Shown: positions 1 to 64,000 of the stretch, piece after piece
Position numbering within the stretch: position 1 is the first letter of the stretch
Layout: every line of letters begins with the position of its first letter
Notes under the pieces: model-generated
Database searches by the model: none
What the model saw: the letters and a program-made list of their open reading frames with translations, nothing else
What the model was told of the DNA's origin: nothing
Made by a program: the position numbers and the translations under genes
IMG/VR virus record: IMGVR_UViG_3300037010_001573
Coordinates: 97,677-161,676 of that record
DNA: 64,000 bases
Reading direction: 5' to 3' (one strand)
Origin: a virus

Positions 1-964
1 AAACATCATTAGTAGTAATTGCAAGTTCGTTATATTTTTCTCGTAAATCATAAGCCTCATCATTAGATATAACTAAACTTTTTTCTAATTGAGTTGCTTG
101 TGATGATACATCAAACGCTACCTTTTTTAAAAATGAAAATATTGAAGACAAGGATAAAGCAGATTTAACACTTTCTATTAATTTATTTGCTATGCCTTTT
201 ACTTCTTCTTTAGATTGATAAAATAAACTATTTTGTTTTTTTAGATTATCATTAATAGTATTTAATTCATTTAATTCCTTTTCATACATATCTGCTAATT
301 TTTTATCAGCATATAGTATGTTTTCATGATATTCTAATTCTTTTTTCTTCTGAGATATTATCCTTTCAATACCAGCCGATGATCTTTCTAAAACGTTTAT
401 GCCTCTATCTTCCTCAAAACGTTGTGCTTTTAAAGCTTGTATTTCTTTATTTAATAATTTAGCTCTTTCACCACTTACATTATTAAGACGTTCTGCTTTT
501 TGATTTATACTAGCAGATAAAGCATCTATTCTAGCATTACTTGCTTCTATATTTGATTGTTTATCAGCGTATTTATTTCTTAAATTTAATATATCTTCAT
601 TTAAAATAGTTTCATTTTTTGCAGAATCCGATATTTGTTTACCTAATTGACTTTGTTGATCTATTCTTTTTGATAAAAAATCTTGATATTTAGCTTGTGC
701 CTTGTTTATTTGAAGGGATATTTCTTTATCTTTTAACTTACCAGCATTTAATTTGTCCGTTAAAGCTATAGTATTAGATATACTTTTAGACATTTCACGC
801 ATGTCCTGAAGAACGTCATTTCCTTCTTTTCCTACTTTACGATACCCACCTGCTAAATTAACAATGTTATCAGATAATAATTTAGATAAACTAAGAGTTT
901 CCTTTAACGCTTCATTCTGTTCGTATAATTCTGCTTTTAAATCGGGTTTATTTTGATCTGCCAT
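1..964 (-). CDS. Tape measure protein (partial, 3' end outside window)
   Basis: The ATG is at 964 and the frame stays open to the left edge, giving about 321 visible residues. This is the probable tape measure protein, which sets tail length and occupies the tube lumen. The visible part is almost entirely charged helix with heptad-like Leu/Lys/Glu patterning, plus a short hydrophobic stretch near residue 270 (SLSSIFSFLKKVAF). It follows a gp26-like gene and an overlapping short frame, which is the chaperone, chaperone, tape measure order of most long-tailed phages. No catalytic motif is visible. Another coiled-coil virion protein cannot be excluded. Confidence 0.75.
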   Translation of the reverse strand, partial: MADQNKPDLKAELYEQNEALKETLSLSKLLSDNIVNLAGGYRKVGKEGNDVLQDMREMSKSISNTIALTDKLNAGKLKDKEISLQINKAQAKYQDFLSKRIDQQSQLGKQISDSAKNETILNEDILNLRNKYADKQSNIEASNARIDALSASINQKAERLNNVSGERAKLLNKEIQALKAQRFEEDRGINVLERSSAGIERIISQKKKELEYHENILYADKKLADMYEKELNELNTINDNLKKQNSLFYQSKEEVKGIANKLIESVKSALSLSSIFSFLKKVAFDVSSQATQLEKSLVISNDEAYDLREKYNELAITTNDV

Positions 965-979
965 AATTTATATTATATT

Positions 980-987
980 GATAAATA
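980..987 (-). promoter_or_regulatory. Late-type box before tape measure gene
   Basis: Sense-strand TATTTATC, one base off TATTTATA, lies 16 nt before the ATG at 964 and directly after a terminator hairpin. The position suits a new transcript for the tape measure gene. Confidence 0.35.
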
Positions 988-1015
988 TAAAAAGCGCCTA
1001 TTTTTTAGACGCTTT
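981..1015 (-). terminator. Rho-independent terminator
   Basis: AAAGCGTC (1015-1008) pairs with GGCGCTTT (998-991), with one T-G pair and a 9-nt loop, followed by a U-rich tail. It overlaps the last codons of the short frame upstream of the tape measure gene. Confidence 0.7.
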
Positions 1016-1249
1016 CTTTGCTGTATATGTTGTGTTATTAGGTTTAACAGTTTGCCCGGTCTTATTTAAACTCTTATTTTGACCTTCATTGTTTGGTTTG
1101 TTTTTATTTTCATAATGTGATCTTATTTTTTGATAAATAAATTCTCGATACATTATAGGCATATAATAAACAGTATTCCAATCATAACCACCCTGACCAT
1201 AAAAACATATTTCATGTATTCTAGTAAATAGATATTCTCTATACTTCAA
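998..1249 (-). CDS. Short tail assembly chaperone frame (possible frameshift extension)
   Basis: The frame gives 83 residues if started at the TTG at 1249; no ATG is available near its beginning. It overlaps the 3' end of the gp26-like gene in the +1/-2 frame and is open back to 1273, so the overlap is about 33 nt. A seven-T run lies in the overlap (1265-1259). In long-tailed phages the second chaperone is often made only as a frameshift extension of the first, and the product lies just before the tape measure gene, as here. The C-terminus is basic and rich in Asn and Lys. T4 gp51 occupies the comparable role. Independent TTG initiation is the alternative. Confidence 0.6.
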   Translation of the reverse strand: MKYREYLFTRIHEICFYGQGGYDWNTVYYMPIMYREFIYQKIRSHYENKNKPNNEGQNKSLNKTGQTVKPNNTTYTAKKASKK

Positions 1250-2003
1250 AGTCAGGCCAAAAAAAGCTAATCCCTATAGGGATATTAACGCCCTCCTGTA
1301 CGTATCCGTCTTTTTCTATTGTTATTACAGTATCAATATCCGGTGCTATCTCATAAGCATATTTTTTTAGAGCTCTTGAATCAGGAGCCAATAGATAATT
1401 ATCAACAAAATCATAAATAGATACTTTATCACTTTTCCCATTTACAGATAAAATCATATGTTTTAAACGAGTAGTATTTTCATAAGAACCGTTAGCATCT
1501 ATTTTCTGCATACCTTTGATTTCAGCATCTATTGCTTTATCATCTTTACCAGTTAATAATTTAAAAGTAATAACATTTCCGGATTTAGGCAAAGTAAACT
1601 TAAATTCATTTTTGCCTTTTTCAAATAAATTTTCATCTATTCTCTTTTCATCTAATACTGTTAAATCAACAATATAATCATCTGATTGACCGGTTGATGT
1701 ATTGTTAAACTTGAAAGTGTAATCTTTACCATATCCCAGAATACGGGCAGCAAATAAAACAGCATTTTTATCACCTGTTATCATATCATCTATATCAATA
1801 GGTGTAACAATTAAAGATTTCAACAATTTATCAATTGCTGTTCCTTGTTTGATAAAATTGATATTAGTTAAAATATCTTCATCTCTTGCACTCATATAAC
1901 GCATTTCGATTTCGCCTTTAGATAATGGAGATGTTTCAGGATAAACTAAACCTTTTGAAGGTAATGTAATTGTTTCGGTTGGAATTTTAAACGTATTATT
2001 CAT
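1239..2003 (-). CDS. Baseplate hub / tail assembly chaperone, gp26-like
   Basis: This 254-residue protein resembles the T4 gp26 baseplate family: the N-terminus has LPSKGLVYPE and then EIEMRYMSARDEDILTN (about residues 32-48), the conserved opening of that family. T4 gp26 is 208 aa and helps initiate tail assembly. The gene sits immediately upstream of the short overlapping frame and the tape measure gene, so a tail chaperone role is likely. The start is ATG at 2003 with a TATTTATA box 18 nt upstream. The 3' end (TTT TTT TGG, five codons before the end of the protein) contains the candidate slippery run. Confidence 0.8.
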   Translation of the reverse strand: MNNTFKIPTETITLPSKGLVYPETSPLSKGEIEMRYMSARDEDILTNINFIKQGTAIDKLLKSLIVTPIDIDDMITGDKNAVLFAARILGYGKDYTFKFNNTSTGQSDDYIVDLTVLDEKRIDENLFEKGKNEFKFTLPKSGNVITFKLLTGKDDKAIDAEIKGMQKIDANGSYENTTRLKHMILSVNGKSDKVSIYDFVDNYLLAPDSRALKKYAYEIAPDIDTVITIEKDGYVQEGVNIPIGISFFWPDFEV

Positions 2004-2021
2004 AAACTTATATTATTTGTA

Positions 2022-2029
2022 TATAAATA
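2022..2029 (-). promoter_or_regulatory. Late-type TATTTATA box
   Basis: The exact 8-mer lies 18 nt before the ATG of the gp26-like gene, in the 35-nt gap that follows the dead endonuclease. Confidence 0.45.
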
Positions 2030-2037
2030 TATCAAAA

Positions 2038-2788
2038 AAAAACAAATTGTTATTTTTCTTTATCTCTAATAATATTTTTCTTTTGTGAATCATATTAAGG
2101 TATGGCAAATTTGGTATTTGGATTACAATGCCAAAATCACCATCTACTTCTATTATAATATTTTTTGAAGGAATGTAAAAATCATAAAATGCTTTAATTT
2201 CTTTAGCATAGAATCTTTCAGAATATTCTATATTTAATAAATCTAATATGTTTGCAAATGTTTTTTCTAATTTAGACGAATAATGTTTTTATTTCCTATA
2301 CCTCCATTTTCCTATTTTTCTAAAGCTGTTTTGCTCATTTTATCTTTAGTTTTCTGAGTGTATTTTATTCCTATTCCAAACCCTTTTGGTTTAGGTTTTG
2401 CTACACCTTTTGCTCCTTTAGATATTTTTTCTTTGAAATCAGGTTATTGTCTTCCTATTTTAGCTTTCTCTAATATGTAATTATATTCACCTGAAGCAAA
2501 TTTTTCTTTACGTGTTTTACTTATTGCATTAACTCGTTTTTCAGATTTAAGATCACCCCAATGTCCTTTAAGTCTTGATTGATGACCATGTATGAATTTG
2601 CTAAAACTAAGTTTACCAGGGTCGTATTTGGTATTTTCACCATAACCACACCTACATAAAGGGTTTATACCACCATATTGTGTTTGGATAAGGTAATTTG
2701 ATTTAGTAAGTTTGTGAAAGTATTATATATGTTTTGATAATTTTAGCTCACCTTCTACCTCAAAATTACATAGTTTACATTTTTGCAT
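2038..2788 (-). pseudogene. Degraded Vsr/PD-(D/E)XK-type homing endonuclease
   Basis: From an ATG at 2788 the translation starts MQKCKLCNFEVEG (zinc-finger-like), meets a stop after about 20 codons, then runs through a basic region with NUMOD3-like pieces (KISKGAKG, KTKDKMSKTA) broken by two more stops. After a frame change it reads NILDLLNIEYSERF, then DFYIPSKNIIIEVDGDF. The next expected residues (WHCNPN) are found only in another frame. IIEVDGDFWH-NP is typical of Vsr-like nucleases carried by phage homing endonucleases. At least three stops and two frameshifts show it is dead. It lies between the tube and gp26-like genes, a normal place for a free-standing homing gene. Confidence 0.75.
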
Positions 2789-2790
2789 AA

Positions 2791-2846
2791 AAAATCCTTT
2801 TAATATTAAATATCTTGTTTAGTGATAAACATATTAAAAGGATTTT
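2791..2846 (-). terminator. Long-stem terminator after tube gene
   Basis: Two perfect 16-nt arms (2846-2831 and 2806-2791) with a 24-nt loop form a stem followed by a T run. It lies just past the tail tube stop codon and just before the endonuclease remnant. Confidence 0.75.
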
Positions 2847-2894
2847 AAAATGTGAATGGATTATACTTTCTTTAATCCAATTACAGCATGTTTT

Positions 2895-3386
2895 TCAATA
2901 GTTAAGGACCATGTAATCCATTCCTACTGTCATAGTAAGATTTACAGCTTCTGTATATGTTGACCAATCATAATCATCAAAGTTAGCGGTTTTTATAAAC
3001 GCTCCTTTTACAACCCATTCTGATACAACATCTCCAACAGGTCCTAAAACATTGAATGTTAAATCTTTTTTATAGAAATCGGAATAACCCGCTCTACCTG
3101 TTACTGATTCATATGCTAGACGAGCCCATTCCATTACAACTTGTGCTCCAGAAGGTGCAATTGGGTCAAATAGTGTAAATGTTAAATCACCCCAAAGTCT
3201 TTTACCACTACGTATTTTTCTATAAGTATTGATGTGATCTAAAATAATCTCTCCATCATCAAAAGTTACGGCACTTACTCCTTTAATGATATATGATGGG
3301 ATACCATTTACATACATTATAAACCTATTTGGTAATTTAGGTTCATATTGAGTAAACATAATTTCATTTGCGTTTAATATAGGCAT
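2895..3386 (-). CDS. Tail tube protein, gp19-like
   Basis: The product is 163 residues, exactly the length of T4 gp19. It forms the inner tail tube through which DNA passes. Family-like features are the N-terminal LPNRFIMYVNGIPSYIIK, the central SGKRLWGDLTFTLFDPIAPS, and the C-terminal NFDDYDWSTYTEAVNLTMTV. It follows the sheath gene in transcription order and ends in its own strong terminator, which fits a highly expressed virion protein. The start is ATG at 3386 with a TATTTATA box 25 nt upstream. Confidence 0.92.
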   Translation of the reverse strand: MPILNANEIMFTQYEPKLPNRFIMYVNGIPSYIIKGVSAVTFDDGEIILDHINTYRKIRSGKRLWGDLTFTLFDPIAPSGAQVVMEWARLAYESVTGRAGYSDFYKKDLTFNVLGPVGDVVSEWVVKGAFIKTANFDDYDWSTYTEAVNLTMTVGMDYMVLNY

Positions 3387-3411
3387 GTTTTCTGTATTAT
3401 TAATTGTTATT

Positions 3412-3419
3412 TATAAATA
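3412..3419 (-). promoter_or_regulatory. Late-type TATTTATA box
   Basis: Exact box 25 nt before the tube gene, inside the 37-nt gap between sheath and tube. The flanks make it partly palindromic, so orientation alone is not decisive here. Confidence 0.45.
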
Positions 3420-3423
3420 TTAA

Positions 3424-5610
3424 TTAAGACGGGAATGATACACCAGTTGGTAAGATATTGAAATCTAAAATGATGAATTCAGCCGTTTTTGTTGGTTGTA
3501 TATAAATTTGACCAATTAACTGGTTTCTGTCTATAACGCTTGGTGTGTTGTTTGAATCATCCATTACAACTTTGTAAGCATATAATCCTTGTTTTTGTAC
3601 AACACTATCTAAATACGGATTTACTTGAGATAAAAATCTATTTCTTGTAGATGCTGTATTTTGCTCAAATACTAATGTACGAGAAACACCTGAGATATAT
3701 CCTTTTAAAGCTATTAATAATCTTCTTACACTTACTCTATCCAATGCTGTTGATTTTTGTTGAAGTGTTTTCTGTCCATATACTACTATCCCTTGTCCAG
3801 GAAGTGAAGCTAATGGGTTAACATTATCAACATATAAATTATTTCTATCAGCTAAAGATAATTTTCTTTCTACTTTTACAACATTAGGAATCCCACCACG
3901 TGTAGTACCAGCAGGAGCAAACCAAGGAGCTGATACTTGATCTGTAAAAGCAAAAACACCACCCATTAATACAGAAGCAGGAACCCATACTAGTTTACCC
4001 ATAGCAGAGCTAAATATTTGACACCATGGCCAGTATGTAGCCCCATAACTTGAATTAGAAGCATTTGCTGCTGTTTTAGTGCTGGTAATAGAACCACCAT
4101 AAGGAACTGAATCTACTATAGCTATCGCATCTGCTCTTCCTTCACATAAAGCAATAGGATCAGCACCATTAGAACCAATGTTTATATTTGGATTGCCACC
4201 AGCTAAAAACAAACCAGGAGTTAACAATAAATCAAACTGATATTCATCTGTATTGCTTAGTAAATTTAAAGCCGGAGCATAATCTTCAGTTGTAAATCCT
4301 TGAGCATTTGTTGCACTTGTAGTAATATTTTCAAATAAAAATTTAGGTAAATTTGTATCTACAATACCACCATCAAAAGCACCATTTAAAGAACCACTTC
4401 CTAATACAGGTAAACTAGCACTATGTGTAGATGCTTGGTAAATCCCATTATTATCAAAAGTACCATGTTGTGCTTGAGGAACATCTGATATTCTTACATA
4501 TCTAGAAGCATTAGGAAAATCACCAACATAATCAATATAACCCATACCATCTTCAGCAGAGTATGTATATGTTGGTTTTGAATTACCTAATACTCTAGCG
4601 ATATAATTAGGTTGATTGACATCCATTGATAAATTTGTCCATGTTTCAAGAACATTTTTGTGGTTTTCACTATCATTACCACTTCTTATAGTTAATGTAA
4701 ATGTACCTAATGTAGTACTTACTTGACTTACTTCCCATCTAACATTTGAAGCACTACCACTTGGTAAAACTCCATCAATTATAGTACCACCAGAGTTATT
4801 CATTTGAGAACCCCAAGCTAATGTTTCTAATTCAAAAGCAGCAGAATTAACACCGTCTGTACCTCCAACAAAGTTATTATATGTAGGAAAACCAAATCCA
4901 AAACTACTAGTTAATTCCCAAGAATTACCTGTTGTTCCTGTTTGTAAAGATGTAAATTTAAGTTTACCACCAGCAAAAGAAGCAGAGAAATATGAGTTTA
5001 TATTACCTGTACTATTATTAACAGCATTAACTACATAAGAAGCCCAGTTTGTTGTAGATGAAACATCATTTACTCCATTTGTTCCCACACCCACATATAA
5101 TGTATTAGTACCATCTGAATATGATCCCGTTGATACATAAGGATAATTAAAAATTGTATAACTAACTTCACCATATGGTGTATTAGCATTTAAAAGAATT
5201 TGACTCCAAGAACCAGTATCGCTTGCATTTACAGTAAATGAAGCACTAGCTTGGGTACCAGGGATAGATGAAACCTTACTAGGAGCACTTGCTGATGCAA
5301 ATGACTCTAGAGCGGAACCTGTACCTTGGTGTGTTATTCTAGTTACTAATAATGTGTTTCCACCATTATCAAAATAATTTTTTGCAGCTAATGAAGTAAA
5401 GTATTCTGTACTACCACTAGTGCCGTTATTGAAATTAGTCCCGAATTTAGCAACATAATCACTATAAGTAGTAACTACAGTTGGCACATAAGGAATACCA
5501 TTAACAGTTGGACCCACAATAGCTGCACCTACGACAATAGGGCCTTGTGTTACTGCACTCTGGTCATTCTCATTTGAATAAACACCAGGGGAAATGATTG
5601 CTTCTGCCAT
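3424..5610 (-). CDS. Tail sheath protein, gp18-like
   Basis: This 728-residue protein (T4 gp18 is 659) is the contractile sheath subunit. It begins MAEAIISPGVYSNENDQSAV, the usual sheath opening in which the N-terminal strand links subunits. The C-terminal domain carries ISGVSRTLVFEQNTASTRNR and then VDNVNPLASLPGQGIVVYGQ further upstream, matching the conserved sheath core. The middle is an inserted variable region rich in Ser, Thr and Gly. Its position before the tube gene is standard for the T4 group. The start is ATG at 5610; a one-mismatch late box is 44 nt upstream. Confidence 0.95.
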   Translation of the reverse strand: MAEAIISPGVYSNENDQSAVTQGPIVVGAAIVGPTVNGIPYVPTVVTTYSDYVAKFGTNFNNGTSGSTEYFTSLAAKNYFDNGGNTLLVTRITHQGTGSALESFASASAPSKVSSIPGTQASASFTVNASDTGSWSQILLNANTPYGEVSYTIFNYPYVSTGSYSDGTNTLYVGVGTNGVNDVSSTTNWASYVVNAVNNSTGNINSYFSASFAGGKLKFTSLQTGTTGNSWELTSSFGFGFPTYNNFVGGTDGVNSAAFELETLAWGSQMNNSGGTIIDGVLPSGSASNVRWEVSQVSTTLGTFTLTIRSGNDSENHKNVLETWTNLSMDVNQPNYIARVLGNSKPTYTYSAEDGMGYIDYVGDFPNASRYVRISDVPQAQHGTFDNNGIYQASTHSASLPVLGSGSLNGAFDGGIVDTNLPKFLFENITTSATNAQGFTTEDYAPALNLLSNTDEYQFDLLLTPGLFLAGGNPNINIGSNGADPIALCEGRADAIAIVDSVPYGGSITSTKTAANASNSSYGATYWPWCQIFSSAMGKLVWVPASVLMGGVFAFTDQVSAPWFAPAGTTRGGIPNVVKVERKLSLADRNNLYVDNVNPLASLPGQGIVVYGQKTLQQKSTALDRVSVRRLLIALKGYISGVSRTLVFEQNTASTRNRFLSQVNPYLDSVVQKQGLYAYKVVMDDSNNTPSVIDRNQLIGQIYIQPTKTAEFIILDFNILPTGVSFPS

Positions 5611-5653
5611 TTTTTATATTTTTTGTTTAAGTTTTAATAAATTTTATTCTAAC

Positions 5654-5661
5654 GATAAATA
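5654..5661 (-). promoter_or_regulatory. Late-type box (one mismatch) before sheath gene
   Basis: Sense TATTTATC lies 44 nt before the sheath ATG in a 62-nt gap. It has the same variant as the box before the tape measure gene. Confidence 0.3.
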
Positions 5662-5672
5662 TTCTAAAACAT

Positions 5673-5933
5673 TTACAAACTTGGGGTGAGGTTACCTGTT
5701 TCTAAATCGATTTGTTGGTTACCATATTTATCCCCCAACTGTTTAAAGAATTCATTTTTAGAAGTATTGAATTGTTTTAAAGTATCTGTTATTTTATCTT
5801 TTTCAACATTTAATAAAATTAATTCTGATGATACTGTTCCCAACATGAATATCAAAGTTTGGTATTCTTCCTGAATACGTTTTAAATTGGTTAATTCTTC
5901 TGATGTAATTTGTGTTTGTAATTCTTGTTCCAT
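5673..5933 (-). CDS. Small coiled-coil protein
   Basis: I do not recognise this 86-residue acidic helical protein. Residues 10-70 have regular Leu/Ile spacing with charged residues between, as in a coiled coil, and the C-terminal tail (GNLTPSL) looks extended. It lies between a small cysteine-rich protein and the sheath in a run of tail completion genes, so a structural or assembly role is plausible. No membrane segment or enzyme motif is visible. Confidence 0.75.
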   Translation of the reverse strand: MEQELQTQITSEELTNLKRIQEEYQTLIFMLGTVSSELILLNVEKDKITDTLKQFNTSKNEFFKQLGDKYGNQQIDLETGNLTPSL

Positions 5934-5946
5934 TTTTTATATATTT

Positions 5947-6180
5947 TTATTTATTCCATTTCTTCTCAGGACATGATTCTTTATCAAGGGCAAATATTTT
6001 TTTATCCAATGGACATAAACATACACCACAATAATAAAAATCAACCAAAGTTGTATTTTGTTTTCGAAATTCACACCCATTACATATGGATGCTCTTGAT
6101 TCTGCTATCTTTTTTTCTTCAAAAGTAGGGTTGGCTGCTTTTATCCAAGCTTGACTTATTTCCTTAAATTTTTTAAACAT
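5947..6180 (-). CDS. Small cysteine-rich, probable zinc-binding protein
   Basis: This 77-residue protein has six cysteines in a metal-binding layout: CNGC at 33-36, CGVCLC at 51-56 and C70 in ESCPEKKW. The N-terminal 25 residues are a basic helix. It sits 13 nt downstream of the gp15-like gene. I do not know a function; a zinc-ribbon regulator or an assembly factor are both possible. Confidence 0.75.
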   Translation of the reverse strand: MFKKFKEISQAWIKAANPTFEEKKIAESRASICNGCEFRKQNTTLVDFYYCGVCLCPLDKKIFALDKESCPEKKWNK

Positions 6181-6193
6181 AACATTTTATTTT

Positions 6194-7069
6194 TTATAAC
6201 CCACCACTAGATATATCATTTATATTTTTCACAATTTCTGATGTTATAGATACTACAGATTTAGAAAAAAATTGTTTTTTCCCATTTGTTGCTAGATTTT
6301 TATTTATAGAATCTGGTAGTAGATAACCATGTAATGTTATACTTAATGAAGTTTTTGTTATTCTTTCCTCATTAATAGCATATTCATTTGTCGAATCAAA
6401 TCTATCAATATACGTTCTAAATTGAAATCTATTTTTATCACCCCAATATGAATCAGATGCAAACTCTATTGCTTCTATTATTTTATTGTTTTCTTCTATA
6501 TAGTTGGTATTTACTATACATTCGTATGTTAATGTAACGTAATCAGGAACAGCAGTTAAATAAAACTTATCAGAAGGAATAAAATTATTTAATATTCCAA
6601 AATTATCATATTGGTTTTTAGAATTATATCTAGCTTTGGATACAACTAAATTATTTACATTATTACCATCTAATTTATTACCAATATTTCTGTCTTTTTC
6701 AAACCCCGTTCGACGTACCATTATTATAGGGTACATTAAATTACCGTTTTTATCACGATAGTATCCGTTTCTTTGTACTGATACCCAACGTTCTTGAGAA
6801 CCATATATTACCGGGACTTTTATTTCGCTCCCATTTTGTATTATAGTTGGTTGGATGATTTTATTAAAATAATAAAAAACAGCATCATCTATATCTTGAA
6901 GCCCAACAGTAAACTGTTTTACATCATTTTCTATATCAACCGATATTTGATTAGCTCGGTTTATTTGATCTTCTGGTAAGATTGGTTTAGTATCTGGTAT
7001 AAGTGGGATTATCTGTTCATTCACTCTACGAGCCACTGTATTAGGCAGTAATGGAAGTTCTCTACTCAT
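6194..7069 (-). CDS. Tail sheath stabilizer / completion protein, gp15-like
   Basis: The product is 291 residues (T4 gp15: 272). T4 gp15 caps the tail and contacts the neck after sheath assembly. Supporting features are KVPVIYGSQERWVSVQRNGY near residues 84-103, MYPIIMVRRTGFEKDRNIGN after it, and the second half (TLTYECIVNTNYIEENNKII) that parallels the T4 segment describing strain on a multimeric ring. It overlaps the gp14-like gene by one base. The context (gp13-, gp14-, gp15-like genes in order) strengthens the call. Confidence 0.75.
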   Translation of the reverse strand: MSRELPLLPNTVARRVNEQIIPLIPDTKPILPEDQINRANQISVDIENDVKQFTVGLQDIDDAVFYYFNKIIQPTIIQNGSEIKVPVIYGSQERWVSVQRNGYYRDKNGNLMYPIIMVRRTGFEKDRNIGNKLDGNNVNNLVVSKARYNSKNQYDNFGILNNFIPSDKFYLTAVPDYVTLTYECIVNTNYIEENNKIIEAIEFASDSYWGDKNRFQFRTYIDRFDSTNEYAINEERITKTSLSITLHGYLLPDSINKNLATNGKKQFFSKSVVSITSEIVKNINDISSGGL

Positions 7070-7566
7070 TATCTAGATAGTGTTATACCAAGACCTTCAG
7101 GAGATTGGTAGTTTGTTTTGCATATTATAGAAAAACTTCTACCAAAATCAGCTAAGTAAGGCCCATCATAATTATAATCTGGGTTTTTACCTACTATTTG
7201 TTGGTTTTCATTTACTAAATTTACTTTATAAAAATCATTATTCCATAATATAATATCACCAATTTGAGGAACAACATTTTGTTCTATTAAATCTTTTACT
7301 AAAAATCTAAATGAAAAATCTCTAACAAAATCGGGACCTGTTGGTGTATAGTTACCTTCATAATCTCCTCTATCTATAAGACACGACAACAATACGGGAG
7401 GATAAAACATTTTATTCCCATTTTTTGCTTCTCCATATATGTTTACAGAAGTTTCATCTAAAGAAATCTGATAATATCCTATTTCTTGTTCAATAATATT
7501 GTGAATTAATTCTTTATTTATTACATGAAAAAAAGAAATATCACGAGAAGATCCATATAAAGCCAT
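7069..7566 (-). CDS. Neck protein, gp14-like
   Basis: This 165-residue protein is shorter than T4 gp14 (256 aa) but has the pattern expected of that neck family: KMFYPPVLLSCLIDRGDYEG, then a segment FSFRFLVKDLIEQNVVPQIGD followed by IILWNNDFYKVNLVNENQQ. T4 gp14 joins the head completion complex to the tail. Order with the gp13- and gp15-like neighbours is as expected. The assignment rests on pattern and context, without an alignment. Confidence 0.65.
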   Translation of the reverse strand: MALYGSSRDISFFHVINKELIHNIIEQEIGYYQISLDETSVNIYGEAKNGNKMFYPPVLLSCLIDRGDYEGNYTPTGPDFVRDFSFRFLVKDLIEQNVVPQIGDIILWNNDFYKVNLVNENQQIVGKNPDYNYDGPYLADFGRSFSIICKTNYQSPEGLGITLSR

Positions 7567-7567
7567 A

Positions 7568-7900
7568 TTAATAGTTTCTTATTTTTACCAAAGTGTGTGT
7601 TCTAACATGAAATTTTATCAATCCTGGGATTTTTAAGGCTTCATGTTTTATATTTTTTATTGTATCTAAAGCATTCCCCCTAGATAAAAATTTTGTTTCT
7701 AACAATGAATAATTATACAAATTGTTAGAAGCAGAGTCTAATTTATCGTTATCTACTACTTTTACAACAATAACACCATCTATCCCTCTTACCTGGTTAT
7801 ATATTTCAGTAAAATTAAAATCATTCTTCATTTTTATAATAATCTGAACGAAAAATGTTTCAAAAGTAGTCTCACTTAATAAATGTTCTAATAATACCAT
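7568..7900 (-). CDS. Hypothetical protein between neck genes
   Basis: The 110-residue product has no motif I recognise. An N-terminal helix is followed by alternating strands (VRGIDGVIVVKVVDND, then GLIKFHVRTHTLVKIRNY), consistent with a small alpha/beta fold of ferredoxin type. It lies tightly between the gp13-like and gp14-like genes (1 nt spacing), so it probably takes part in neck or head completion. Confidence 0.75.
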   Translation of the reverse strand: MVLLEHLLSETTFETFFVQIIIKMKNDFNFTEIYNQVRGIDGVIVVKVVDNDKLDSASNNLYNYSLLETKFLSRGNALDTIKNIKHEALKIPGLIKFHVRTHTLVKIRNY

Positions 7901-7901
7901 A

Positions 7902-9077
7902 TTAAAAAATATAAATCCCCATAGGAATATTACTTAATGTTTTGTTTAGATTATCAGCATTAGCTGCTTGTTTCTCTAATTGTTTTGTTCTTCCAGTTTC
8001 TGCTAAATCTAATCTTAATTTTTCAATTAATGATGATTTTTCATTTCTGGCATCGTTTAATAAGTCCGCTTGGTTTAATGTAACTTCAGATCCTGGAATA
8101 GGTACAGTACTATACTTTCCTCTAACATACCCTAATGTTTCTCTACATAAAGCCAAAACATATTGAAAAATCCACATTCTACCTACTGAATTTATATAAT
8201 TGTAATTAGGATTTGTATAAGGAACGTTAGATTGATTTGTAATTAAATTGGTCATAACCGACCCACTTGCATCTAAACCTCCTATTGAACTGTCTCTTTC
8301 AGATCCTTTGATATATTGGAACCAAACAACCTGTTTATTTTCTTGTGGGATTGGAAATAATCTTAAATGGTTATTATGTATTTCAAATGTAAAAGCAGCT
8401 TTTCTTATCTGATCATTTAATTTAATAGCTTGAATTCTTTGTAAATCAAAAAATAAAGGCATTAATAAAAATGTAATAGCAGGTGAATAAGCTCCAAATC
8501 CGAAACTATTCAATAAACCCTCATAACTATAACCAATACCAACATATGGATCAAAATATCTCATAGAAGCCGGTGGGGCCTCAAAAAATATACGTTTAAC
8601 TTCAATGTAATCTCCAGGAGCCAATGAAGCAGATTGTTGAGCCCATATATTTAAATCATAATCTTGTACACCAGCCTGTAATTGTATAGCTCCACTATAC
8701 CAAGTAGCGTGTCCACCAACTCCCGCTTCTTCTCCGTAATTACCTGCTATTCTTACAGTTCCTCCTAAAGAAGGTGTTATTAATAGTTGGTTATATGGTA
8801 CAGATCCAGTAGTATTACCCTCCATTGATAGCATATTTTCATTTATTTGGAACTGATATAATTCATTTCCATAAACAGTAATAGCTTCTTCAAAAGCTGT
8901 GTAAATTTGAATAGGTTGTAGTTCTACAACTTCAATAGGCCATCCTAAACGTCTTGTAACAAAAACAACAACATTATCTGCATCTGTTTGAAAATCATAT
9001 TGGTAATCATAAAAACCAAATGCTGTGTCTCCTGGGAAAAACTGTGAGGACCCGTTATATACTGGAATATCTGCCAT
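7902..9077 (-). CDS. Neck protein, gp13-like
   Basis: This 391-residue protein (T4 gp13: 309) has the neck family layout: VTRRLGWPIEVVELQPIQIY (about residues 41-60), then TAFEEAITVYGNELYQFQIN. Further along are IEVKRIFFEAPPASMRYFDP and a C-terminal region rich in charged helix. gp13 binds the portal side of the head after packaging. The long middle loop rich in Gly and aromatic residues is extra relative to T4. It starts a run of neck and completion genes after a 31-nt gap. Confidence 0.8.
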   Translation of the reverse strand: MADIPVYNGSSQFFPGDTAFGFYDYQYDFQTDADNVVVFVTRRLGWPIEVVELQPIQIYTAFEEAITVYGNELYQFQINENMLSMEGNTTGSVPYNQLLITPSLGGTVRIAGNYGEEAGVGGHATWYSGAIQLQAGVQDYDLNIWAQQSASLAPGDYIEVKRIFFEAPPASMRYFDPYVGIGYSYEGLLNSFGFGAYSPAITFLLMPLFFDLQRIQAIKLNDQIRKAAFTFEIHNNHLRLFPIPQENKQVVWFQYIKGSERDSSIGGLDASGSVMTNLITNQSNVPYTNPNYNYINSVGRMWIFQYVLALCRETLGYVRGKYSTVPIPGSEVTLNQADLLNDARNEKSSLIEKLRLDLAETGRTKQLEKQAANADNLNKTLSNIPMGIYIF

Positions 9078-9108
9078 TATTTATTTTATAATAAATATTA
9101 AATTTTAA

Positions 9109-9486
9109 CTAAACATCAATTGAATTTAAACAATGGCCTCCTTTAAACCAAAATTCAAAATCTATAAACCAAAGAAGACAAACAATAAACCAACCAACAA
9201 TAGACAATCCTTTATCTCTTTGTAATTTACCTAGAGTTGATGACAACGTTTCACCTTTATGTCCAAAAAGGTAAGTTTTTGGTTTTCGTAACAATGTATT
9301 CCATAATATTGGGAACGATTCATTAGCAAATATATCAATATTTTTTGCGGATGCAAAAAATGTTTTATTAGTTTCTTTATAGAAATATTGGTGTTTTATA
9401 GTTTTATATAAAGAAACTAATAAATTTAACATTGCAATCGGAAAAAACAAGGCACTAGCTATAATATATAAAATAATACCTATCAT
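9109..9486 (-). CDS. Small membrane protein
   Basis: The likely start is the ATG at 9486, which overlaps the upstream stop as ATGA; a TTG at 9492 is less attractive. About 125 residues with two hydrophobic segments, one at the N-terminus (IGIILYIIASALFFPIAM) and one near the C-terminus (SIVGWFIVCLLWFIDF), and a basic middle. Translational coupling to the 117-aa gene upstream is likely. I do not recognise the family. A membrane protein in a tail gene cluster is odd. Confidence 0.7.
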   Translation of the reverse strand: MIGIILYIIASALFFPIAMLNLLVSLYKTIKHQYFYKETNKTFFASAKNIDIFANESFPILWNTLLRKPKTYLFGHKGETLSSTLGKLQRDKGLSIVGWFIVCLLWFIDFEFWFKGGHCLNSIDV

Positions 9487-9836
9487 ACCCAATCTTCTAT
9501 TACTGTTCCAAAATTATCACCGCTCTCCTGTGTTAATTGGATTATAGTAAATTCCTGAATCCTTTGTTGCATAGCATTCTTTAAATCAATAGTATTTAAA
9601 GGACTTAACATATTTTGTTCTATATATTGAATCTTTACCCAATCTAATTTTGTGCTAAAATCTTTAAGTTTAACGAGTTGTTCATTAGAGTCTAAATAAT
9701 AGTAGAAACCATTAGCTGTAATATCGTTTTCATTTGCTATCAACTCTCTAATTGTAATATAAAGATAAAAATCTCCTATTACTTTAAACCGTTCATTATA
9801 AACAGTTTTTACTTTGTTTGTTTTAATTACTATCAT
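9483..9836 (-). CDS. Hypothetical protein
   Basis: This 117-residue protein is unrecognised. It reads as a mostly beta N-terminal half (KTVYNERFKVIGDFYLYITI) and a helical C-terminal half (NAMQQRIQEFTIIQLTQE). Its stop overlaps the start of the small membrane protein, so the two are probably co-translated. It sits between the fibre genes and the neck genes. Confidence 0.7.
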   Translation of the reverse strand: MIVIKTNKVKTVYNERFKVIGDFYLYITIRELIANENDITANGFYYYLDSNEQLVKLKDFSTKLDWVKIQYIEQNMLSPLNTIDLKNAMQQRIQEFTIIQLTQESGDNFGTVIEDWV

Positions 9837-9851
9837 AATATTGTTTGTTTA

Positions 9852-11522
9852 TTAATTTATTACCCAAAACTTTATTACTGTTTCTGTTGTTGGTGCTACA
9901 TAATTTATAGTAAAAAAACCATTAGCTTCTACTACAGAAATTATTCTACAAGTAGTGTCATTTGTCCCCATTTGACACATTACAATACTTGAGGTTTTTA
10001 CAAGTGAGTTTGTTACTACTAAAGACGTTGTTCCGAATGCAGCATTTACTTTACCCGCTATTTTATGTATAGTTTGATTACCTGTAGTTCCTGGTGCAAT
10101 GATAGTATTAGAAAAATACAATTTACCTGTCTGTACTTCCAATGCTCTATACTCTCCTAATGTAGAAGTAAGAATAGCATCTATTAAAACACCTCTTGTA
10201 ATACCATTTGCAGTTCCAGTTTGATTAATAGTAGGATTTATTCTTAGTGCTGAATATTGACCAGTATTAGTTGTGGGAGAAAATGTTTGTTGTAATTGCA
10301 TTAAATAATTTGTACTTGCTAATTGAGCATCAGTAGTTATACCATTAGTAAAAATATGTCCACCTACATAATTATTATAAGCTGTATAAACTATACCAGC
10401 ATTTGGGTTACTAGATAATGGATTTGCTTTAACTGACCAAGTAGCAGCACTTAATTGGAAGCCAGATGTAAATAATGCTGATACAAAATTAGATGATGAT
10501 ATACCATTTGCATTTAAGGCAGCATTTAGTGTTGCATTACCAGCATAATCAACTGAAAATCTATTCACACCACCAACTTGTAAATCAAGTAATTTTGCTC
10601 CAGTACCAACAGAAATGTTTGTTATATTTAATTTTATAGCACTTGGTACACCTGTTGTATTCCAAGTTTGTTTTAAATCTAATAAAGATCCAGATAATGA
10701 ACCGGAAGCTGAGTATGTGTCTGTTAATATTACTTTTCCATTTGAAGATTCAATACTTATATAATTAGCAGCTGCAGTTAATACTGGGTCAATAAATAAA
10801 CCTCTTGTAATACCATTAGCACCACCAGTTTGGTTAATTGTTGGTACAATATTAAAAGTATTATAAATTCCAGTTCCAGTTATTGGTGCAAATGTTTCAG
10901 TTAAATTCATTAATCCAGATATACCACTTGTAGTTGTTCTATTTAACATAACACCAAAATAATGAGCATAACCAGTTGATGTTAATGGTTGTGAGATATA
11001 TCTCATAGCAGTTCCATCTATTGAACCAGCACCAGTTGTAGCTAATGCTGGACCAATAATAACGTTATTAGAACCATTACCAAATATTAAAGCAGCACTT
11101 AATGCTTGAAATCTAAAAGCATTTTTATTACCTATAACAAACTTCATAAAGTTAGATGCTGAATCTGAAGCTTGATTATTTATTGCAAGTTTAATAGCAT
11201 CTGGTTGTCCATTTGTATTCCAAGTTTGAGATAAATCCAACAATGAACCTGATGCTGATGAACCTGAAGCCGAGGTTGTATTTATAAGAAATGCAGAACC
11301 TGTTATAGTTTGATTCCCTATAAAAATATTTGAACCTGTAGTTGCAAAAGAACCAGTATTTATTTGAGATGTATTTAATGCATATGAAGCTGTTAAACTA
11401 TTCATAGCATAAGATGAAGTCCCAAATAAAGAACCTGTTATACCGTTTGTAACAATAAACGATCCTGTTATTATAGAATTATTTTGTGCGATAAGTCCAT
11501 TACGAATTATGAATTCTTGCAT
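9852..11522 (-). CDS. Tail fibre / receptor-binding-type protein with A-B-A-B duplication
   Basis: The product is 556 residues, rich in Ser, Thr, Gly and Asn. The N-terminus has the GSLFGTSSYA / TASYALN repeat (residues 31-50) shared with the next two genes. The body is built from two modules, each present twice: module A with DLSQTWNT and DAIKL (about 94-140 and 280-330), and module B with PTINQTG-ANGITRG (about 204-270 and 408-471). The C-terminus is beta-rich and ends in FWVIN. Such repeats are typical of phage fibres and probable host-contact proteins. The exact partner or receptor is unknown. Confidence 0.75.
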   Translation of the reverse strand: MQEFIIRNGLIAQNNSIITGSFIVTNGITGSLFGTSSYAMNSLTASYALNTSQINTGSFATTGSNIFIGNQTITGSAFLINTTSASGSSASGSLLDLSQTWNTNGQPDAIKLAINNQASDSASNFMKFVIGNKNAFRFQALSAALIFGNGSNNVIIGPALATTGAGSIDGTAMRYISQPLTSTGYAHYFGVMLNRTTTSGISGLMNLTETFAPITGTGIYNTFNIVPTINQTGGANGITRGLFIDPVLTAAANYISIESSNGKVILTDTYSASGSLSGSLLDLKQTWNTTGVPSAIKLNITNISVGTGAKLLDLQVGGVNRFSVDYAGNATLNAALNANGISSSNFVSALFTSGFQLSAATWSVKANPLSSNPNAGIVYTAYNNYVGGHIFTNGITTDAQLASTNYLMQLQQTFSPTTNTGQYSALRINPTINQTGTANGITRGVLIDAILTSTLGEYRALEVQTGKLYFSNTIIAPGTTGNQTIHKIAGKVNAAFGTTSLVVTNSLVKTSSIVMCQMGTNDTTCRIISVVEANGFFTINYVAPTTETVIKFWVIN

Positions 11523-11566
11523 TTTATTTTTACTTTAGTTCACTGTCCCTAAAGTGTGGGTTTATG

Positions 11567-12940
11567 TTATATATATGTAACTAATGTTTTTATAGTCCAT
11601 CCTGATGTTAAAGTCACAGCATTTATTTGTATTTGTCCTGTTATTATGGTTGATGTGAATGTAACAGGTGATGTATCTCCCAAATCTGTTGTAGAAACAT
11701 CTGTATAAGTTGTTCCTAATCCATCATTCCATACTGTCATAAATTCTCCGGCTCGTGCATTTAAGCCATTGAATAAAGTATATTTTGTAAAAGCAGCAGT
11801 GTATGAACCTGTTGCTTGTGTATAAATATTGTTTGTCCCAACAATAGAAGACGCTATATTTGAATAATCTGTTAAAGTTCCATCTAATTGTAGTGTGTTT
11901 GTTATTATAAAATTAGATGAACTAACAGCATATGAAGATGTACCAGCAAATTTAGATGAATTTGAACCGGTATATGCATTAAAAGAGGATGTTGTTACCA
12001 AAGACCCAGTGTCTATAGTACTTACATTTAAAGCATATGATGCTGTTGTTGAATATGATGATGTACCTATTAAATCTCCAGTAAATGTACCTAAAAACGA
12101 CCCTGTATTGCTCATGAATTGATCAATCCTATTTGCCGTTACTATAAGACAAGGAGAAACCGGAGTTGTTGGTGTTGTATTTGCCGGATTTGTTTTAAGT
12201 GTTACAGTAGTACTTTCAGCCTGATACATTAATTGTACATAATCACCAGTAGCAGCGTTTATGTAATAATTTAAAGATGTTATAAGTTCACCATCAGCCC
12301 CCCCTGTTTTTTGAGGAATAACAAATTGCGAGTTAGTATATGCTATATCTGATGAACTACCACCATCATTTCCTTTTCGTATCCATATGTTAACTATTTC
12401 ATTCTGTCCAGAATTATTTGAAAACTGGGCTGAGAATTGGTAATTATAAACCCCAGCATTAGTAAAATATACTTTTGTTTTATCCCCATTGGATCCACTT
12501 ATATAAACACCATTTGATATATAAGTAGTTCCTAAAGAAGCAGAATAGGCTTCAGTAGTTGATGTTATAGGATAAGATCCAGTATCATAAAAACTTCCAT
12601 AAGAACCAGTAGTTGTATTTCCTCCAATCCCACCACCTGCAGAAGTAATAGTTACTTGTCCTACACCACTTGAAGGTGATAAAGATATATTAGGTCCCGC
12701 TACTAGTTGAGTTACACCACCATTTAAAGCAATACTTGCGGTATCAGCATAAGATGCTGTCCCGAATAAAGAACCAGTAAAATAAACAGCTGTTATATTT
12801 CCGTTTATATTAAAATCTACAGAAGACGATTCAGGAAATATACTTGAAGAATAATATTGTAATAATAAAGTACTACCACTTTTTATAAGTTGATATCCAT
12901 CTTTATCATTAGGTTTTCTAAACGATATACTATTTTGCAT
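11567..12940 (-). CDS. Fibre protein with jelly-roll-like domain
   Basis: This 457-residue protein starts with a short domain (SISFRKPNDKDGYQLI), then a GSLFGTASYADTASIALN repeat. Residues about 105-270 have the character of a C1q/TNF-like beta sandwich: alternating strands around TKVYFTNAGVYNYQFSAQFS and a later DYVQLMYQAEST. A second GTASYA-type segment (GTSSYSTTASYALN) follows, and the last 130 residues are another beta domain. A virion fibre is the best call. It follows a strong terminator upstream, so it probably has its own promoter or depends on read-through. Confidence 0.7.
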   Translation of the reverse strand: MQNSISFRKPNDKDGYQLIKSGSTLLLQYYSSSIFPESSSVDFNINGNITAVYFTGSLFGTASYADTASIALNGGVTQLVAGPNISLSPSSGVGQVTITSAGGGIGGNTTTGSYGSFYDTGSYPITSTTEAYSASLGTTYISNGVYISGSNGDKTKVYFTNAGVYNYQFSAQFSNNSGQNEIVNIWIRKGNDGGSSSDIAYTNSQFVIPQKTGGADGELITSLNYYINAATGDYVQLMYQAESTTVTLKTNPANTTPTTPVSPCLIVTANRIDQFMSNTGSFLGTFTGDLIGTSSYSTTASYALNVSTIDTGSLVTTSSFNAYTGSNSSKFAGTSSYAVSSSNFIITNTLQLDGTLTDYSNIASSIVGTNNIYTQATGSYTAAFTKYTLFNGLNARAGEFMTVWNDGLGTTYTDVSTTDLGDTSPVTFTSTIITGQIQINAVTLTSGWTIKTLVTYI

Positions 12941-12959
12941 ATTATTATATTTATTTATT

Positions 12960-13000
12960 AAAAAAAAATAGTCGCTCCTATTAAAGACAAGAAGCGACTA
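12960..13000 (-). terminator. Strong rho-independent terminator between fibre genes
   Basis: TAGTCGCT (13000-12993) pairs with AGCGACTA (12976-12969); a run of nine T follows. It separates the 541-aa and 457-aa fibre genes. Confidence 0.85.
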
Positions 13001-13069
13001 AATAGAACCACCAATTTTAGACCTGGTGATCTGTAATGGAATACCCAATTATGGACTTGGATGCTCATG

Positions 13070-13077
13070 TATAAATA
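13070..13077 (-). promoter_or_regulatory. Late-type TATTTATA box
   Basis: Exact box immediately after the stop codon of the 541-aa fibre gene and before the terminator; there is no annotated gene between box and terminator. Confidence 0.35.
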
Positions 13078-14703
13078 TCAATAATTCTTGTTTAGCTTAA
13101 TATAAGATATTGAAGACTTCCCATATTTGTTTAAAATAGGTAATATTGATTTTTCAAATACATTGCATGTAAAATCAGGATAGAAAACTACAACATCTAT
13201 TGTCTTAATAGTTTTATATTTTTTATTATGATATATCAAAGGTGCACCATATGTTGTAATCCCTAAACCATAATCCAAGCGATTTAAGGGTTGGGCAAAT
13301 GAAATTGTATTTCCTTGTTTATATACAACAAATGACGAATTTTTATAAGCTTCTGATATTCCTGTACTTCTGTGTCCTAGAGGTATTGTTATCTGATCTA
13401 TAGATATAAAATCAACAGCTAAAGTTCTATCACCATTACTTGTTTCTATTATATAAACATTAAAAAGACTTAAAATATAGTTATTATTAAAATTACCAGG
13501 ATTAGATTCATATCCGTAATTTGTTGTAAAATTTGAAAATGAAACACCATAATCAGATTGATTAAAAGTACATAAAATAGTTCCTAAAATTTTAGATTTA
13601 TATGGGTTTGATTGGTCTCGAAGATCACCATTGGTGTCTACCCCGATCCTATATTCACCAGCATAAAATCTAGAAAAATTTCTTTTGTTATATTTATCTA
13701 TTTTTAAAAAACGTAAAAGATTATTATGTTTTGAAGTACATATTGTGTTTAATTGATTTTGGTTAATGTAGTTTTCAGTAAAATTAGGTATATGCGAACC
13801 AACATGTGATATTAAGTTATTTTGTAATTCATTCATAAGATTAGCATATGCTTTTGAATTTACATCTATTTCAAACCCTCTCTTAGTTGATACTTTCCCA
13901 TATAATTTTCTAACACCAACACATGTCGAGAATAAATTAACACCTCCTACTCTCAGATTATTTGTACTGCTTCTATAACTATATAATATTACCCTACCCC
14001 AGATCATTTCTTTATCTTGAATATATATTTCTATATCTTCAATATTATTAAATACTAGTTTAGTATATTTAGTGGAATTTGTAAAATCTAAAATATCAAC
14101 ATATAAGGAAGGCAACATGGTGTTTAAAACAGTCTCTGTTTTAAAATGTGTCTGTGGGTTTATATTTGTAGATTCAAACCATCTAAGTCTACGTTGTTCT
14201 ACGGGTGGATCTCCAACTCGACCATATTCAAGATTATACATTTCATAACGTCCATCAAATAAAACACCATTTTGATAAAAATCACCAGTTATATCTATAC
14301 TACCTGTAATTATAACATTTTGAATTAATGGATCTACAAAAGAAGCAGTAGCAGTATATGAAGAACTTATAGAATTACCGCTAGTTATTGCGTATGATGC
14401 GCTAACTATTCCTTCTAACCCACCCCCGTCACCTGAAAAAGATCCTGTAAAACTTCCAGTATTATATGATGATGTGAATTCATTAAAAGATGAAGTTGTT
14501 ACGAAAGAACCAGTATCTACTATAGAACCTGTTCCTGAAAGTCCAGGTGGTCCTTGAGGTCCTGGAGATACCACCTCAACGATGTTGGTTATTTCTCTAG
14601 GTACAACAATTATATTGCTAACGTCTGAATTAACATCTATATTATTGATGGTGTTTTCTACATTAACATTATTTGTGTTTATATTAATATCTATCTTACT
14701 CAT
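13078..14703 (-). CDS. Fibre / adhesin-like protein with collagen-like segment
   Basis: The product is 541 residues. The N-terminal 45 residues are Asn/Ile/Val-rich (IDININTNNVNVENTINN), followed by a collagen-like GPQGPPGLSG and then TGSF/GSFSGD repeats of the kind seen in the two neighbouring fibres. From about residue 155 a distinct globular domain begins (YEMYNLEYGRVGDPPVEQRR) with mixed alpha/beta character; it may be the host-contact or baseplate-contact tip. It overlaps the small upstream gene by one base. Confidence 0.7.
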   Translation of the reverse strand: MSKIDININTNNVNVENTINNIDVNSDVSNIIVVPREITNIVEVVSPGPQGPPGLSGTGSIVDTGSFVTTSSFNEFTSSYNTGSFTGSFSGDGGGLEGIVSASYAITSGNSISSSYTATASFVDPLIQNVIITGSIDITGDFYQNGVLFDGRYEMYNLEYGRVGDPPVEQRRLRWFESTNINPQTHFKTETVLNTMLPSLYVDILDFTNSTKYTKLVFNNIEDIEIYIQDKEMIWGRVILYSYRSSTNNLRVGGVNLFSTCVGVRKLYGKVSTKRGFEIDVNSKAYANLMNELQNNLISHVGSHIPNFTENYINQNQLNTICTSKHNNLLRFLKIDKYNKRNFSRFYAGEYRIGVDTNGDLRDQSNPYKSKILGTILCTFNQSDYGVSFSNFTTNYGYESNPGNFNNNYILSLFNVYIIETSNGDRTLAVDFISIDQITIPLGHRSTGISEAYKNSSFVVYKQGNTISFAQPLNRLDYGLGITTYGAPLIYHNKKYKTIKTIDVVVFYPDFTCNVFEKSILPILNKYGKSSISYIKLNKNY

Positions 14704-15083
14704 TAACTAAATGTAGTAACTTCTTTACTTAATCGTACTTTTCCTTCTAAAATTCTATTCACTACAGGACAATCCCCACTTCCCGATATAATATCTAAAT
14801 CATAAACAGCAGTATCAAAATCAAATAATGAAGATGTACATGACGCTATGTAAATTCCTATAGAACCTGAAGATGAATTAGTCATATTTAATCCGGTTCC
14901 ATCATTATTTAATACATTTGTTAATGTAACTATAGGAGGATTAACACCTAATGCCGATCTAATCTGCATTTTAGAATTATATGTAGATAAATCAACAGGA
15001 ATACCATTAGCATCCTTGTAAATTATAGAAAAATCAACAGTTGAACCTTGTTCAATTGTAAAAGAGTATTTGCCTGCACCCAT
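14703..15083 (-). CDS. Small Ig-like/beta virion protein
   Basis: This 126-residue protein is a single beta domain: YSFTIEQGSTVDFSIIYKDA, then PVDLSTYNSKMQIRSA, and a terminal RILEGKVRLSKEVTTF. This layout resembles the N-terminal domain of baseplate upper/fibre attachment proteins of other phages. It overlaps the following fibre gene by one base, so an adaptor for that fibre is a reasonable inference. It is headed by a late-type box after the capsid terminator. Confidence 0.65.
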   Translation of the reverse strand: MGAGKYSFTIEQGSTVDFSIIYKDANGIPVDLSTYNSKMQIRSALGVNPPIVTLTNVLNNDGTGLNMTNSSSGSIGIYIASCTSSLFDFDTAVYDLDIISGSGDCPVVNRILEGKVRLSKEVTTFS

Positions 15084-15100
15084 ATCAGTAGTTTATTTAT

Positions 15101-15108
15101 TATAAATA
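15101..15108 (-). promoter_or_regulatory. Late-type TATTTATA box
   Basis: Exact box 17 nt before the ATG at 15083 and directly downstream of the capsid terminator: terminator, box, gene in order. This is one of the clearest cases that the box starts transcripts. Confidence 0.5.
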
Positions 15109-15112
15109 TGAT

Positions 15113-15141
15113 AAAAAAAGCCTAGCTTTCGCTAGGCTCTT
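15113..15141 (-). terminator. Terminator after major capsid gene
   Basis: GCCTAGC and GCTAGGC arms (15137-15131, 15126-15120) with a GAAA tetraloop and seven T. It lies about 20 nt past the capsid stop codon. Confidence 0.9.
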
Positions 15142-15161
15142 TATTTTATTTCAGGTATTAA

Positions 15162-16835
15162 TTACACACCAAGTGTATTTAAACCATGAACGAATATTCT
15201 ACCATAGAATTCTGGTCTTAACATTTTCTTAGCGTATCTTGTCATTATTCCTTTTCTTGGTACGAAAGTATTAGGATCGTAAACAAGTGGAGTCATTAAT
15301 AATGGAACGTAAGGAGCATAAACAGCACCTGATTCTAAGAATTGAGCACCTTTATAACCAGTTAAAATTACGTTATCACTAAAATATGGATTAACATATA
15401 CTTTGAAACGTGAGTTTAATGTACCAATTTTTTGGCTACCAAAATTAAATACTTTATCTAATTCAGCACCTGCATCAGAAGCATATCCTGGAATAGATTG
15501 CATAATAGTTGCTACAGCTGGTGATATTACTAAGAAGTTAGCTTGACCACGAAGTGTTTTTTGTAAAATTTTATTACTTACACCTTGAAGAACAGTACCT
15601 AAAGTAGCGAACCAAGCACCTTGGTTATTGTAAAATCCTGTATTTGCTGTAGTTGATGTTTGGGCAAATGAAGAACCATTCCAGAATGTATTATTTTGTG
15701 CTGACCAGTATCCAGTTGTTGCTGCTTCTTCAGTTAACATAGCTAAGATTTCTAAATCGATTTCCATAGCAATATATTGAGAAAGAAGACCTGTTAATTC
15801 AGCTTCAGCATCAATGTTTTGGTAAGCGTTAAGATCCTGAGCCATCTCTGGTGTCCATTGTGCTTTTAATTTTCTTGTTTTAGCAACAATAGCTTCAGAT
15901 TTCATCTGAATGTTGATAGATGGGATCTCAATTTGAGAAGCATTTAATGAGTTAGGTACAGAAACGTCCGTTCTATCAGCTTCAAAATCACCACGAGCAG
16001 CAGGAGTTGTTTGTTTATTATAGAATAATACTGTAGAAGTACCACCTACGTTAGGAGCAGCATTTGTAATAAATGTTAAACCTGAACCACTTGCATAAGA
16101 TGTAAATTGAGATAATACGTTTGCTGGTGTAACACCTGAACCACTAATTGTAAAAGCTGTAGAAGCTAAGTAATCAGCAGAATCAAGAGCAGCTAATTGT
16201 GCATCTGCAATTGTTACTCTATAAAGAGTAGTTGCAGTACCAATAAAACGAGAATCATAGTTTACATAAGGAGCTAATGAATCAGAAGCAGCAGTAGCAT
16301 AAGAAGCAGTAGTTAATGTTGTTACAGAAGCTGAGAATTGGTTCATTGAATAACCATATCTTCCTCTACCATAAAGACCACCAGTTGGATCAACATTAGT
16401 AATATCAACATCACTTGCTTGAACGTCTGCTAATGAACCGTATAATGATTTACCAGCTTGGAATGGGTTTTTATTATTACCATATTGGAAATCTAGATAA
16501 AATACAAGACCAGAAGGCATAGACATTGGTTGTACAGAAACGAAATCTTTAGCTACGATTTCTGCAAATACTCTACGTACTAATGGTAAAGCAATACCAG
16601 CCCAGTTTTCACCAGTACCACCTAACATTGAATTTTGACCAGATGTTGTGTTAGTTTCAACAACTAATTGTTTAGCTTGGTTTTCAAGAATAACAGCCAT
16701 GTTGTTCTTTTCAACTTCGCTAGTAATATTTTTAAGAAGTCCACTTCTTTCCCATTTAGCAGCTGTTTTAGCAGCTTCTGCTTGTTGGCTTTTCCATGGA
16801 TTTGCTCCTTCTAAAAGCATGTTTAAATTTTCCAT
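15162..16835 (-). CDS. Major capsid protein, gp23-like
   Basis: The product is 557 residues (T4 gp23: 521). It opens MENLNMLLEGANPWKSQQAE, and LGGTGENWAGIALPLVRRVF with the following SVQPMSMPSGLVFYLDFQYG is the strongly conserved gp23 N-arm/E-loop signature. The C-terminal PRKGIMTRYAKKMLRPEFYG is also typical. In T4 the N-terminal 65 residues are removed by the gp21 protease; a similar cut is likely here, but I cannot place it. It is encoded 18 nt after the scaffold gene and ends in a strong terminator. Confidence 0.96.
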   Translation of the reverse strand: MENLNMLLEGANPWKSQQAEAAKTAAKWERSGLLKNITSEVEKNNMAVILENQAKQLVVETNTTSGQNSMLGGTGENWAGIALPLVRRVFAEIVAKDFVSVQPMSMPSGLVFYLDFQYGNNKNPFQAGKSLYGSLADVQASDVDITNVDPTGGLYGRGRYGYSMNQFSASVTTLTTASYATAASDSLAPYVNYDSRFIGTATTLYRVTIADAQLAALDSADYLASTAFTISGSGVTPANVLSQFTSYASGSGLTFITNAAPNVGGTSTVLFYNKQTTPAARGDFEADRTDVSVPNSLNASQIEIPSINIQMKSEAIVAKTRKLKAQWTPEMAQDLNAYQNIDAEAELTGLLSQYIAMEIDLEILAMLTEEAATTGYWSAQNNTFWNGSSFAQTSTTANTGFYNNQGAWFATLGTVLQGVSNKILQKTLRGQANFLVISPAVATIMQSIPGYASDAGAELDKVFNFGSQKIGTLNSRFKVYVNPYFSDNVILTGYKGAQFLESGAVYAPYVPLLMTPLVYDPNTFVPRKGIMTRYAKKMLRPEFYGRIFVHGLNTLGV

Positions 16836-16853
16836 TGTTTAAATTTTGTTTTT

Positions 16854-17879
16854 TTATTTAATATTTGCTAATTTTTGCATTCTAGTAATGAAATCATTAC
16901 CTTCTACAATTAACGGTTTTGTTGCAACACCCGCAGATTTTGAAGCAAAACCTAATGATTCTTTAAGTGGAGATTTTTGAGTAACTGAATTGAATGTTTC
17001 AAAAAGTGATTCATATATCAATTTAGCATCTTTAGCTGTCCCCGCTTTATCGAACGCTCTTACAACTTTTAATTTTTGAGATTCGTTAAGATTTTTAGCT
17101 TTGAAAATTTTGTTAACGTATAGTAATTTAGCATTTAATAAATTTACTTCGTTTAATTCAGTACGTAAAGTATTAACCGTTTCTAAAGCAAGTTTTAAAT
17201 CTTCTTCGATTTTTTTCTTGTCTTCATCTTCTACTTTGTTTTTAGCTTCTTCGATTTCATCTTTATCATCGGCCATTAACTCAGCAAGAATAGCGTCTAA
17301 TTCTTCTTCTAAATTTTCTTCTTCACTACCAAAATCCTCACTACCCATATCACCACTTAAATCAACTCCGTCTCCGGTTTCATCTTCATGGTTTTCAATC
17401 TCATCTCCAGCACCACCAGTTTCCTGATCTATAATGCTTTTAATAAGATCTTCTAATTCATCCATTGATAAATCTTTAACTTCTTTTTCGTCTTCGTCTT
17501 CGATTTCTTCAGCTTCTTCTGTTTCTGCTTCAGCATCTTCTGCTTCTTCATCTTCATTTTCTGCTTCATTTAATTCATTGTCTAATTCTGCAAGAATTTC
17601 ATCAAGATCGATTTCGTCCATACTGTCAGTATAATCTGTATTATCAGTGAAATCATCAATACTTCTTTCTGTTGTGTCTCCTTCGTAATCCATACCAGTT
17701 GTTTCGTCTAATTCTTCTTCGTTTTCATCATACGCTTCTTTCAGTCTAGCTGAAAACATAGATTGCAACTTAGGAGTAAAAGCTTCTTCAAGAGCAAGTT
17801 TGGCTTGTTGTAGAGCAGTTTCACGAACAGCTTTAGCATCAGCAATAGCCTCCTTTAAAAGGTCTTTTGTGTTTTTCAT
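16854..17879 (-). CDS. Prohead core scaffold, gp22-like
   Basis: This 341-residue protein is extremely acidic between residues 50 and 220 (long Glu/Asp runs such as DEDEKEVKDLSMDELEDLI), flanked by a basic helical N-terminus (MKNTKDLLKEAIADAKAVRE) and a helical C-terminal domain (NLNESQKLKVVRAFDKAGTA). T4 gp22 (269 aa) forms the core on which the capsid assembles and is digested by the protease. Position between the protease and capsid genes matches T4. The larger acidic region is the main difference. Confidence 0.88.
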   Translation of the reverse strand: MKNTKDLLKEAIADAKAVRETALQQAKLALEEAFTPKLQSMFSARLKEAYDENEEELDETTGMDYEGDTTERSIDDFTDNTDYTDSMDEIDLDEILAELDNELNEAENEDEEAEDAEAETEEAEEIEDEDEKEVKDLSMDELEDLIKSIIDQETGGAGDEIENHEDETGDGVDLSGDMGSEDFGSEEENLEEELDAILAELMADDKDEIEEAKNKVEDEDKKKIEEDLKLALETVNTLRTELNEVNLLNAKLLYVNKIFKAKNLNESQKLKVVRAFDKAGTAKDAKLIYESLFETFNSVTQKSPLKESLGFASKSAGVATKPLIVEGNDFITRMQKLANIK

Positions 17880-17980
17880 TTTTGTCCTAAAATTAATTTG
17901 TGGAAATAAGCTTATTGAGTAAAAGCTTAATAGAATTGTTTATATAATGACGAGTTATATGAGATAACTCATTAGTCAAG

Positions 17981-17988
17981 GATAAATA
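17981..17988 (-). promoter_or_regulatory. Late-type box (one mismatch) for scaffold-capsid unit
   Basis: Sense TATTTATC, 101 nt before the scaffold ATG and just past a terminator hairpin at 18003-18032. A small inverted repeat (GAGTTAT / ATAACTC, 17952-17970) lies between it and the gene. Confidence 0.4.
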
Positions 17989-18002
17989 TGTTAGGGAAAA
18001 CC

Positions 18003-18032
18003 AAAAATGCATCTCCTGTAAAGGAAATGCAT
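18003..18032 (-). terminator. Terminator upstream of scaffold gene
   Basis: An 11-bp stem with one T-G pair (18032-18022 with 18017-18007), a 4-nt loop, then TTTT. It closes the protease-side operon after the 44-codon basic gene. Confidence 0.8.
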
Positions 18033-18055
18033 CATATTTTTGTAAAATATTATTA

Positions 18056-18190
18056 TTATCTACCTTGCCCAGCATAAGATTTATCACTTACATGTTTATT
18101 TACATGTTTTGTGTGTTTGCCTGTCTTTTTAGAACCAAACGTTACTTTGAGACCATTTGAAGATGGTTTAGTGTTTTTAACTTTTGCCAT
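18056..18190 (-). CDS. Tiny basic conserved-type protein
   Basis: This gene encodes 44 residues, starting MAKVKNTKPSSNGLKVTFGS and ending KSYAGQGR. It is very basic, with Lys/His clusters in the middle and no hydrophobic core, so it is probably nucleic-acid-binding or largely unstructured. It begins 2 nt after the Dps-like gene stop and is followed by a terminator. A similar layout (short basic protein ending in GQGR) is familiar to me from other Bacteroidota phages, but I cannot name a function. Confidence 0.7.
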   Translation of the reverse strand: MAKVKNTKPSSNGLKVTFGSKKTGKHTKHVNKHVSDKSYAGQGR

Positions 18191-18192
18191 TA

Positions 18193-18564
18193 TTATTGTA
18201 AATTAACTAGTTTGTATTTTGTTGAATAAAGTAATTCAGCGACATTATCTATTTGATTTTGTAACCAACTATCTGACAATTCTGGTGCTTTTCTTAATGT
18301 TTCTACTATAGCGCATATTTTTTCAAAATATTTCACAATGTTAGAAACATCACAATTGTTATCTATCCCTAAAACTGATTTAAATTGTATTAAACCGTTT
18401 TTTCCTTGATATGATTCAACCAAACCATCAGTTAAACCTACAATTTCTTCGTAATATCCTTCTAGAGCTTTATGAGCAGCATATGCTCCAGGTCCATTTA
18501 CTCCTAAGTGGAAAACATGAACTTGTGTTCTAGAATGAAATAATATTGATGCTAATTCTTCCAT
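18193..18564 (-). CDS. Dps/ferritin-like helical protein (DUF5856-type)
   Basis: The 123-residue product is all-helical and has the pattern of the ferritin-like DUF5856 family found in phages: QVHVFHLGVNGPGAYAAHKA, then GYYEEIVGLTDGLVESYQGK. The His and Glu residues (H16, H19, H32, E39, E40) fall where di-iron ligands would lie in Dps proteins, but metal binding is an inference. It is encoded between the prohead protease and the scaffold, 2 nt from each neighbour. Whether it is packaged with the core is unknown. Confidence 0.65.
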   Translation of the reverse strand: MEELASILFHSRTQVHVFHLGVNGPGAYAAHKALEGYYEEIVGLTDGLVESYQGKNGLIQFKSVLGIDNNCDVSNIVKYFEKICAIVETLRKAPELSDSWLQNQIDNVAELLYSTKYKLVNLQ

Positions 18565-18566
18565 TT

Positions 18567-19196
18567 TTAATTAGGTAACTCACAAGAACAAAATCCTGCT
18601 CGATTACATAAAATTTCTGTTATTAATTCGTTTATCTTATTCAATTTTGTTTGTTCTTGGTGGTATGGGTTAAGAGATTCGTTTACTATCTCCATAAAAG
18701 CACCTTGTGTTGATGGTGTTGATACAAAATCCCAACATACAATATCTAAATCATCTTGTACTTCAACTGTTTCTCCTATTTGTTTTACGGATCCCATAGC
18801 ACGTGATGAAATACCAACAGTAATTCCAGCTAAAAGTAAAGCTTTTAATATGTTTCCAGAAGGTGTTGGTAATATTTCAATCTTACCTTTAACATCATCT
18901 CCTTCCCACCATAAATCTAAAATATTGTGGCCTACATTTTTTAAATTAATGATAGGTGATTCAGGATGATCCAACTCACCCAAAGCTCTATTTTCTTTAA
19001 TATATGTTCCTTTATATTTTTCAATTTCACGTTCAAGAGTATCTTTAGGGTACACACGACCATTACCATTTTTGGTATCGGCTCTTTGTACTATACCCTC
19101 AACTATAAGGCGACCATTATTATTCCTAGCCGATTCTTGAAGTAATTGAGGAGTTATTGAAAGAGTAGATATACGCTCTATTAATAATTCTTTCAT
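18567..19196 (-). CDS. Prohead core serine protease, gp21-like
   Basis: The product is 209 residues (T4 gp21: 212), family S77. The conserved opening LIVEGIVQRADTKNGNGRVY (30-49) is followed by the catalytic His region GELDHPES (His77) and the catalytic Ser region GISSRAMGS (Ser130 or Ser131). It cleaves scaffold and capsid N-termini during head maturation. Cysteines near the C-terminus (CNRAGFCSC) are unusual. It overlaps the upstream 280-aa gene by one base. Confidence 0.92.
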   Translation of the reverse strand: MKELLIERISTLSITPQLLQESARNNNGRLIVEGIVQRADTKNGNGRVYPKDTLEREIEKYKGTYIKENRALGELDHPESPIINLKNVGHNILDLWWEGDDVKGKIEILPTPSGNILKALLLAGITVGISSRAMGSVKQIGETVEVQDDLDIVCWDFVSTPSTQGAFMEIVNESLNPYHQEQTKLNKINELITEILCNRAGFCSCELPN

Positions 19197-20038
19197 TATT
19201 TTTTATTTTTTTCAGCTAATACTTCTTTAAGCAATTTTTCAACTACTTTATTTAATTTTTGTTCAATTCCTTCTTTATGAAGTACTTTATTTAAAATAGA
19301 ACCAGCAACACGTTGTCCCGCTTCTTTAGAACCATATTCTTTCGCCCCAGCTTTAGCAACAGCAGCAAACCCAGATTTTCCAGATACGTTTTTCTTACCA
19401 ATATCAGTACCTTTTTTAAAACGAGCTTCATCCAGATCAACTTTCATTAATTTTGCAAATTTAATACGACCCTGACCATGTAGTGTTTTTACTTTTTCTT
19501 TTAATTTAGATAATGCTTCTTTCCCTTTAGCTTTAAGAAAGGCCTTTAATTCAGTTGAATCGTCTGTATCCAAACAACGTTTCAATATATTATCTAATTC
19601 ATCTTCATTAAGTTGTAAGGCCTCCTTAACTATTTTAACTTTTTTCATTTCGTTTTTAGTATCTTTGTCTTTAATAGGTTCTAAACCATCCGAAGTGTTC
19701 TTAACTTTTTTATTTACTTTATTTTTAGGAATATCAGTTAATGTAGTTGCAGGATACACACCATTTTGTTCATCTATTTCAGGAGATTGTTCAACTTTTT
19801 TATATTTAGTTTTAGAATCAGGAGTTGGTGACTCATAAGTTGGTTCTTTATCAGGAGTACCTTTAACAGCATCACTTTCCGTTAACATACCATGTTGTTT
19901 TAGAATACTTACTGAATCTTGTAAAGAATTTTGAGTTGTTACTAGATTAGGGAACATTGTTCTCACATTTCTTAGAAACTGTGATTGTTCCATTTTACCT
20001 TCCTTAAGGTCTTGATATTGTCCACTAATGTTTTTCAT
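19196..20038 (-). CDS. Probable prohead core protein
   Basis: This 280-residue basic, low-complexity protein lies next to the protease. The N-terminus (GQYQDLKEGKMEQSQFLRNV) is helical, the middle is disordered with Pro/Thr/Lys, and the C-terminus has Lys-rich helices (KLKEKVKTLHGQGRIKFAKL). In T4, genes here (67, 68) encode small core proteins, so a core or internal head role is plausible. I see no enzyme motif. One-base overlaps on both sides imply coupled translation. Confidence 0.6.
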   Translation of the reverse strand: MKNISGQYQDLKEGKMEQSQFLRNVRTMFPNLVTTQNSLQDSVSILKQHGMLTESDAVKGTPDKEPTYESPTPDSKTKYKKVEQSPEIDEQNGVYPATTLTDIPKNKVNKKVKNTSDGLEPIKDKDTKNEMKKVKIVKEALQLNEDELDNILKRCLDTDDSTELKAFLKAKGKEALSKLKEKVKTLHGQGRIKFAKLMKVDLDEARFKKGTDIGKKNVSGKSGFAAVAKAGAKEYGSKEAGQRVAGSILNKVLHKEGIEQKLNKVVEKLLKEVLAEKNKK

Positions 20039-20535
20039 TATTCTTTAGTATTTTCTTTATTTCCTGTTAATTTTTCTAAAATACTTGTTAAAGTATCTTT
20101 CATTTCTTCAGTATTATGAACAACAGCAAATGAGTTTGGATTATCTTTATAATATTTTTCAGTTTCTTTTTTAGCTTTAGGTAAAGCCATTTTAATCTTA
20201 GAAGCTAGTTCAATAAGATCAGCAAAAGAATCAATTCTATTTTTATGAAGTTCTTCTCTTTCTTTGGCTTTTTTAGGATCTTCTTCTTTTTCTTCAGCTA
20301 AATTGGATAATATATCTTCGAGTTGTAATGAATCTTGTTCTGTTTGTAATACTTTCCCATAAGTTTCTTTTAGATTTCGGTATCCTTTCATTAATTCTCC
20401 AATATCTGTCTTATGAGCATCACCAGTACCACCACCTTTTTTAGCTTCAGCCGCTCTATATTTAATTTCTTCTCCTAAAGTATCTAACTTTTTCTTAAGT
20501 TGGTCTTTAGTTAATTTTGGTTTTTCATTTGTCAT
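20038..20535 (-). CDS. Charged helical protein, possible core component
   Basis: The 165-residue product is highly charged and helical (KPKLTKDQLKKKLDTLGEEI; KKAKEREELHKNRIDSFADL) with no recognised domain. It is encoded between portal-side genes and the protease, overlapping its upstream neighbour by 4 nt and touching the downstream one. A prohead core component is inferred from position only. Confidence 0.6.
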   Translation of the reverse strand: MTNEKPKLTKDQLKKKLDTLGEEIKYRAAEAKKGGGTGDAHKTDIGELMKGYRNLKETYGKVLQTEQDSLQLEDILSNLAEEKEEDPKKAKEREELHKNRIDSFADLIELASKIKMALPKAKKETEKYYKDNPNSFAVVHNTEEMKDTLTSILEKLTGNKENTKE

Positions 20536-21131
20536 TGTGATAGTTTTTGTATATTTTCTGCTAAATTGTTTAGTCTTTCAGATAAAGCATCTAATTCATC
20601 CATTTTAGATTCCCAAAAAAAATGCTTTTTAACAGTATTTTCAGTTTTTAATCTATTAGAATATTCAACAACCTTTTCAATTTCTGAAATATGTTTTTTT
20701 ACTTCTTTCAAAGCTCGTGTTATTTTTCTTTCTGGTGCTATTTGAGAAACATTTTCATTAAAACGACGATATGATATTTCATTTAATATTTCGTGTTTTA
20801 TTTCTTCTTTAAATTGCATGATATCAAATGTTTTATGTTTTTTACTGTTTTTTACTTTAGTAAAACCATCTTTAATATATGAGTCGATGTTTGTTTTTCC
20901 TAAAAAATATTTAGATGTATATTCACCACCAGAAGCCGTAGTACCAGTACCTCCCTCTTCAGATAATATTTTTATCTCACCGTCTTTATTATATATGTTA
21001 GAAGCTTTAGTACGACCATTCCCAGCATTGTAAATAACACTATAATATGTTCTACCTATTTGATCAATACCAACAAAAATTATCTCACCTGGGTGTCCTA
21101 AATAAGTTACTTTATCTCCTTTTTTAAACAT
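20532..21131 (-). CDS. Hypothetical protein with SH3/KOW-like N-terminus
   Basis: The first 60 of 199 residues look like a small beta barrel (FKKGDKVTYLGHPGEIIFVG, then GRTYYSVIYNAGNGRTKASN), of the SH3/KOW type. The remainder is long helix with coiled-coil spacing (ALKEVKKHISEIEKVVEYSN). It overlaps the next gene by 4 nt in the head operon. I do not recognise the full-length family. Confidence 0.65.
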   Translation of the reverse strand: MFKKGDKVTYLGHPGEIIFVGIDQIGRTYYSVIYNAGNGRTKASNIYNKDGEIKILSEEGGTGTTASGGEYTSKYFLGKTNIDSYIKDGFTKVKNSKKHKTFDIMQFKEEIKHEILNEISYRRFNENVSQIAPERKITRALKEVKKHISEIEKVVEYSNRLKTENTVKKHFFWESKMDELDALSERLNNLAENIQKLSQ

Positions 21132-21132
21132 A

Positions 21133-21984
21133 TTATAATGATTTTATCTCATGTATTAATTCATGAAATTGAAGTATGTTTAGGATGTCTTCGTCCTTTA
21201 CATTTTCATGTTTATCTAAAGGTTTTATTATAGAAGATAATTCTTGTAATTTAATTTGAGTTCGTTTATCTTTTACTTTAACTTGAAGTAAATCTATTGA
21301 TTTTTTAATACCCGATAGATTTTGATTTATAAATTCTTTTAAAGAAACAGTATTTGATATTTTATTGATATATACCTTTAATACTTCACGTTGTTCTGGT
21401 ATTAAATCAGCATATTTAGTATTAAATTTTTCAATCATTATTTGTGAAATCATAGCACGTGTAGCTTTATCTTGAGAAGAATATTCAGCCATTACTTGAT
21501 TTTCTACTTTATCTTTATCTATATCTTGTTTTGTTAAGAATTCAAGTAAAGTTACTTTATTATCAATAATAAAAGAAGGATCAACAAATTCCAAAGTAGT
21601 TTGCGCTTCAATTAGATTATAAACAGAAGCATATGCTTTGTAATTATGAATCTTCGCTTGAAAAAATTCTTCTAAATCATAATGGCTTTTTATTTCTTTA
21701 ATTAAGTTATATTTCTCTTTACGCAATACCGTTCGATTTAAACGTTCAGACAGTTTAATAGTAGAGTTAATAATACTCTCAGCCTTAACTTCATTTAATG
21801 AAGTTGCTTTTGTTAATGCCTGGTATATTTTATACTCTTTCGCTAATTCTCCTTTAGAAAAATATTTTTTTACAATACCAACAGCAGCAGAGTCTTTATT
21901 AGACATTATATCTGCTGTTATCTGTCTTGTAAGAAGTTCAAAGAGTATACCAGAATTCTTGAATTTATTATGTTTCAATTTCAC
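21133..21984 (-). CDS. Conserved-type head-operon protein
   Basis: This 283-residue helical protein starts at a GTG (21984): MKLKHNKFKNSGILFELLTR. No ATG is available upstream before the portal gene end. It is located directly after the portal gene, as are many uncharacterised genes of the T4 group. No catalytic pattern is apparent; it may be a head assembly factor. Confidence 0.7.
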   Translation of the reverse strand: MKLKHNKFKNSGILFELLTRQITADIMSNKDSAAVGIVKKYFSKGELAKEYKIYQALTKATSLNEVKAESIINSTIKLSERLNRTVLRKEKYNLIKEIKSHYDLEEFFQAKIHNYKAYASVYNLIEAQTTLEFVDPSFIIDNKVTLLEFLTKQDIDKDKVENQVMAEYSSQDKATRAMISQIMIEKFNTKYADLIPEQREVLKVYINKISNTVSLKEFINQNLSGIKKSIDLLQVKVKDKRTQIKLQELSSIIKPLDKHENVKDEDILNILQFHELIHEIKSL

Positions 21985-22001
21985 AATATTAATTTACTAG
22001 T

Positions 22002-22009
22002 TATAAATA
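22002..22009 (-). promoter_or_regulatory. Late-type TATTTATA box
   Basis: Exact box 17 nt before the GTG of the 283-aa gene, in the 34-nt gap after the portal gene. Confidence 0.4.
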
Positions 22010-22018
22010 TGTATTTTA

Positions 22019-23881
22019 TTATATATCTTTAATATTATTTTCATCCAGCAATGAAGAACCTGTATTTTCGTCATCAAAAACATTAGATTTTTTAAACATC
22101 TCTTGAAGCATTTGTTTATTTTGTAACCACACTGCTCTTGTACTTTCAATAGCTAATGGAGAACCACCATGAGGCTCAGGAGCATGTATTGTATCTGGTT
22201 TGATATCGATACCTTTTCCTAATGGGTCTTTCCCTAAAACACGTTTTTGAGTATTATATATTGATGTTTTTTCCTGTGGTCTTCCTAATGGTTCAGCTTC
22301 ATTATAAGCTGGTGGAACACCAACATCATTTCTTCCTTTACCATATAATGATGCTAAGTCATGAGGCGTACCATAAGATTGACCACTTACAACCGGGTCA
22401 TTTCCTTCATTTTCGATTTGAGATAATCTAAATTGACGTTTTTTATCTTCTACTACTAAATCCCGCATATCACTATACTTGTCTTCACTCATATGGAAAA
22501 TATAATCATATATAAAGTCAGTAGGGAATAAACTAGCATCCATTATTTGTTTAGCTAAATCTACTTTTTCCTTCATCAAAGCTACTCTTTCCTGATCGTA
22601 AACAATAGAGGGAGTAGTTAATTCTAATTCAAAATTAGTTAAATTTTCATCATTAAAACCTTGAGCATATAAATGGACTAAAGCTATTTTTGTTAATTCA
22701 GAAACAACAATACGTTGAATACGCTCGATTGTACGAGCAAAACGAATATCTTGTTGAGCTAAAGTTGATTTACCTTCTACATCAGCCTCATATCCTAAAA
22801 ACGCTTTAGGTACTTTTAAAGCTGATAGCATTTTATCTCTTAAATAAACAACATCTTCTATAGCATTGTATTCTAAACCAGGTAAAGTATCAATTTGAGT
22901 AGAAGTATTTCCCCCTCTTCTAGGTACCCAAAAATCTTCATTTACACTCATCATGTTATATCGAAGATTGTATTCCCCTGTTTTAGGATCCACAAATGGA
23001 GTACGTTGAGTTTGATTTTTAAGTTTTTCCATATATGCAGGTATCTCATTTGGTGGGATATTACCTGTATCTACATAATACACTCTACGTTGCGGTGCCC
23101 TTAATATACGGTGAATTAACATAGCATCTTCCATCAATGCTAATTGTTTAAAAATTTTACGAGCAGGTTCAATATAACTTCTCCCATATGGTAGGAAATT
23201 ATAATCACCTAATAATCTAAAATTAGCTACTTCATAATTTTGAAATACTAAATCATTCCTATCAGTTGGGCCTAATACACCCGTGTATGAAGCATTTGGT
23301 TCTACTCTAAATTGAACATATGATGGGTTTTTAGGATCTAAACCTTCTTCTCTTAAAACATTATATACATTAAGAGGAATTACTTGATAAACCCCATATT
23401 TTTCAGCTATATGTAAATGTAAATAAAAATCTCCATATTTACACATTGAGCGAATCCACCCCCATAAATTAAATTCAATGTTCAGAACATCGTAAAATAA
23501 ATTATATAAAATGCGTTGTATATTTTCGTCAGATGATTTAATAGCTAAAACTTCACCAGCGCCGTTTTTTAAAGTAGATTCATCAGCAACTATATCTAGT
23601 GTAGAAGCAATAATAGGATCACCATCCATTACTTCATAATCATTATATAATTGTGGTCGTAATACTGTAAAATTAGAATAAGGTGCATTACCTACATAAG
23701 TTCCTAACCCTCCAGTATAAATTCGTTGATAACGTTCAGGGTACATATTTGTTTGTACAGCTCCAGAAGCCTGGATGTGATCGCTATCTATAACTTTAAT
23801 TTGACTTCCTCCAACATTTCTAATAATAACGTCGTTTGAGAATAATCGTTTTAATCTACCAAATAAAGATGTATCTATCAT
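22019..23881 (-). CDS. Portal protein, gp20-like
   Basis: The product is 620 residues (T4 gp20: 524). It forms the dodecameric vertex through which DNA enters the head. Family signs: YNDYEVMDGDPIIASTLDIV (about 79-98), LPYGRSYIEPARKIFKQLAL, then the stem region with FVDPKTGEYNLRYNMMSVNE, EDFWVPRRGG and LPGLEYNAIEDVVYLRDKML. The C-terminal 100 residues are an extra Pro/Gly-rich tail. It directly follows the terminase gene with a 13-nt gap. Confidence 0.95.
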   Translation of the reverse strand: MIDTSLFGRLKRLFSNDVIIRNVGGSQIKVIDSDHIQASGAVQTNMYPERYQRIYTGGLGTYVGNAPYSNFTVLRPQLYNDYEVMDGDPIIASTLDIVADESTLKNGAGEVLAIKSSDENIQRILYNLFYDVLNIEFNLWGWIRSMCKYGDFYLHLHIAEKYGVYQVIPLNVYNVLREEGLDPKNPSYVQFRVEPNASYTGVLGPTDRNDLVFQNYEVANFRLLGDYNFLPYGRSYIEPARKIFKQLALMEDAMLIHRILRAPQRRVYYVDTGNIPPNEIPAYMEKLKNQTQRTPFVDPKTGEYNLRYNMMSVNEDFWVPRRGGNTSTQIDTLPGLEYNAIEDVVYLRDKMLSALKVPKAFLGYEADVEGKSTLAQQDIRFARTIERIQRIVVSELTKIALVHLYAQGFNDENLTNFELELTTPSIVYDQERVALMKEKVDLAKQIMDASLFPTDFIYDYIFHMSEDKYSDMRDLVVEDKKRQFRLSQIENEGNDPVVSGQSYGTPHDLASLYGKGRNDVGVPPAYNEAEPLGRPQEKTSIYNTQKRVLGKDPLGKGIDIKPDTIHAPEPHGGSPLAIESTRAVWLQNKQMLQEMFKKSNVFDDENTGSSLLDENNIKDI

Positions 23882-23884
23882 ATT

Positions 23885-23892
23885 TATAAATA
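23885..23892 (-). promoter_or_regulatory. TATTTATA box at portal start
   Basis: Exact 8-mer only 3 nt before the portal ATG. This is too close for a normal transcript start upstream of the ATG, so here it may be fortuitous or act in translation. Confidence 0.2.
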
Positions 23893-23894
23893 TT

Positions 23895-25478
23895 TTAACC
23901 TAATAACCAAGTAATATCTTCATTACCATGATCCGAAGGCATTTGCCAGGCTGTGTTATTGTTATAGCCCCTGGCTAGCATTGGGTTATACGTTCCTACA
24001 TCTATAGAAAACGCACTTAAATTTGCTTTATCTGATTCTATACCTGATTTTCTAAATCTTAAAGCTGTATCTCTTAAATACAAACCTATACCATAAGACA
24101 TTACTAAATCATCATTATAACCATCTTGAGCTTGTGCTTTGCTATTTTTCCAAATAAACACCTTCATTTCTTCTACTAAACGTTTTGAACGAATAATACA
24201 AACTCTTTCACGTGTGTACTCTCTAAATTTTTCAATAATCAAAGGACGTGTTTTAACAGATGTTGTAAAACCAGCTACTAAACTATCTAAATTTTCAGAC
24301 CGTCTACTCCATTGATCCGAAGTATATGCTTCAGTTTTGGGAGAATAATATAGATTTTTATATCCTCTGTCTATTGCTGTTTGTACAGTGTCCCAACCAA
24401 CATTAGCGTTTTCAATAGCTAACAAACCATCATTGTATTCAGATGCTAATCCTACTAATAAATGTCCATAATCTCTGGTTCCAATTTGTCCTCTATACTC
24501 AGCCACTTGTGTTGAAGTTTCAACATCAAAAACATGACATGCCGAATAATCTTTCCCATCACCTCTAGCAACATCCGCTGTTATTAGATAAGATTTATTA
24601 TAGTCTGGTTGTTCCCAAATCCATAAATTACCATCTATACCTCTTTTTTCAATAGGTTGCATGATATTAGCTTCATACCAATCCATAATTTCAGGTTCAA
24701 ATACAGTATCCCCAGATGTATTAAAATCACAATCACATTCTTGAGCGGCTAGTCTAAGTCCTAAATCAGAATCTTGCGTATCTCTCCATGATTGGCTTCT
24801 TTCAGGATGTACATCCCATTTTAACCTAATAGGAACAAAGGAGTTATCAGATGTTTCTGCTTTTTGCCATGTTTTATGAAACCAATTTCCAGTACCATTG
24901 GGTGTTGATAATGCAATACAACCACCACCCGTTGCTAATGTTTGTTGAGCAGAAGCAAATATTTCATCTATACTATCAATAAAAGCAGCCTCATCTATGA
25001 TAAGTAAAGATACAGCTTCTGAACGACCAGCATCACCTGCTGCTGAAACTGCTTTTACTTGAGAACCATTTGGTAATTTAAGTAGAAGCTTGTTGTTCTC
25101 CAAGGGTTTTTCATTTCCTTTTAACCAAGAAGGTAAATTATCGTACATAAATCGTACTTTAGTAACCATATTCTTAGCTGTATCTTGTTTTGTGGCAATA
25201 CAAAGTATATTTTTATCTTTATGGAATAACATTAACCAAATAGAAAAACCAGCTACCAAAGTAGATATCCCAAGCTGTCTTGATTTTAAAACAATATTGT
25301 AGTTATTTTTCTGAAATTGGTGTAATACACCTTCCTGAAAATGGTATAGATTGAAGGAAATCCTACCACGAGTAGGATGTTGAATCATACAATATTTTTT
25401 CATAAAATGTGCAGGATCCGTCATGCATTTTAGGTATTCCTGCTTTATAATTTCTTTTATATCGGGTTGGTTACTCAT
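23895..25478 (-). CDS. Terminase large subunit, gp17-like
   Basis: The packaging motor, 527 residues (T4 gp17: 610). ATPase: Walker A-type SRQLGIST at 66-73, Walker B LLIIDEAAF at 158-166, coupling motif STPNGTG at 191-197. Nuclease: D302 in LITADVARGDGKDYS, E356 in LLAIENANVGW, and D456/D457 in GYNDDLVMS, the expected acidic triad. It is encoded just before the portal gene. No small terminase gene is seen in this window. Confidence 0.96.
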   Translation of the reverse strand: MSNQPDIKEIIKQEYLKCMTDPAHFMKKYCMIQHPTRGRISFNLYHFQEGVLHQFQKNNYNIVLKSRQLGISTLVAGFSIWLMLFHKDKNILCIATKQDTAKNMVTKVRFMYDNLPSWLKGNEKPLENNKLLLKLPNGSQVKAVSAAGDAGRSEAVSLLIIDEAAFIDSIDEIFASAQQTLATGGGCIALSTPNGTGNWFHKTWQKAETSDNSFVPIRLKWDVHPERSQSWRDTQDSDLGLRLAAQECDCDFNTSGDTVFEPEIMDWYEANIMQPIEKRGIDGNLWIWEQPDYNKSYLITADVARGDGKDYSACHVFDVETSTQVAEYRGQIGTRDYGHLLVGLASEYNDGLLAIENANVGWDTVQTAIDRGYKNLYYSPKTEAYTSDQWSRRSENLDSLVAGFTTSVKTRPLIIEKFREYTRERVCIIRSKRLVEEMKVFIWKNSKAQAQDGYNDDLVMSYGIGLYLRDTALRFRKSGIESDKANLSAFSIDVGTYNPMLARGYNNNTAWQMPSDHGNEDITWLLG

Positions 25479-25489
25479 ATATTTTTATA

Positions 25490-25497
25490 TATAAATA
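25490..25497 (-). promoter_or_regulatory. Late-type TATTTATA box
   Basis: Exact box 11 nt before the terminase ATG, downstream of a hairpin at 25515-25540: again hairpin, box, gene. Confidence 0.4.
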
Positions 25498-25514
25498 TTA
25501 CCTTACATACAAGA

Positions 25515-25540
25515 AAGGCCTAACTTAATAAGTTGGCCTT
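25515..25540 (-). terminator. Hairpin terminator before terminase gene
   Basis: AAGGCC-AACTT pairs with AAGTT-A-GGCCTT (one bulged A, 3-nt loop). The following U tract (TCTTGT) is weak on the minus strand, so termination may be partial. Confidence 0.55.
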
Positions 25541-25564
25541 TTTATAATAAATAAAAATATAATA

Positions 25565-26008
25565 TTATTTTTTATCTTCTAATTGTTTTTGAAAATATTC
25601 ATAAATATCAGCATAATCAGTAAAATCATCTTGAATAGAACTCACATCATCATCATCTATGTAATCTTCTTCATTTATTTCATGTTCATTTGAATCATCT
25701 GCTAATTGACGAGCAGCTCCTTGTAATTGAGTATCGGACCATTTCGCTGCTTCCTCTCGAGTTAATCCTAAAAAACTAATTAATTCAGATCTACCCATTT
25801 TTTTAATTTTATCAACAGAATATTCATTTTCTTTAACAAAATTAACAGGATTAGATAATGAACCTGCTGTTTGATCACCTGTTGTTCTTTTTATTTGATC
25901 TATTTGTTGACTTTGCTGTTGTGGAGTAAGAGTTCTACCTCCGGTTTTAACAGTCAATGATTCACGTACTTTAGTTCTAATAGTTTCTTTTAATTGAGAT
26001 ACTTTCAT
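25565..26008 (-). CDS. Acidic protein with basic N-terminal helix motif
   Basis: The N-terminus of this 147-residue protein, MKVSQLKETIRTKVRESL, is a basic amphipathic helix of the kind that recurs at the ends of other proteins in this window. The middle (MGRSELISFLGLTREEAAKW) is a helical domain and the C-terminus is acidic. It lies upstream of terminase. The function is unknown; a role in the prohead core is one possibility. Confidence 0.6.
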   Translation of the reverse strand: MKVSQLKETIRTKVRESLTVKTGGRTLTPQQQSQQIDQIKRTTGDQTAGSLSNPVNFVKENEYSVDKIKKMGRSELISFLGLTREEAAKWSDTQLQGAARQLADDSNEHEINEEDYIDDDDVSSIQDDFTDYADIYEYFQKQLEDKK

Positions 26009-26027
26009 AAATTAGTAATTGTATTTA

Positions 26028-26558
26028 CTATAAATATTCAGAAATTGCATTTAACACAATTTTAATTCTATCTTCTGTTGTACCTGATATTTCAACTAAA
26101 CGTTTAGGTGGGTATGTTTTTAACAAATCAACAATTGTTCGATCAATCAGTAATCTATAATCTGGATCTATTGTACGAACTCCATTATCTTCTATCTCTA
26201 CACCTATTGGTGATATGTAAAATATGATATCATATTGATCAGATAAACAAGAAGCCAATTCTATATATCGTTTTTTCGCATTTTCATCAATGGATTTTGC
26301 ATTATCTGTAAATGAGCATACATCCCATATGGTTCTATCAGTCAATACGTTATCTCGCAAAATTTCACTAGATCTTTCAGCTAAAAATATAATCTGTCCT
26401 GGTAAAGTAGAATCTGTATTTAGAGGGATACCTAAATCTCTTAAATATTTACTACGTTCAGTTGCTATAAAATAGTCTTTAAATTCTGGTAATTCAGATA
26501 ATGCTTTGACTAATGTTGTTTTTCCACATGACATTGTGCCCGTAAATCCTATTTTCAT
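26028..26558 (-). CDS. P-loop kinase / NadR-type ATPase
   Basis: The 176-residue product begins MKIGFTGTMSCGKTTLVKAL, with Walker A GTMSCGKTT at 7-15. The pattern TERSKYLRDLGIPLN and then LTDRTIWDVCSFTDNA resembles the AAA_28 / NadR-like kinase family, which phosphorylates nucleosides such as nicotinamide riboside. The substrate here cannot be read from sequence. It sits 19 nt before the 147-aa gene and just after two small overlapping genes. Involvement in cofactor or nucleotide metabolism near an FAD enzyme is suggestive only. Confidence 0.75.
   Translation of the reverse strand: MKIGFTGTMSCGKTTLVKALSELPEFKDYFIATERSKYLRDLGIPLNTDSTLPGQIIFLAERSSEILRDNVLTDRTIWDVCSFTDNAKSIDENAKKRYIELASCLSDQYDIIFYISPIGVEIEDNGVRTIDPDYRLLIDRTIVDLLKTYPPKRLVEISGTTEDRIKIVLNAISEYL
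26029..26036 (-). promoter_or_regulatory. Late-type TATTTATA box
   Basis: Exact box overlapping the kinase stop codon, 20 nt before the ATG of the 147-aa gene. Confidence 0.35.
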
Positions 26559-26559
26559 A

Positions 26560-26844
26560 TTATCGCATTGTATTTTTAAATAATGGGTTTTTTGCTGGTG
26601 GTAAACCTGTGTGATTACGTTTTAATTCTTTAATTACTTCAGGTGTGTTTCCTTGATATATTCCCCAAAAATAGTATTCTTTTTTCCCATCTGGTTTTAT
26701 TAGAGCAGGTCCTTCTGTATTATGTAGAACCCATTCTTCTTTATATGAATTGGGATCATTTTTGTCTTGGGCGCCCTCTTTTAGGCGTTTCGTTTTGGAT
26801 AAGTGCATTACTTGTCCGTCCGGGGTTTTTAGTTTTCTTTCCAT
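26560..26844 (-). CDS. Small protein with GPA-type repeat motif
   Basis: The 94-residue product has LHNTEGPALIKPDGKKEYYF in the middle, a motif reminiscent of short repeat proteins in which H-EDGPA-G-Y-G units recur; only one unit is present here. The C-terminus is Pro/Lys-rich. Its first 89 nt overlap another apparently real gene in a different frame. If the second Met (residue 13) is used, the overlap shrinks but remains. Function unknown. Confidence 0.65.
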   Translation of the reverse strand: MERKLKTPDGQVMHLSKTKRLKEGAQDKNDPNSYKEEWVLHNTEGPALIKPDGKKEYYFWGIYQGNTPEVIKELKRNHTGLPPAKNPLFKNTMR

Positions 26845-26989
26845 TTTTTTCTATTTTAATTTTTTGTATTTCTCGTTTAGTTTTAATATCTACAGAAACA
26901 GGCCCATATGTGTTAAAATCTAAATCATAAACCCATGTTACTTTTTCATCATCGTCTTCATAAATTCTTGTAAATTGTCTTTCACCCAT
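26756..26989 (-). CDS. Small protein with AT-hook-like tail
   Basis: A 77-residue product: acidic/aromatic N-terminus (YEDDDEKVTWVYDLDFNTYG), then a basic second half ending TPKRGRPRQK, where RGRP is the AT-hook core. DNA binding in the minor groove is therefore plausible. It overlaps the next gene by 89 nt, an unusually long overlap for this genome, yet both frames look coding. It starts 19 nt after the C-terminal FAD oxidoreductase half. Confidence 0.6.
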   Translation of the reverse strand: MGERQFTRIYEDDDEKVTWVYDLDFNTYGPVSVDIKTKREIQKIKIEKNGKKTKNPGRTSNALIQNETPKRGRPRQK

Positions 26990-27008
26990 TTTATAAAGAT
27001 AATAAAAA

Positions 27009-27809
27009 TTATTGGTTTTTCAAAATATATTCGGATACATAAACCCCATGTGCACCACTTACAGTAATACCACGTGCTGATAAAGCATCACCCACAAAAT
27101 GAACATTTGGGTATGTGTTAAGAGATAAATTATCGTAATTAACTAAAGGTTCTGGTGATAAATATTTTACTTCTGGTATATACATTCCCCAATCGTCTCC
27201 GAATTTAAATACTTTATTCATTTGTTCGATAAAGTTAAGAATATATTCTGCATATTCACCAAATGCTTCTTTGAAGGGTTGTAAGTCTTTTACGCGAATG
27301 GTTTTAATCAATTCATTTTCAGATGTTTTGGAAGGTTCTCTTGAAGGTGAATAATAAATTCCTCTTAAAGATTTCATCCCTACTAAGTATTTAAATTGAC
27401 ATTTTCTTACTACCTCTCGACTCCACTCAAATGGATTTTCAATGCCTTTGATTTCCATTAATATACCAAAGTTGGTCATATCATTTCTAAATTCTTCTCC
27501 TTTTTTAGCATGACCATTATAACTAATATCACCATATGTTTCTTCTACAGCAACATAAGCAGCATTGTTATTAGTGCAAAATGATCTTAAAGATACTTGT
27601 TCGTTTGGTTTTTGATATAATTTGAAATCATAAGATACATCAATCAATTTTTGGAAATATTTTTGTGGGCTTTCAAATCTACAGCCTATTTGAACTGATT
27701 TAGGTTCAGTTGATAAGTCATATTCTTCAGCTAAAGATTTACCAAAATCAATACCTGATTTACCTACTGCGAATATTAATGAGTCGTATTTAATTTTATT
27801 TGTTTCCAT
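27009..27809 (-). CDS. FAD-dependent oxidoreductase, C-terminal half (split gene)
   Basis: These 266 residues form the C-terminal part of an FAD-dependent oxidoreductase. The start METNKIKYDSLIFAVGKSG is a mid-protein segment, where the substrate domain of such enzymes returns to the nucleotide-binding fold. The end carries the second FAD signature: VHFVGDALSARGITVSGAHG. The N-terminal half is encoded at 28665-29207, and about 0.86 kb with a homing endonuclease lies between. It has its own ATG, which overlaps the stop of the preceding 87-codon frame by 14 nt, so separate translation is likely. Substrate unknown. Confidence 0.8.
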   Translation of the reverse strand: METNKIKYDSLIFAVGKSGIDFGKSLAEEYDLSTEPKSVQIGCRFESPQKYFQKLIDVSYDFKLYQKPNEQVSLRSFCTNNNAAYVAVEETYGDISYNGHAKKGEEFRNDMTNFGILMEIKGIENPFEWSREVVRKCQFKYLVGMKSLRGIYYSPSREPSKTSENELIKTIRVKDLQPFKEAFGEYAEYILNFIEQMNKVFKFGDDWGMYIPEVKYLSPEPLVNYDNLSLNTYPNVHFVGDALSARGITVSGAHGVYVSEYILKNQ

Positions 27810-28059
27810 CTGTTATTTTAATTGTACTGTAAAAATTTGGGTAATAGTTTTTTTGAGAATATTTAGAAATAAATTTGCTTTTTAAATATTTTGGTTTGAT
27901 AAAGAAATGCTTAATTTTTAATAAGAAATTCTTAAATTTATTTTTATACCAAACTGTTTCTCCATTTATTTGAGTAGCAACAGTAACACAAATATATGGA
28001 GCCCAAACATATCCTTTTTCTAAACTTCCTTTATCTATTTTTATATCTTTATTTTCCAT
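27796..28059 (-). CDS. Hypothetical protein inside homing cassette
   Basis: This 87-residue protein lies between the endonuclease remnant and the C-terminal FAD half. Residues 15-45 (KGYVWAPYICVTVATQINGE) look like a folded core, followed by Lys/Phe-rich helices and a terminal PNFYSTIKI strand. It overlaps both neighbours (19 and 14 nt). It is not part of an endonuclease domain that I recognise. It may be cargo of the inserted segment or a native gene beside it. Confidence 0.6.
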   Translation of the reverse strand: MENKDIKIDKGSLEKGYVWAPYICVTVATQINGETVWYKNKFKNFLLKIKHFFIKPKYLKSKFISKYSQKNYYPNFYSTIKITDGNK

Positions 28060-28664
28060 CCTTTATATGTTTTTGCTTTGTTTGTGACTAAATTATATAT
28101 TCCTTTATAAGTTAAATTATATTGATTTTGAAAATCATATCTAATACCTTCAAATTCTTCATTAGTATTTATATTAATAAAAATATATATTTGATTATTT
28201 ACAAATTTATATTTTCCTTCTTCAGTATGTTTAGGTTTACCTTTTTGTTTTAAATTTTTAGATAATTTAGCTTCTTCATTCATTTTAAAACCTTTAGGTG
28301 CTCCTATCTTTATACCAGGAGTTTTAATATGATTTAAACCTTTATCTTTTCTAATTTTTATTCTATTTTGTTTTACTCCTATTTTTTAGATCTAATTTTT
28401 TCAATAGTTTCATCAGAGTGTTTATTCAATCCTCCTCCACCTTCATTTTGATTGATTAATTGGAATCCCCATTGTTTAAATTGTTGAATCCAATGGTTTT
28501 CCCAAAATTTCCAAATTTCTTTTATATTATCACATTCATCGATTAAATTAAAAATAATATCTTCTCCAAATTCTCTCTTCCAATCCGCTTCTCTAGATTT
28601 AGGATTTTTTGTTTTTCCTATATAAAATGGAATATTGTTTTTTTCTAAATAATATATAAAAGCT
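27810..28664 (-). mobile_element. Homing-endonuclease cassette splitting an FAD oxidoreductase gene
   Basis: The two FAD enzyme halves end and begin without missing sequence (…YKPIEDKK and METNKIKYDS…). The DNA between holds a GIY-YIG endonuclease with NUMOD-type modules, plus an 87-codon frame. No intein domain is visible, since neither half carries extra foreign residues. A group I intron cannot be excluded by eye, but the second half has its own start codon. The layout parallels the split nrdA of phage Aeh1, which was interrupted by a homing gene. Confidence 0.55.
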
Positions 28665-28711
28665 TTATTTTTTATCTTCAATTGGTTTGTATTCGACTTC
28701 ATTAGTTTCAA
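28041..28711 (-). pseudogene. GIY-YIG homing endonuclease, frameshifted
   Basis: The first part (28711-28379, 110 codons) is the nuclease domain: FIYYLEKNNIPFYIGKTKNP, E-N-H in the helix (FWENHWIQQF), then a NUMOD3-like HSDETIEKIRSKK before a stop. In another frame the protein continues KIGVKQNRIKIRKDKGLNH through TPGIKIGAPKG and a C-terminal DNA-binding module (TYKGIYNLVTNKAKTYKGWK, NUMOD1-like) to 28041. The break is at an A6 tract (28387-28382); one more A restores about 224 codons. It is either a dead gene or one using slippage. Its start lies 47 nt inside the N-terminal FAD half. Confidence 0.75.
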
Positions 28712-29207
28712 AATTTATATTGGTGACCTCATGCTGCCATAAGAAATTAATACCCTTATCAACTAAATATTGATACCAAGCAACTGCTATAAGAGAAAGA
28801 TAATTACTTCCTATATGCCATACAGGAAATAAACGTAATCCAAAGTATGGTTTAATAAATTCAGGTTCTTCAACAGGATCAGAACAAAATATTTCTTCTG
28901 GTTTAGGGTGAAAGCGTCTAAAGTTACTAATAACTTGATCCATCAGTTGCATTGCTTTGTCTTCACCACAATACTTGGATAATTGACCCCCAATGGCTGT
29001 ATGGTATGTGAGTTTACCATCAGAGTATCCTCCAGCTCCTGCAAACCCACACATAACCTCTTCTGGTTTTCTTTCATAAGGGTCCTTGCCTTTATCTATA
29101 ATTGTTATAAGTTCACCGGGATAACCCCCATCTACTAATTTTAATGCTGCGTTAATCCCAGCTACTCCACTTCCTACAATTACAATTTTCTTTTCGTATT
29201 TACTCAT
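28665..29207 (-). CDS. FAD-dependent oxidoreductase, N-terminal half (split gene)
   Basis: The 180-residue product has an N-terminal Rossmann FAD site KIVIVGSGVAGINAALKL (GxGxxG at 12-17), followed by IIDKGKDPYERKPEEVMCGF and GGYSDGKLTYHTAIGGQLSK, as in FAD-dependent dehydrogenases of the COG2509 type. It ends at EVEYKPIEDKK, where an intact homologue should continue into the protein encoded at 27009-27809. Together the halves give about 446 residues, close to a full enzyme. It overlaps the small NUMOD1-like gene by 8 nt. Confidence 0.8.
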   Translation of the reverse strand: MSKYEKKIVIVGSGVAGINAALKLVDGGYPGELITIIDKGKDPYERKPEEVMCGFAGAGGYSDGKLTYHTAIGGQLSKYCGEDKAMQLMDQVISNFRRFHPKPEEIFCSDPVEEPEFIKPYFGLRLFPVWHIGSNYLSLIAVAWYQYLVDKGINFLWQHEVTNINFETNEVEYKPIEDKK

Positions 29208-29406
29208 TTTTACATTTCCATTTATAATTTAATGCTGTTTTTTGTCTTCCTAATATACAATCTTTAATTTGTGAAGTTAAATTACTATTTTTGCCTGTTA
29301 ATTCTTTAAAATATTTAGCAGCTAATCCTTTACTCTCCCATTCTTTAATAAAATTACCTTCTAAATCTAACTGTAATACAGGTTTAGCACACTTTAATTT
29401 AGCCAA
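29200..29406 (-). CDS. Orphan NUMOD1-like DNA-binding protein
   Basis: These 68 residues (KPVLQLDLEGNFIKEWESKG, then LAAKYFKELTGKNSNLTSQI and ALNYKWK) match the helix-turn-helix module that normally forms the C-terminus of HNH or GIY-YIG homing endonucleases. No nuclease domain precedes it. It is either a remnant or a free-standing DNA-binding protein. It lies immediately before the split FAD gene, adding to the homing-gene traffic at this locus. Confidence 0.6.
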   Translation of the reverse strand: MAKLKCAKPVLQLDLEGNFIKEWESKGLAAKYFKELTGKNSNLTSQIKDCILGRQKTALNYKWKCKNE

Positions 29407-29480
29407 ACCCGTATTAATAGTATGTTCTGATGGAAATGGTTTTTAGTATTAGTATACTAAAGAACCATCAGACCAAAAAC
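29407..29480. repeat. Imperfect inverted repeat
   Basis: TCTGATGG (29423-29430) and CCATCAGA (29466-29473) flank an inner imperfect stem around TTAGTAT / ATACTAA. There is no T run, so I do not call it a terminator. It could be an RNA structure upstream of the NUMOD1-like gene. Confidence 0.45.
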
Positions 29481-29726
29481 CTATTCATCCGTTAGTTTTT
29501 TATCAAATTTATTAAATCTGTATTTTGCTTTTTCTTCTATTTTTCCAGGACTACACATAATACAACTACATGGTTTACCTGTTGTTCTGTAACAGTTAAA
29601 ATTTATTAATTTATTTCTTGGATTATTTCCCCAACCATTATCAAATATATCTTGGATAATACCGTAATTTTTTAAACGTTTTTTAAATTTTGCCTGACCT
29701 TTTAATTTTCGTTCTTGCTTATTCAT
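29481..29726 (-). CDS. Small basic CxxC protein
   Basis: I take the ATG at 29726, because a TTG-type promoter and a terminator lie just upstream; a start at 29792 would put codons through them. The result is about 81 residues: MNKQERKLKGQAKFKKRLKN, then FNCYRTTGKPCSCIMCSPGK, with a C-S-C-x-x-C cluster, and a basic tail. I know the RTTGKPCSC-MC-PGK pattern from uncharacterised Bacteroidota proteins. Zinc or nucleic acid binding is likely; the role is unknown. Confidence 0.7.
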   Translation of the reverse strand: MNKQERKLKGQAKFKKRLKNYGIIQDIFDNGWGNNPRNKLINFNCYRTTGKPCSCIMCSPGKIEEKAKYRFNKFDKKLTDE

Positions 29727-29744
29727 CTTAAAAATTTTAACTAT

Positions 29745-29775
29745 TAAATATACGAAAAAAAAATGTGAACTCAAA
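29745..29775 (-). promoter_or_regulatory. Early-type promoter inside terminator
   Basis: TTTG (29775-29772), 19 nt, then TATATTTA (29752-29745) with TTCG directly before it. The spacer contains half of a terminator hairpin and its T run, so stop and start signals overlap. Confidence 0.6.
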
Positions 29776-29794
29776 ATCTTTTTTGAATCCACAT
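29755..29794 (-). terminator. Terminator after SH3-like gene
   Basis: ATGTG / CACAT outer stem plus an A/T inner stem (CAAAA / TTTTG), followed by nine T. It lies about 25 nt after the stop of the 157-aa gene. Confidence 0.65.
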
Positions 29795-29819
29795 CTCTTA
29801 TAATTTTAAATGACTTATA

Positions 29820-30293
29820 TTATCCGTAAATACTTTCACACATCATTTCATCTTCCTCTCTACTTTCAGCAATAGCACCAAGAACTGTATATTTTTTACC
29901 TCCAATATTTAAAGCTTGTATAGTCTTTGTATTAATCATTCTATATCCTTTAGCTTGGATATCATAAACAGGAATAAGACCCATTTCAGCAGCATTATAT
30001 TTTAATTCTCCTCCTTTTAGATATTTTTTAACACCTAAACGAGCATTCATAGTACGTTCAGAACCATCTTTTTTAATAAATACTACTGTAAATATTTTAC
30101 CTTTAGTATTGAATATAAGTTCTTTAGCAGTGTCCAAATCAATCTGCCCACTAGGTTCAGCAGGTGCCGGGGCTGGTTCAGCAGGTGCTCCTAAGAAATC
30201 ATCTGTTGGTTCTTCATTTTCTTCGTTGATAAGTCTCGAGTTTTTAGTCATTTTATGTTCAACTAGAAATTGTTTTAAATCGAATTCTTGCAT
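29820..30293 (-). CDS. SH3-barrel-type protein
   Basis: The 157-residue product has an N-terminal helix (MQEFDLKQFLVEHKMTKNSR), an Ala/Pro-rich linker (PAEPAPAPAEP) and a C-terminal small beta domain (KIFTVVFIKKDGSERTMNAR; KYLKGGELKYNAAEMGLIPV). This domain is what is often annotated as an SH3 beta-barrel fold protein in Bacteroidota phages. It may bind DNA or protein. It ends in a strong terminator. Confidence 0.65.
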   Translation of the reverse strand: MQEFDLKQFLVEHKMTKNSRLINEENEEPTDDFLGAPAEPAPAPAEPSGQIDLDTAKELIFNTKGKIFTVVFIKKDGSERTMNARLGVKKYLKGGELKYNAAEMGLIPVYDIQAKGYRMINTKTIQALNIGGKKYTVLGAIAESREEDEMMCESIYG

Positions 30294-30322
30294 TTTGTTT
30301 TCTTTTAATTTAATAATAAATA

Positions 30323-31102
30323 TTATTCTTCTTTAATAACTTGTTTTTCTAAAATATCTTGATATGTCTTGCTAGAAATGGTATTATATTTAAAACAATC
30401 CCGACATTGGACCTGTATACGAGGTATCCCTGTAGAAGTATAACGAGTAGTAGCTAATTTTAAATTAGTTGAACTACATTCAGGGCAACATGATTTCTCT
30501 CCAGTATGAATAGCACCATGGTGTGCTTTATTAGGAAAATGGTCTGATAGACGAGAATATATCTTTTCAAGAATAATAACATCATTTTTACAATATTCTA
30601 CCATATCTCTTAATAAATCACTATCATTATTTAATACAATGTCTTTCCATAAACCGAAACCACCTGTTTCAGTTTTTTCACCTAATCCTAAAAATCGAGC
30701 AATATAATCTAAACGATTACTGTTAAAACGAAATTTAGTACGAGCATGATATAAAGTATCTATTGTTGTGTATTTAGGAAACATTGGTATTTTATGAAAT
30801 AAACAACGTGTTCTAATCCATGGTAGATCAAATTTATCACCATTATGCCCTATCATTTCATGAGATTCATTTGCTATTTCAACAAATTTTTCTAACATCG
30901 ATTTATCATTTTGATGTTCATCCCATGTTAAAGAATATACCTTTTTATCCCCCTCCCACTTATAACAAATACAAATTATAGCTCGTTCTTTAATGATGTT
31001 ATCGTATGGAACATTTAATTTATAACCGGCCTGCCAAAAAAACCCAATATTAGGACTTGTTTCTATATCAAAAAACAGTCTTTTTCTTTTTATTTTATTC
31101 AT
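30323..31102 (-). CDS. DnaQ/RNase H-like 3'-5' exonuclease with zinc ribbon
   Basis: The 259-residue product has exonuclease motifs: FFDIETSPN (D12, E14), GHNGDKFDLPW (D92) and YCKNDV (D174), as in the RNase_H_2 branch of DEDD exonucleases. The C-terminus adds a four-cysteine ribbon (C206, C209, C233, C236). A role in DNA repair or processing is likely. It is the last gene of a unit that begins after a terminator at 31131-31153, and its start is ATG at 31102. Confidence 0.8.
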   Translation of the reverse strand: MNKIKRKRLFFDIETSPNIGFFWQAGYKLNVPYDNIIKERAIICICYKWEGDKKVYSLTWDEHQNDKSMLEKFVEIANESHEMIGHNGDKFDLPWIRTRCLFHKIPMFPKYTTIDTLYHARTKFRFNSNRLDYIARFLGLGEKTETGGFGLWKDIVLNNDSDLLRDMVEYCKNDVIILEKIYSRLSDHFPNKAHHGAIHTGEKSCCPECSSTNLKLATTRYTSTGIPRIQVQCRDCFKYNTISSKTYQDILEKQVIKEE

Positions 31103-31130
31103 AATATTTTAATAAAATTATTTTTAATTT

Positions 31131-31153
31131 AAAAAGGATACCCTAGGTATCCT
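31131..31153 (-). terminator. Rho-independent terminator
   Basis: AGGATACC (31153-31146) and GGTATCCT (31142-31135) form a perfect 8-bp stem with a 3-nt loop and TTTTT. It ends the operon of large unassigned proteins. Confidence 0.85.
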
Positions 31154-31162
31154 AATTTGTTT

Positions 31163-31645
31163 TTAAAGTTCTTCATCTCCAACCGGAGGTGGTGCTGCTG
31201 CTTCTCCTTTAACAGGTGTTAAGTTTTGATTAGCTAAGTCTTCTGGTGATAAGTTTGCGTTTATAGGCCCATATTGAAGTAAAGTAGATAATGATTTAGT
31301 CGCTCGTTCACGTTCTTGAAGAGAAAGTAAATCATATTTCATACCTGATATTTGTGCTATAAAATCTTTAGTATTCCATATTAAAGTAAAAAATTGTTTA
31401 TTAGGTAATACAATCTTAAAAGTAGTAGGTTTTGGAGATACCCACAATATATCGCTAACAAATAATCTAAATTGAGATGTTAATAATTTTTCCAATGTTT
31501 GACGTAATTCCGGAAAACGTTCTAACATTATATTCATAGGTGATCTAGGATCTCCTTTATAACCAACATTATTCGTCTTTTGTAAACTCTGACGTACTTT
31601 GCCTCTTATGAAATCCTCCAATTCTTTTTTAGTTTTGAATTTCAT
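31163..31645 (-). CDS. Hypothetical protein with basic N-terminal helix
   Basis: The 160-residue protein begins MKFKTKKELEDFIRGKVRQS, another example of the basic amphipathic helix motif. The middle contains alternating helix and strand (FRLFVSDILWVSPKPTTFKI; LPNKQFFTLIWNTKDFIAQI) and the C-terminus is Ala/Pro-rich and probably disordered. It overlaps the upstream gene by one base. Function unknown. Confidence 0.65.
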   Translation of the reverse strand: MKFKTKKELEDFIRGKVRQSLQKTNNVGYKGDPRSPMNIMLERFPELRQTLEKLLTSQFRLFVSDILWVSPKPTTFKIVLPNKQFFTLIWNTKDFIAQISGMKYDLLSLQERERATKSLSTLLQYGPINANLSPEDLANQNLTPVKGEAAAPPPVGDEEL

Positions 31646-31872
31646 TATTTACTTTTTAATATATTCTCTAAATAAAAATCTTTAGTAGGACCTATCTCGT
31701 TTCCTCGTTCATATTCTAACTTGCTTTGAATACTTGTTAATATATCTAAAACTTTATCTAAACCTTCTATTATTTCAGGTGATTGTTCTACTCCAAAATC
31801 TAACAAATTATTTACTTTTGTTAGGGTGCTATTAATCAAATTAATAGTGCTATTTAATTCTTCTCCTTTCAT
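31645..31872 (-). CDS. Small helical protein
   Basis: The 75-residue product is nearly all helix with Leu/Ile heptads (NSTINLINSTLTKVNNLLDF) and an acidic patch, suggesting a coiled coil. It is preceded by a TATTTATA box and overlaps the 160-aa gene by one base. Not recognised. Confidence 0.65.
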   Translation of the reverse strand: MKGEELNSTINLINSTLTKVNNLLDFGVEQSPEIIEGLDKVLDILTSIQSKLEYERGNEIGPTKDFYLENILKSK

Positions 31873-31885
31873 AGGTGTTATTTAT

Positions 31886-31893
31886 TATAAATA
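31886..31893 (-). promoter_or_regulatory. Late-type TATTTATA box
   Basis: Exact box 13 nt before the 75-codon gene, in the only gap of this otherwise tightly packed operon. Confidence 0.4.
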
Positions 31894-31897
31894 TTTA

Positions 31898-32902
31898 TTA
31901 TAAATCAGATAAACCTGTATCATCTTTTCTTAAATCAGATTGAATATCTCTCATAGTTCCAGATGCCCATCTTTTTTGTTCATTGGTTAATTCACCATTA
32001 ATTGCATTTTCAACGAAAGATATAAAATCATCTTCATCTAATTTGTATATGTCGGTAAATAACAATTCACGAACTCTATCATCATTTATATTACTGTCGG
32101 CATATATGTTATTAATAGCATCATAGATAAATTTACCATATTGTAAATCATGTGGTTCATTTGATAATTTGTCTACAGCATTAACTATAGATTTATTCTT
32201 TTCTTTATCGGTTCCAAACCCTTCAGTACCAACGATTTCATATAAACCTTTCACAATTTCATGTACTAACATAGGAAAACAAATAGCACGAGCTTTAATC
32301 ACAAACTGTTCATTTTCCTCGTCATATTCCATTTGACTAGAACCACCAGGCATGTTTTGCCCTTGGGCAATCATTGATAACATTAATGCTATTGCGTCTT
32401 CATTATCATATATACCGAATGAAAGTTTTAATATTTCGTTATATTTTTCAACTAAACTATCATCCAAAGCATCAAGATATTCCCTAAATAACATAAAAGC
32501 AAAAGCACCTCTGATAGAAGCCCCTTGAGTAATACCATTTATAATACGACGTTTAGCCCTAGCTTTTTCTTCTGTTTCTTCACCACTATCTTCTTCAGGT
32601 TCATCATTTATCTTTAAGTCACCCATTGTTACTATTTTGGCATCAATTCTTATATCAGCATAATCTATAATAGGATAAGCATCAACTACCATTTCAGATG
32701 CTATAATTTCCAATTCATTATGATATGAACTTTCTGCTTGTATTATTTCTGGAATAAGTTTAGAAGATCTAGTCATTGTCTGTAAAAGATCTTTATTTCC
32801 TAACATTTGACGTAATGAACTACTAGATTGTCCTTTTAATTTAGCAATAGTTTCAGGACGGAATATTTGTTCGTAATCAACTTCTAATAATGTTTTTTTC
32901 AT
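31898..32902 (-). CDS. Large hypothetical helical protein
   Basis: This 334-residue acidic protein starts MKKTLLEVDYEQIFRPETIA. It has a Glu-rich linker near 100-113 and a central hydrophobic helical region (SIRGAFAFMLFREYLDALDD; FPMLVHEIVKGLYEIVGTEG). The latter has an HE-G pattern but lacks the second His of a metalloprotease. It touches the 81-codon gene that overlaps the 884-aa gene. Virion or core association is possible; nothing identifies it. Confidence 0.65.
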   Translation of the reverse strand: MKKTLLEVDYEQIFRPETIAKLKGQSSSSLRQMLGNKDLLQTMTRSSKLIPEIIQAESSYHNELEIIASEMVVDAYPIIDYADIRIDAKIVTMGDLKINDEPEEDSGEETEEKARAKRRIINGITQGASIRGAFAFMLFREYLDALDDSLVEKYNEILKLSFGIYDNEDAIALMLSMIAQGQNMPGGSSQMEYDEENEQFVIKARAICFPMLVHEIVKGLYEIVGTEGFGTDKEKNKSIVNAVDKLSNEPHDLQYGKFIYDAINNIYADSNINDDRVRELLFTDIYKLDEDDFISFVENAINGELTNEQKRWASGTMRDIQSDLRKDDTGLSDL

Positions 32903-33148
32903 TTATTTTTTAGATTTTTTAAAACGATCTATTATTTTATCAATAATAGCTTGTTCATTTTCACTTAGATTTTTAGGACGAGGATCAACATTAGGATTTC
33001 CTATTCTACGACGTTTCTTTTCTTTTTCTTCTTCTGTATCTGGTTTAGTAATAGTTTCTCTATCAGGGTAAGAAGGAGCGGGTTGATTTTCTGATAATTT
33101 TCGTTTAACAGATTCTCTAACTAAAGATTTAAATTGGCTTATTTTCAT
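32903..33148 (-). CDS. Small protein with basic N-terminal helix
   Basis: The 81-residue product begins MKISQFKSLVRESVKRKLSE, a clear copy of the recurrent basic helix motif. The rest is charged and Pro-rich (EEEKEKKRRRIGNPNVDPRP) and ends in a Lys-rich helix. Most of it is probably disordered, so the helix may be the functional part. It overlaps the 884-aa gene stop by one base. Confidence 0.65.
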   Translation of the reverse strand: MKISQFKSLVRESVKRKLSENQPAPSYPDRETITKPDTEEEKEKKRRRIGNPNVDPRPKNLSENEQAIIDKIIDRFKKSKK

Positions 33149-35802
33149 TATTTATTATTTTTATTGTAATTTTTTATTTCATCTATCATGTGTGGGTTGT
33201 CTTTTAAATGTAATTTAACTAAAGACTTTCTCAAACCTTCCGCTAAATTTTGATTTCTTAGAAACTGCATCAATTCAGAAGGAGAATTCAAAAAATGAGA
33301 CCCATCATGTGTTATAATATAATTTCTGTTTCCAGGTTGTATATTAATAGATGCTATATTCTCTCCATTATTTAAACGAATAATATATATTTTACTAGGA
33401 CCTATATTTATAACTCGTCTAACAACACCACTACCCGTCATAATATTATCTCTTCTAGAAGCTCCCCTATCCCCATTTGTAGAAGTAGCAACAGCGTCAT
33501 TAACAGCTAATCTTCTGAAATCACCTCTAGGTAATGTCGTAAAACCACGTTCCAAACCCAAATCAGCAAAAGCCGCAGATACATTTACTTGACCTCTTTG
33601 TCTTTCTTGAGGTTCACGAGGTGTATTCCCAACACCCGCCGGTCTACCTCTTCTACGTTCACCACCTAAAGGTTCATATACTCTTCCACCGGCTTCAGGA
33701 GGGGTTGGTGTGTTTTGAATTGGAGTTTGGTTTCCTATTAAACGGCGAGCAGCACTAACAGGGATATTAACTTTACCTATTTTACCAGATGGTAATAATT
33801 TATTACTATTTCTAGGATCTTGTGTGTTGATAATATACACATCTCCTTGATGTTCTATTATAACTCTATTATCAGATGGATTTATAACAAGATTAGGTAA
33901 TAATAATATATTTTTCTTATAAGTATATGAAGTATTAGAATTTTTTAATTTTTCTAAAAATACATTCCATAAAAGTGTTGTATTCTGACTTGCTAGATAA
34001 TCAAAATATACTTGCATTGCCTTTTTACTAACACGACCAATAACCCTAGTTCCCCAATAAGCATCCGTATTGCCCCAAATAGGACATAAAAACATATTAG
34101 TATCTGGGTTATTAATAGTATTACTTGAAGGCATAATAAAAATTTCACCATCTTCTCCTTCTGTTGTTGTATTTAATATAATACTAGAAACACCATCATT
34201 ATTGAATTGTCTTTCTCTGATAGGTATTGTATTTAGTATATTAAAAAAACCAACTTTATCTAAATTTGTAGGAATTTGTCTTTTATTTTTTAAAATATCT
34301 AATACTGAATCTTGTAAAATACTGTTATCTTCTTGATTATTAAGTATATTTTGAACTTCTTCATCATTAAAAGAAAGAGATGTTATTCTATCTCCATTAA
34401 TTTTATAAGCTGATAAATTCTTAACATCTATTAAAATTTTTCCATTATCTGTATCATGTATTATATAATTAGAATTTTCTTCGTTTTCAGAATTAGTTAT
34501 GATTTGTTGTAATATATTACCATCTATAACACCGTCTGTAGCTAATTTTATTAAAATTTTAAAAGGTATTTCATCCAATTCAGGATAATCTAATAAATAT
34601 TTAGATGTTCTTTTAGTTAATTTAACATTTTTAAAATCATCAAACTCAGTATAAATATCCATTGTTAAATCACCATCAACATTTAATTTTACTATGGCTT
34701 TACCGTCTTTAGTAAGAAAAATATGTTCATTGTTTTTTAAAGTCCATTTATTTAACTTAGTTATAAGTTTTTTAGCTTCAAAAGAAACTATTTCGGATGA
34801 TAATTTATCAACATTGATGGTATCCCTCATATTAGAAAATATAGATCTAGTATCCGAGTTAGAAAAATCTTCTAAATGATTTATTAAATCTTCACTAGAT
34901 ATTATACCATAATTAGTTGATATAAATGACGCAATTTGGGGGTATTTAGGTAAAAACTTAGATAAAAAAGCATCTACTGTTATATCACTAAATAGTGTTT
35001 TAGTTTTTCTTAAAACCAAATATTGTTCTTTAACATTATATGGAAGTTTAATCCATTCTCTAATTGAAATAGGATTTCCTGTTCTAAGTTGGGTTATCTT
35101 TTCAGCAGAAGATAATGGAATATATTTGAAAACACTTTGTAACCCTCGTATAGAAGGAAAATGACTTTCAACAAAACTCCAAGGTTCCCATCTATCCCAT
35201 TCTGTACCAGTACCACCAACATCATTGTTTGTACGATCAGATACTTTATAAGTATTATCACTACCAACGACAACAACAAAAAAGCTTTTTCTAAAATCAT
35301 CTGAATTTGAATCTCCTGGTCTTGGTTGTATATTTGTATCCTTTACTAAATAAAATGTACAGTTTTTTCTATTAACATCATAACGATAGTTATTAAAAGA
35401 ACCTCTAGTAATACACCATTTTTCACCTCGTCCAAAATTTAAACAATTTCCTTCATTGCTTCCGTTATATATAATAAGACCATTTTCGTTATAAACAACA
35501 TCGGGTGTTATGCTTGCTGCTTCTGGTGCTTCCGCTCCTCTAGATGAAGTGATTAAACGAATTAATTGTGATAAAGAATAATTAAATAAATCTTTATCAC
35601 TAATTTTAGGTGATGTTTTTAAAACATCGAAACGTTCAATATATTTTTTTAATTGTTCGTCTGTGATGTTTATATTTAAATCTTCAGATTCTTCTTTAAA
35701 TTTTTCAATAAGTCGAGCCATAACAGAAGGGGAATAAGCCTCATTTAGCTTATATTCCCAATTATGGACAACATGTAATATAAATTTATTTATTGGTTTC
35801 AT
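33148..35802 (-). CDS. Giant hypothetical protein with W-C motif domain and basic linker
   Basis: The product is 884 residues. Residues about 100-200 contain NCLNFGRGEKWCITRGSFNN and later a hydrophobic strand pair (RKSFFVVVVGSDNTYKVSDR), resembling the KWCT-type domain in the 381-aa protein at 57590. The middle is beta/helix with many Asn. Around 700-720 is a basic Arg/Gly linker with RRRGRPAG, an AT-hook-like core, followed by a small C-terminal beta domain and a basic helix (EGLRKSLVKLHLKDNPHMID). This suggests DNA contact, perhaps in the head. No enzyme motif was identified. Confidence 0.65.
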   Translation of the reverse strand: MKPINKFILHVVHNWEYKLNEAYSPSVMARLIEKFKEESEDLNINITDEQLKKYIERFDVLKTSPKISDKDLFNYSLSQLIRLITSSRGAEAPEAASITPDVVYNENGLIIYNGSNEGNCLNFGRGEKWCITRGSFNNYRYDVNRKNCTFYLVKDTNIQPRPGDSNSDDFRKSFFVVVVGSDNTYKVSDRTNNDVGGTGTEWDRWEPWSFVESHFPSIRGLQSVFKYIPLSSAEKITQLRTGNPISIREWIKLPYNVKEQYLVLRKTKTLFSDITVDAFLSKFLPKYPQIASFISTNYGIISSEDLINHLEDFSNSDTRSIFSNMRDTINVDKLSSEIVSFEAKKLITKLNKWTLKNNEHIFLTKDGKAIVKLNVDGDLTMDIYTEFDDFKNVKLTKRTSKYLLDYPELDEIPFKILIKLATDGVIDGNILQQIITNSENEENSNYIIHDTDNGKILIDVKNLSAYKINGDRITSLSFNDEEVQNILNNQEDNSILQDSVLDILKNKRQIPTNLDKVGFFNILNTIPIRERQFNNDGVSSIILNTTTEGEDGEIFIMPSSNTINNPDTNMFLCPIWGNTDAYWGTRVIGRVSKKAMQVYFDYLASQNTTLLWNVFLEKLKNSNTSYTYKKNILLLPNLVINPSDNRVIIEHQGDVYIINTQDPRNSNKLLPSGKIGKVNIPVSAARRLIGNQTPIQNTPTPPEAGGRVYEPLGGERRRGRPAGVGNTPREPQERQRGQVNVSAAFADLGLERGFTTLPRGDFRRLAVNDAVATSTNGDRGASRRDNIMTGSGVVRRVINIGPSKIYIIRLNNGENIASINIQPGNRNYIITHDGSHFLNSPSELMQFLRNQNLAEGLRKSLVKLHLKDNPHMIDEIKNYNKNNK

Positions 35803-35817
35803 TCAATGCTATTTATT

Positions 35818-36747
35818 TTATCTTTCAGATAATTTTCTGCGAATTATGCTTTTAATTCGTTCACGTAATGGTTGTCTGTTTTCATTAACATCTTGTGATT
35901 CTATTTCTTTTTCTTGAATTCTATCTCTAATTTTTGTTAAAAATCTTTCAATATCATCATCTGGGATGTTTATAGCTTTATTTTTTATAAAAGTAGCAGT
36001 AAATTGGTCTAACGGAATAGCATTGGTAGATGTTCTTAAAGTTCTAGTAGCCATAGGACCATTTCCTGATGCTGAGTATGTATTTAAAGAAATATTATAC
36101 CCACCATTTCCATCTTTATATATAGTAGCTTCAATATCTTCATTATATTTCCCATCAGGACGCACATTTGATACATAATTAGAACTAAATACACTTTCTT
36201 TGACTAAATTTTCAGGTACATCAAAGTGTGTTAATTTAACAAAAGCTGTAGAAATAGCAAATCTAAGTTTAGACTTATCTAAAGGTGATTCGAATTTATC
36301 AGGAAATGTTTTTACTAATTCATTGAATACAGTTTCTACTCTTTCTTCAGCTTTAATATTTGCTTTATCTATATTTGATTTATTTTCTTTCATTTGTGTT
36401 CTAGATGGGTTAGGAAAATTAAAATTTCCACTTTTAGTTAAATGACCTTTTAAAACATAATAAGTTGTTCCTTTTATATTAACTGTATTACCAGATGATA
36501 ATGATTTTTTAATAGCTCCTATTAATTGAGATACTATCTGTTCACCTCCTATATTTTTAACAGTTTTATAAAATTCTTGTTTAAATTCTGAGCTAGATGC
36601 ATGTTTTTCTAAATCATCATATATTTTAGGAGATATATAAAGTTCACGTCCGTTGACAGATGATTTGGCACCAAATTTTTTTAATATATCAAACTGCTCA
36701 GGTGTGAATTGGTAATCTGTAGCTATTTGTTTTGCTTCTTTTATCAT
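35818..36747 (-). CDS. Hypothetical protein with basic C-terminal helix
   Basis: A 309-residue protein with a helical N-terminus (YQFTPEQFDILKKFGAKSSV), a middle mixed region, and a C-terminal end NRQPLRERIKSIIRRKLSER. That end is the same kind of basic helix found at the N-terminus of other proteins nearby. It is headed by a TATTTATA box. The position of the helix at the other end argues for a modular signal. Function unknown. Confidence 0.65.
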   Translation of the reverse strand: MIKEAKQIATDYQFTPEQFDILKKFGAKSSVNGRELYISPKIYDDLEKHASSSEFKQEFYKTVKNIGGEQIVSQLIGAIKKSLSSGNTVNIKGTTYYVLKGHLTKSGNFNFPNPSRTQMKENKSNIDKANIKAEERVETVFNELVKTFPDKFESPLDKSKLRFAISTAFVKLTHFDVPENLVKESVFSSNYVSNVRPDGKYNEDIEATIYKDGNGGYNISLNTYSASGNGPMATRTLRTSTNAIPLDQFTATFIKNKAINIPDDDIERFLTKIRDRIQEKEIESQDVNENRQPLRERIKSIIRRKLSER

Positions 36748-36761
36748 AGTGTATTATTTGG

Positions 36762-36769
36762 TATAAATA
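36762..36769 (-). promoter_or_regulatory. Late-type TATTTATA box
   Basis: Exact box 14 nt before the ATG at 36747, filling the 22-nt gap after the zinc-finger gene. Confidence 0.4.
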
Positions 36770-37339
36770 TCAAACACCTGTGGCGTCTTTTATTTTTTGT
36801 ATTTTATCTAATATTTCTTGTTTTATTTTAACTTTATCTATACCATCTCCTACCCAATTCTGGATTGTGCCATCTTCCATAACATATGATTCATTTATAA
36901 TATCATCAAGAAAATCATCTAGACCGGATTCAGCACTTTCTGCAAAATATTTAGCATTTCCTAATATTATATTCCTTTCATATTCTTCATAAGTACCATT
37001 CATTCTGTGTTCATCTTCTATTTTAGCAACACATTTTAAACACATTTGATGAATACCATACATTCTTTTATCAAGATGATGGTTTAAGGGTTTAGAACAA
37101 GAAGGACACAATAAAGGAAGAGCAATAGTATCTACTTTTCTAACATTACGTTTAATTCCATTTTTTACAGTCCATGTACGTCCATTATCTACCCATATTT
37201 CACCTTCATTATGGGTTTCATCTATTTTACTATACCCAACAGACACTACTGTTTTATCGCCTTCTTTTTTTTGTATTAAATTTCTAACACGTTGTAAATC
37301 ACGTTCAGTAAATTGTTTTTTTAATTGAGTTTCGTTCAT
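36770..37339 (-). CDS. Zinc-finger protein of T4-type phages
   Basis: The 189-residue product has IDETHNEGEIWVDNGRTWTV, then a four-cysteine site CPSC (C78, C81) and CLKC (C100, C103) with GIHQMC, followed by an acidic helical C-terminus. I recognise the general pattern from T4-like phages of marine bacteria, where it is uncharacterised. It overlaps the metalloprotease gene by 4 nt, which implies coupled expression. Confidence 0.7.
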   Translation of the reverse strand: MNETQLKKQFTERDLQRVRNLIQKKEGDKTVVSVGYSKIDETHNEGEIWVDNGRTWTVKNGIKRNVRKVDTIALPLLCPSCSKPLNHHLDKRMYGIHQMCLKCVAKIEDEHRMNGTYEEYERNIILGNAKYFAESAESGLDDFLDDIINESYVMEDGTIQNWVGDGIDKVKIKQEILDKIQKIKDATGV

Positions 37340-38340
37340 AATTTTGGTTTATTATGTATTAATATTATATTTTCACCCTCATTTATTTTAGATTCAAATG
37401 AATATTGTGGTGGTAGATTATTTTCAATAAAACGTTTAACTAAATTAAAACGTCTTTTATCTAAAGGTACTATATATATTGTTTTAAAAGAAGGAACACG
37501 TTTAATAAAATCTAAAGTGATAGCCATAACCGTAGCATTTATTTGAATCGGTTTTCCTTCTTGGGTATCTTCGAAATTATTTCCTAATCCTCTATTTGTA
37601 GTATGATATACCCTTTCATAAGATTCATCTTCATCAGGTTTGAATGCTACTTTATATTCATTTTTATCTGTTTTGAAAGTGTATTCATTATATTTACCAC
37701 CTTTATATTCAAAAGAAAGAGCATTATTTAAATCATCACCTAATTCAGTAATCAAATGCTCAAACAAACTAGGTTTTGCTTGAGCAAAATTACGCATTAT
37801 TATAGCAGCACGAGAGTTTGCTTCATTTTCGATATCACTACCTGTTTGACCATCTCCTGGTTTCAAACGTCCTGTTAGGTCTTGTTTATAATGAACCAAT
37901 TCATGAGCCAATGTTCTAAATATATCAGCTGGATGTCTTTTGGCTATAACTATATTTATGGATTTAGTAGCGGGTTGATAACCACCCCATGATCTCATAT
38001 CAATAGCGTCTTGTGAATTATTAGACATATTAATAACAGGTAATGATTTTATTTTTAATTCATCTGTTATATGTTTTATAAATTCTTTAACTAAATCTTT
38101 ATTTAAGGATGTTTTATTTTCGGTTAAATCTGCTTTTTTTAATTTTGTGTAGTATCTTGGGTTTTCAAATAAATGATCAAGAGCTACTCTAGTTGCTTTT
38201 TTAATATCACCACCGTGTTCTTTTAATTCAGTTGGGATACCTTTTTTAAGTTCTGTCTTTATGGTTTCTAAAGAAACATTATGTTTATCAGCAATTTTAC
38301 GTGGGGTCATATGCCCCGAAATATGTTTTTGTTCTTCCAT
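37336..38340 (-). CDS. Fusion of DUF5661-like domain and zinc metallopeptidase
   Basis: Of 334 residues, 15-70 resemble DUF5661 (TELKEHGGDIKKATRVALDH and then LFENPRYYTKLKK). Residues 140-175 contain a gluzincin-type motif HELVH (146-150) followed by a Glu-rich segment (DIENEANSR) that could supply the third ligand. The C-terminal 130 residues are a separate alpha/beta domain (FIKRVPSFKTIYIVPLDKRR). Substrate unknown. Possible roles are processing of virion proteins or an action on host proteins. The upstream box suggests late expression. Confidence 0.7.
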   Translation of the reverse strand: MEEQKHISGHMTPRKIADKHNVSLETIKTELKKGIPTELKEHGGDIKKATRVALDHLFENPRYYTKLKKADLTENKTSLNKDLVKEFIKHITDELKIKSLPVINMSNNSQDAIDMRSWGGYQPATKSINIVIAKRHPADIFRTLAHELVHYKQDLTGRLKPGDGQTGSDIENEANSRAAIIMRNFAQAKPSLFEHLITELGDDLNNALSFEYKGGKYNEYTFKTDKNEYKVAFKPDEDESYERVYHTTNRGLGNNFEDTQEGKPIQINATVMAITLDFIKRVPSFKTIYIVPLDKRRFNLVKRFIENNLPPQYSFESKINEGENIILIHNKPKL

Positions 38341-38356
38341 TATTCATATTATATAA

Positions 38357-38364
38357 TATAAATA
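38357..38364 (-). promoter_or_regulatory. Late-type TATTTATA box
   Basis: Exact box 16 nt before the metallopeptidase ATG. Confidence 0.4.
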
Positions 38365-38365
38365 T

Positions 38366-39154
38366 TTATGAATCTATCTCAATTTTAACAGAAGTAGGTA
38401 ATAATTCAGTTATTGGTTTTGAATCTGGATTTTCTAAATTATGTATATCATATATTTTAAGAAACATATTAAAATTTTTACTAATATCCCCTATTTGTTT
38501 TAATTGCCATCCTTTACCTTGTATTGTATCTCCTTTTCCTTCTGTACGAGTAGATGCTTTTAACCATAATATACCAGTTTCTTCAATAGGTTCTGTATGG
38601 TTTTCATTCCAAGCCATAGCGTAAGATGCTAATTGTAAATCATAAGAAGTATGTAATGAATTAGAAGTTTTAATATCCAATAACCATAGTTTATTTTTTA
38701 TTTTAACTACCAAATCAGCAGTCCCGGCGTATTTATGTTTATCTGAGAATAAATGGTATTCTGTTGCTATAAGTTCAGGTTTGTGTTTATTCCAAAAATC
38801 AGCAAATTTTAAAATCATCTTCCATACATCTAATGAATATTTAATTGTTCCATATTCATCTAACCATTTAATTTCATTACCATTTAAAAAATCTTCAATA
38901 GCATTGTGTACTTGTGTACCTTCAGCAGCAGCTTTATTTACAATAATTTCAGCATTATGCCCTACATCTTTTAACCAATCATGAAAAAATCTATTTTTAG
39001 GAAAATAATTTAAAATACTTGAAACAGAAGGATAATATAAACCATCTCTTCTATAAAATCGTTGATCTAATACCGTTATTTGCTTAGAATCTGCGCTATA
39101 TTCAACGATTCTTTTTATCTTGGGGTCTCTGATGACATTTAATCCTTTGTCCAT
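38366..39154 (-). CDS. PD-(D/E)XK nuclease (RecB/Cas4-like)
   Basis: The 262-residue product has the nuclease core: GTQVHNAIEDFL (79-90, His83), E132 in ATEYHLFSD, D147 in YAGTADLVV, DIKTS (D160, K162) and QLASYA (Q174). This is the PD-(D/E)XK arrangement of RecB-type nucleases in many phages. No Cys cluster of Cas4 is visible. It overlaps the primase gene by one base, so a role in replication, repair or recombination is likely. Confidence 0.82.
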   Translation of the reverse strand: MDKGLNVIRDPKIKRIVEYSADSKQITVLDQRFYRRDGLYYPSVSSILNYFPKNRFFHDWLKDVGHNAEIIVNKAAAEGTQVHNAIEDFLNGNEIKWLDEYGTIKYSLDVWKMILKFADFWNKHKPELIATEYHLFSDKHKYAGTADLVVKIKNKLWLLDIKTSNSLHTSYDLQLASYAMAWNENHTEPIEETGILWLKASTRTEGKGDTIQGKGWQLKQIGDISKNFNMFLKIYDIHNLENPDSKPITELLPTSVKIEIDS

Positions 39155-40113
39155 TATATTAATTCTAATTTTTTATTTATAAGTGCTGAGAATGTAAGAG
39201 GTTCTGTATTCTCAATGTTTTCTAAAAATTTCTCGAATCCTATTTCATTTGCGTCTTTACCTCCAAGTTCTACTAAATATACTTCTTTACCATAAGATAA
39301 TAATTTTTCACAATGTTTAATAGCTTCTTTTAAAGCATCATTATCAAGAGCAATGTATATTTTTTGTACTTGAGATCCTACTATTTTTTTCATTAATTGT
39401 TCTGATATATCTTTACCCAATAAAGGAATAACATTTCTTTTAATTGTTAAAGCATCGAATATACCTTCTACTAATATTATAGGAGCATTCCAATTAACAT
39501 AATACTCAAAACCAATAATGTTTTTATTTATAGGTGGGTTTTTATATTTTTGAGGATCATCTGGTAAATAAGTTCTGGATATAAAATAATTAAGTTTTCC
39601 CTTATCATCATATGAAGGTATAATTATTCTATGATCAAAGCTTCCACTAGGGCAAAACCCTATATTGTATTTTAAAATATCATCTTCATTTAACCCCCTG
39701 CGTTTTAAAAAAAGAGAAGCATGTTTAGACTCAATTGTTGTAATACTATCTAAAGAATGAAAATTATACAAAGGTATAAATTCTTTGGGTAATGAAATTA
39801 AATCTTGAGATTCTATTTGTTTTTTTCCTGGAATGATTAATTTATTTAATTCTTGAACCCTATGTGAAGGTGCTTTTGCTTGTTTAAATAAATTTAAAAT
39901 TGTTTTTCCTTTAGCTCCACAAACCCAACAATGCCAAGGATTTTCTTTTTTGTCATTTGTCTGAATTTGTATTTCTAATTTAGGTTTAGAATGATGACAA
40001 AAGGGACAGTGAAAAGCCGCATTGTTTCTTGCGGTAGATTTTCCCTTCCCTAATACTGTTTCTATAACTGTTATTAACATTTTTTCCTTTATTCCCTCTT
40101 CTATTTCTCCCAT
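39154..40113 (-). CDS. DNA primase, DnaG type
   Basis: The 319-residue product has an N-terminal zinc finger FHCPFCHHSKP (C36, C39) with WHCWVCGAKG (C62, C65), then a TOPRIM domain with LVEGIFDAL (E216) and IALDNDA (257-260). It makes RNA primers for lagging-strand synthesis. It is shorter than host DnaG and lacks a helicase-interaction domain. The ATG at 40113 is preceded by two promoter-like sites. Partner helicase and polymerase genes are not in this window. Confidence 0.88.
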   Translation of the reverse strand: MGEIEEGIKEKMLITVIETVLGKGKSTARNNAAFHCPFCHHSKPKLEIQIQTNDKKENPWHCWVCGAKGKTILNLFKQAKAPSHRVQELNKLIIPGKKQIESQDLISLPKEFIPLYNFHSLDSITTIESKHASLFLKRRGLNEDDILKYNIGFCPSGSFDHRIIIPSYDDKGKLNYFISRTYLPDDPQKYKNPPINKNIIGFEYYVNWNAPIILVEGIFDALTIKRNVIPLLGKDISEQLMKKIVGSQVQKIYIALDNDALKEAIKHCEKLLSYGKEVYLVELGGKDANEIGFEKFLENIENTEPLTFSALINKKLELI

Positions 40114-40146
40114 TTTTCTATTTTAATGTTTAAAAACTTAATGTTT

Positions 40147-40177
40147 AGAAGGTAATAAAAATTTCTGAGTTTTCCTA
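40147..40177 (-). promoter_or_regulatory. Early-type promoter, degenerate copy
   Basis: TAGG (40177-40174), 19 nt, TACCTTCT (40154-40147). The spacer shares ACTCAGAAATTTTT with the promoter at 62460-62490, indicating a common origin. It lies 34 nt before the primase ATG. Confidence 0.45.
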
Positions 40178-40178
40178 A

Positions 40179-40209
40179 TTTATATAAGAAAACAATTTGA
40201 AATAACCAA
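40179..40209 (-). promoter_or_regulatory. Early-type promoter for primase unit
   Basis: TTGG (40209-40206), 19 nt, TATATAAA (40186-40179). Correct spacing, but the second box lacks the TTTA end. It is the upstream of two tandem sites. Confidence 0.4.
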
Positions 40210-40226
40210 ATGTTTTTTAAGAAATC

Positions 40227-40658
40227 TTAATAAAAATCCATACGATGGAATTTTCCAAGGATATTATCATTATATGAATTTGATGTTAATAAACACCCCG
40301 TAGTGCATTGGTAATGCATTTCAAAATAAGTTAATTGTTTTTTATTAGGACATAATTTTAAAATTAAACATTCAAAATAGTCAGGTCCTAATTCTTTAAC
40401 ATCGTTTTGAAGTTCTTTTGAAGATCCCCAATATGTTTTCCAATCACTCTCTTTAGTTACTAATTTAGTAGTTACTTTTCTACCTCGGCTAACAGGTAAA
40501 GATGCTAATTCTTTTTTACCTAATTTAACATTAGTATTATGGACAAAATATTTTTTACCTATGTAAAATTTTCCATTTTTTAAATTTGTTATTTGGTATA
40601 TAAAACCAAAATAATCTTGAGGATTAAAATCCTCAGAATATAACCATTTACTTTCCAT
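40227..40658 (-). CDS. SegE-like GIY-YIG endonuclease
   Basis: The 143-residue product contains a GIY-YIG core with F in place of G (FGFIYQITNLKNGKFYIGKK), then KTYWGSSKELQNDVKELGPD and FECLILKLCPNKKQLTYFEM. This matches the SegE-type putative endonucleases of T4 phages. It appears intact and stands free between a tail gene and the primase. Unlike the cassette in the FAD gene, it carries no NUMOD modules. It may act as a homing gene. Confidence 0.75.
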   Translation of the reverse strand: MESKWLYSEDFNPQDYFGFIYQITNLKNGKFYIGKKYFVHNTNVKLGKKELASLPVSRGRKVTTKLVTKESDWKTYWGSSKELQNDVKELGPDYFECLILKLCPNKKQLTYFEMHYQCTTGCLLTSNSYNDNILGKFHRMDFY

Positions 40659-40661
40659 GTT

Positions 40662-41012
40662 TTATTTATCGTATTTAATTACAAAAGTCATATCAGTATT
40701 CTGAGATAACTGTATTGGTTGGGCTAATTTAGCAACTGCTAATAATTCATTAGTTTCATTATACAAACCTATAGTAGTTACATAAGGTTCAAAATAAGAA
40801 GCAGTTGCAAAGTTTTTTACTTGTGGTAAAGGTGAATTTAAAGATTGTGATATAAAAGTATTACTATTAAATATGTTATTTTGTAATAATGTTGGGTTAT
40901 AAGATAAATTAAATTCATTATCTTTAACATGACATATTACATTTTGTTCATATATAACTACTTCATTTTGAAAACTAATAGTAAAGTCTGTTGGAACTAA
41001 AGATTGTGCCAT
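40662..41012 (-). CDS. Small virion protein, paralogue of neighbour's C-terminus
   Basis: The 116-residue product ends with EPYVTTIGLYNETNELLAVA and KLAQPI. The 344-aa protein at 41933 ends the same way (QTFVTTVGLYNDNNELLAVA). It is probably a beta-rich tail or baseplate component. It overlaps the 301-aa gene by one base and closes the tail operon. Confidence 0.65.
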   Translation of the reverse strand: MAQSLVPTDFTISFQNEVVIYEQNVICHVKDNEFNLSYNPTLLQNNIFNSNTFISQSLNSPLPQVKNFATASYFEPYVTTIGLYNETNELLAVAKLAQPIQLSQNTDMTFVIKYDK

Positions 41013-41917
41013 TACGTTACATTTATTGTTATACTTCCTGTATTACTAAACATAAAATCACATGAACTACCCATAGTTTGACATATAAATTTAGTTTGAT
41101 ATGTTCCTGGTTGTTCAAATGTTAATATTACTATATTTCCTGAACCTGTAGAAAAAAATTGGTCATCATTCTCCAAAAGTTGGATCCTATGATTTATAAT
41201 AGTATTATTATTTACACCCCCACGTAGATTAATTCCAGATAATGGATTGAAAGAAAATTCAGGATAATTACCCATACATATGTTGATATTATAATCATAA
41301 ACAACCGGTGGTAATTGAAATATAGATTGTATTTCTTGATTAGTAATAACTATAATCCCCTCAGAATAAAAAATATTTCCTATTAGATAATTGGCAGAAG
41401 GACCAACTTGTGGTGTATATATTACATTTCCTTTACTATCATCTGTTATATAAGTACCAACAGGATATGAAAAATCCATTCTTAAAGTTCCTGGTAGTAT
41501 TCTATTTCCGAATATTTGAGGTGAAATTGATATAACTTTGATAGAATCATTTGAACCTGTAGGAAAATTAGAGACAAATCCAGAATCGTTATTAAAATTA
41601 AAATAAGATGCAGTTGGTCGTTGTTCAGAAGCAGATTCATAATATAAAGATGTTGATAATGATGAAGTATTTAAACTTCCTGAATAACAATGATAATAAA
41701 GTTGATCTATTTGTTTATAAACCAATCTATCATATTGTCCATTAGTTATATCTTCATGTCCTGGGTTAAAACTTCCAGTTAAATTTACCCCATTATAGAA
41801 ATTAACCCCTGTATTTTTATTAGAAATAAAAGCACAAGAGTAAAAATCCCATTGTTTGTTAGCTATAATAGGTACCGTTATAACATCAGATGTTTTTAAT
41901 TGTTTAAATGACCCCAT
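41012..41917 (-). CDS. Virion protein, probable baseplate/tail component
   Basis: This 301-residue beta-rich protein is rich in Ser, Asn and Gly. It shares a layout with the next protein: a GQYDRLVYK segment, then RILPGTLRMDFSYPVG, then YLIGNIFYSEGIIVITN, and finally a separate C-terminal beta domain (GNIVILTFEQPGTYQTKFIC). Paralogy with the 344-aa neighbour is likely. Nothing identifies the exact virion position. Confidence 0.65.
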   Translation of the reverse strand: MGSFKQLKTSDVITVPIIANKQWDFYSCAFISNKNTGVNFYNGVNLTGSFNPGHEDITNGQYDRLVYKQIDQLYYHCYSGSLNTSSLSTSLYYESASEQRPTASYFNFNNDSGFVSNFPTGSNDSIKVISISPQIFGNRILPGTLRMDFSYPVGTYITDDSKGNVIYTPQVGPSANYLIGNIFYSEGIIVITNQEIQSIFQLPPVVYDYNINICMGNYPEFSFNPLSGINLRGGVNNNTIINHRIQLLENDDQFFSTGSGNIVILTFEQPGTYQTKFICQTMGSSCDFMFSNTGSITINVT

Positions 41918-41932
41918 TTATTGATATTAAAA

Positions 41933-42967
41933 TTAATAATCGAGTTTCACTTTTATTAAAGCTTCTTTTGTAAAATCCTTTACTAATGGTCTGCTCAATT
42001 TAGCAACAGCTAATAATTCGTTATTATCATTATATAAACCTACTGTTGTTACAAATGTTTGTGGATTGTTTACTAAATTAGAATAAAGTAAGTTTCCATT
42101 AGCATCTATAATAGAAGGGTTGGTAGTATAATTAAAATCTTGATTTTTTACTCTAGTAAAAAAATAATGAGCAGAAACATTTTCAGCTGATTGAAGTGCG
42201 AAATTAGCACTTGATGAAATTATATTGAAAAATTGAGCAGGAACATCGTTATTAACACCAGGAGCATTTATAATAGGATTGAATCCTATCCCTCCTTGAA
42301 CTAAAGATTTACTTAAAGCTGTTGGATTTAAAATTATAATGTCATTATCTGGAAATAAATAACCATATATAGAAGCTGAAGGAGCTGATGTATAAGGAAC
42401 TCCCGCACTTCCACTAATCAAAGTATAATAAGATGTACCAGCTGTAGTATAATTATTAGTAGTAATAATTTGACTATTATCAGTTAATGTTATAATATTT
42501 GAACCACTTTGTAGTAATAATGTTAAAGAACCAGGTTGTGTGTGTTCTTTATATCTACTTCTAGCAATGTTTATAATATATACACCATTTGGATTATCAT
42601 TAGATGTATTATTAGTAAAGTTAAAACTACCACTTTCAGTTCCTAACAATAATGTTCTATACTGTCCATAAACTACTCTAGTAGGAGTAATAGCTGAATT
42701 ATCTGGTAATAATGTTGTAACATTAGGATTGATAAAATCAGACCCACTACCAAATTTATTCCCATATTGGATTGAAAATTGAACAGAAGATGTTGTTGTT
42801 GTCAAAACTCCAGGATCTTCTTTGTATACGTTTGTGTAAAATTTACTAACTATAACGCTAGATGTATAAAATGTAGATAACACATTTGTATCTTCACTCC
42901 ACATAGGTCTTACTACTGTTTCTGTACTTACTACAGAATCTTCGGGATTGTATCTTACAAAGCTCAT
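41933..42967 (-). CDS. Virion protein, probable baseplate/tail component
   Basis: A 344-residue protein: VVYGQYRTLLLGTESGSFNF, HTQPGSLTLLLQSGSNIITL, IYGYLFPDNDIIILNPTALS, then the C-terminal GLYNDNNELLAVAKLSRPLV. The first three match parts of the 301-aa protein and the last matches the 116-aa protein. The short genes may therefore have come from a split duplicate of this one. It lies 6 nt before the 220-aa gene stop. Confidence 0.65.
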   Translation of the reverse strand: MSFVRYNPEDSVVSTETVVRPMWSEDTNVLSTFYTSSVIVSKFYTNVYKEDPGVLTTTTSSVQFSIQYGNKFGSGSDFINPNVTTLLPDNSAITPTRVVYGQYRTLLLGTESGSFNFTNNTSNDNPNGVYIINIARSRYKEHTQPGSLTLLLQSGSNIITLTDNSQIITTNNYTTAGTSYYTLISGSAGVPYTSAPSASIYGYLFPDNDIIILNPTALSKSLVQGGIGFNPIINAPGVNNDVPAQFFNIISSSANFALQSAENVSAHYFFTRVKNQDFNYTTNPSIIDANGNLLYSNLVNNPQTFVTTVGLYNDNNELLAVAKLSRPLVKDFTKEALIKVKLDY

Positions 42968-42973
42968 GTTTTA

Positions 42974-43636
42974 TTAAGAATTTGTTTTTGTTATTGTTAA
43001 TGGAATTGTAATTCTAGCTCCTGAATCTCTACCTAAAGCTGTAATAGTAGTAGTAATTTGTGTTAAACCTGAACCAAATAAAGTATTAATTGTAGTACCC
43101 GTTAATGTAAACGATGTTCCTATAATAGTTTGACTTAATGTAGAACCAACAGTAGATGTAATTCCTGTAGGAGTTGTTTGGCTTCCGGCAACACCGGTTG
43201 CTGAAAATGTAGATAAAAATCTAACATCAGATATGGTTAAAGCATATCCATTAGCTTCAAATGTACTTGTTGCTCCTAAATAATTTAATGTTTGTGGAGT
43301 AATTGTTAATGTTGAACCTTGTTTTAATGTTATACTATTATAACCAAGATTAAGAACAGGTAATTTAGCTGTTCCTCTAGGTAAAGTTACTAATTTATAA
43401 ATCATTATTTGAGTATCATCAGGAAATGCTTCCATTACAGGCATAGCTTCTATAGCTTGTCCGTAAAAAGCAGAACCTGAAGGGTGAGTAGGATTATATA
43501 AAGTGTAGTCTACTTCATCATCAGCTAACGAAAATTGAGTAATTCTAAAGGAACCATCATTTCGAGCTAATAATTCTCTACCTTTTGCTGTTAAAACAGC
43601 ATCTATTGTTACAGTGTTATTATTTAAAATAGCCAT
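42974..43636 (-). CDS. Virion structural protein
   Basis: The 220-residue protein starts MAILNNNTVTIDAVLTAKGR, with ELLARNDGSFRITQFSLADD, a common opening for tail proteins in phages of this type. The C-terminal half is a Thr/Ser-rich beta domain (TPTGITSTVGSTLSQTIIGT). It is headed by a TATTTATA box after the giant 1639-aa gene. Confidence 0.65.
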   Translation of the reverse strand: MAILNNNTVTIDAVLTAKGRELLARNDGSFRITQFSLADDEVDYTLYNPTHPSGSAFYGQAIEAMPVMEAFPDDTQIMIYKLVTLPRGTAKLPVLNLGYNSITLKQGSTLTITPQTLNYLGATSTFEANGYALTISDVRFLSTFSATGVAGSQTTPTGITSTVGSTLSQTIIGTSFTLTGTTINTLFGSGLTQITTTITALGRDSGARITIPLTITKTNS

Positions 43637-43655
43637 TATTTATTATTGATTTATT

Positions 43656-43663
43656 TATAAATA
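43656..43663 (-). promoter_or_regulatory. Late-type TATTTATA box
   Basis: Exact box 19 nt before the 220-aa gene ATG, within the 35-nt gap after the giant tail gene. Confidence 0.4.
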
Positions 43664-43671
43664 TTAAAAAA

Positions 43672-46600
43672 TTATTGTGTTATTATACTACTACCAGCAT
43701 CTATTAATTGTGTTTTAGAATTAGATGTTATGGTATCTATATTATTTATTACTTCTTGTCCTATATTATCAGGAATAATAAAACCATAAGATGTTTTCCC
43801 GGGTGGTTTAACTAAATCAATAAACACACTAGTTTCATCTGGGACTTTTTTTAGAAATACTATTTTATAATATTTGTTACAAGCATTTTCAAAATAACCA
43901 CTTATATCTTCTTTAATATTAATATGTAACACACCGTCTCCTGTTATAAAAACTTTATTTATATTATACTCAAAGGCATATCCTGATTCTCCTTCTATCT
44001 GTATTATTATTTTATCATATTGATTTAAAATAAAAGGATATCCTATATAACCATATTCTTGATATAATGTACCAAAGGAAGATGAAGTTGCCACATTAAG
44101 TGGATCAAAAAAATAATTAGGTCCATAAAAAGATGAGAAATATGAATCTAAATAAAATTCATTAGCATTTTGGTTTACACATATTTTGGCATCATTTACT
44201 AGTAATGAATTTTTAGAAGGGATTACTTTTAAAAAAGGAATATTAGATATATTATTTCGGGTACTATCGTCTATTATATAAGGATTTAAAGATGCTGATA
44301 TTATATTTGTTCCTCCTATTGATTTCTCATGTTCAAAATATCTAAAAACTATTTTATCACCAACTTCATATTCTTGAGAAGAAGTATCAGTTACAAAACT
44401 ACCATTATAACTTAAGATAGAAGTTAAACCTGACTCATTATCTACACATAATGTTATAGTTTTATATTTGGGGTTAGTTACATCATTTCTCCATTGAAGT
44501 GGATCAAGATTAGAATCCATATAAAAATTACTATCAAGTATATAATCAAAACCCATATTATCTGTTAATATATAAACGTTATAATGTTTAAAGGTTGTAT
44601 TATTTGTAAAAGAAATAACATTGTCGGTAGGATCACCACATTCAGGGAAATCATATGCATAAACATTTAGAGATTCACCAGCTGTTATAATAATGTCATC
44701 TCCAGGAATATATTTTGTGTAAGATGTAACTAAATTATTATTTAAATCCCATCTATATATTACACCCAAATATTTATTCTCATTAAATGATAAAAACTGT
44801 GTGTTTATATTTATAGGTTTAAAATCACCATTTATTGAACTACTTAACCATAATTGCATACTTCCTGTATACTCTGATGTTATTTGTCCTGTTACTTGAA
44901 TATCAAAAGCATATTGAAAATTATAAGTCCCTGAATATGGGATTACATAATAAGAAGAAGTTAATACCGTGTTATTAACATCAACAACCCCTGGTCCTGA
45001 TCCTGTATAAAAATTTAATCCAAAATCACTAGGTGGTGTATCTATTCCAACAGGAAAACCTGATATATTTCGTAGTGACGATGTAGTATTAAACATACTC
45101 CACACTTCTTTAGCACCGTCAGTAAAATCAGTTAATGTTGTTATATCAGAAGGATTATAATCTAATGTAGGAGTAAAAAACCCACCAGAAGGATAATTAG
45201 TAAAAAAACTATTTATTAAATTTCCTAAATTATTCCCATTATTAAGAAAAGCTAATGTATATGTAGGTCCTATAACGGATGATGATAGATATGCATTTTG
45301 ATTAAAAGAAGAAGAACCATAACCATAAAATACAGGATAATAAGAATATCCACTTTCATGGATTAATTTATCACCATTTGTTATAGCTTGATTAGAATAT
45401 TGTTGAGGATTAAATAATGAAACATTCAACGATTCATTTGCTTTAAATGTATTCTGTACTTCAAACCAATTTCTATTACGTTGATTTAATTCGGTAAAAC
45501 TCCCAGATTCATTAACCAAATATTTTAATTTAACATGACTTTTATAAGGTAAAACTCCTTGAACAATTTCAGTAAATAACCCTAATTTTTTAGTATTGTA
45601 ACTAATAACAGGTGAAACACCATATGATGTATCTCCTATAGACCAAGTATTAAAATAAGCTCCATATAATTTAGTTCCATCATATCTAGATGTATTATAT
45701 GAAGTTAAACTTAAATTAGAATCTTGTAACTGTACTGAGCCTGTTTTAAAATAAGAAGTAAAAACATTTCCTAAACTATCAACTGAGTATACAGGTGTTA
45801 TAGATTTTCTATAAATTGATGTCAAGCTTTCAGAAACATTATTTTGTAATGAATTAAAATCAGAATTATCAAAGAAATTCTCATAATAAGGTACATTATA
45901 ATTCATTATAAAGTCTGTATTACCTCCCATAAAACCAGAAGGAACAACACCTGATGGGTTATTTATTAAATAAGGATTAACATTATGTTCTAAAAAATCA
46001 GTATATGTATCAATACTAGAACTTGTAATATTTCCATTGTAATAAGATGCTTTATCCCCCTCTAAATAATCAAAATAATGATCATAAATAGGAATTAAAG
46101 TAGATCCTGAATAGTTAGCATCTTGTTCTTGTATTTGAGAAAAACAAGGTCTGGCCTCTGGAACTTTAGGGCGTTCTAATACAGGAGATTTAATTGTTAC
46201 CCCGGTCCATATATTTCCTCTAGCCGGTGTAAAGTCTTTAATCATTTTAAACAATGAGTTATCAAAAAACTGTATTAGTCTTATAAATCCATTATAATCA
46301 AACCCTTCAGTAGGGTGTGTAAAAGTTTGAGAAAACCAATAATTTTTTTCTTGATTTAAATCATTATAATTATCTTTATATATGTCTCTAGGATCTCCTA
46401 TATAATCATCTATAACCCAAGTAGAATTAACAGATGAAATTGAAGAAGAAATTTCAGCATCTATTTGTGTTTGAGGTGAGAAAGATATATCAACAAAATG
46501 TAAATCTTGACTTCTTACATCTCTTGAAGATGTAGGAGTAGTTTCTAAACGTTTTATAGAAGATAATATACTCCCTGTAATCCCATTATTACTAATATAA

Positions 46601-48591
46601 ACTTTATCAGTAGAATATCCTTTTAAATCTTGATAATCAGTTGTTCCTCCATATTCTTTAATTGGTAAAATAGAACCTGTAATACCAAATATGTTAATTA
46701 AAGCTTGTAAACCACCATGTGAACCTTTTGTCTTAAATAAATAAGGTAGATTATGGTATATCCTTTTATAAGATTCTATTACTAGTTCTTTTCGAGGAAC
46801 ATTATTTAAAAAACTACTAGATGGAGAATAATCTATAGGTCCGCAAGTTCCTAAAACCGATATATATATAGAAGGACTATTGCCATCCCAATAAACAGAA
46901 CATGTTGTTAAAGAACCATTTGGAGGAAGTTGTATAATTACCCCATTGTAATAACAATCTACATATGATATTTCTTCATAATTATTTGAATTTAAATTTT
47001 TAAAATAAATAGATTTACAAGCAGGGTTTGGTGCATCTACACTCCCTGAATAACTACCAATATTATAATCTAAAACACTTTGATCTCCATGTGAGTTATA
47101 TAACTTTACACCAAATGATTTTAACCAATCAAATATTAAATCTTCGGATATTCCTTTTTGTATATTGTTATCATTATTCCAAACATCTGTTAATTTTTCA
47201 ATATAAATCCATATGTTATCAAAATATTGACCCATCATGTTAACGAACATAATGTATGGTAAATAATTTGACTCATCTTCTCTTATATATTCAGGGATGG
47301 TATTTATTAAAATATCTTTATTTATAGAATCATATGTTTGAGAAACACTTATTGCTTCTGTATACCAATTTTCAACAATAGTATCATACGATGCATATAA
47401 AGAATATGGTTGGTTTGGATTTTGTTTTGGATATGGTGATATTACATATTCAAAAAAGGACCCTGATTCGACTGTATATTCTACTATTGATGATGTTAAT
47501 GAACTAGAAGTATAATATAAGTAACTTTCAAAACCATCAAAACCAGCAATAATGTTGTTTAAACTAGCAGTTGCTGTATTTACTTGAAATATTAATGAAG
47601 CATTACTCGCTGTCATAGGAGTTATACTACTTATTTCATTTTGATAATTTTCTATTTCACCTATTTTAAACATAAAATTACTAAGTCTACTTTCAGCAGA
47701 ACTAAAATGAATAAAATCATTTAATATATTGTATTTTACATTTACATGAGTATGTTGATTAGATAAGGTATTTAAAACTACTTGATAAGCAGAACCCGTT
47801 AATGATGTTATTAATTGATTAAGATTACTATATGGTGTAGGTAATACATTTTTTAATTCTAAATCAATCTCAAAATTAGGACCCCTTAAAGAAGGTTGTG
47901 GGGTTGGTGTTATTAGTTTATCTAAGTTAAGACTAAAAACATAAGGATTAACAATTTCCTCTACAATCCAAAAAGTATCTTTTAAGGAAATGTTTAAAGG
48001 AAGAGGTTCATATAATTTAATTAATATATTAGCTGTTCCGTTTGTGTTTATTTCACTTACAATATTAACAGCTACAACTTGTTTATTATTCCCAAAATTA
48101 AGAATAACAGAATAATAAAAAGGAACACCTGCTTGTTTATTAGCAAAATCTTGAGCAATCGTAGTTAATTGAGCATTACTTAAATCAGTAGATCCAATTC
48201 TTAATTCTGTCCTATCTGTTGATATTTGTTGAATAAAAAGATGATTGCTGAAAGGCTCACTAGCAATTTTTCTAAATATGTTATATCGTACATTTAATTC
48301 CCCAGATTCATATCCTAAATCTTGTATATCTTGTATAGGATCTATTTCTATATTAGGAAGAAAACTTTGAGAATATGCTGAATTAGAAGGTAATTTGTAT
48401 TTTGAATAATCATAATTAACATTTAATACATTCCCTCCCAAATCGGATACAAAATATTCTATATAATCATTGTTATACCCAAATGTACTCTGTTCAATTA
48501 TAGGATTTAATAATGTTTCATCTTGTAAAGTATAACGATTTACTCGTTGTACATCCAAAACCTGTCCTATTATTTTAATATTATCAACCAT
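43672..48591 (-). CDS. Giant baseplate/tail protein (gp7-like position)
   Basis: The 1639-residue protein is the largest in the window. Around residue 450 is YIMFVNMMGQYFDNIWIYIE. Near 610-650 is YKRIYHNLPYLFKTKGSHGG followed by LQALINIFGITGSILPIKEY, which resembles a tail protein I-type segment. The C-terminal half is a series of beta domains rich in Ser, Asn and Tyr. T4 carries the large wedge protein gp7 (1032 aa) near gp6 and gp25, so a baseplate wedge role is inferred from context. No enzyme motif is evident. Confidence 0.7.
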   Translation of the reverse strand: MVDNIKIIGQVLDVQRVNRYTLQDETLLNPIIEQSTFGYNNDYIEYFVSDLGGNVLNVNYDYSKYKLPSNSAYSQSFLPNIEIDPIQDIQDLGYESGELNVRYNIFRKIASEPFSNHLFIQQISTDRTELRIGSTDLSNAQLTTIAQDFANKQAGVPFYYSVILNFGNNKQVVAVNIVSEINTNGTANILIKLYEPLPLNISLKDTFWIVEEIVNPYVFSLNLDKLITPTPQPSLRGPNFEIDLELKNVLPTPYSNLNQLITSLTGSAYQVVLNTLSNQHTHVNVKYNILNDFIHFSSAESRLSNFMFKIGEIENYQNEISSITPMTASNASLIFQVNTATASLNNIIAGFDGFESYLYYTSSSLTSSIVEYTVESGSFFEYVISPYPKQNPNQPYSLYASYDTIVENWYTEAISVSQTYDSINKDILINTIPEYIREDESNYLPYIMFVNMMGQYFDNIWIYIEKLTDVWNNDNNIQKGISEDLIFDWLKSFGVKLYNSHGDQSVLDYNIGSYSGSVDAPNPACKSIYFKNLNSNNYEEISYVDCYYNGVIIQLPPNGSLTTCSVYWDGNSPSIYISVLGTCGPIDYSPSSSFLNNVPRKELVIESYKRIYHNLPYLFKTKGSHGGLQALINIFGITGSILPIKEYGGTTDYQDLKGYSTDKVYISNNGITGSILSSIKRLETTPTSSRDVRSQDLHFVDISFSPQTQIDAEISSSISSVNSTWVIDDYIGDPRDIYKDNYNDLNQEKNYWFSQTFTHPTEGFDYNGFIRLIQFFDNSLFKMIKDFTPARGNIWTGVTIKSPVLERPKVPEARPCFSQIQEQDANYSGSTLIPIYDHYFDYLEGDKASYYNGNITSSSIDTYTDFLEHNVNPYLINNPSGVVPSGFMGGNTDFIMNYNVPYYENFFDNSDFNSLQNNVSESLTSIYRKSITPVYSVDSLGNVFTSYFKTGSVQLQDSNLSLTSYNTSRYDGTKLYGAYFNTWSIGDTSYGVSPVISYNTKKLGLFTEIVQGVLPYKSHVKLKYLVNESGSFTELNQRNRNWFEVQNTFKANESLNVSLFNPQQYSNQAITNGDKLIHESGYSYYPVFYGYGSSSFNQNAYLSSSVIGPTYTLAFLNNGNNLGNLINSFFTNYPSGGFFTPTLDYNPSDITTLTDFTDGAKEVWSMFNTTSSLRNISGFPVGIDTPPSDFGLNFYTGSGPGVVDVNNTVLTSSYYVIPYSGTYNFQYAFDIQVTGQITSEYTGSMQLWLSSSINGDFKPININTQFLSFNENKYLGVIYRWDLNNNLVTSYTKYIPGDDIIITAGESLNVYAYDFPECGDPTDNVISFTNNTTFKHYNVYILTDNMGFDYILDSNFYMDSNLDPLQWRNDVTNPKYKTITLCVDNESGLTSILSYNGSFVTDTSSQEYEVGDKIVFRYFEHEKSIGGTNIISASLNPYIIDDSTRNNISNIPFLKVIPSKNSLLVNDAKICVNQNANEFYLDSYFSSFYGPNYFFDPLNVATSSSFGTLYQEYGYIGYPFILNQYDKIIIQIEGESGYAFEYNINKVFITGDGVLHINIKEDISGYFENACNKYYKIVFLKKVPDETSVFIDLVKPPGKTSYGFIIPDNIGQEVINNIDTITSNSKTQLIDAGSSIITQ

Positions 48592-48594
48592 TTA

Positions 48595-48945
48595 TTATTT
48601 TGTTATTGTTGTTGAAACTGTTGTATTAGCATTCGTCATTTCTGCTTGTAACAATTGTTGTCTTAAATCTGTTATTTCTTGAAGCAATGTTTGTACTTCA
48701 TTATCATCAGCTAACCTAACATTAAAATATTCTAATTCTTTATTTAAAATATATCTGTGGGAATTAACATCTCCTTCTTTAGGGATGTTAAAAAATAAAT
48801 CATCATATAAATTAAAAAAATCATTAATAGAAACAGTTTGTATTGTTGTTGGATTTGTATTTAATTCTTTGAATTGAGTATCTATTATTTTAGAAAATGT
48901 TGCTTTGTTATAAACAGATATTTGAATTGGGATTATCTCACTCAT
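48595..48945 (-). CDS. Small tail-cluster protein
   Basis: The 116-residue product has an N-terminal mixed region (IQISVYNKATFSKIIDTQFK) and a C-terminal coiled coil (VQTLLQEITDLRQQLLQAEM). It overlaps the 362-aa gene by one base and precedes the giant tail gene by 3 nt. It may be an assembly or adaptor factor. Not recognised. Confidence 0.65.
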   Translation of the reverse strand: MSEIIPIQISVYNKATFSKIIDTQFKELNTNPTTIQTVSINDFFNLYDDLFFNIPKEGDVNSHRYILNKELEYFNVRLADDNEVQTLLQEITDLRQQLLQAEMTNANTTVSTTITK

Positions 48946-50033
48946 TATTTATTTATTTTGAATATACTATTATTATCATAAACAACAACAGATCCATTAT
49001 CAAATTCGGATTTTATTGTAATTTTATAATATCTCTCTGGTTGTAAGCCAGCCATATATAAATCAAAATAATTTCCTTGAGGATCACAACTTATTTTTGT
49101 AAACTGTTTATCAAAATCAACAACATATTCTCCTGTATTCAAATCTTGTAAAGCCCAATATGATGATGAAGGAAGAGCACTGTTTAAAGTATAAACAGAA
49201 ATAGTAGTAAATGCTCTAGCAGGATAAACAGTCCTTGCATTTACTCTAAATCTAAATATGTTATCTTTGTTATATTTTCCAACATTGTTTCCTAAAGTTA
49301 TAACATTATTTTCGTTTGTTAATACATTTAAAGAACCCGTATTATATACACTATCATCCCATTTAAATTCTAATTGAGGTAAATATATTGTATGTGTGTC
49401 TTTAGAAAAATATTTTAAAGAAAAAGAAGACGAATTGTTAAATTCATACGGTTCTTCCATTTTTAATAAGAAACCATTATTTGAAATATCGGAATTAACT
49501 ATATCTTGTACTATATTAGTTACTTCAATATTAATATCTTTGCTTTGGTTAATTTCAAAAAATTCAACATTATTACATAAATAATTCCAATTACCACCCC
49601 CCGGTTGGTTTGGTAAAAAAGAAGCGGTTACATTTAGGGGATAATTAGATGTTGGCCATTCCATGCCATTTTGACTTTGAATCCAATTACATCCATTAAC
49701 ATTTGATGGATTATATAAAAATCTACCAGTCCCTACTTCCCAAGAATCAGCAAGAGCCGATGCTGTTATATAATAAGTATCTGGTAAGTTTGTAGCATCT
49801 GCTAAATATAATTTTAAATATGATTGAAAACTAGAACTTCCTATTATATTATTAATAGTGTTATTTATTTCATTTGTTGGGAATTTTATTAAAATTCTAG
49901 AAACAAACGGTCCATTAATTAATGATGCTTCTTTATTAGAAATTTCTAATATTTGATCTAACCCAGTATTTGTATTAGGGTATTCTGAGTAAATTGTTGT
50001 GTCCTTTTCGGGAAATATTTTATAAATGGCCAT
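48945..50033 (-). CDS. DNRLRE-like beta-sandwich virion protein
   Basis: The 362-residue protein opens IYKIFPEKDTTIYSEYPNTN and then TGLDQILEISNKE, typical of DNRLRE-type carbohydrate-binding or adhesive beta sandwiches, with strands continuing through VSRILIKFPTNEI. The C-terminal 110 residues form a second beta domain. A baseplate-attached, possibly glycan-binding protein is a fair inference. It is headed by a TATTTATA box. Confidence 0.65.
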   Translation of the reverse strand: MAIYKIFPEKDTTIYSEYPNTNTGLDQILEISNKEASLINGPFVSRILIKFPTNEINNTINNIIGSSSFQSYLKLYLADATNLPDTYYITASALADSWEVGTGRFLYNPSNVNGCNWIQSQNGMEWPTSNYPLNVTASFLPNQPGGGNWNYLCNNVEFFEINQSKDINIEVTNIVQDIVNSDISNNGFLLKMEEPYEFNNSSSFSLKYFSKDTHTIYLPQLEFKWDDSVYNTGSLNVLTNENNVITLGNNVGKYNKDNIFRFRVNARTVYPARAFTTISVYTLNSALPSSSYWALQDLNTGEYVVDFDKQFTKISCDPQGNYFDLYMAGLQPERYYKITIKSEFDNGSVVVYDNNSIFKINK

Positions 50034-50051
50034 CTATATTTATTTATTTAT

Positions 50052-50059
50052 TATAAATA
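50052..50059 (-). promoter_or_regulatory. Late-type TATTTATA box
   Basis: Exact box 18 nt before the DNRLRE-like gene, in the gap after the gp6-like gene. Confidence 0.4.
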
Positions 50060-50068
50060 TAGAACTTA

Positions 50069-51886
50069 TTAAAATGTACGCACTCGACCTTGGATGTCTA
50101 AATCTGGAAATCTAATCTCAAATATAGCAGGATCTAATGAAGGATATAAAACATCACTTCTAATAGCACCAACAACATCATAACTATAAGGAGAATAATT
50201 TCCTCCTGATTTATTCACAAAATCAAATTTAACAACTGATTGAACCCCTGGTACCTGAAGTAACAATGAATATATAGTAGATAATATGATAGGTTGATTT
50301 ATTTGCCATTTATCAATATTAAAATAATCAATGATTTTATTAATACAGTTAGATATAATTTGATTACTATTTAAACCCGGAATTACGGTGATATCAAAAT
50401 TTATACCTAAATTTATATAAAAGGCATCTTTTATAATAACTGAATCTGTAGCCATTATAAAAGGAGAAATATATTGTTTTAAATTTGATTTTAACTCATT
50501 AGAAGCATTTTCTAATTTTTTATCATCATTGTAAGCTAAAACATACATAGATAACGCTAATGGATTGTTATCTATTAAAGGATCAACACCTGAATTAACA
50601 GACAAAGCAGATGCTTGTTCAACATATACTTTAGAAATAGTACCAAATTCGGATGGCATGCTTAAAGCTCGTGTCATATAATCATCTTTAGTAACGGATC
50701 TTAACTGAGAAGAAAATGCATTTAACGTGTTTAAACGAATTTCTTCTACAGTATCACCCCCCCTACCACCTGAAGCTGGTATTGCATTATTGACAATTAA
50801 AGTTGCTAAAGATGCATTAGTACGAAGTGGTTCATAAGCAAATATTCCGGCTGTTGATGGTATTGTATTTATATCGTTAGAAGGAACATTAGAATTTATC
50901 CCACCACCTGAAAGATATTGAACATTTAATGTTAAATTTGATGGAACAAGACCATATTGTTTTGTATAAAAAACGGAAGCTTCATTATAATTATTAACTA
51001 AATCTGAAGTATCAGCAGACGGAATTAATCCTAATTGAATTGTATCTGGTGTTGGTATTATATTCGTGTCTAATTCACTAACATACATCCCAGAACCAAA
51101 TTGTAATTCAACAACATCATCTGTTTTAATTCTAGAAACAAAACGATTAGGTGTATCAATCATATTTATTAAATATGGAACTTTGTCTTTATTATAACCA
51201 GTATTCGTATTTTTATCTATAACAGTAGACTGAGCAAGATATGGAACTTCATACCATCTACTATTGTCATTTCCTTCACCATATACACTAAGTATTTGTA
51301 AAAAATTAGGATCATTAATTTCAACAGAATTAAATTTAACAGGAACAGTAAATTGAAAACTTATTGTTTTCACTTCAGCTGATATTGCTCTTACTGATTT
51401 TTTAAACAGATATGTAGAACTATCATATAAACTGATATCTACTGAACTTGTATCAGTAAAATCAACTTTAGATAATGTTATAAAATTAACACCTGTACTT
51501 ACAGATTTAACAGATGTATTTTCTGGAATAATTAAAGCATAATCTAAAATAGGACTACCTCCCACCATTGGTACTCTTTGATAAAAATCTAAGACAGTAA
51601 CAGAAGCATATGATGATTTTGGGCGATATCCTAATGAATATGCCATATTTAATAAATTAGATTTATCTTGGGCTGTTAATACAAAATTTTCTTGAATTTG
51701 GGTATCTGTATAAAAAGATAAAACATCTCCAACATAAGAAGCCATTTCAATAAACATACTTCCAGGTGATGCCTCAGAAAAATCAGTATATGTATTTGGA
51801 AAATAATTTTTAGCAAAATCAATTAATGATGCTTTATATTGAGTAAAATTCTTATTTATGTAAGATATATTTTTTTGTTGAGCCAT
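50069..51886 (-). CDS. Baseplate wedge protein, gp6-like
   Basis: The 605-residue product (T4 gp6: 660) forms part of the baseplate ring. Characteristic segments are DFAKNYFPNTYTDFSEASPG, then FIEMASYVGDVLSFYTDTQI and LLNMAYSLGYRPKSSYASVT. The central region PASGGRGGDTVEEIRLNTLN is the baseplate J-like core. It overlaps the gp25-like gene by one base, the same partnership as in T4 baseplates. Confidence 0.92.
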   Translation of the reverse strand: MAQQKNISYINKNFTQYKASLIDFAKNYFPNTYTDFSEASPGSMFIEMASYVGDVLSFYTDTQIQENFVLTAQDKSNLLNMAYSLGYRPKSSYASVTVLDFYQRVPMVGGSPILDYALIIPENTSVKSVSTGVNFITLSKVDFTDTSSVDISLYDSSTYLFKKSVRAISAEVKTISFQFTVPVKFNSVEINDPNFLQILSVYGEGNDNSRWYEVPYLAQSTVIDKNTNTGYNKDKVPYLINMIDTPNRFVSRIKTDDVVELQFGSGMYVSELDTNIIPTPDTIQLGLIPSADTSDLVNNYNEASVFYTKQYGLVPSNLTLNVQYLSGGGINSNVPSNDINTIPSTAGIFAYEPLRTNASLATLIVNNAIPASGGRGGDTVEEIRLNTLNAFSSQLRSVTKDDYMTRALSMPSEFGTISKVYVEQASALSVNSGVDPLIDNNPLALSMYVLAYNDDKKLENASNELKSNLKQYISPFIMATDSVIIKDAFYINLGINFDITVIPGLNSNQIISNCINKIIDYFNIDKWQINQPIILSTIYSLLLQVPGVQSVVKFDFVNKSGGNYSPYSYDVVGAIRSDVLYPSLDPAIFEIRFPDLDIQGRVRTF

Positions 51887-52296
51887 TATGCAAAGTTAAT
51901 AGTTACTGTATCAGAAACACCAGAAATCAGTATTTCATATTTTATTGTTATATTTAAAGTATTATCATCTAAATCAGGAATTATATCTATTGTCTTTACA
52001 GCAATATTAGGAATATATTTCGCTACGCTTGTAGATATGCTGTTTTTTATATCCTCTAAAGAAGCATCATTAATCGGATTAAATAATTGATTTTTTAAAG
52101 TTGTACCAAAATCAGGATTTTCTACTCTTTCACCTTGAGATGTTAAAACTAAATTAATAATATTATATTTTAATTGATCTACAGTAGAATAAACACTGTT
52201 AAAAACACCACCTGCATTAAAAGGTAAACTAACCCCTATAGCGGTGTTTTTTTGAAAATCTCGAGGGTCAACTCTACTAGTCCTGATGTATGACAT
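51886..52296 (-). CDS. Baseplate wedge protein, gp25-like
   Basis: The 136-residue product (T4 gp25: 132) belongs to the GPW/gp25 family: IGVSLPFNAGGVFNSVYSTV, the conserved NIINLVLTSQGERVENPDFG, and KNQLFNPIND. In T4 it connects the wedge and the sheath. One-base overlaps with both neighbours indicate translational coupling. Confidence 0.93.
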   Translation of the reverse strand: MSYIRTSRVDPRDFQKNTAIGVSLPFNAGGVFNSVYSTVDQLKYNIINLVLTSQGERVENPDFGTTLKNQLFNPINDASLEDIKNSISTSVAKYIPNIAVKTIDIIPDLDDNTLNITIKYEILISGVSDTVTINFA

Positions 52297-52679
52297 TATC
52301 CTATATTTCTAAAATTATTTATTTCAGCTGGATTATTTTTTAATTCATTAGCTATTTGAGCTAACATATCAGAATAAACATTTCCTTTAATATTAGGAAT
52401 ATTATTATTTTGATTAAGAGGATTATCATTTATTTCAATAGGAGATATCATACCCATTTGATCCATTAAACTTTGTTTAAATGCTGGTTTTATATTATCT
52501 GTTGTAACATTTAAAGTAGGCCATTCATCATTACTAGTTGATGTACTTGACACATTGTTATATGGCCTTCCAAAAGCAATGGATTCATTTAATTTTTGTT
52601 TTCCTAATTCCGCTAATTCTTCTTTAAGAACTTCTCTTACTGCTTCCTTAATAAGAGTTTTTAATTCATTTGTCTTCAT
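52296..52679 (-). CDS. Protein with basic N-terminal helix next to gp25
   Basis: The 127-residue product starts MKTNELKTLIKEAVREVLKE, the best-formed example of the recurrent basic/amphipathic helix. The rest is Asn/Pro-rich and probably disordered, with a short helix at the end (YSDMLAQIANELKNNPAEIN). Its gene sits among baseplate genes, away from the head genes, which is informative about what the motif might do. Function unknown. Confidence 0.6.
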   Translation of the reverse strand: MKTNELKTLIKEAVREVLKEELAELGKQKLNESIAFGRPYNNVSSTSTSNDEWPTLNVTTDNIKPAFKQSLMDQMGMISPIEINDNPLNQNNNIPNIKGNVYSDMLAQIANELKNNPAEINNFRNIG

Positions 52680-52682
52680 ATC

Positions 52683-52690
52683 TATAAATA
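52683..52690 (-). promoter_or_regulatory. TATTTATA box close to start
   Basis: Exact 8-mer only 3 nt before the ATG at 52679, within an 11-nt gap. As at the portal gene, it is too close for a conventional leader. Confidence 0.2.
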
Positions 52691-53920
52691 TTAAGCTTCA
52701 ATATTTTGGTTATTTATTTCTAATTTTAATTCTTCAATTAACACGTTTGGATCTAATGTAAAAGACGGTTTTGATTGTAAAGCAATAAAACCACTTCTAT
52801 CTAAAGCAACAGCATAACGTCTTTTATTTCCCGCGACTACATATCTTGGATCGTCTTCTTCTAATATTGAAAATGTAAATCCTTTATATTCAACCCCATC
52901 TACAGGACCTAAACCATTAGTAGATTGTGATAATTCATAATCTAACATTGAATTTAATTCTGAAGGTGTGGTATCTTTATGTACAGCATCTAACACTTTA
53001 TTTAAAGGTAATAATCTATTTTTCTCATATTGTATCTGAGATAGAAAACCATCTAAAACGCCAGATGAAACCTGCACTAATATTGATAATGATATAATAA
53101 CTGGATTTATCTTTGCCATAATTCTAGATATCCTCACACCAATAGATGTTATAAAATATGGATCAAAAGGTACTACAGATAATACATTTAATATAAGATT
53201 AACAATAGATAATGTTCTGCTAATATTTTGAATAGTATTATTGATTCCTTGAATTTGATTTTCGGCTGAATTCAATGATAATAACGCAGCATTTCTAAGT
53301 ATATTTGCTTTTTGAATATCTTGTTTTGTGTTTGCTTTTCTAATAGTATCATTTGTCTTGTCTACTAATATATCTAAATCTTGTATAGTTTGAGACATTC
53401 TATTTATTTGGTTATTTAAAACTCTAGATAAACCATATATAACGGCCGCGGGACCTGCTATGTTTATTATTTGTTGAAGATCTTTTTTTAAAGCTATTTT
53501 GTTGCTTTTTATTTTTTTATCTAATCCTTCAATTTTAGTTTTATTTTGTTCTTTACTTTTATCGGTTTGATTTTTTAAACTTTTTTTAGCAAAAACAATA
53601 TTCAAATGTTCTTGAGCTAGAATTACATTTTTTTGAGCAGCTTCTAAAGCTTTATAAGATTGCTCAAATGTATTTTTCGCTTTTTTTTCTAATTTAACAT
53701 TAGCTTCCTTTTTATCATTAACTTGGGAATTTAATATTTCATTATTATTTAAATCTACAGTAGATGATATATCATTCAAATCTTGAGAAGTAGCTCGTAC
53801 AGTATTGTAAGAAGATTCAGCTTTATCATATTGCCCTTTAGCAATTTGAAGTGCTTCGTTTGCTTCATCTAGTGCTTTTTTAAAAGCATCTATTTTATCT
53901 TTATTAATAACATCAGTCAT
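52691..53920 (-). CDS. Virion protein with coiled coil and hydrophobic segments
   Basis: The first 150 of 409 residues are coiled coil (KALDEANEALQIAKGQYDKA and similar). The middle has hydrophobic stretches (IINIAGPAAVIYGLSRVL; SIVNLILNVLSVVPF; VIISLSILVQVSSGVL). The C-terminus is a small beta domain (YKGFTFSILEEDDPRYVVAG). It is encoded between the spike and gp25. A tail-tip or injection-associated protein is plausible, because hydrophobic helices may insert into the host envelope. Confidence 0.65.
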   Translation of the reverse strand: MTDVINKDKIDAFKKALDEANEALQIAKGQYDKAESSYNTVRATSQDLNDISSTVDLNNNEILNSQVNDKKEANVKLEKKAKNTFEQSYKALEAAQKNVILAQEHLNIVFAKKSLKNQTDKSKEQNKTKIEGLDKKIKSNKIALKKDLQQIINIAGPAAVIYGLSRVLNNQINRMSQTIQDLDILVDKTNDTIRKANTKQDIQKANILRNAALLSLNSAENQIQGINNTIQNISRTLSIVNLILNVLSVVPFDPYFITSIGVRISRIMAKINPVIISLSILVQVSSGVLDGFLSQIQYEKNRLLPLNKVLDAVHKDTTPSELNSMLDYELSQSTNGLGPVDGVEYKGFTFSILEEDDPRYVVAGNKRRYAVALDRSGFIALQSKPSFTLDPNVLIEELKLEINNQNIEA

Positions 53921-55122
53921 TATATTGTGTTTGTTGTTTTAGATAATAAACTATCATTTTTTAACTGATTACTTAGTTTTTCTATAGCATCTTGAAGAGC
54001 AGTCCCCGCCGCATTTATGGATTGTAAAGTTGTTCCTTCTGGTGTTGATAATGTAGGCGCTACAGTTGATGCGAAATCACTCAAAGCTTTAGATAGTTCG
54101 GATAACCAAGATGTCATTTGTAAACCCAATACAAGAGGTTCAGGTGATTGTGTTATATTTTCACTGGTAGGACCTAAAAATATTTGATCATCCTGCATTG
54201 TTATACCAACATTGTTGCTTTGTAAATAAATAGGACCCTGTGAATAATTTTCTATTCCTTTTCTCCCAAAAATCAACACTTCATCTTCTTTGGATGATAT
54301 TATTGTACGATAAGCATTTATTATTACTTGAGGTTTTATATAATCTGATATTCCTATAGGTAAAGTTATGTCACTTAATTTAACTTTTCCTATGTCTAAT
54401 GATATAGATTGTTTTGATGTTAAATAAATTGATGATCCATCTTTATTTATATCTTCAACAAACAGATCAGAATTAGGTAATTTATTACCATGTTGATTAG
54501 ATAATATAGTTATTGGATTATTAGATAATTCAAACGGGTTTGTAGACCAAGGAGATAAATCTTTATTTCCTTCTTTATTGGTACTTCCAAATCTAATGGA
54601 ATTTCCAAATCTTCCTTCTAATATATAATCTCCCTCAAATGTTTGTATTCCTCTAAAATCTTGATTTTCATTAAATGATTTATATAAAGCAGTTTTATCA
54701 TTATCTTTAAATAAACCATTGAATTGAGGACTATTCCAAGCATTAATAACAGAAACATAATAAGTTTCCTCTGTTTTATTAGTAATAGGAGACGGAGCAG
54801 ATGGTAAAACCATTAACATAACAATCTCACCGGGTAGTGGAAAATATTTTTGATTAGGGTATAAAGGAAGAGCAGTAGATAACCCTTCTATAAAACTATC
54901 ACTTAAGTTTTCCAAAGATAATTCTAAATCTTCTCTATATTCCTCATATAAAATAGTCCCAACACCATCCCAACCACCGTTAGAATCCCATACTTTTTTT
55001 GGAACACTTTGTTCATTTAATATAACAGCATATACTTTTCCTACTTTGTATTCTTGAGGATTATTGTAATTATTGTAACCAATGTTAGCTGTAATACTAG
55101 ATAAACTATTTCTTACTCTCAT
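53920..55122 (-). CDS. Baseplate hub/spike protein, gp5-like
   Basis: The 400-residue product has an N-terminal OB-fold region with YKVGKVYAVILNEQS and later KYFPLPGEIVMLMVL, the typical spike-protein OB pattern, then ILEGRFGNSIRFGSTN, which is also seen in T4-like gp5 homologues. T4 gp5 (575 aa) includes a lysozyme domain; none is visible here, so the spike appears to lack it. The C-terminus is a helix plus a Thr/Ser tail. Overlaps the 409-aa gene by one base. Confidence 0.78.
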   Translation of the reverse strand: MRVRNSLSSITANIGYNNYNNPQEYKVGKVYAVILNEQSVPKKVWDSNGGWDGVGTILYEEYREDLELSLENLSDSFIEGLSTALPLYPNQKYFPLPGEIVMLMVLPSAPSPITNKTEETYYVSVINAWNSPQFNGLFKDNDKTALYKSFNENQDFRGIQTFEGDYILEGRFGNSIRFGSTNKEGNKDLSPWSTNPFELSNNPITILSNQHGNKLPNSDLFVEDINKDGSSIYLTSKQSISLDIGKVKLSDITLPIGISDYIKPQVIINAYRTIISSKEDEVLIFGRKGIENYSQGPIYLQSNNVGITMQDDQIFLGPTSENITQSPEPLVLGLQMTSWLSELSKALSDFASTVAPTLSTPEGTTLQSINAAGTALQDAIEKLSNQLKNDSLLSKTTNTI

Positions 55123-55484
55123 TATTTATTTTTAGTTGATGGTCCTTTTACACTATCTCCAATCTCTTGAACAACATTAAACAATTGTTCTTTCTCAGCA
55201 TCACTTAAGAAATATCCACCAGTAGCATCAGGAGAAGTACTAGACATTGCTCTTTGAACAATACTTGCTAATTTAATAAGTTGTTCATCATTTTTAACAC
55301 TAATATTAAGATGTTCTGCTATTAAAGGAATAATAATAACAGCTGATTGAGCGTCATGAACAAAAGGAGTTAAAGTTCCTATTAATTCTTTAATTTGTGT
55401 TTCTTTACTTTTTGAGTTTGAGTAAATATCTTTTAGTAAATCCGAAAATTTTTTCGAACCCCACATTACTTGATTAAAATCCAT
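55122..55484 (-). CDS. Small protein next to spike gene
   Basis: The 120-residue product is helical (FSDLLKDIYSNSKSKETQIK; VHDAQSAVIIIPLIAEHLNI) with a conserved-looking GGYFLSDAEKEQLFNVVQEI. It overlaps the spike gene by one base and is headed by a TATTTATA box, so it opens the baseplate operon. A hub-assembly role is an inference from position. Confidence 0.65.
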   Translation of the reverse strand: MDFNQVMWGSKKFSDLLKDIYSNSKSKETQIKELIGTLTPFVHDAQSAVIIIPLIAEHLNISVKNDEQLIKLASIVQRAMSSTSPDATGGYFLSDAEKEQLFNVVQEIGDSVKGPSTKNK

Positions 55485-55498
55485 AAAATATTTTTGAT

Positions 55499-55506
55499 TA
55501 TAAATA
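55499..55506 (-). promoter_or_regulatory. Late-type TATTTATA box
   Basis: Exact box 14 nt before the 120-aa gene, immediately after the sigma-factor gene. This would start the baseplate operon. Confidence 0.45.
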
Positions 55507-55512
55507 CAAAAA

Positions 55513-56265
55513 TTATATCCTTACAAACCCTGTATCATAATACTCATTATACAATTCAAGATATATTTTTTTTAATTTTTTAGAAATTTTAGTTATTTGT
55601 GGTGTATCGACATCTATTATTCCTCTAATATAAACATAAAGATATTTTTTTTTAAATATATCTAAAGATTCCGATTTTCTGAATAGTTCTAAAATAGCAT
55701 CAGCTGTTTTAGCATCAAGATCTTTAGGAAATAATTTTATTAAGTTTTTATCGACATATTTAATAAACAAAACCATAAACTCACTTATACTATAATCATC
55801 ATTATAATGAGCGTTCATTGTTTCTTCTTTTATTCTTTTATTTTCATCTACTTCTTCTAAACCTCCTTTATCTTGTAATTTTTGATAATTTTTCTTATTT
55901 TTAGTAATCAAATAACGTTTAGCTATTGTACCAAAATATGAATATGCTTTACCTTTTGCGGGTTTGTACAATCTTAATTTTTCTAAAAGAAAAATAATTA
56001 CTTCCTGTTGTACATCTTCCACCGACTCACCATCCGTATAATAAAACTTGAAAGTATGAATTATATTTTGTGTTAGTTTAAAAAAACCATATTCAATTCG
56101 CTCACGATATACTTTATCTCTAAAAACCTGATCAGTAGATGATACATATTCTATTATAGCGTTTTGTGTATCTTCTGTAAAATATGTATTAGATGTTTTA
56201 GGTTTACGTTTTCTGGGCTTCCCAGATTTAGTTAATTCAATAACTATATTATTTGTCTCTTCCAT
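55513..56265 (-). CDS. Late sigma factor, gp55-like
   Basis: The 250-residue product (T4 gp55: 185) has a sigma-70 region 2-like segment at about 55-125: RIEYGFFKLTQNIIHTFKFY, then VEDVQQEVIIFLLEKLRLY and KGKAYSYFGTIAKRYLITKN. The N-terminus is a basic tail and the C-terminus is helical. It would direct host RNA polymerase to late promoters; the TATTTATA boxes of this window are candidate targets. It is the third gene of a unit headed by an early-type promoter and overlaps the upstream gene by 17 nt. Confidence 0.85.
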   Translation of the reverse strand: MEETNNIVIELTKSGKPRKRKPKTSNTYFTEDTQNAIIEYVSSTDQVFRDKVYRERIEYGFFKLTQNIIHTFKFYYTDGESVEDVQQEVIIFLLEKLRLYKPAKGKAYSYFGTIAKRYLITKNKKNYQKLQDKGGLEEVDENKRIKEETMNAHYNDDYSISEFMVLFIKYVDKNLIKLFPKDLDAKTADAILELFRKSESLDIFKKKYLYVYIRGIIDVDTPQITKISKKLKKIYLELYNEYYDTGFVRI

Positions 56266-56530
56266 TTAAATTAAAATCATTTAATTCTTTCTGAAGTGTT
56301 TTAACACTTTCAAAAAACCAACCAACTTCATCATCTGATTTAAATGCTCCTTTTTCATCAATTTCACCCAATCTTTTATCAGCAGTACCGATAACCTGGG
56401 ATACATTTGTAATGTATTTATCCTGACTATCGACTATCGCTTCAAGTTTCTCAACTTTTCTAAATAAATTAAAAGAAATGTAACTTAATATAAGGACAAT
56501 TATAATCAGAAATATAATTGTTGTTATCAT
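56249..56530 (-). CDS. Membrane-anchored coiled-coil protein
   Basis: The 93-residue product has an N-terminal membrane segment (TTIIFLIIIVLILSYISFNL), a basic residue after it, then a coiled coil (KVEKLEAIVDSQDKYITNVS) and GAFKSDDEVGWFFESVKTLQ. I know the DDEVG-FFESVK pattern from other phages, without a function. It is likely anchored in the inner membrane with a cytoplasmic coil. It overlaps the sigma gene start by 17 nt. Confidence 0.7.
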   Translation of the reverse strand: MITTIIFLIIIVLILSYISFNLFRKVEKLEAIVDSQDKYITNVSQVIGTADKRLGEIDEKGAFKSDDEVGWFFESVKTLQKELNDFNLNGRDK

Positions 56531-56533
56531 TTT

Positions 56534-56719
56534 TTAAAAATTTAATCCGTCTTCTTCGTTATTAATCATTCCTCGCAGATCATCTACCATTTCTTTTAAA
56601 AGAGTAATGTTATCCCTAATTTCTTCTATAGTAGATGCTCTACTAATTGAACTGTCTAATGAAGCAATTTTATTTGAAATTTTTTCAATTTTGTAAAGTG
56701 CTTGTTCTTTGTATTTCAT
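56534..56719 (-). CDS. Small helical protein
   Basis: The 61-residue product is a coiled-coil-like helix (YKIEKISNKIASLDSSISRA; LLKEMVDDLRGMINNEEDGL). It is the first gene of the sigma operon, after an early-type promoter. It may be a small regulator or a partner of the membrane coiled-coil protein. Not recognised. Confidence 0.65.
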   Translation of the reverse strand: MKYKEQALYKIEKISNKIASLDSSISRASTIEEIRDNITLLKEMVDDLRGMINNEEDGLNF

Positions 56720-56743
56720 AATGTTTAAATTTATTAATTAGGG

Positions 56744-56774
56744 GATATATACGAACAGAATTGGTGGTATCCAA
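56744..56774 (-). promoter_or_regulatory. Early-type promoter of sigma operon
   Basis: TTGG (56774-56771), 19 nt, TATATATC (56751-56744), preceded by TTCG. The second box deviates from TAnnTTTA. It heads the 61-aa, membrane coiled-coil and late sigma genes. Confidence 0.5.
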
Positions 56775-56844
56775 CTATCTCTTAAAGAATTTGCAAAACC
56801 AACAATTCATCAATAAATACATATATATAAAAATACATTCGAAC

Positions 56845-56871
56845 AAAAAACCCACCTTGTTGGGGTGGGTT
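56845..56871 (-). terminator. Terminator after 221-aa gene
   Basis: AACCCACC and GGTGGGTT arms (56871-56864, 56856-56849) with a 7-nt loop and TTTTTT. It separates the 57-kb genes from the sigma operon. Confidence 0.88.
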
Positions 56872-56897
56872 ATTATATTATATAATGTGGTGGTTGC

Positions 56898-57563
56898 TTA
56901 TTTACTCCACTGTTTTTTATCTGCTTTAGCTTTGGCTTTTGCAGCCGGGCATTTAGCGTTTGTATTGAAAGTCATATCATTTTTATCGCCAGCAGGTTGG
57001 TCTTCTCCTTTACCTCTTTCTTTTTGCCATGCTTTATAATCTTCTACAGTATCAAATCCAAATTTTTTAGCATCATCCTCAAAACGTTTTTGAATACGTT
57101 TTTGATTAAGATCTTTTATAGCTGTTCTTTTTTCATTTGATGTTAAATCTTTTGCATTTTTAATAGAATCTAAAGTCTTAGCATAATCAGGTTTTATTTG
57201 AGCTTGAATACTTGGTGAACCTGCTAAAGCAGTTCCAACAGCAACAGCCGCAATTCCTTTCTTAATTTTATCACCCAATGACTCCATTAAATCTGCTTTA
57301 ATTTCATCAGGTTTAACTTCTTTAACACTAAAAGTAATAGCACTAGCTCTATCAAGAGCATCCATTGCTTTATTTTCCCATTTACTAACAGTAATAAAAA
57401 CACATAATTTTTTACCATTTTTTATATCAGGAATATCTTTAAAATTTTCAGTTCCAACACCTAATGTTGGGTTAACTTGTTTTAAAAACTTATTCATTAG
57501 ATTAATCAAAGCTGCTTTGTCTTTATCAGCAACAACAAAATATCTTGGTTGGTTATCTTCCAT
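56898..57563 (-). CDS. Hypothetical protein with internal hydrophobic helix
   Basis: The 221-residue product has an N-terminal alpha/beta domain (RYFVVADKDKAALINLMNKF; NGKKLCVFITVSKWENKAMD), then a hydrophobic segment (IKKGIAAVAVGTALAGSPSI), and a basic Ala/Lys-rich C-terminus with KYE-like helix. It is headed by two overlapping TATTTATA boxes and ends in a strong terminator. I do not recognise it; a virion-internal protein is possible. Confidence 0.65.
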   Translation of the reverse strand: MEDNQPRYFVVADKDKAALINLMNKFLKQVNPTLGVGTENFKDIPDIKNGKKLCVFITVSKWENKAMDALDRASAITFSVKEVKPDEIKADLMESLGDKIKKGIAAVAVGTALAGSPSIQAQIKPDYAKTLDSIKNAKDLTSNEKRTAIKDLNQKRIQKRFEDDAKKFGFDTVEDYKAWQKERGKGEDQPAGDKNDMTFNTNAKCPAAKAKAKADKKQWSK

Positions 57564-57575
57564 AATTATTTTTAA

Positions 57576-57589
57576 TATAAATATAAATA
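57576..57589 (-). promoter_or_regulatory. Tandem late-type TATTTATA boxes
   Basis: Two overlapping exact boxes (57589-57582 and 57583-57576), 12 and 18 nt before the 221-aa gene ATG. Confidence 0.45.
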
Positions 57590-58735
57590 TTATAAAATAC
57601 CATTATCTCTAAGTATTTCTGATGTTATCCCATAATTGTTAGTACTATTAATAGCACTTTCTAATGTTTCATAAACTTCTTCATTAGGTGTTAAATCATA
57701 ACCTTGCATCCCACCCATGGACTCTTCAGCATTTTCATATGTGTCATTCCCCATCCAAACATCGTTTATAACTTGATCTAAAACATCTCTAGACGGTTCA
57801 ACATTAGGTTCAGCATATCTATCCAAAGCAACTCTTAAACGATTAATTAATTCATTAGTATTATTTGGAGCCACTCTTTCAATTTCTACAGGCATATGGT
57901 TATCTTGGAACGATGGTCGCATAATATCATGTAATTTTTTTAATGTCTTTTTCTCTTTTAATTCTGGGGATAATAAATCGTAGTTAGTTTGTGTACATGT
58001 GGATAATTGTATCTGTATTAAGTTTAATATAGAGGCTGGCAACCCTGATTCCAGGGAATCAATTCTGTCATCTATAGCATTCCAAAATGATGTTTCTTTA
58101 TCATAATCTTTATTTAAATTCTTAAATGCTGCTACTTTTAAACCACTTAATTTATTTATAACATATATCAATATACCACGACCTGTGTATTTTTTAAAAT
58201 GGTTAGGATATTCCTCAGATGAAGTACACCACTTTGTTGATGCCCCATATTTTTTAGCAGACTCATATGTTAGTGGTTTTAAAACTAACCACTCATCGTT
58301 ATCCATTAGTTTAAGAACTTGTTTTTCCATTTCTTTATCAACTAATTTCATTTCTGCAATGGATAATTGACATTCTAATTCTTCAAAATTTTTATAAGAT
58401 GAAACATCTGGATTATTTATTAATCCTCTTTCATTTAATTCCTCAAAACGTTTAATTGCTTTCAATTTTTCATATCCAAAAGATGAAAACATATTATATA
58501 TTGAATGTAATTCAAAAAATGATTTATTCTTTATAATCTCTTTAGGAACATGAAATGCAGTTATTAATTCTTGTGAAATATCTTCTATTTCCTTATCTTT
58601 TTTATTGTCTTCTTCTTTTAATAGATTTAAAAACAAATCAACATATTTACTTTTAGAAAAAACCCCAAACATAGCTTCTAAATTAAGTGGAGATATTGCT
58701 TGGTTTTGTTTTTTTAATTCATCAATTTTTGCCAT
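57590..58735 (-). CDS. W-C-T motif protein of unknown function
   Basis: The 381-residue product contains WLVLKPLTYESAKKYGASTK followed by WCTSS (169-173), then YPNHFKKYTGRGILIYVINK. This is a recurring phage domain in which a KWCT motif precedes a beta hairpin (LY-I-n). The N-terminal 140 residues are helical and the C-terminal 100 are acidic. A related W-C motif is in the 884-aa protein at 33148. No function is known to me. Confidence 0.65.
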   Translation of the reverse strand: MAKIDELKKQNQAISPLNLEAMFGVFSKSKYVDLFLNLLKEEDNKKDKEIEDISQELITAFHVPKEIIKNKSFFELHSIYNMFSSFGYEKLKAIKRFEELNERGLINNPDVSSYKNFEELECQLSIAEMKLVDKEMEKQVLKLMDNDEWLVLKPLTYESAKKYGASTKWCTSSEEYPNHFKKYTGRGILIYVINKLSGLKVAAFKNLNKDYDKETSFWNAIDDRIDSLESGLPASILNLIQIQLSTCTQTNYDLLSPELKEKKTLKKLHDIMRPSFQDNHMPVEIERVAPNNTNELINRLRVALDRYAEPNVEPSRDVLDQVINDVWMGNDTYENAEESMGGMQGYDLTPNEEVYETLESAINSTNNYGITSEILRDNGIL

Positions 58736-58736
58736 A

Positions 58737-59003
58737 TTATTTTATTATTGTTATTGTTATTATGTATTTTATTATTAATAACCATACTAATATTGATGTT
58801 GCCATTAATAAATGTCCGTACTTTTCCCAAAAACGATCAATATGTGGTTTAACATATTCCATCAAATCTTCTTCATTTTCAATAAACATAAGTTCTGTTT
58901 CATTTGATTGTTTATATATCATTATTATAACATACATTCCATATATTAATATAACGGGTGTTATTATAGGAAGTGTAAATAATCGTTTTAGAAATTCATT
59001 CAT
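58737..59003 (-). CDS. Small two-segment membrane protein
   Basis: I start at the ATG at 59003, which follows a promoter at 59025-59055. It gives 88 residues: membrane segment 1 (LPIITPVILIYGMYVIIMIY), an acidic central part (IENEEDLMEYVKPHIDRFWE) and membrane segment 2 (LMATSILVWLLIIKYIITIT). The longer frame back to 59069 would run through the promoter. A host-membrane function such as exclusion of other phages is possible but unproven. Confidence 0.65.
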   Translation of the reverse strand: MNEFLKRLFTLPIITPVILIYGMYVIIMIYKQSNETELMFIENEEDLMEYVKPHIDRFWEKYGHLLMATSILVWLLIIKYIITITIIK

Positions 59004-59024
59004 ATCTGTATTATTTTTTAAGTT

Positions 59025-59055
59025 TAAATATATGAATTTTATTTTAAATACCCAA
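59025..59055 (-). promoter_or_regulatory. Early-type promoter with adjacent operator-like palindrome
   Basis: TTGG (59055-59052), 19 nt, TATATTTA (59032-59025). A 12-bp palindrome (59058-59069) abuts its upstream edge, a natural place for a regulator. Confidence 0.6.
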
Positions 59056-59057
59056 GT

Positions 59058-59069
59058 TTGTATATACAA
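59058..59069. promoter_or_regulatory. Palindrome TTGTATATACAA, copy 1
   Basis: Perfect 12-bp palindrome directly upstream of the -33-like TTGG of the membrane-protein promoter. An identical copy is 99 bp to the right. Confidence 0.45.
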
Positions 59070-59156
59070 GATATTTTCAAAAAGAAATCGTAGAAAAAAG
59101 AAATTACATTCTATTATATTTTTATCAAAATGGTTTTAAATGATTTTGCGATATAT

Positions 59157-59168
59157 TTGTATATACAA
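59157..59168. promoter_or_regulatory. Palindrome TTGTATATACAA, copy 2
   Basis: Second identical palindrome, in the AT-rich strip between copy 1 and the first GC-rich island. Two spaced copies are compatible with dimer binding and looping. Confidence 0.4.
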
Positions 59169-59189
59169 AATGCATGGGTTGGTTTTCGT

Positions 59190-59470
59190 GGTTTATTTGT
59201 AGATACGCGGCCTTCCATCGCGTCAAATGCGCGCCGTCGATGGACCGCAACGACCGTGGGCCCATTTCGCTAGCACCCCGCGCGCGCTGCGCTAGCGAGT
59301 GAGAGAGTCTGTTCTTTTTCCAGAAAACGGGACCCCTGGTCTTTTTTGCCGCGCGTGTATATTTGTTGTTCTTTTTACCACTCACAACATACAGTCGGGT
59401 TTTTCGGGACCCCTAGATCTCGATCTCTAGTTTCCAGACAACTGGCAATACCCGCCCTTAAATCATCCGT
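59190..59470. other. GC-rich non-coding island 1
   Basis: About 280 bp of visibly GC-rich sequence in an AT-rich genome, full of palindromic hexamers (GCGCGC, GGGCCC, GCTAGC, AGATCT). CGGGACCCCT occurs twice. An 86-codon minus frame covers part of it, but its composition and lack of a promoter argue against a gene. ATTTCGCTAGCA (59264-59275) and CTCTAGTTTCCAGA (59425-59438) recur as inverted copies in island 2. It lies between a terminator and the promoter of the 88-aa gene. Confidence 0.7.
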
Positions 59471-59491
59471 TAACGTGATTAAATTAATGAA

Positions 59492-59509
59492 GGTGTCCAC
59501 TTGGACACC
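59492..59509 (-). terminator. Hairpin after small-gene cluster
   Basis: GGTGTCC / GGACACC perfect 7-bp stem (59509-59503 with 59498-59492), 4-nt loop; the following TTCATTAATTT is only moderately U-rich. It would end the transcript of the four tiny genes at 59561-60143. Confidence 0.55.
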
Positions 59510-59560
59510 CTCTATGTATTTAAAATTATCGCTTGTTAAATCGCGCTTTCTATTTTTAAA

Positions 59561-59674
59561 CTACCAATATTTAGAAATGAAATGTATTACGACATACATC
59601 CCTAAACTAATCACTCCTAATACTAATACAGTAACTGGTATCATTATTATCTTTAATTGTTTTTCTGTTAACAT
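59561..59674 (-). CDS. Tiny membrane peptide
   Basis: 37 residues starting MLTEKQLKIIMIPVTVLVLG and ending HFISKYW: one membrane segment with a basic N-terminal flank. It starts 5 nt after the stop of the 45-aa gene. The promoter at 60168-60198 can reach it as the last of four genes. The function is not evident. Confidence 0.55.
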   Translation of the reverse strand: MLTEKQLKIIMIPVTVLVLGVISLGMYVVIHFISKYW

Positions 59675-59678
59675 GTTT

Positions 59679-59816
59679 TTAATTTAATATTAGTTTTTGA
59701 TTAAACACTTGACTTAATAATTCCCAAATACTAAATGTTATTAATTTATATGTTCCGAAGTCTATCTCATACCATATTAAACCGTCTTTACAGGTGTACT
59801 TTTTAATTGTTTTCAT
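59679..59816 (-). CDS. Tiny hypothetical protein
   Basis: 45 residues: MKTIKKYTCKDGLIWYEIDF, then TYKLITFSIWELLSQVFNQK. It reads as a small beta hairpin plus helix. Codon use and tight spacing (13 nt from the 58-aa gene) support a real gene. Not recognised. Confidence 0.55.
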   Translation of the reverse strand: MKTIKKYTCKDGLIWYEIDFGTYKLITFSIWELLSQVFNQKLILN

Positions 59817-59828
59817 TTTTGTTTGATT

Positions 59829-60005
59829 TTAAATTAAACTAACACATGCCAATCCATCTCTCGTTACTTTTATTTTGTGTTCACGTTCCAACTCACATAA
59901 GGCATTAAACGTATCTTCTGAAGGTATGTTTGTGTTAAAGATTTCATCGACACATATTGGTTTTGAAGATAGTGACTTTAAAATTTGTGCTTTAATTTCT
60001 TCCAT
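59829..60005 (-). CDS. Small winged-helix-like protein
   Basis: 58 residues: MEEIKAQILKSLSSKPICVD, EIFNTNIPSEDTFNALCELE, then REHKIKVTRDGLACVSLI. The order helix, helix, recognition-like helix, then a basic strand pair resembles a minimal winged-helix DNA-binding domain. A role as a transcription regulator in the early region is plausible, with the 12-bp palindromes as possible targets, but nothing links them directly. Confidence 0.55.
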   Translation of the reverse strand: MEEIKAQILKSLSSKPICVDEIFNTNIPSEDTFNALCELEREHKIKVTRDGLACVSLI

Positions 60006-60029
60006 GGTTGTAATTTTATATGTTGATTT

Positions 60030-60143
60030 TTAATTTCGTCCCCAACGTTTCATTGTATGTTTTTTCTCTGAATAATGGTTACAGGGATTAGAAGCACAGT
60101 TAATTAATAGTACACTAATTAAAATTATGATAATTGTTTTCAT
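60030..60143 (-). CDS. Tiny lipoprotein
   Basis: 37 residues: MKTIIIILISVLLINCASNP. A short hydrophobic signal ends in LLINC, a lipobox, giving a mature peptide of about 22 residues starting at Cys16. It starts 24 nt after an early-type promoter's second box. Small phage lipoproteins often act at the host envelope, for example by blocking superinfection. Confidence 0.6.
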   Translation of the reverse strand: MKTIIIILISVLLINCASNPCNHYSEKKHTMKRWGRN

Positions 60144-60167
60144 TTTTATATGTTTTAAATTATGCTA

Positions 60168-60198
60168 TAAAATTACGAAACGTAATTCGTGTATCCAA
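60168..60198 (-). promoter_or_regulatory. Early-type promoter
   Basis: TTGG (60198-60195), 19 nt, TAATTTTA (60175-60168), with TTCG before it. Heads the four tiny genes 60143-59561. The following leader (GCATAATTTAAAACATATAA) is nearly identical to those at 61070 and 63265. Confidence 0.75.
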
Positions 60199-60199
60199 G

Positions 60200-60561
60200 T
60201 TATGGTAGGAATATTTTATATTCATCCATCAAATCAGTTTGTTCATATTTAGCTACTTCAATTGACGAACAAGGGTAACCATGACCTGCTATTTCTATTT
60301 TATCAATACCCATTGGGTTTTCTCCCCCATTCCAATTTTCGGCCACATGTCTATTTCAACATACCCTACTTTAGTTCCTAAAGGTGAAAATTTAGATATA
60401 TTAACGAACCATCTTGGATTATTATCCCAATCATACCAAATGATATTATTAATATACCATTCATATTCTTGAGTATTTAATCCCAATTTTTATAAATGTT
60501 CAATCATATCTGTATTAAGATAATCTAATTGGGTTTGTGTTGGTCTAAAATCTGAAGTCAT
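60200..60561 (-). pseudogene. Broken early gene (one stop, one frameshift)
   Basis: An ATG at 60561 reads MTSDFRPTQTQLDYLNTDMI, then EHL and a TAA. The same frame then continues KLGLNTQEYEWYINNIIWYD through FSPLGTKVGYVEIDMW. Near 60340 the sensible sequence moves to another frame (VAENWNGGENPMGIDKIEIA) and ends at 60200 with YKIFLP. Joined, this is about 119 residues of unknown family. It has a good promoter at 60589-60619, so decay is probably recent. Recoding at the TAA is unlikely but not excluded. Confidence 0.55.
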
Positions 60562-60588
60562 GTCTTTATATTTTGAATTACTATGGTA

Positions 60589-60619
60589 TATAATTACGAA
60601 TAATGTTTAGTGTAACCAA
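60589..60619 (-). promoter_or_regulatory. Early-type promoter
   Basis: TTGG (60619-60616), 19 nt, TAATTATA (60596-60589), TTCG before it. It heads the broken 119-codon gene. Confidence 0.7.
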
Positions 60620-60625
60620 GTTTTA

Positions 60626-60826
60626 TTATCGTTGTTTTTCAAACATTAATATTTGATTATTAACTATAAGATAATCAGGGATTGTATCGTTATTTAAGGT
60701 GAAATAAGGGTTGGTTGGTCTCTGTTTCTTTAGATGTCTAGATGGAGAACAAGAGGCCGATAAAACTGCTGCTCCTAAAATGATCAATATTAATACCCAC
60801 CCGTAATCTTTATTTGTTTTTTTCAT
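60626..60826 (-). CDS. Small lipoprotein
   Basis: 66 residues: MKKTNKDYGWVLILIILGAA, then VLSASCSPS, a lipobox with Cys26. The mature part is short, basic then polar (RHLKKQRPTNPYFTLNNDTI). It should be attached to the host membrane. It has its own early-type promoter at 60851-60881. Together with the 37-residue lipoprotein, it suggests envelope modification early in infection. Confidence 0.7.
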   Translation of the reverse strand: MKKTNKDYGWVLILIILGAAVLSASCSPSRHLKKQRPTNPYFTLNNDTIPDYLIVNNQILMFEKQR

Positions 60827-60850
60827 AACCTTTATTGTTTTAATTTTATA

Positions 60851-60881
60851 TAAAATTACGAATAATGTTTCTAATAACCAA
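60851..60881 (-). promoter_or_regulatory. Early-type promoter
   Basis: TTGG (60881-60878), 19 nt, TAATTTTA (60858-60851), TTCG before it. It follows the terminator at 60886-60906 by only 5 nt. Confidence 0.75.
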
Positions 60882-60885
60882 ACGA

Positions 60886-60906
60886 AAAGCGCTATAAAAG
60901 CGCTTT
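60886..60906 (-). terminator. Terminator overlapping gene end
   Basis: AAAGCGCT and AGCGCTTT arms with a 5-nt loop, overlapping the stop codon of the 55-aa gene. The T run is short (TTTTCG). Confidence 0.6.
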
Positions 60907-61059
60907 AATTCGTTCAATTGTTTCATCCGCTTCTTCTTCATCATTAACGGGAATTAATCTATTTTTTCCTAACACATACCACCCATCAAAACGTTTTTCT
61001 TTTCTTAATTCTCCACTTGTGTCGAATGATTCTCCATCACTAAATTTTAAAATACTCAT
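60892..61059 (-). CDS. Small acidic conserved-type protein
   Basis: 55 residues: MSILKFSDGESFDTSGELRK, EKRFDGWYVLGKNRLIPVND, then an acidic helix (EEEADETIERIKALL). I recall the FSDG-FDTSGE-R-DGWYV pattern from other Bacteroidota phages, with no assigned role. It has its own promoter and terminator. Confidence 0.65.
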   Translation of the reverse strand: MSILKFSDGESFDTSGELRKEKRFDGWYVLGKNRLIPVNDEEEADETIERIKALL

Positions 61060-61083
61060 CTTTATATGTTTTAAATTATGCTA

Positions 61084-61114
61084 TAAAATTACGAAACATA
61101 ACTCATGTAACCAA
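61084..61114 (-). promoter_or_regulatory. Early-type promoter
   Basis: TTGG (61114-61111), 19 nt, TAATTTTA (61091-61084), TTCG before it. Nearly identical to the promoter at 60168-60198 over its whole length. Confidence 0.78.
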
Positions 61115-61152
61115 GTTTTTCTAAATTAATTTTAATAATTTACATTAATTTT

Positions 61153-61430
61153 TTGCGCGAGAATCTTGCGTTTAAACGATCGTCTTCTAACAGTCACCTT
61201 CGGCGGTTAGAAACCTATTTCAGGCAACCCTTCCTGAAATTTTTCTCTCATCACGCGCGCGGAATCTCTGGAAACTAGAGGTCTAGAGGTCTAGGGGGCC
61301 TGGGGGGATCTAGAGGTCTAGAGGTCTAGGGGATCTAAGGGGCATAGAGGTCTAGAGGTCTAGGGGGCCTGGGGGATCTAGAGGTCTAGAGGTCTAGAGA
61401 TATGAAGCCCATCTTATGCTAGCGAAATAG
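61153..61430. other. GC-rich non-coding island 2
   Basis: No gene is visible in this stretch. It holds stable hairpins (ATTTCAGG / CCTGAAAT at about 61217-61240; TTCTAAC / GTTAGAA at about 61184-61211), a GTTTAAAC palindrome, GCGCGC, and then the CTAG repeat block. It is bounded on the right by the terminator of the 94-aa gene and on the left by the promoter of the 55-aa gene, so it lies outside both transcripts. This fits a DNA-level element such as an origin or a recombination site. Confidence 0.7.
61275..61401. repeat. CTAG/TCTAGA repeat array
   Basis: Four related blocks, each ending in GAT: 61275-61309, 61310-61334, 61335-61377, 61378-61401. The basic unit is CTAGAGGT, used two or three times per block; blocks 1 and 3 also have GGGGGCCTGGGGG. 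I count 11 CTAG and 7 TCTAGA in 127 bp, although CTAG is usually rare in bacterial and phage DNA. Confidence 0.9.
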
Positions 61431-61455
61431 AAAAGCCTGTCATTTCTGACAGGCT
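61428..61455 (-). terminator. Terminator after 94-aa gene
   Basis: AGCCTGTCA and TGACAGGCT arms with a GAAA loop, then TTTT. Abuts the right end of island 2. Confidence 0.85.
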
Positions 61456-61489
61456 AAACCAACAATTTAAAAAATATAATTACGAGAAA

Positions 61490-61774
<285 letters not shown>

Positions 61775-61810
61775 AATAAAAAATTTAATTGTTTATATTT
61801 TTCTTGGATA

Positions 61811-61841
61811 TAAAATTACGAATGATATTTTAGGAAACCAA
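61811..61841 (-). promoter_or_regulatory. Early-type promoter
   Basis: TTGG (61841-61838), 19 nt, TAATTTTA (61818-61811), TTCG before it. The upstream box lies inside the last codons of the 201-aa gene, and no terminator separates the two genes. Confidence 0.72.
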
Positions 61842-62435
61842 ACTTTCATTCAAAAAAAGTCTTTGATAATTGTATTCGGCAACTTTATTTTCAGTAATTA
61901 ATTCGCCATAATTTTTTCTGATTAGAAGGAAAATACTAGATGGATCTTTATCCAACAAAAGAGCATCCCCTAGTAACACAGCAAATGAATTATTTGATTC
62001 GTCCACTTGACTTTGGTTGACCTTATCTAGACCACAATAACTGGCTTCAGTAACTTCTGATACAAACATCCCAGTATAAAATCCCTTCAGTTTACATCTA
62101 TTAACAAATTGATCTGCATTACACCAGATAAAAATGTTATTGTCTTTCTTATCCAACTCCTCAACCATCCAAATATCTATGATGTAACTCCAGACTGGAT
62201 CATCCCAATGGCCTTTTCTGATAGAAGAATCTATGTTAAATTTACCCATTGAGAAAAGACCATTTGGAGAACCATGTCCCATCATTATTACCTGGTCATG
62301 TGTTTTTATTAGTTCCCTGATTTCTTGCTTTCCCATACCCCCTGTTACTAGAGTAACATTTTCTAGTCTTGAGTATATCGGGCGTAAAAAATCAGTTGAG
62401 CGATCATCTGGGTGTATTACTAATATTTTGTGCAT
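61830..62435 (-). CDS. Protein with caspase-like His/Cys pattern
   Basis: The 201-residue product has alternating strands and helices. Strand HDQVIMMGHGSPNGLFSMGK carries H54 followed by G, and a later strand NNIFIWCNADQF carries C105. A strand ending in HG and a following strand ending in Cys is the catalytic arrangement of the caspase-like (clan CD) peptidase fold. The N-terminal MHKILVIHPDDRSTDFLR is also compatible. Activity is unproven, and a non-enzymatic relative or an unrelated Rossmann-like fold is possible. It has its own promoter, so it is probably expressed early. Confidence 0.7.
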   Translation of the reverse strand: MHKILVIHPDDRSTDFLRPIYSRLENVTLVTGGMGKQEIRELIKTHDQVIMMGHGSPNGLFSMGKFNIDSSIRKGHWDDPVWSYIIDIWMVEELDKKDNNIFIWCNADQFVNRCKLKGFYTGMFVSEVTEASYCGLDKVNQSQVDESNNSFAVLLGDALLLDKDPSSIFLLIRKNYGELITENKVAEYNYQRLFLNESLVS

Positions 62436-62459
62436 AATTATTTAGTTTTAAATGTTGTA

Positions 62460-62490
62460 TAAAGGTACGAAAAATTTCTGAGTATTCCAA
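62460..62490 (-). promoter_or_regulatory. Early-type promoter
   Basis: TTGG (62490-62487), 19 nt, TACCTTTA (62467-62460), TTCG before it. It shares its spacer with the degenerate site before the primase gene. Confidence 0.72.
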
Positions 62491-62492
62491 GT

Positions 62493-62514
62493 AAAAAAGC
62501 ACCCTAAGGTGCTT
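62493..62514 (-). terminator. Terminator after 51-aa gene
   Basis: AAGCACC / GGTGCTT stem, 4-nt loop, TTTTT; it ends 3 nt before the next promoter. Confidence 0.85.
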
Positions 62515-62537
62515 ATTTGTGAACAGATGTCTTGGTG

Positions 62538-62693
62538 TTATTGAACAATGAAATCAACAGCTTCTTCACCAATACCAACTCCGTTCTTAGTGATCTCATA
62601 ATTGGGGTCCATCCCAGAGATCATAATATTTTCTATTAACTCATTAATTGAATTAAATTCTTTAGTGTAATAACTACAGTCTAAACTATACAT
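62538..62693 (-). CDS. Small hypothetical protein
   Basis: 51 residues: MYSLDCSYYTKEFNSINELI, then MDPNYEITKNGVGIGEEAVD. It reads as a helix plus a short beta part. Own promoter (62722-62752) and terminator make it a single-gene unit. Not recognised. Confidence 0.6.
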   Translation of the reverse strand: MYSLDCSYYTKEFNSINELIENIMISGMDPNYEITKNGVGIGEEAVDFIVQ

Positions 62694-62721
62694 AACCTTT
62701 ATTTTTTAAATTAATATGCTA

Positions 62722-62752
62722 TAAAATTACGAAATGTAACTCGTGTAACCAA
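62722..62752 (-). promoter_or_regulatory. Early-type promoter
   Basis: TTGG (62752-62749), 19 nt, TAATTTTA (62729-62722), TTCG before it; close match to 61084-61114. Confidence 0.76.
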
Positions 62753-62753
62753 A

Positions 62754-62954
62754 TTACTCTGATAAAACAGTAGCTATTTCTTCTGCTTCTAAACCATCGA
62801 CCCAATTCTCAAAATCGAGTTCCCCTTGCCCGTAATCATGGTTTACAAGTCTAGTTAGAAATTCTTTAAACAGTTTCTTAGTTGATTTAACGTCATAACC
62901 ACACTCAATAGAGATGGCTATGACGTGGTCTGGGATTTTAATTTTTACTTTCAT
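62754..62954 (-). CDS. Small hypothetical protein
   Basis: I start at the ATG at 62954, giving 66 residues (MKVKIKIPDHVIAISIECGY, then KSTKKLFKEFLTRLVNHDYG and an acidic tail). It overlaps the upstream gene's stop by 17 nt, a natural coupling distance, whereas the longer frame back to 63017 starts with an unlikely hydrophobic/basic stretch deep in that gene. Function unknown. Confidence 0.6.
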   Translation of the reverse strand: MKVKIKIPDHVIAISIECGYDVKSTKKLFKEFLTRLVNHDYGQGELDFENWVDGLEAEEIATVLSE

Positions 62955-63258
62955 TTGTCTCTGGATTTTCTTTTTCCATATCTTTACTAAGTGATTGTAA
63001 AAAGGCAAGAACAACATCAGACATTTTAGGTATTTCTTTATCTGAATTCAATGCTTCATTAGCCGCTGTAATCATCCTTTGTTCAATTTCATCTCCAACT
63101 GGAAGGTCAGATATTACTTTCAAAATATGGTTAGCAACCATCATTTTAGTTATTTCACATTCAGTAGTAATTAATACTCCGCTTAAAATAGCTAGAGCTC
63201 CTGCTCTTTGTTTGCTTGATGCTAACAAATAACTTAATAATTTTTCATTTGGTTCCAT
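62938..63258 (-). CDS. Small helical protein
   Basis: The 106-residue product is all-helical (EKLLSYLLASSKQRAGALAI; KMMVANHILKVISDLPVGDE) with an acidic tail. It starts 26 nt after an early promoter box. Translationally coupled to the 66-aa gene. Not recognised. Confidence 0.65.
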   Translation of the reverse strand: MEPNEKLLSYLLASSKQRAGALAILSGVLITTECEITKMMVANHILKVISDLPVGDEIEQRMITAANEALNSDKEIPKMSDVVLAFLQSLSKDMEKENPETNESKN

Positions 63259-63284
63259 TGTTTTATATGTTTTAAATTATGCTA

Positions 63285-63315
63285 TAAAATTAAAAAAAGG
63301 CTCACGATGAGCCTA
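63285..63315 (-). promoter_or_regulatory. Early-type promoter overlapping a terminator
   Basis: TAGG (63315-63312, one mismatch to TTGG), 19 nt, TAATTTTA (63292-63285). The terminator hairpin and T run of the upstream gene fill the spacer. The downstream leader matches the one at 61070. Confidence 0.6.
63292..63314 (-). terminator. Terminator after 179-aa gene
   Basis: AGGCTCA / TGAGCCT stem with a 3-nt loop and seven T, immediately merging into the next promoter box. Confidence 0.85.
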
Positions 63316-63334
63316 ATTTTTTCTAATAAAAATT

Positions 63335-63874
63335 TTATTGATTTTTAACCATTGTTAAACCTTCATTAATAGTATTACAAAGTTGATCAATGTATTCAAG
63401 TTGCTTTATTAAACGTGGTTTCTGGTTTAGAGGACAAATTTGATAACCCCTAAATACAAGATAATTATTCGATTTCTTAATTGGTTCTAATTTAACATCA
63501 TGTTCCATCAATTCAAAATCGTTTTTTGATAATGCTGTGCCTTTAGATGTAATAAAATAATTATCACTACTTTCAACATATCTGGCTGTTGAAAATTTCC
63601 CTGATGTTTTATTTTTAAACCCCATTACTGTTTGACTAATAGGACCTTCTTTCAAACAAAGGAGGGCGTCTTTTATTTCTTGATGATTCACAGTCTGACA
63701 GCCAAAATGGGTTGTGTAATATGGTTCTTTAGTAGAAACATTTATATAAAATGAGGTATATATGTTAACTCTATAATAATTAACAGTTAACCCATTTAAT
63801 TCTAGTTTGGCGTTTGGTTTAGAACCATCAAATGGAGCATCAAGCACAAAAATTTGTTTTGATTGTAATTTCAT
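63335..63874 (-). CDS. Hypothetical protein
   Basis: The 179-residue product has a mostly beta N-terminal half (KQIFVLDAPFDGSKPNAKLE; YTSFYINVSTKEPYYTTHFG) and a mixed second half (SNNYLVFRGYQICPLNQKPR). It is a single-gene unit with its own early promoter at 63910-63940 and a terminator. I do not recognise it. Confidence 0.68.
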   Translation of the reverse strand: MKLQSKQIFVLDAPFDGSKPNAKLELNGLTVNYYRVNIYTSFYINVSTKEPYYTTHFGCQTVNHQEIKDALLCLKEGPISQTVMGFKNKTSGKFSTARYVESSDNYFITSKGTALSKNDFELMEHDVKLEPIKKSNNYLVFRGYQICPLNQKPRLIKQLEYIDQLCNTINEGLTMVKNQ

Positions 63875-63909
63875 AACTTTTATTTTAAATTGTTTATATT
63901 TCTTTAATA

Positions 63910-63940
63910 TAAAGATACGAATAAAAAAACTAATAACAAA
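63910..63940 (-). promoter_or_regulatory. Early-type promoter
   Basis: TTTG (63940-63937), 19 nt, TATCTTTA (63917-63910), TTCG before it. It begins within the T run of the preceding terminator. Confidence 0.65.
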
Positions 63941-63966
63941 AAAAAAAGACTCAATTTCTTGAGTCT
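63938..63966 (-). terminator. Terminator of a gene beyond the right edge
   Basis: AGACTCAA / TTGAGTCT perfect stem, GAAA loop, ten T. No complete gene is visible in the remaining 34 nt to the window edge. Confidence 0.88.
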
Positions 63967-64000
63967 CTTTAATTTGAATTAACCTAATTACCCTAATGAT

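Follow-up and report, generated by a model that had tools for sequence, protein, structure and literature searches.

A FAD oxidoreductase gene of a T4-like flavophage divided at a site shared by homing endonucleases and exchangeable cargo genes

How does a virus come to carry one FAD oxidoreductase as two separate genes, and could the two products still make an enzyme? The question is raised by a 64,000-nt window (the whole stretch of DNA analysed here), which is part of a virus record of 161,676 bases. The window virus has a T4-like gene set, the closest counterparts of its terminase and neighbouring genes are found in Flavobacterium phages of the immuto group, and its hosts are Flavobacterium-like bacteria. 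A search of the whole record found each half of the oxidoreductase as a single copy. The features of the locus are as follows.

29200..29406, minus strand: ORF with a NUMOD1 domain, homing-endonuclease-related (Pfam NUMOD1 0.0014, below the family cut-off)
28665..29207, minus strand: N-half of the FAD oxidoreductase, an ORF of 180 aa (Pfam Pyr_redox_2 5.4e-6)
27810..28664, minus strand: 855-nt insert separating the halves, located at the variable hairpin that joins strands 167-170 and 176-178 of the uninterrupted homologue
28379..28702, minus strand: 5′ part of the endonuclease gene HE-A, GIY-YIG catalytic domain, 107 codons, broken frame (Pfam GIY-YIG 2.7e-4)
28041..28378, minus strand: 3′ part of HE-A, C-terminal and presumed DNA-binding, in a shifted frame (from an alignment of eight HE-A genes)
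27796..28059, minus strand: variable cargo gene, 87 codons (a 94% identical cargo is present in locus L027)
27009..27809, minus strand: C-half of the FAD oxidoreductase, an ORF of 266 aa (PHROG dehydrogenase 5.9e-12)

The ORF coordinates bear out the initial annotation in that the N-half stops cleanly at PIEDKK (its C-terminus is ...EYKPIEDKK-stop) and the C-half restarts at its own ATG at 27809, beginning METNKIKYD. The N-half contains the FAD-binding GxGxxG Rossmann motif VGSGVAG, and the C-half has a GDALSARGITVSGAHG motif close to its end. The intervening gap had been described as about 0.86 kb with a GIY-YIG gene and an 87-codon frame; both are present in the 855 nt that separate the N-half stop from the C-half ATG, but the GIY-YIG frame is broken. 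This break had been overlooked, as had the variable nature of the cargo and the occurrence of another endonuclease type in the same gap.

Relatives were collected by scanning viral contigs with each half separately, which gave 154 loci with both halves. The oxidoreductase is a single ORF in 120 of the 140 near-complete loci and in 89 of 104 after duplicate removal, while 15 of the 104 distinct loci are split, with more when partial loci are included. Both the junction-spanning single-gene homologues and the cassette-free relatives that had been proposed as a check are thus plentiful, down to a distant solved single chain, 3nlc. Since so many single-gene homologues span the junction, the possibility that the halves are always separate genes falls away. 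The N-half of the window is at most 85% identical to viral homologues, unsplit and split, and the C-half shares up to 79% identity with the corresponding part of homologues encoded by a single ORF. Together the window halves agree with 224 of 233 near-invariant columns (conserved at ≥95% in 64 unsplit proteins). A scan of bacterial genomes returned four relatives only, all on MAG contigs and possibly phage DNA, of which two are labelled Flavobacteriaceae/Flavobacteriales.

The predicted fold of an uninterrupted homologue (L002; mean pLDDT 82) places the break in the turn linking strand 167-170 to strand 176-178. This beta-hairpin varies freely in length and sequence among unsplit relatives and directly precedes a conserved Y-D-x-L-I-F-A-V-G-K-S-G stretch, and every split falls at this one hairpin. 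The closest solved relative is the flavoprotein VP0956 (PDB 3nlc; profile E 4.6e-4), which is also the top Foldseek match (2.5e-18) to the predicted fold of the uninterrupted homologue. It spans the junction as a single chain, and differs from the phage protein in being bacterial, longer and only about 18% identical. A PDB search with the C-half alone gave no match. We take VP0956 and the phage enzyme to be flavoproteins of the COG2509 type.

An insert of 0.38-1.5 kb lies at this same point in 22 of the 154 loci carrying both halves, so the insert in the window is not a chance event; with later additions, about 17 distinct phages have the split. Two arrangements were observed. In type A (the window, L001, L026, L027, L075, L081, L082, L084 and L123) the order is N-half, GIY-YIG endonuclease HE-A, variable cargo, C-half. 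In type B (L039, L043, L057, L076, L103, L106, L107, L142 and, from its hits, L191) the order is N-half, variable cargo, a different endonuclease (HE-B) in some loci, C-half; here the N-half ends ILKD or ILED and the C-half starts MRKIKFD. HE-A thus adjoins the N-half and HE-B the C-half, and the two endonucleases share weak similarity only, chiefly near their C-terminal ends. Locus L081 is a mosaic, type A on the left and type B on the right, which indicates that the two types have been joined by recombination.

The locus probably encodes a natural two-chain COG2509-like flavoenzyme, made by homing-endonuclease insertion at a site that doubles as a cargo slot. In T4-like flavophages, a free-standing GIY-YIG homing endonuclease gene would have entered the gene for a COG2509-like FAD oxidoreductase where it encodes the beta-hairpin of variable length, and left two genes behind: an N-half that stops a few codons beyond the insertion and a C-half that acquired a start codon (ATG), in most cases 5-7 codons ahead of the Y-D-x-L-I-F core. 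Each chain would be translated on its own from the series of overlapping ORFs that runs from N-half through endonuclease and cargo to C-half. Since the presumed FAD site is shared between the chains, they most likely come together non-covalently as a single flavoenzyme, presumably active. The endonuclease would spread the split allele by cutting insert-free alleles, and the stretch between endonuclease and C-half would serve as a slot for exchanging accessory cargo genes, which usually would start from an ATG in the endonuclease tail. The earlier proposal that a homing-endonuclease cassette split the gene is supported by the unsplit homologues and, as set out below, by purifying selection on both halves and the lack of an intron or intein.

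The order of events could also be the reverse, with the gene already split by another event or insertion, endonucleases and cargo invading the gap later, and the enzyme still made as two chains. HE-A, HE-B and cargo-only inserts do all occupy the same gap, and for phage 25 gene 43 the order is left open in the literature (PMC2988022). We consider a prior split unlikely here: the type A N-halves, those next to HE-A, form one supported clade (SH-aLRT 96), remnants of HE-B are found in some cargo-only inserts, and no insert-free split locus was seen among the loci examined. Trees of the two halves conflict, with six changes needed on the N-half tree and nine on the C-half tree, and a single origin of the split, sought in both trees, was not established. 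The disagreement between the trees and the many changes that they need point to recombination in the history of the locus. A co-conversion gradient beside the insert was sought in synonymous divergence and is weak only, with 0.43 among A types versus 0.66 between A and unsplit genes in the last N-half window, and 0.50 among B types versus 0.66 between B and unsplit genes in the first C-half window.

Insertion by a homing endonuclease, the reading that we prefer, is consistent with where close homologues of the two endonucleases are found. All eight loci with HE-A at ≥71% identity (counting L161, which is the query's own record) have it within this split, and all four loci with full-length HE-B at ≥67% identity likewise have it there. 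Because all close homologues sit in this split, we infer that HE-A cuts insert-free alleles and drives homing. Intact HE-A homologues are 216-224 aa long (217 aa in L027). In the window, HE-A reads TCT-AAAAAA-TAG at about 28380, with six A versus seven; the relatives are all one base longer. The one-base shortfall ends the frame after 107 codons and leaves the remainder in another frame. The GIY-YIG domain of the window copy scores 21.6 bits, just under the cut-off of 22.6, versus 23.3 bits for HE-A of L027. The missing A may be genuine or a one-base assembly error, and one could speculate that a minus-one ribosome slip at the A run restores the frame. With its frame broken, or mis-assembled by one A, the HE-A of the window may not home now. 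Loss or breakage of the endonuclease, seen in L043, L103, L107 and the window, has not cost these phages either half.

Might the split gene be a decaying pseudogene, with one or both halves non-working? The broken endonuclease frame of the window would fit such decay, as would the outcome of a search of the nearest isolated phages, in which the oxidoreductase gene was not found. Substitutions in the halves argue otherwise. For the N-half, pN/pS is 0.216 (type A) and 0.208 (type B) versus 0.188 in unsplit genes; for the C-half, it is 0.318 (A) and 0.259 (B) versus 0.276. Such ratios indicate that purifying selection acts on both halves as it does on the unsplit gene, and since they are low while synonymous differences in the halves are near saturation, the splits are not recent losses of function. 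In addition, conserved residues are kept in both halves, every split C-half has an in-frame ATG before the conserved core, and the split recurs in many phages. Decay is therefore rejected as the main reading on the grounds of selection and residue conservation, and we regard it as quite improbable.

The organization of the insert bears on how two chains could be made. The ATG of HE-A (28702) falls within the N-half, with which the gene overlaps by 38 nt in the +1 frame. The 87-codon ORF overlaps both the HE-A frame (28041-28059) and the C-half (27796-27809), so that the ATGGAAAATAAA of the window cargo is within the HE-A tail and the cargo stop overlaps the C-half start. The cargo start is the ATGGAAAAT in the HE-A tail in seven of eight aligned loci, and these cargos consequently begin Met-Glu-Asn; L084 uses another overlapping ATG. 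Of 15 loci, 14 have the C-half ATG 5-7 codons ahead of the conserved Y-D; in L123 the distance is 18 codons. Translation by re-initiation along this chain of overlapping ORFs is a plausible mechanism, by analogy with overlapping T4 endonuclease genes, for which it has been described (PMC2988022).

The same organization speaks against splicing. GIY-YIG endonucleases are frequently intron-encoded and the insert is located in a conserved enzyme gene, as would be expected of a self-splicing group I or group II intron that carries its endonuclease and joins the exons in the mRNA. Nevertheless, no intron family matched the insert, even at E up to 5, and none was detected in the whole window or in ten relatives; a group I catalytic RNA core was likewise not found. 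Intact type A inserts are nearly all coding: 0-11 nt fall outside ORFs, or 28 nt in the mosaic L081, which leaves no place for an intron core. The 3′ part of the insert also differs completely between phages, and the C-half always has its own ATG. On this sequence evidence we rejected group I and II introns and split inteins alike for want of a family match and of space; the chance that the exons are spliced is very small. Although phages are known to have fractured genes in which an endonuclease separates the halves (work cited in PMC10448857), chains joined post-translationally by split-intein fragments are wholly improbable at a junction that leaves no room (about ten N-half residues and seven C-half residues), matches no Pfam intein family and in unsplit relatives occupies the same space with a short hairpin.

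What fills the slot between endonuclease and C-half changes from phage to phage. The type A cargo is a GNAT acetyltransferase in L075 and L082, an ADP-ribosyltransferase-like protein in L001, L026 and L081 (a label given by a Pfam 2CompART match with the L001 protein, below the cut-off), and a protein without an assigned family in L084 and L123. Homologues of the window cargo, at 60-64%, are free-standing ordinary genes in unrelated phage contigs (L197-L199). In a comparison of the window with L027, dS exceeds 1 in both halves, pS in the endonuclease is 0.40 and then 0.23, and pS in the cargo is 0.04; a stretch at about 27830-28130 is 94-99% identical. Cargo that is nearly identical between phages whose halves are synonymously saturated shows that the cargo moves as a module. 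More tentatively, the split may be a dedicated gene-capture slot. A single tolerated break in the flavoenzyme would then serve two different homing endonucleases, one of which supplies an overlapping start codon to any accessory gene that arrives downstream of it, and the two-chain enzyme would have turned into a lasting place of exchange for small genes of the phages (acetyltransferase, ADP-ribosyltransferase-like and unknown); we regard this as possible rather than probable.

The nearest precedent is nrdA-a/nrdA-b with mobE of Aeromonas phage Aeh1, where a free-standing homing endonuclease has likewise interrupted a conserved enzyme gene in a T4-like phage and two polypeptides are made without an intron. 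Aeh1 differs in having an HNH endonuclease, a ribonucleotide reductase and proven activity; the window has a GIY-YIG endonuclease, a COG2509-like flavoenzyme whose chain assembly is predicted, a second endonuclease type in the gap and variable cargo. Long-lived enzyme splits are also known from gene 43 of Aeromonas phages 25 and 44RR, and from T4 topoisomerase gene 60/39 with mobA. Experiments have shown that Aeh1 nrdA and phage 25 gene 43 (gp43) are split yet active, and the gene 43 gap holds a seg-type endonuclease in phage 25 and a different sequence in 44RR. The gene 43 and gene 60/39 splits concern other enzymes, and cargo exchange is not described for them in the sections of PMC2988022 that deal with these examples, from which the comparisons with Aeh1, gene 43 and gene 60/39 are drawn. 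HEG-islands of ICP1-like phages offer a further likeness, as endonuclease genes bracket conserved genes and are proposed movers of neighbouring cargo; there the cargo consists of core phage genes between endonucleases, whereas here small accessory genes lie inside a split gene (PMC10448857).

Few natural two-chain enzymes from homing-endonuclease insertion are documented. Here some 17 naturally split forms are available, their inserts differing and several of them lacking an intact endonuclease, together with scores of relatives that keep the gene whole. They amount to a natural experiment from which one could learn how a flavoenzyme copes with a broken chain, whether a split gene can outlast the element responsible for it, and whether accessory genes come to be exchanged at breaks of this kind.

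The surroundings of the gene are conserved. Among the 104 loci, which were taken with limited flanks, the ATPase gene (at 26028 in the window) is downstream of the oxidoreductase in 74 and the terminase in 51. Directly upstream of the N-half, the NUMOD1-only ORF overlaps the N-half ATG by 8 nt and occupies the equivalent position in at least 10 unsplit relatives (62-76% conserved), so that the oxidoreductase gene appears bracketed by endonuclease-related sequence. NUMOD1-like sequence was also seen about 0.5 kb downstream of unsplit oxidoreductase genes in L095, L028, L112, L108 and L036. In further loci (L165, L166, L169, L173, L180 and L194), GIY-YIG sequences like HE-A or HE-B are found just upstream or downstream of the oxidoreductase, which marks the locus as an endonuclease hotspot. 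Elsewhere in the virus record there are three more GIY-YIG matches (G000:C1:67600-67779, G000:C1:18630-18818 and window 40227-40658), one of them with an internal stop and the match at window 40227-40658 weak. A leader of the form MKxSxLKxxIKEE is common to several genes, with window starts at 26008, 33148 and 52679 (minus strand), and to B-type cargos; we take it to resemble the capsid-targeting leaders of T4 internal proteins.

Follow-up and report, generated by a model that had tools for sequence, protein, structure and literature searches.

A lineage-specific CTAG repeat array near a conserved iteron element, a candidate replication origin of uncultured T4-like phages

In the replication origins of iteron plasmids and of phage lambda, direct repeats that are phased on the DNA helix lie next to an AT-rich stretch, and the iterons in these origins are about 18-22 bp. 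In phage T4, oriE contains 12-nt iterons that are also present in the syntenic regions of relatives, while the role of these iterons is ill defined and their link to oriE activity is unproven according to a review (PMC3016281). An iteron origin can also be the target of a nuclease: Odn of ICP1 is a T5orf172 nuclease, i.e. it has a domain of the GIY-YIG superfamily, and cuts the iteron origin of PLE (PMC8263062). Here, we describe two neighbouring non-coding islands in a T4-like phage, one holding a dense array of CTAG repeats that is found in this phage only among those searched and the other holding a conserved iteron element that has sequence in common with the array island.

The window, by which we mean the whole stretch of DNA analysed, covers the final 64 kb of a virus record that is 161,676 bases long. 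The record is classed as linear, and its ends share an overlap of 180 bases that contains a single indel, in a run of A; because of this overlap, we regard the genome as probably complete, being either circular or circularly permuted. The minus strand holds nearly all genes, PHROGs matches include the tail sheath, a T4-type major head protein, the portal, the terminase and baseplate wedge proteins, and a protein with sigma-70 region 2, which is gp55-like by position and family, is encoded at 55513-56265. By this gp55-like protein, the closest named phages belong to the immuto group of Flavobacterium phages. The source is an uncultured T4-like phage with a 161.7-kb genome. At a resolution of 150 bp, this genome of 29% GC contains just two extreme GC-rich non-coding islands, which lie 1.9 kb apart. 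Island 1 (61146-61475), which holds the array and is specific to this phage, peaks at 58% GC, confirming the description of a non-coding GC-rich island in an AT-rich phage in an earlier note on this DNA, and island 2 (59125-59482, minus strand), which holds the conserved iteron element, peaks at 63% GC.

The array (61275-61399, plus strand) is built from an 8-bp unit, TCTAGAGG, which is organized in ~34-bp modules and two near-identical ~54-bp halves. The earlier note had described four blocks, each ending in GAT, with a total of eleven CTAG and seven TCTAGA; on recounting between 61275 and 61398, we obtained the same numbers, with CTAG starting at 61275, 61283, 61291, 61310, 61318, 61326, 61352, 61360, 61378, 61386 and 61394 and the TCTAGA sites lying between 61282 and 61398, and the four blocks are evident on reading the sequence. 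TRF resolved an 8-bp array (CTAGAGGT, 14.8 copies) and a 34-bp array (3.6 copies, score 188), and the module AGAGGTCTAGAGGTCTAG recurs in the array at spacings of 35, 34 and 34 bp. The high number of CTAG sites is thus due to tandem repetition of one unit and not to many independent sites; elsewhere in the genome no 124-bp stretch exceeds four CTAG. Because the two halves agree at 53 of the 54 positions aligned, with a single G present or absent, the expansion is, judged by this identity, recent. The idea that CTAG is generally avoided, from which the earlier note had started, has little force in this phage, in which 133 CTAG were observed in the window compared to 149 +/- 13 in shuffles and 278 in the whole genome compared to about 345 expected. 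We also considered the array island as an RNA element and rejected it because folds on either strand were no better than those of shuffles and Rfam gave no match at the gathering threshold and only chance-level matches below it.

Moving outward from the array, the left flank of the island contains an imperfect hairpin, TTCTAACAGTCACCTTCGGCGGTTAGAA (61185-61212), and a terminator-like hairpin ahead of the array on the plus strand (61217-61240), while on the other side a terminator-like hairpin on the minus strand (61434-61455) closes the gene at 61490-61774. Because these terminator-like hairpins bracket the array (plus strand, 61217-61240; minus strand, 61455-61434), it is plausible that the array lies outside transcripts, as the earlier note had it. 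The hairpin at 61434-61455 has a comparable counterpart at the same place in five relatives (L032, L023, L059, L017 and L018), in which the comparable terminator is followed by a gene for a small membrane protein at the position of island 1. As side observations on the neighbouring genes, the gene at 61490-61774 contains a perfect 6-bp repeat, CTGTTG, at 61534-61565 that is translated into an alternating Ala-Thr tract, and the 201-aa protein encoded at 61830-62435 (minus strand) has no Pfam match, shares ~43-59% identity across 46 IMG/VR loci and has a GHGS...WCNADQ motif that is kept in the copies read.

Neither the array nor its block was found in relatives by blastn or in two IMG/VR pattern scans, and the array island matched no phage record and no plasmid record. 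Among the phages searched, the array is unique to this phage and lineage-specific. The absence of a match among plasmid records also argues against plasmid-borne sequence; the earlier note had raised vector sequence as a concern. The same note had proposed that absence from all close relatives together with unremarkable surroundings would speak against its reading; while the array was absent from every relative found, with the gene for the small membrane protein in its place in the closest of them, its surroundings are not unremarkable given that a conserved iteron element lies 1.9 kb away. Two sets of candidate counterparts were rejected. A 17-mer, GAGGTCTAGAGGTCTAG, is found in three IMG/VR contigs without similar surroundings; these apparently unrelated viral contigs contain short GAGGTCTA arrays (L005 at 1457, L006 at 1391 and L007 at 871), which we take as chance or independent microsatellites and not as a shared array. 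The second GC-rich islands that relatives have near the element were not accepted as equivalents of the array either, most of them being genes that encode RGRP (AT-hook-like) repeats. In the relatives G001, G002, G004, G005, G006 and G007, GC-rich genes for AT-hook-like proteins in which the RGRP motif is repeated were seen ~2-7 kb upstream of the core of the element.

The conserved object in this neighbourhood is the element in island 2. On the minus strand, it contains a nearly invariant 26-bp core, CCCACGGTCGTTGCGGTCCATCGACG (59235-59260), and three iterons with 11-bp spacing (GCTAGCG, GCGCGCG and GCTAGCG; 59268-59296), for which most relatives have GATAGCG. A pattern search for the core returned 87 IMG/VR contigs, and in 12 of 12 records searched whole, with up to three mismatches allowed, the core was present once per record. 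In the aligned elements, GATAGCG, GCTAGCG or similar iterons occur at the fixed offsets -14, -25 and -36 and often at -46 and -57, giving a lag-11 z of 26.8 for the iteron period across 51 distinct elements, and the consensus order is iterons followed by CCCAyGctAATtGCGGTCCATCGACGG and then AT-rich sequence with TATATAC. This TATATAC is conserved among relatives in an AT-rich flank, although AT-rich sequence also makes up most of the genome. The AT-rich flank in the window also contains TTGTATATACAAA (59157-59169), the reverse complement of a copy at 59057-59069; the palindrome-like TTTGTATATACAA(A) occurs twice in this flank, 100 bp apart, and this pair is a possible operator. Practically no conserved RNA fold was detected in the element (alifold energy about -2 kcal/mol, no covariation, no Rfam match at the gathering threshold). 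On the shoulder of the element, 8-bp GC-rich repeats are present in a small number of relatives, among them L116 (on the same contig as L032); we rejected an 8-bp periodicity of the shoulder as a family-wide property because there was no lag-8 peak and only 7 of the 51 elements showed it individually, one of them being AT-rich.

Judged as iteron origins, the two islands differ: the element has helically spaced direct repeats and is a single conserved locus per genome, which in the window is non-coding, whereas the array has an 8-bp period, no core and only one copy of GCTAGCG. A further feature of the element in relatives is that an ORF of the T5orf172 family lies 0.2-2.3 kb downstream of the core in 41 of the 51 distinct elements (L065-L144, e.g. 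L088, L112 and L124). This ORF is on either strand in places, and some versions are short and lack the nuclease part; the three members of the family that were scanned all score as T5orf172 (PF10544, E about 1e-14 to 1e-15).

The two islands share sequence in inverted orientation. The block TCTGGAAACTAGAGGTCTAGAGGTCTAGGGGGCC at 61267-61300 (plus strand) is common to both, and the block found as repeats in the array is present as a single copy on the upstream shoulder of the element (59407-59438, minus strand). The common sequence can be written as TCTGGAAACTAGAG-n-TC...TCTAGGGG and has an E-value of 2.7e-4 in the genome; the alignment of island 1 with island 2 scores 42, compared to 29 for the best of 1000 shuffles. 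A second, collinear piece, TGCTAGCGAAAT (61417-61428, plus strand), matches the last iteron of island 2 exactly, is ordered in the same way with respect to the shared block and lies at a similar distance from it in both islands (150 and 163 bp); only 2 of 2000 shuffles were as good for this 3' piece. The array island, therefore, shares two pieces of the upstream half of island 2, inverted and without the core, and it looks like a truncated inverted copy of this half in which one block has been amplified.

To evaluate the element as an origin, we rotated eight near-complete genomes to start at the core and calculated skews; because all eight are syntenic, they are not independent. In all eight genomes, the detrended cumulative GC skew reaches its maximum no more than 4.4 kb from the core, and in six of the eight the A-T skew at synonymous sites peaks no more than 1.5 kb from it. 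Taken as a step, this synonymous A-T skew places the core among the top 1-8% of positions, and it clearly exceeds gene-order shuffles in only a few genomes. The polarity is that of a GC-skew maximum, not a minimum, and differs in this respect from a textbook bidirectional origin. Moreover, small, early-type genes give way to late genes at the core, which confounds the compositional shift, and because the core separates the small genes from the late module, we regard the compositional evidence for an origin as moderate only. We identified no initiator gene, which we count against an origin. Based on its anatomy and this moderate compositional evidence, we infer that 59125-59482 is probably an iteron-type candidate origin. 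The replication origin suggested in the earlier note for the array is, therefore, retained as a lead for the region, which has the conserved iteron element and the shared pieces, and not for the array, which is not conserved; that note found the right neighbourhood and not the conserved object.

Our working hypothesis, to which we assign a probability of roughly one half, is that the array is a recent, lineage-specific expansion associated with a partial inverted copy of the element's shoulder and that the element at 59125-59482 is most likely the origin of replication. In this scenario, a protein would bind both the GATAGCG/GCTAGCG iterons, phased at 11 bp, and the 26-bp core next to them, and the strands would open at the AT-rich flank with TATATAC. 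Recombination or repair near the origin would have copied the shoulder of the element into the neighbouring gene slot, this being the inferred direction of copying, and slippage or unequal exchange may then have multiplied the copied block (from 8 to 34 to ~69 bp). The array may retain the capacity to bind the origin protein, although this is unnecessary to explain it. We conclude that the array is probably a by-product of origin-proximal recombination and possibly an accessory protein-binding array. Were the latter the case, a phage or host protein would bind the ~20-bp CTAGAGGTCTAGAGGTCTAG modules and their copy in island 2 and regulate the origin by titration, looping or handcuffing. The regular spacing of near-identical modules at 34-35 bp, the block copy adjoining the iterons in island 2, the insulation of the array by terminator-like hairpins and the occurrence of CTAG at the centre of the iteron GCTAGCG in this phage all fit such a function. 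However, no relative carries the array, its 8-bp period does not match the 11-bp period of the iterons, and recent duplication equally predicts the high identity between the halves, and we consider a functional accessory array unlikely. Somewhat less probable still is a two-part origin in this lineage, in which the conserved iteron + core element, as the start site of replication across a large group of uncultured Bacteroidetes T4-like phages, would be joined by the inverted CTAG modules as an auxiliary array; bound by the same factor, this array would control or relocate initiation, perhaps as a means of escaping the origin-directed GIY-YIG nucleases that relatives encode beside the element. 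This must be regarded as speculative.

For the conserved element itself, the main rival is a transcription control region, in which helix-phased activator sites divide early from late genes and the array is either debris or part of the region. Helically phased repeats upstream of a fixed core would suit an activator array, the element has small genes on one side and the gp55/baseplate module on the other, and composition differs on its two sides; yet, by inspection, the next gene in the window has its own promoter-like stretch ~200 bp further on, and the core is separated from the nearest following gene of 100 aa or more by a variable distance (about 0.15-1.1 kb), making this explanation rather unlikely in our view. 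A single non-coding copy per genome would also be expected of a packaging (pac) site or a site for site-specific recombination, but the terminase genes are tens of kb away and the genome ends in the assemblies are not at the element. T4-like phages package by a headful mechanism without a strong pac site, which we count against such a site, and we judge this reading improbable. That the array is an assembly artefact, with a different true copy number of the repeats or with foreign sequence, has to be considered for a metagenomic contig in which near-identical ~54-bp halves are hard for short reads; given that plasmid and phage records have no match and that the flanks of the array have pieces in common with island 2 of this genome, an artefact is highly improbable. 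Finally, the eleven CTAG sites in 124 bp might suggest a decoy for host proteins that bind or cut CTAG, as the earlier note had proposed. CTAG is near its expected frequency elsewhere in the genome and so gives no sign of CTAG pressure, the number of sites follows from the tandem repeat, and a comparable array was seen in no relative; we found no evidence for a decoy or anti-restriction array, which is the least credible of these explanations.

If the element is an origin, it would be among the few candidate replication origins of T4-like phages other than T4 itself. The element is short, is present once per genome and is widespread among uncultured phages; the array matters less, and it illustrates how repeats near such a site may be copied and amplified. 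Like T4 oriE, the element has short direct repeats at regular intervals (11 bp, compared to 12 nt in T4) at a non-coding spot in a T4-like phage; however, its sequence is different, it has a 26-bp near-invariant core, and there is one core per genome while T4 has several origins. With the origins of iteron plasmids and phage lambda it shares direct, helically phased repeats, here next to an AT-rich flank in a mostly AT-rich genome, but the iterons in those origins measure about 18-22 bp, and we identified no Rep or O protein here. A cultured relative, Flavobacterium phage vB_FspM_immuto_2-6A (immuto), has ~12-bp ACCCGT tandem iterons in a non-coding gap (66.3-66.9 kb) upstream of its gp55-like gene and differs in having no core, its sole weak core match (two mismatches) being elsewhere. 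We count both parallels, T4 oriE and immuto, in favour of an origin. The gap in immuto is flanked by two clusters of ~12-bp ACCCGT/ACCTGT repeats (66317-66420 and 66738-66895; L219/L220), of which we found no discussion in the immuto paper. Compared to the PLE origin, whose iterons are ~30-bp semi-palindromic repeats bound by RepA_N, the iterons of the element are spaced by 11 bp, and the window phage differs from the ICP1/PLE system in that no T5orf172 gene adjoins its element, the genome having one weak PF10544 match elsewhere. The parallel lies in iterons at a non-coding origin, here a candidate one, at which a T5orf172 nuclease is directed in ICP1, and the presence of a T5orf172 nuclease beside the element in most relatives, by analogy with Odn, suggests that origins may be a battleground between phages.
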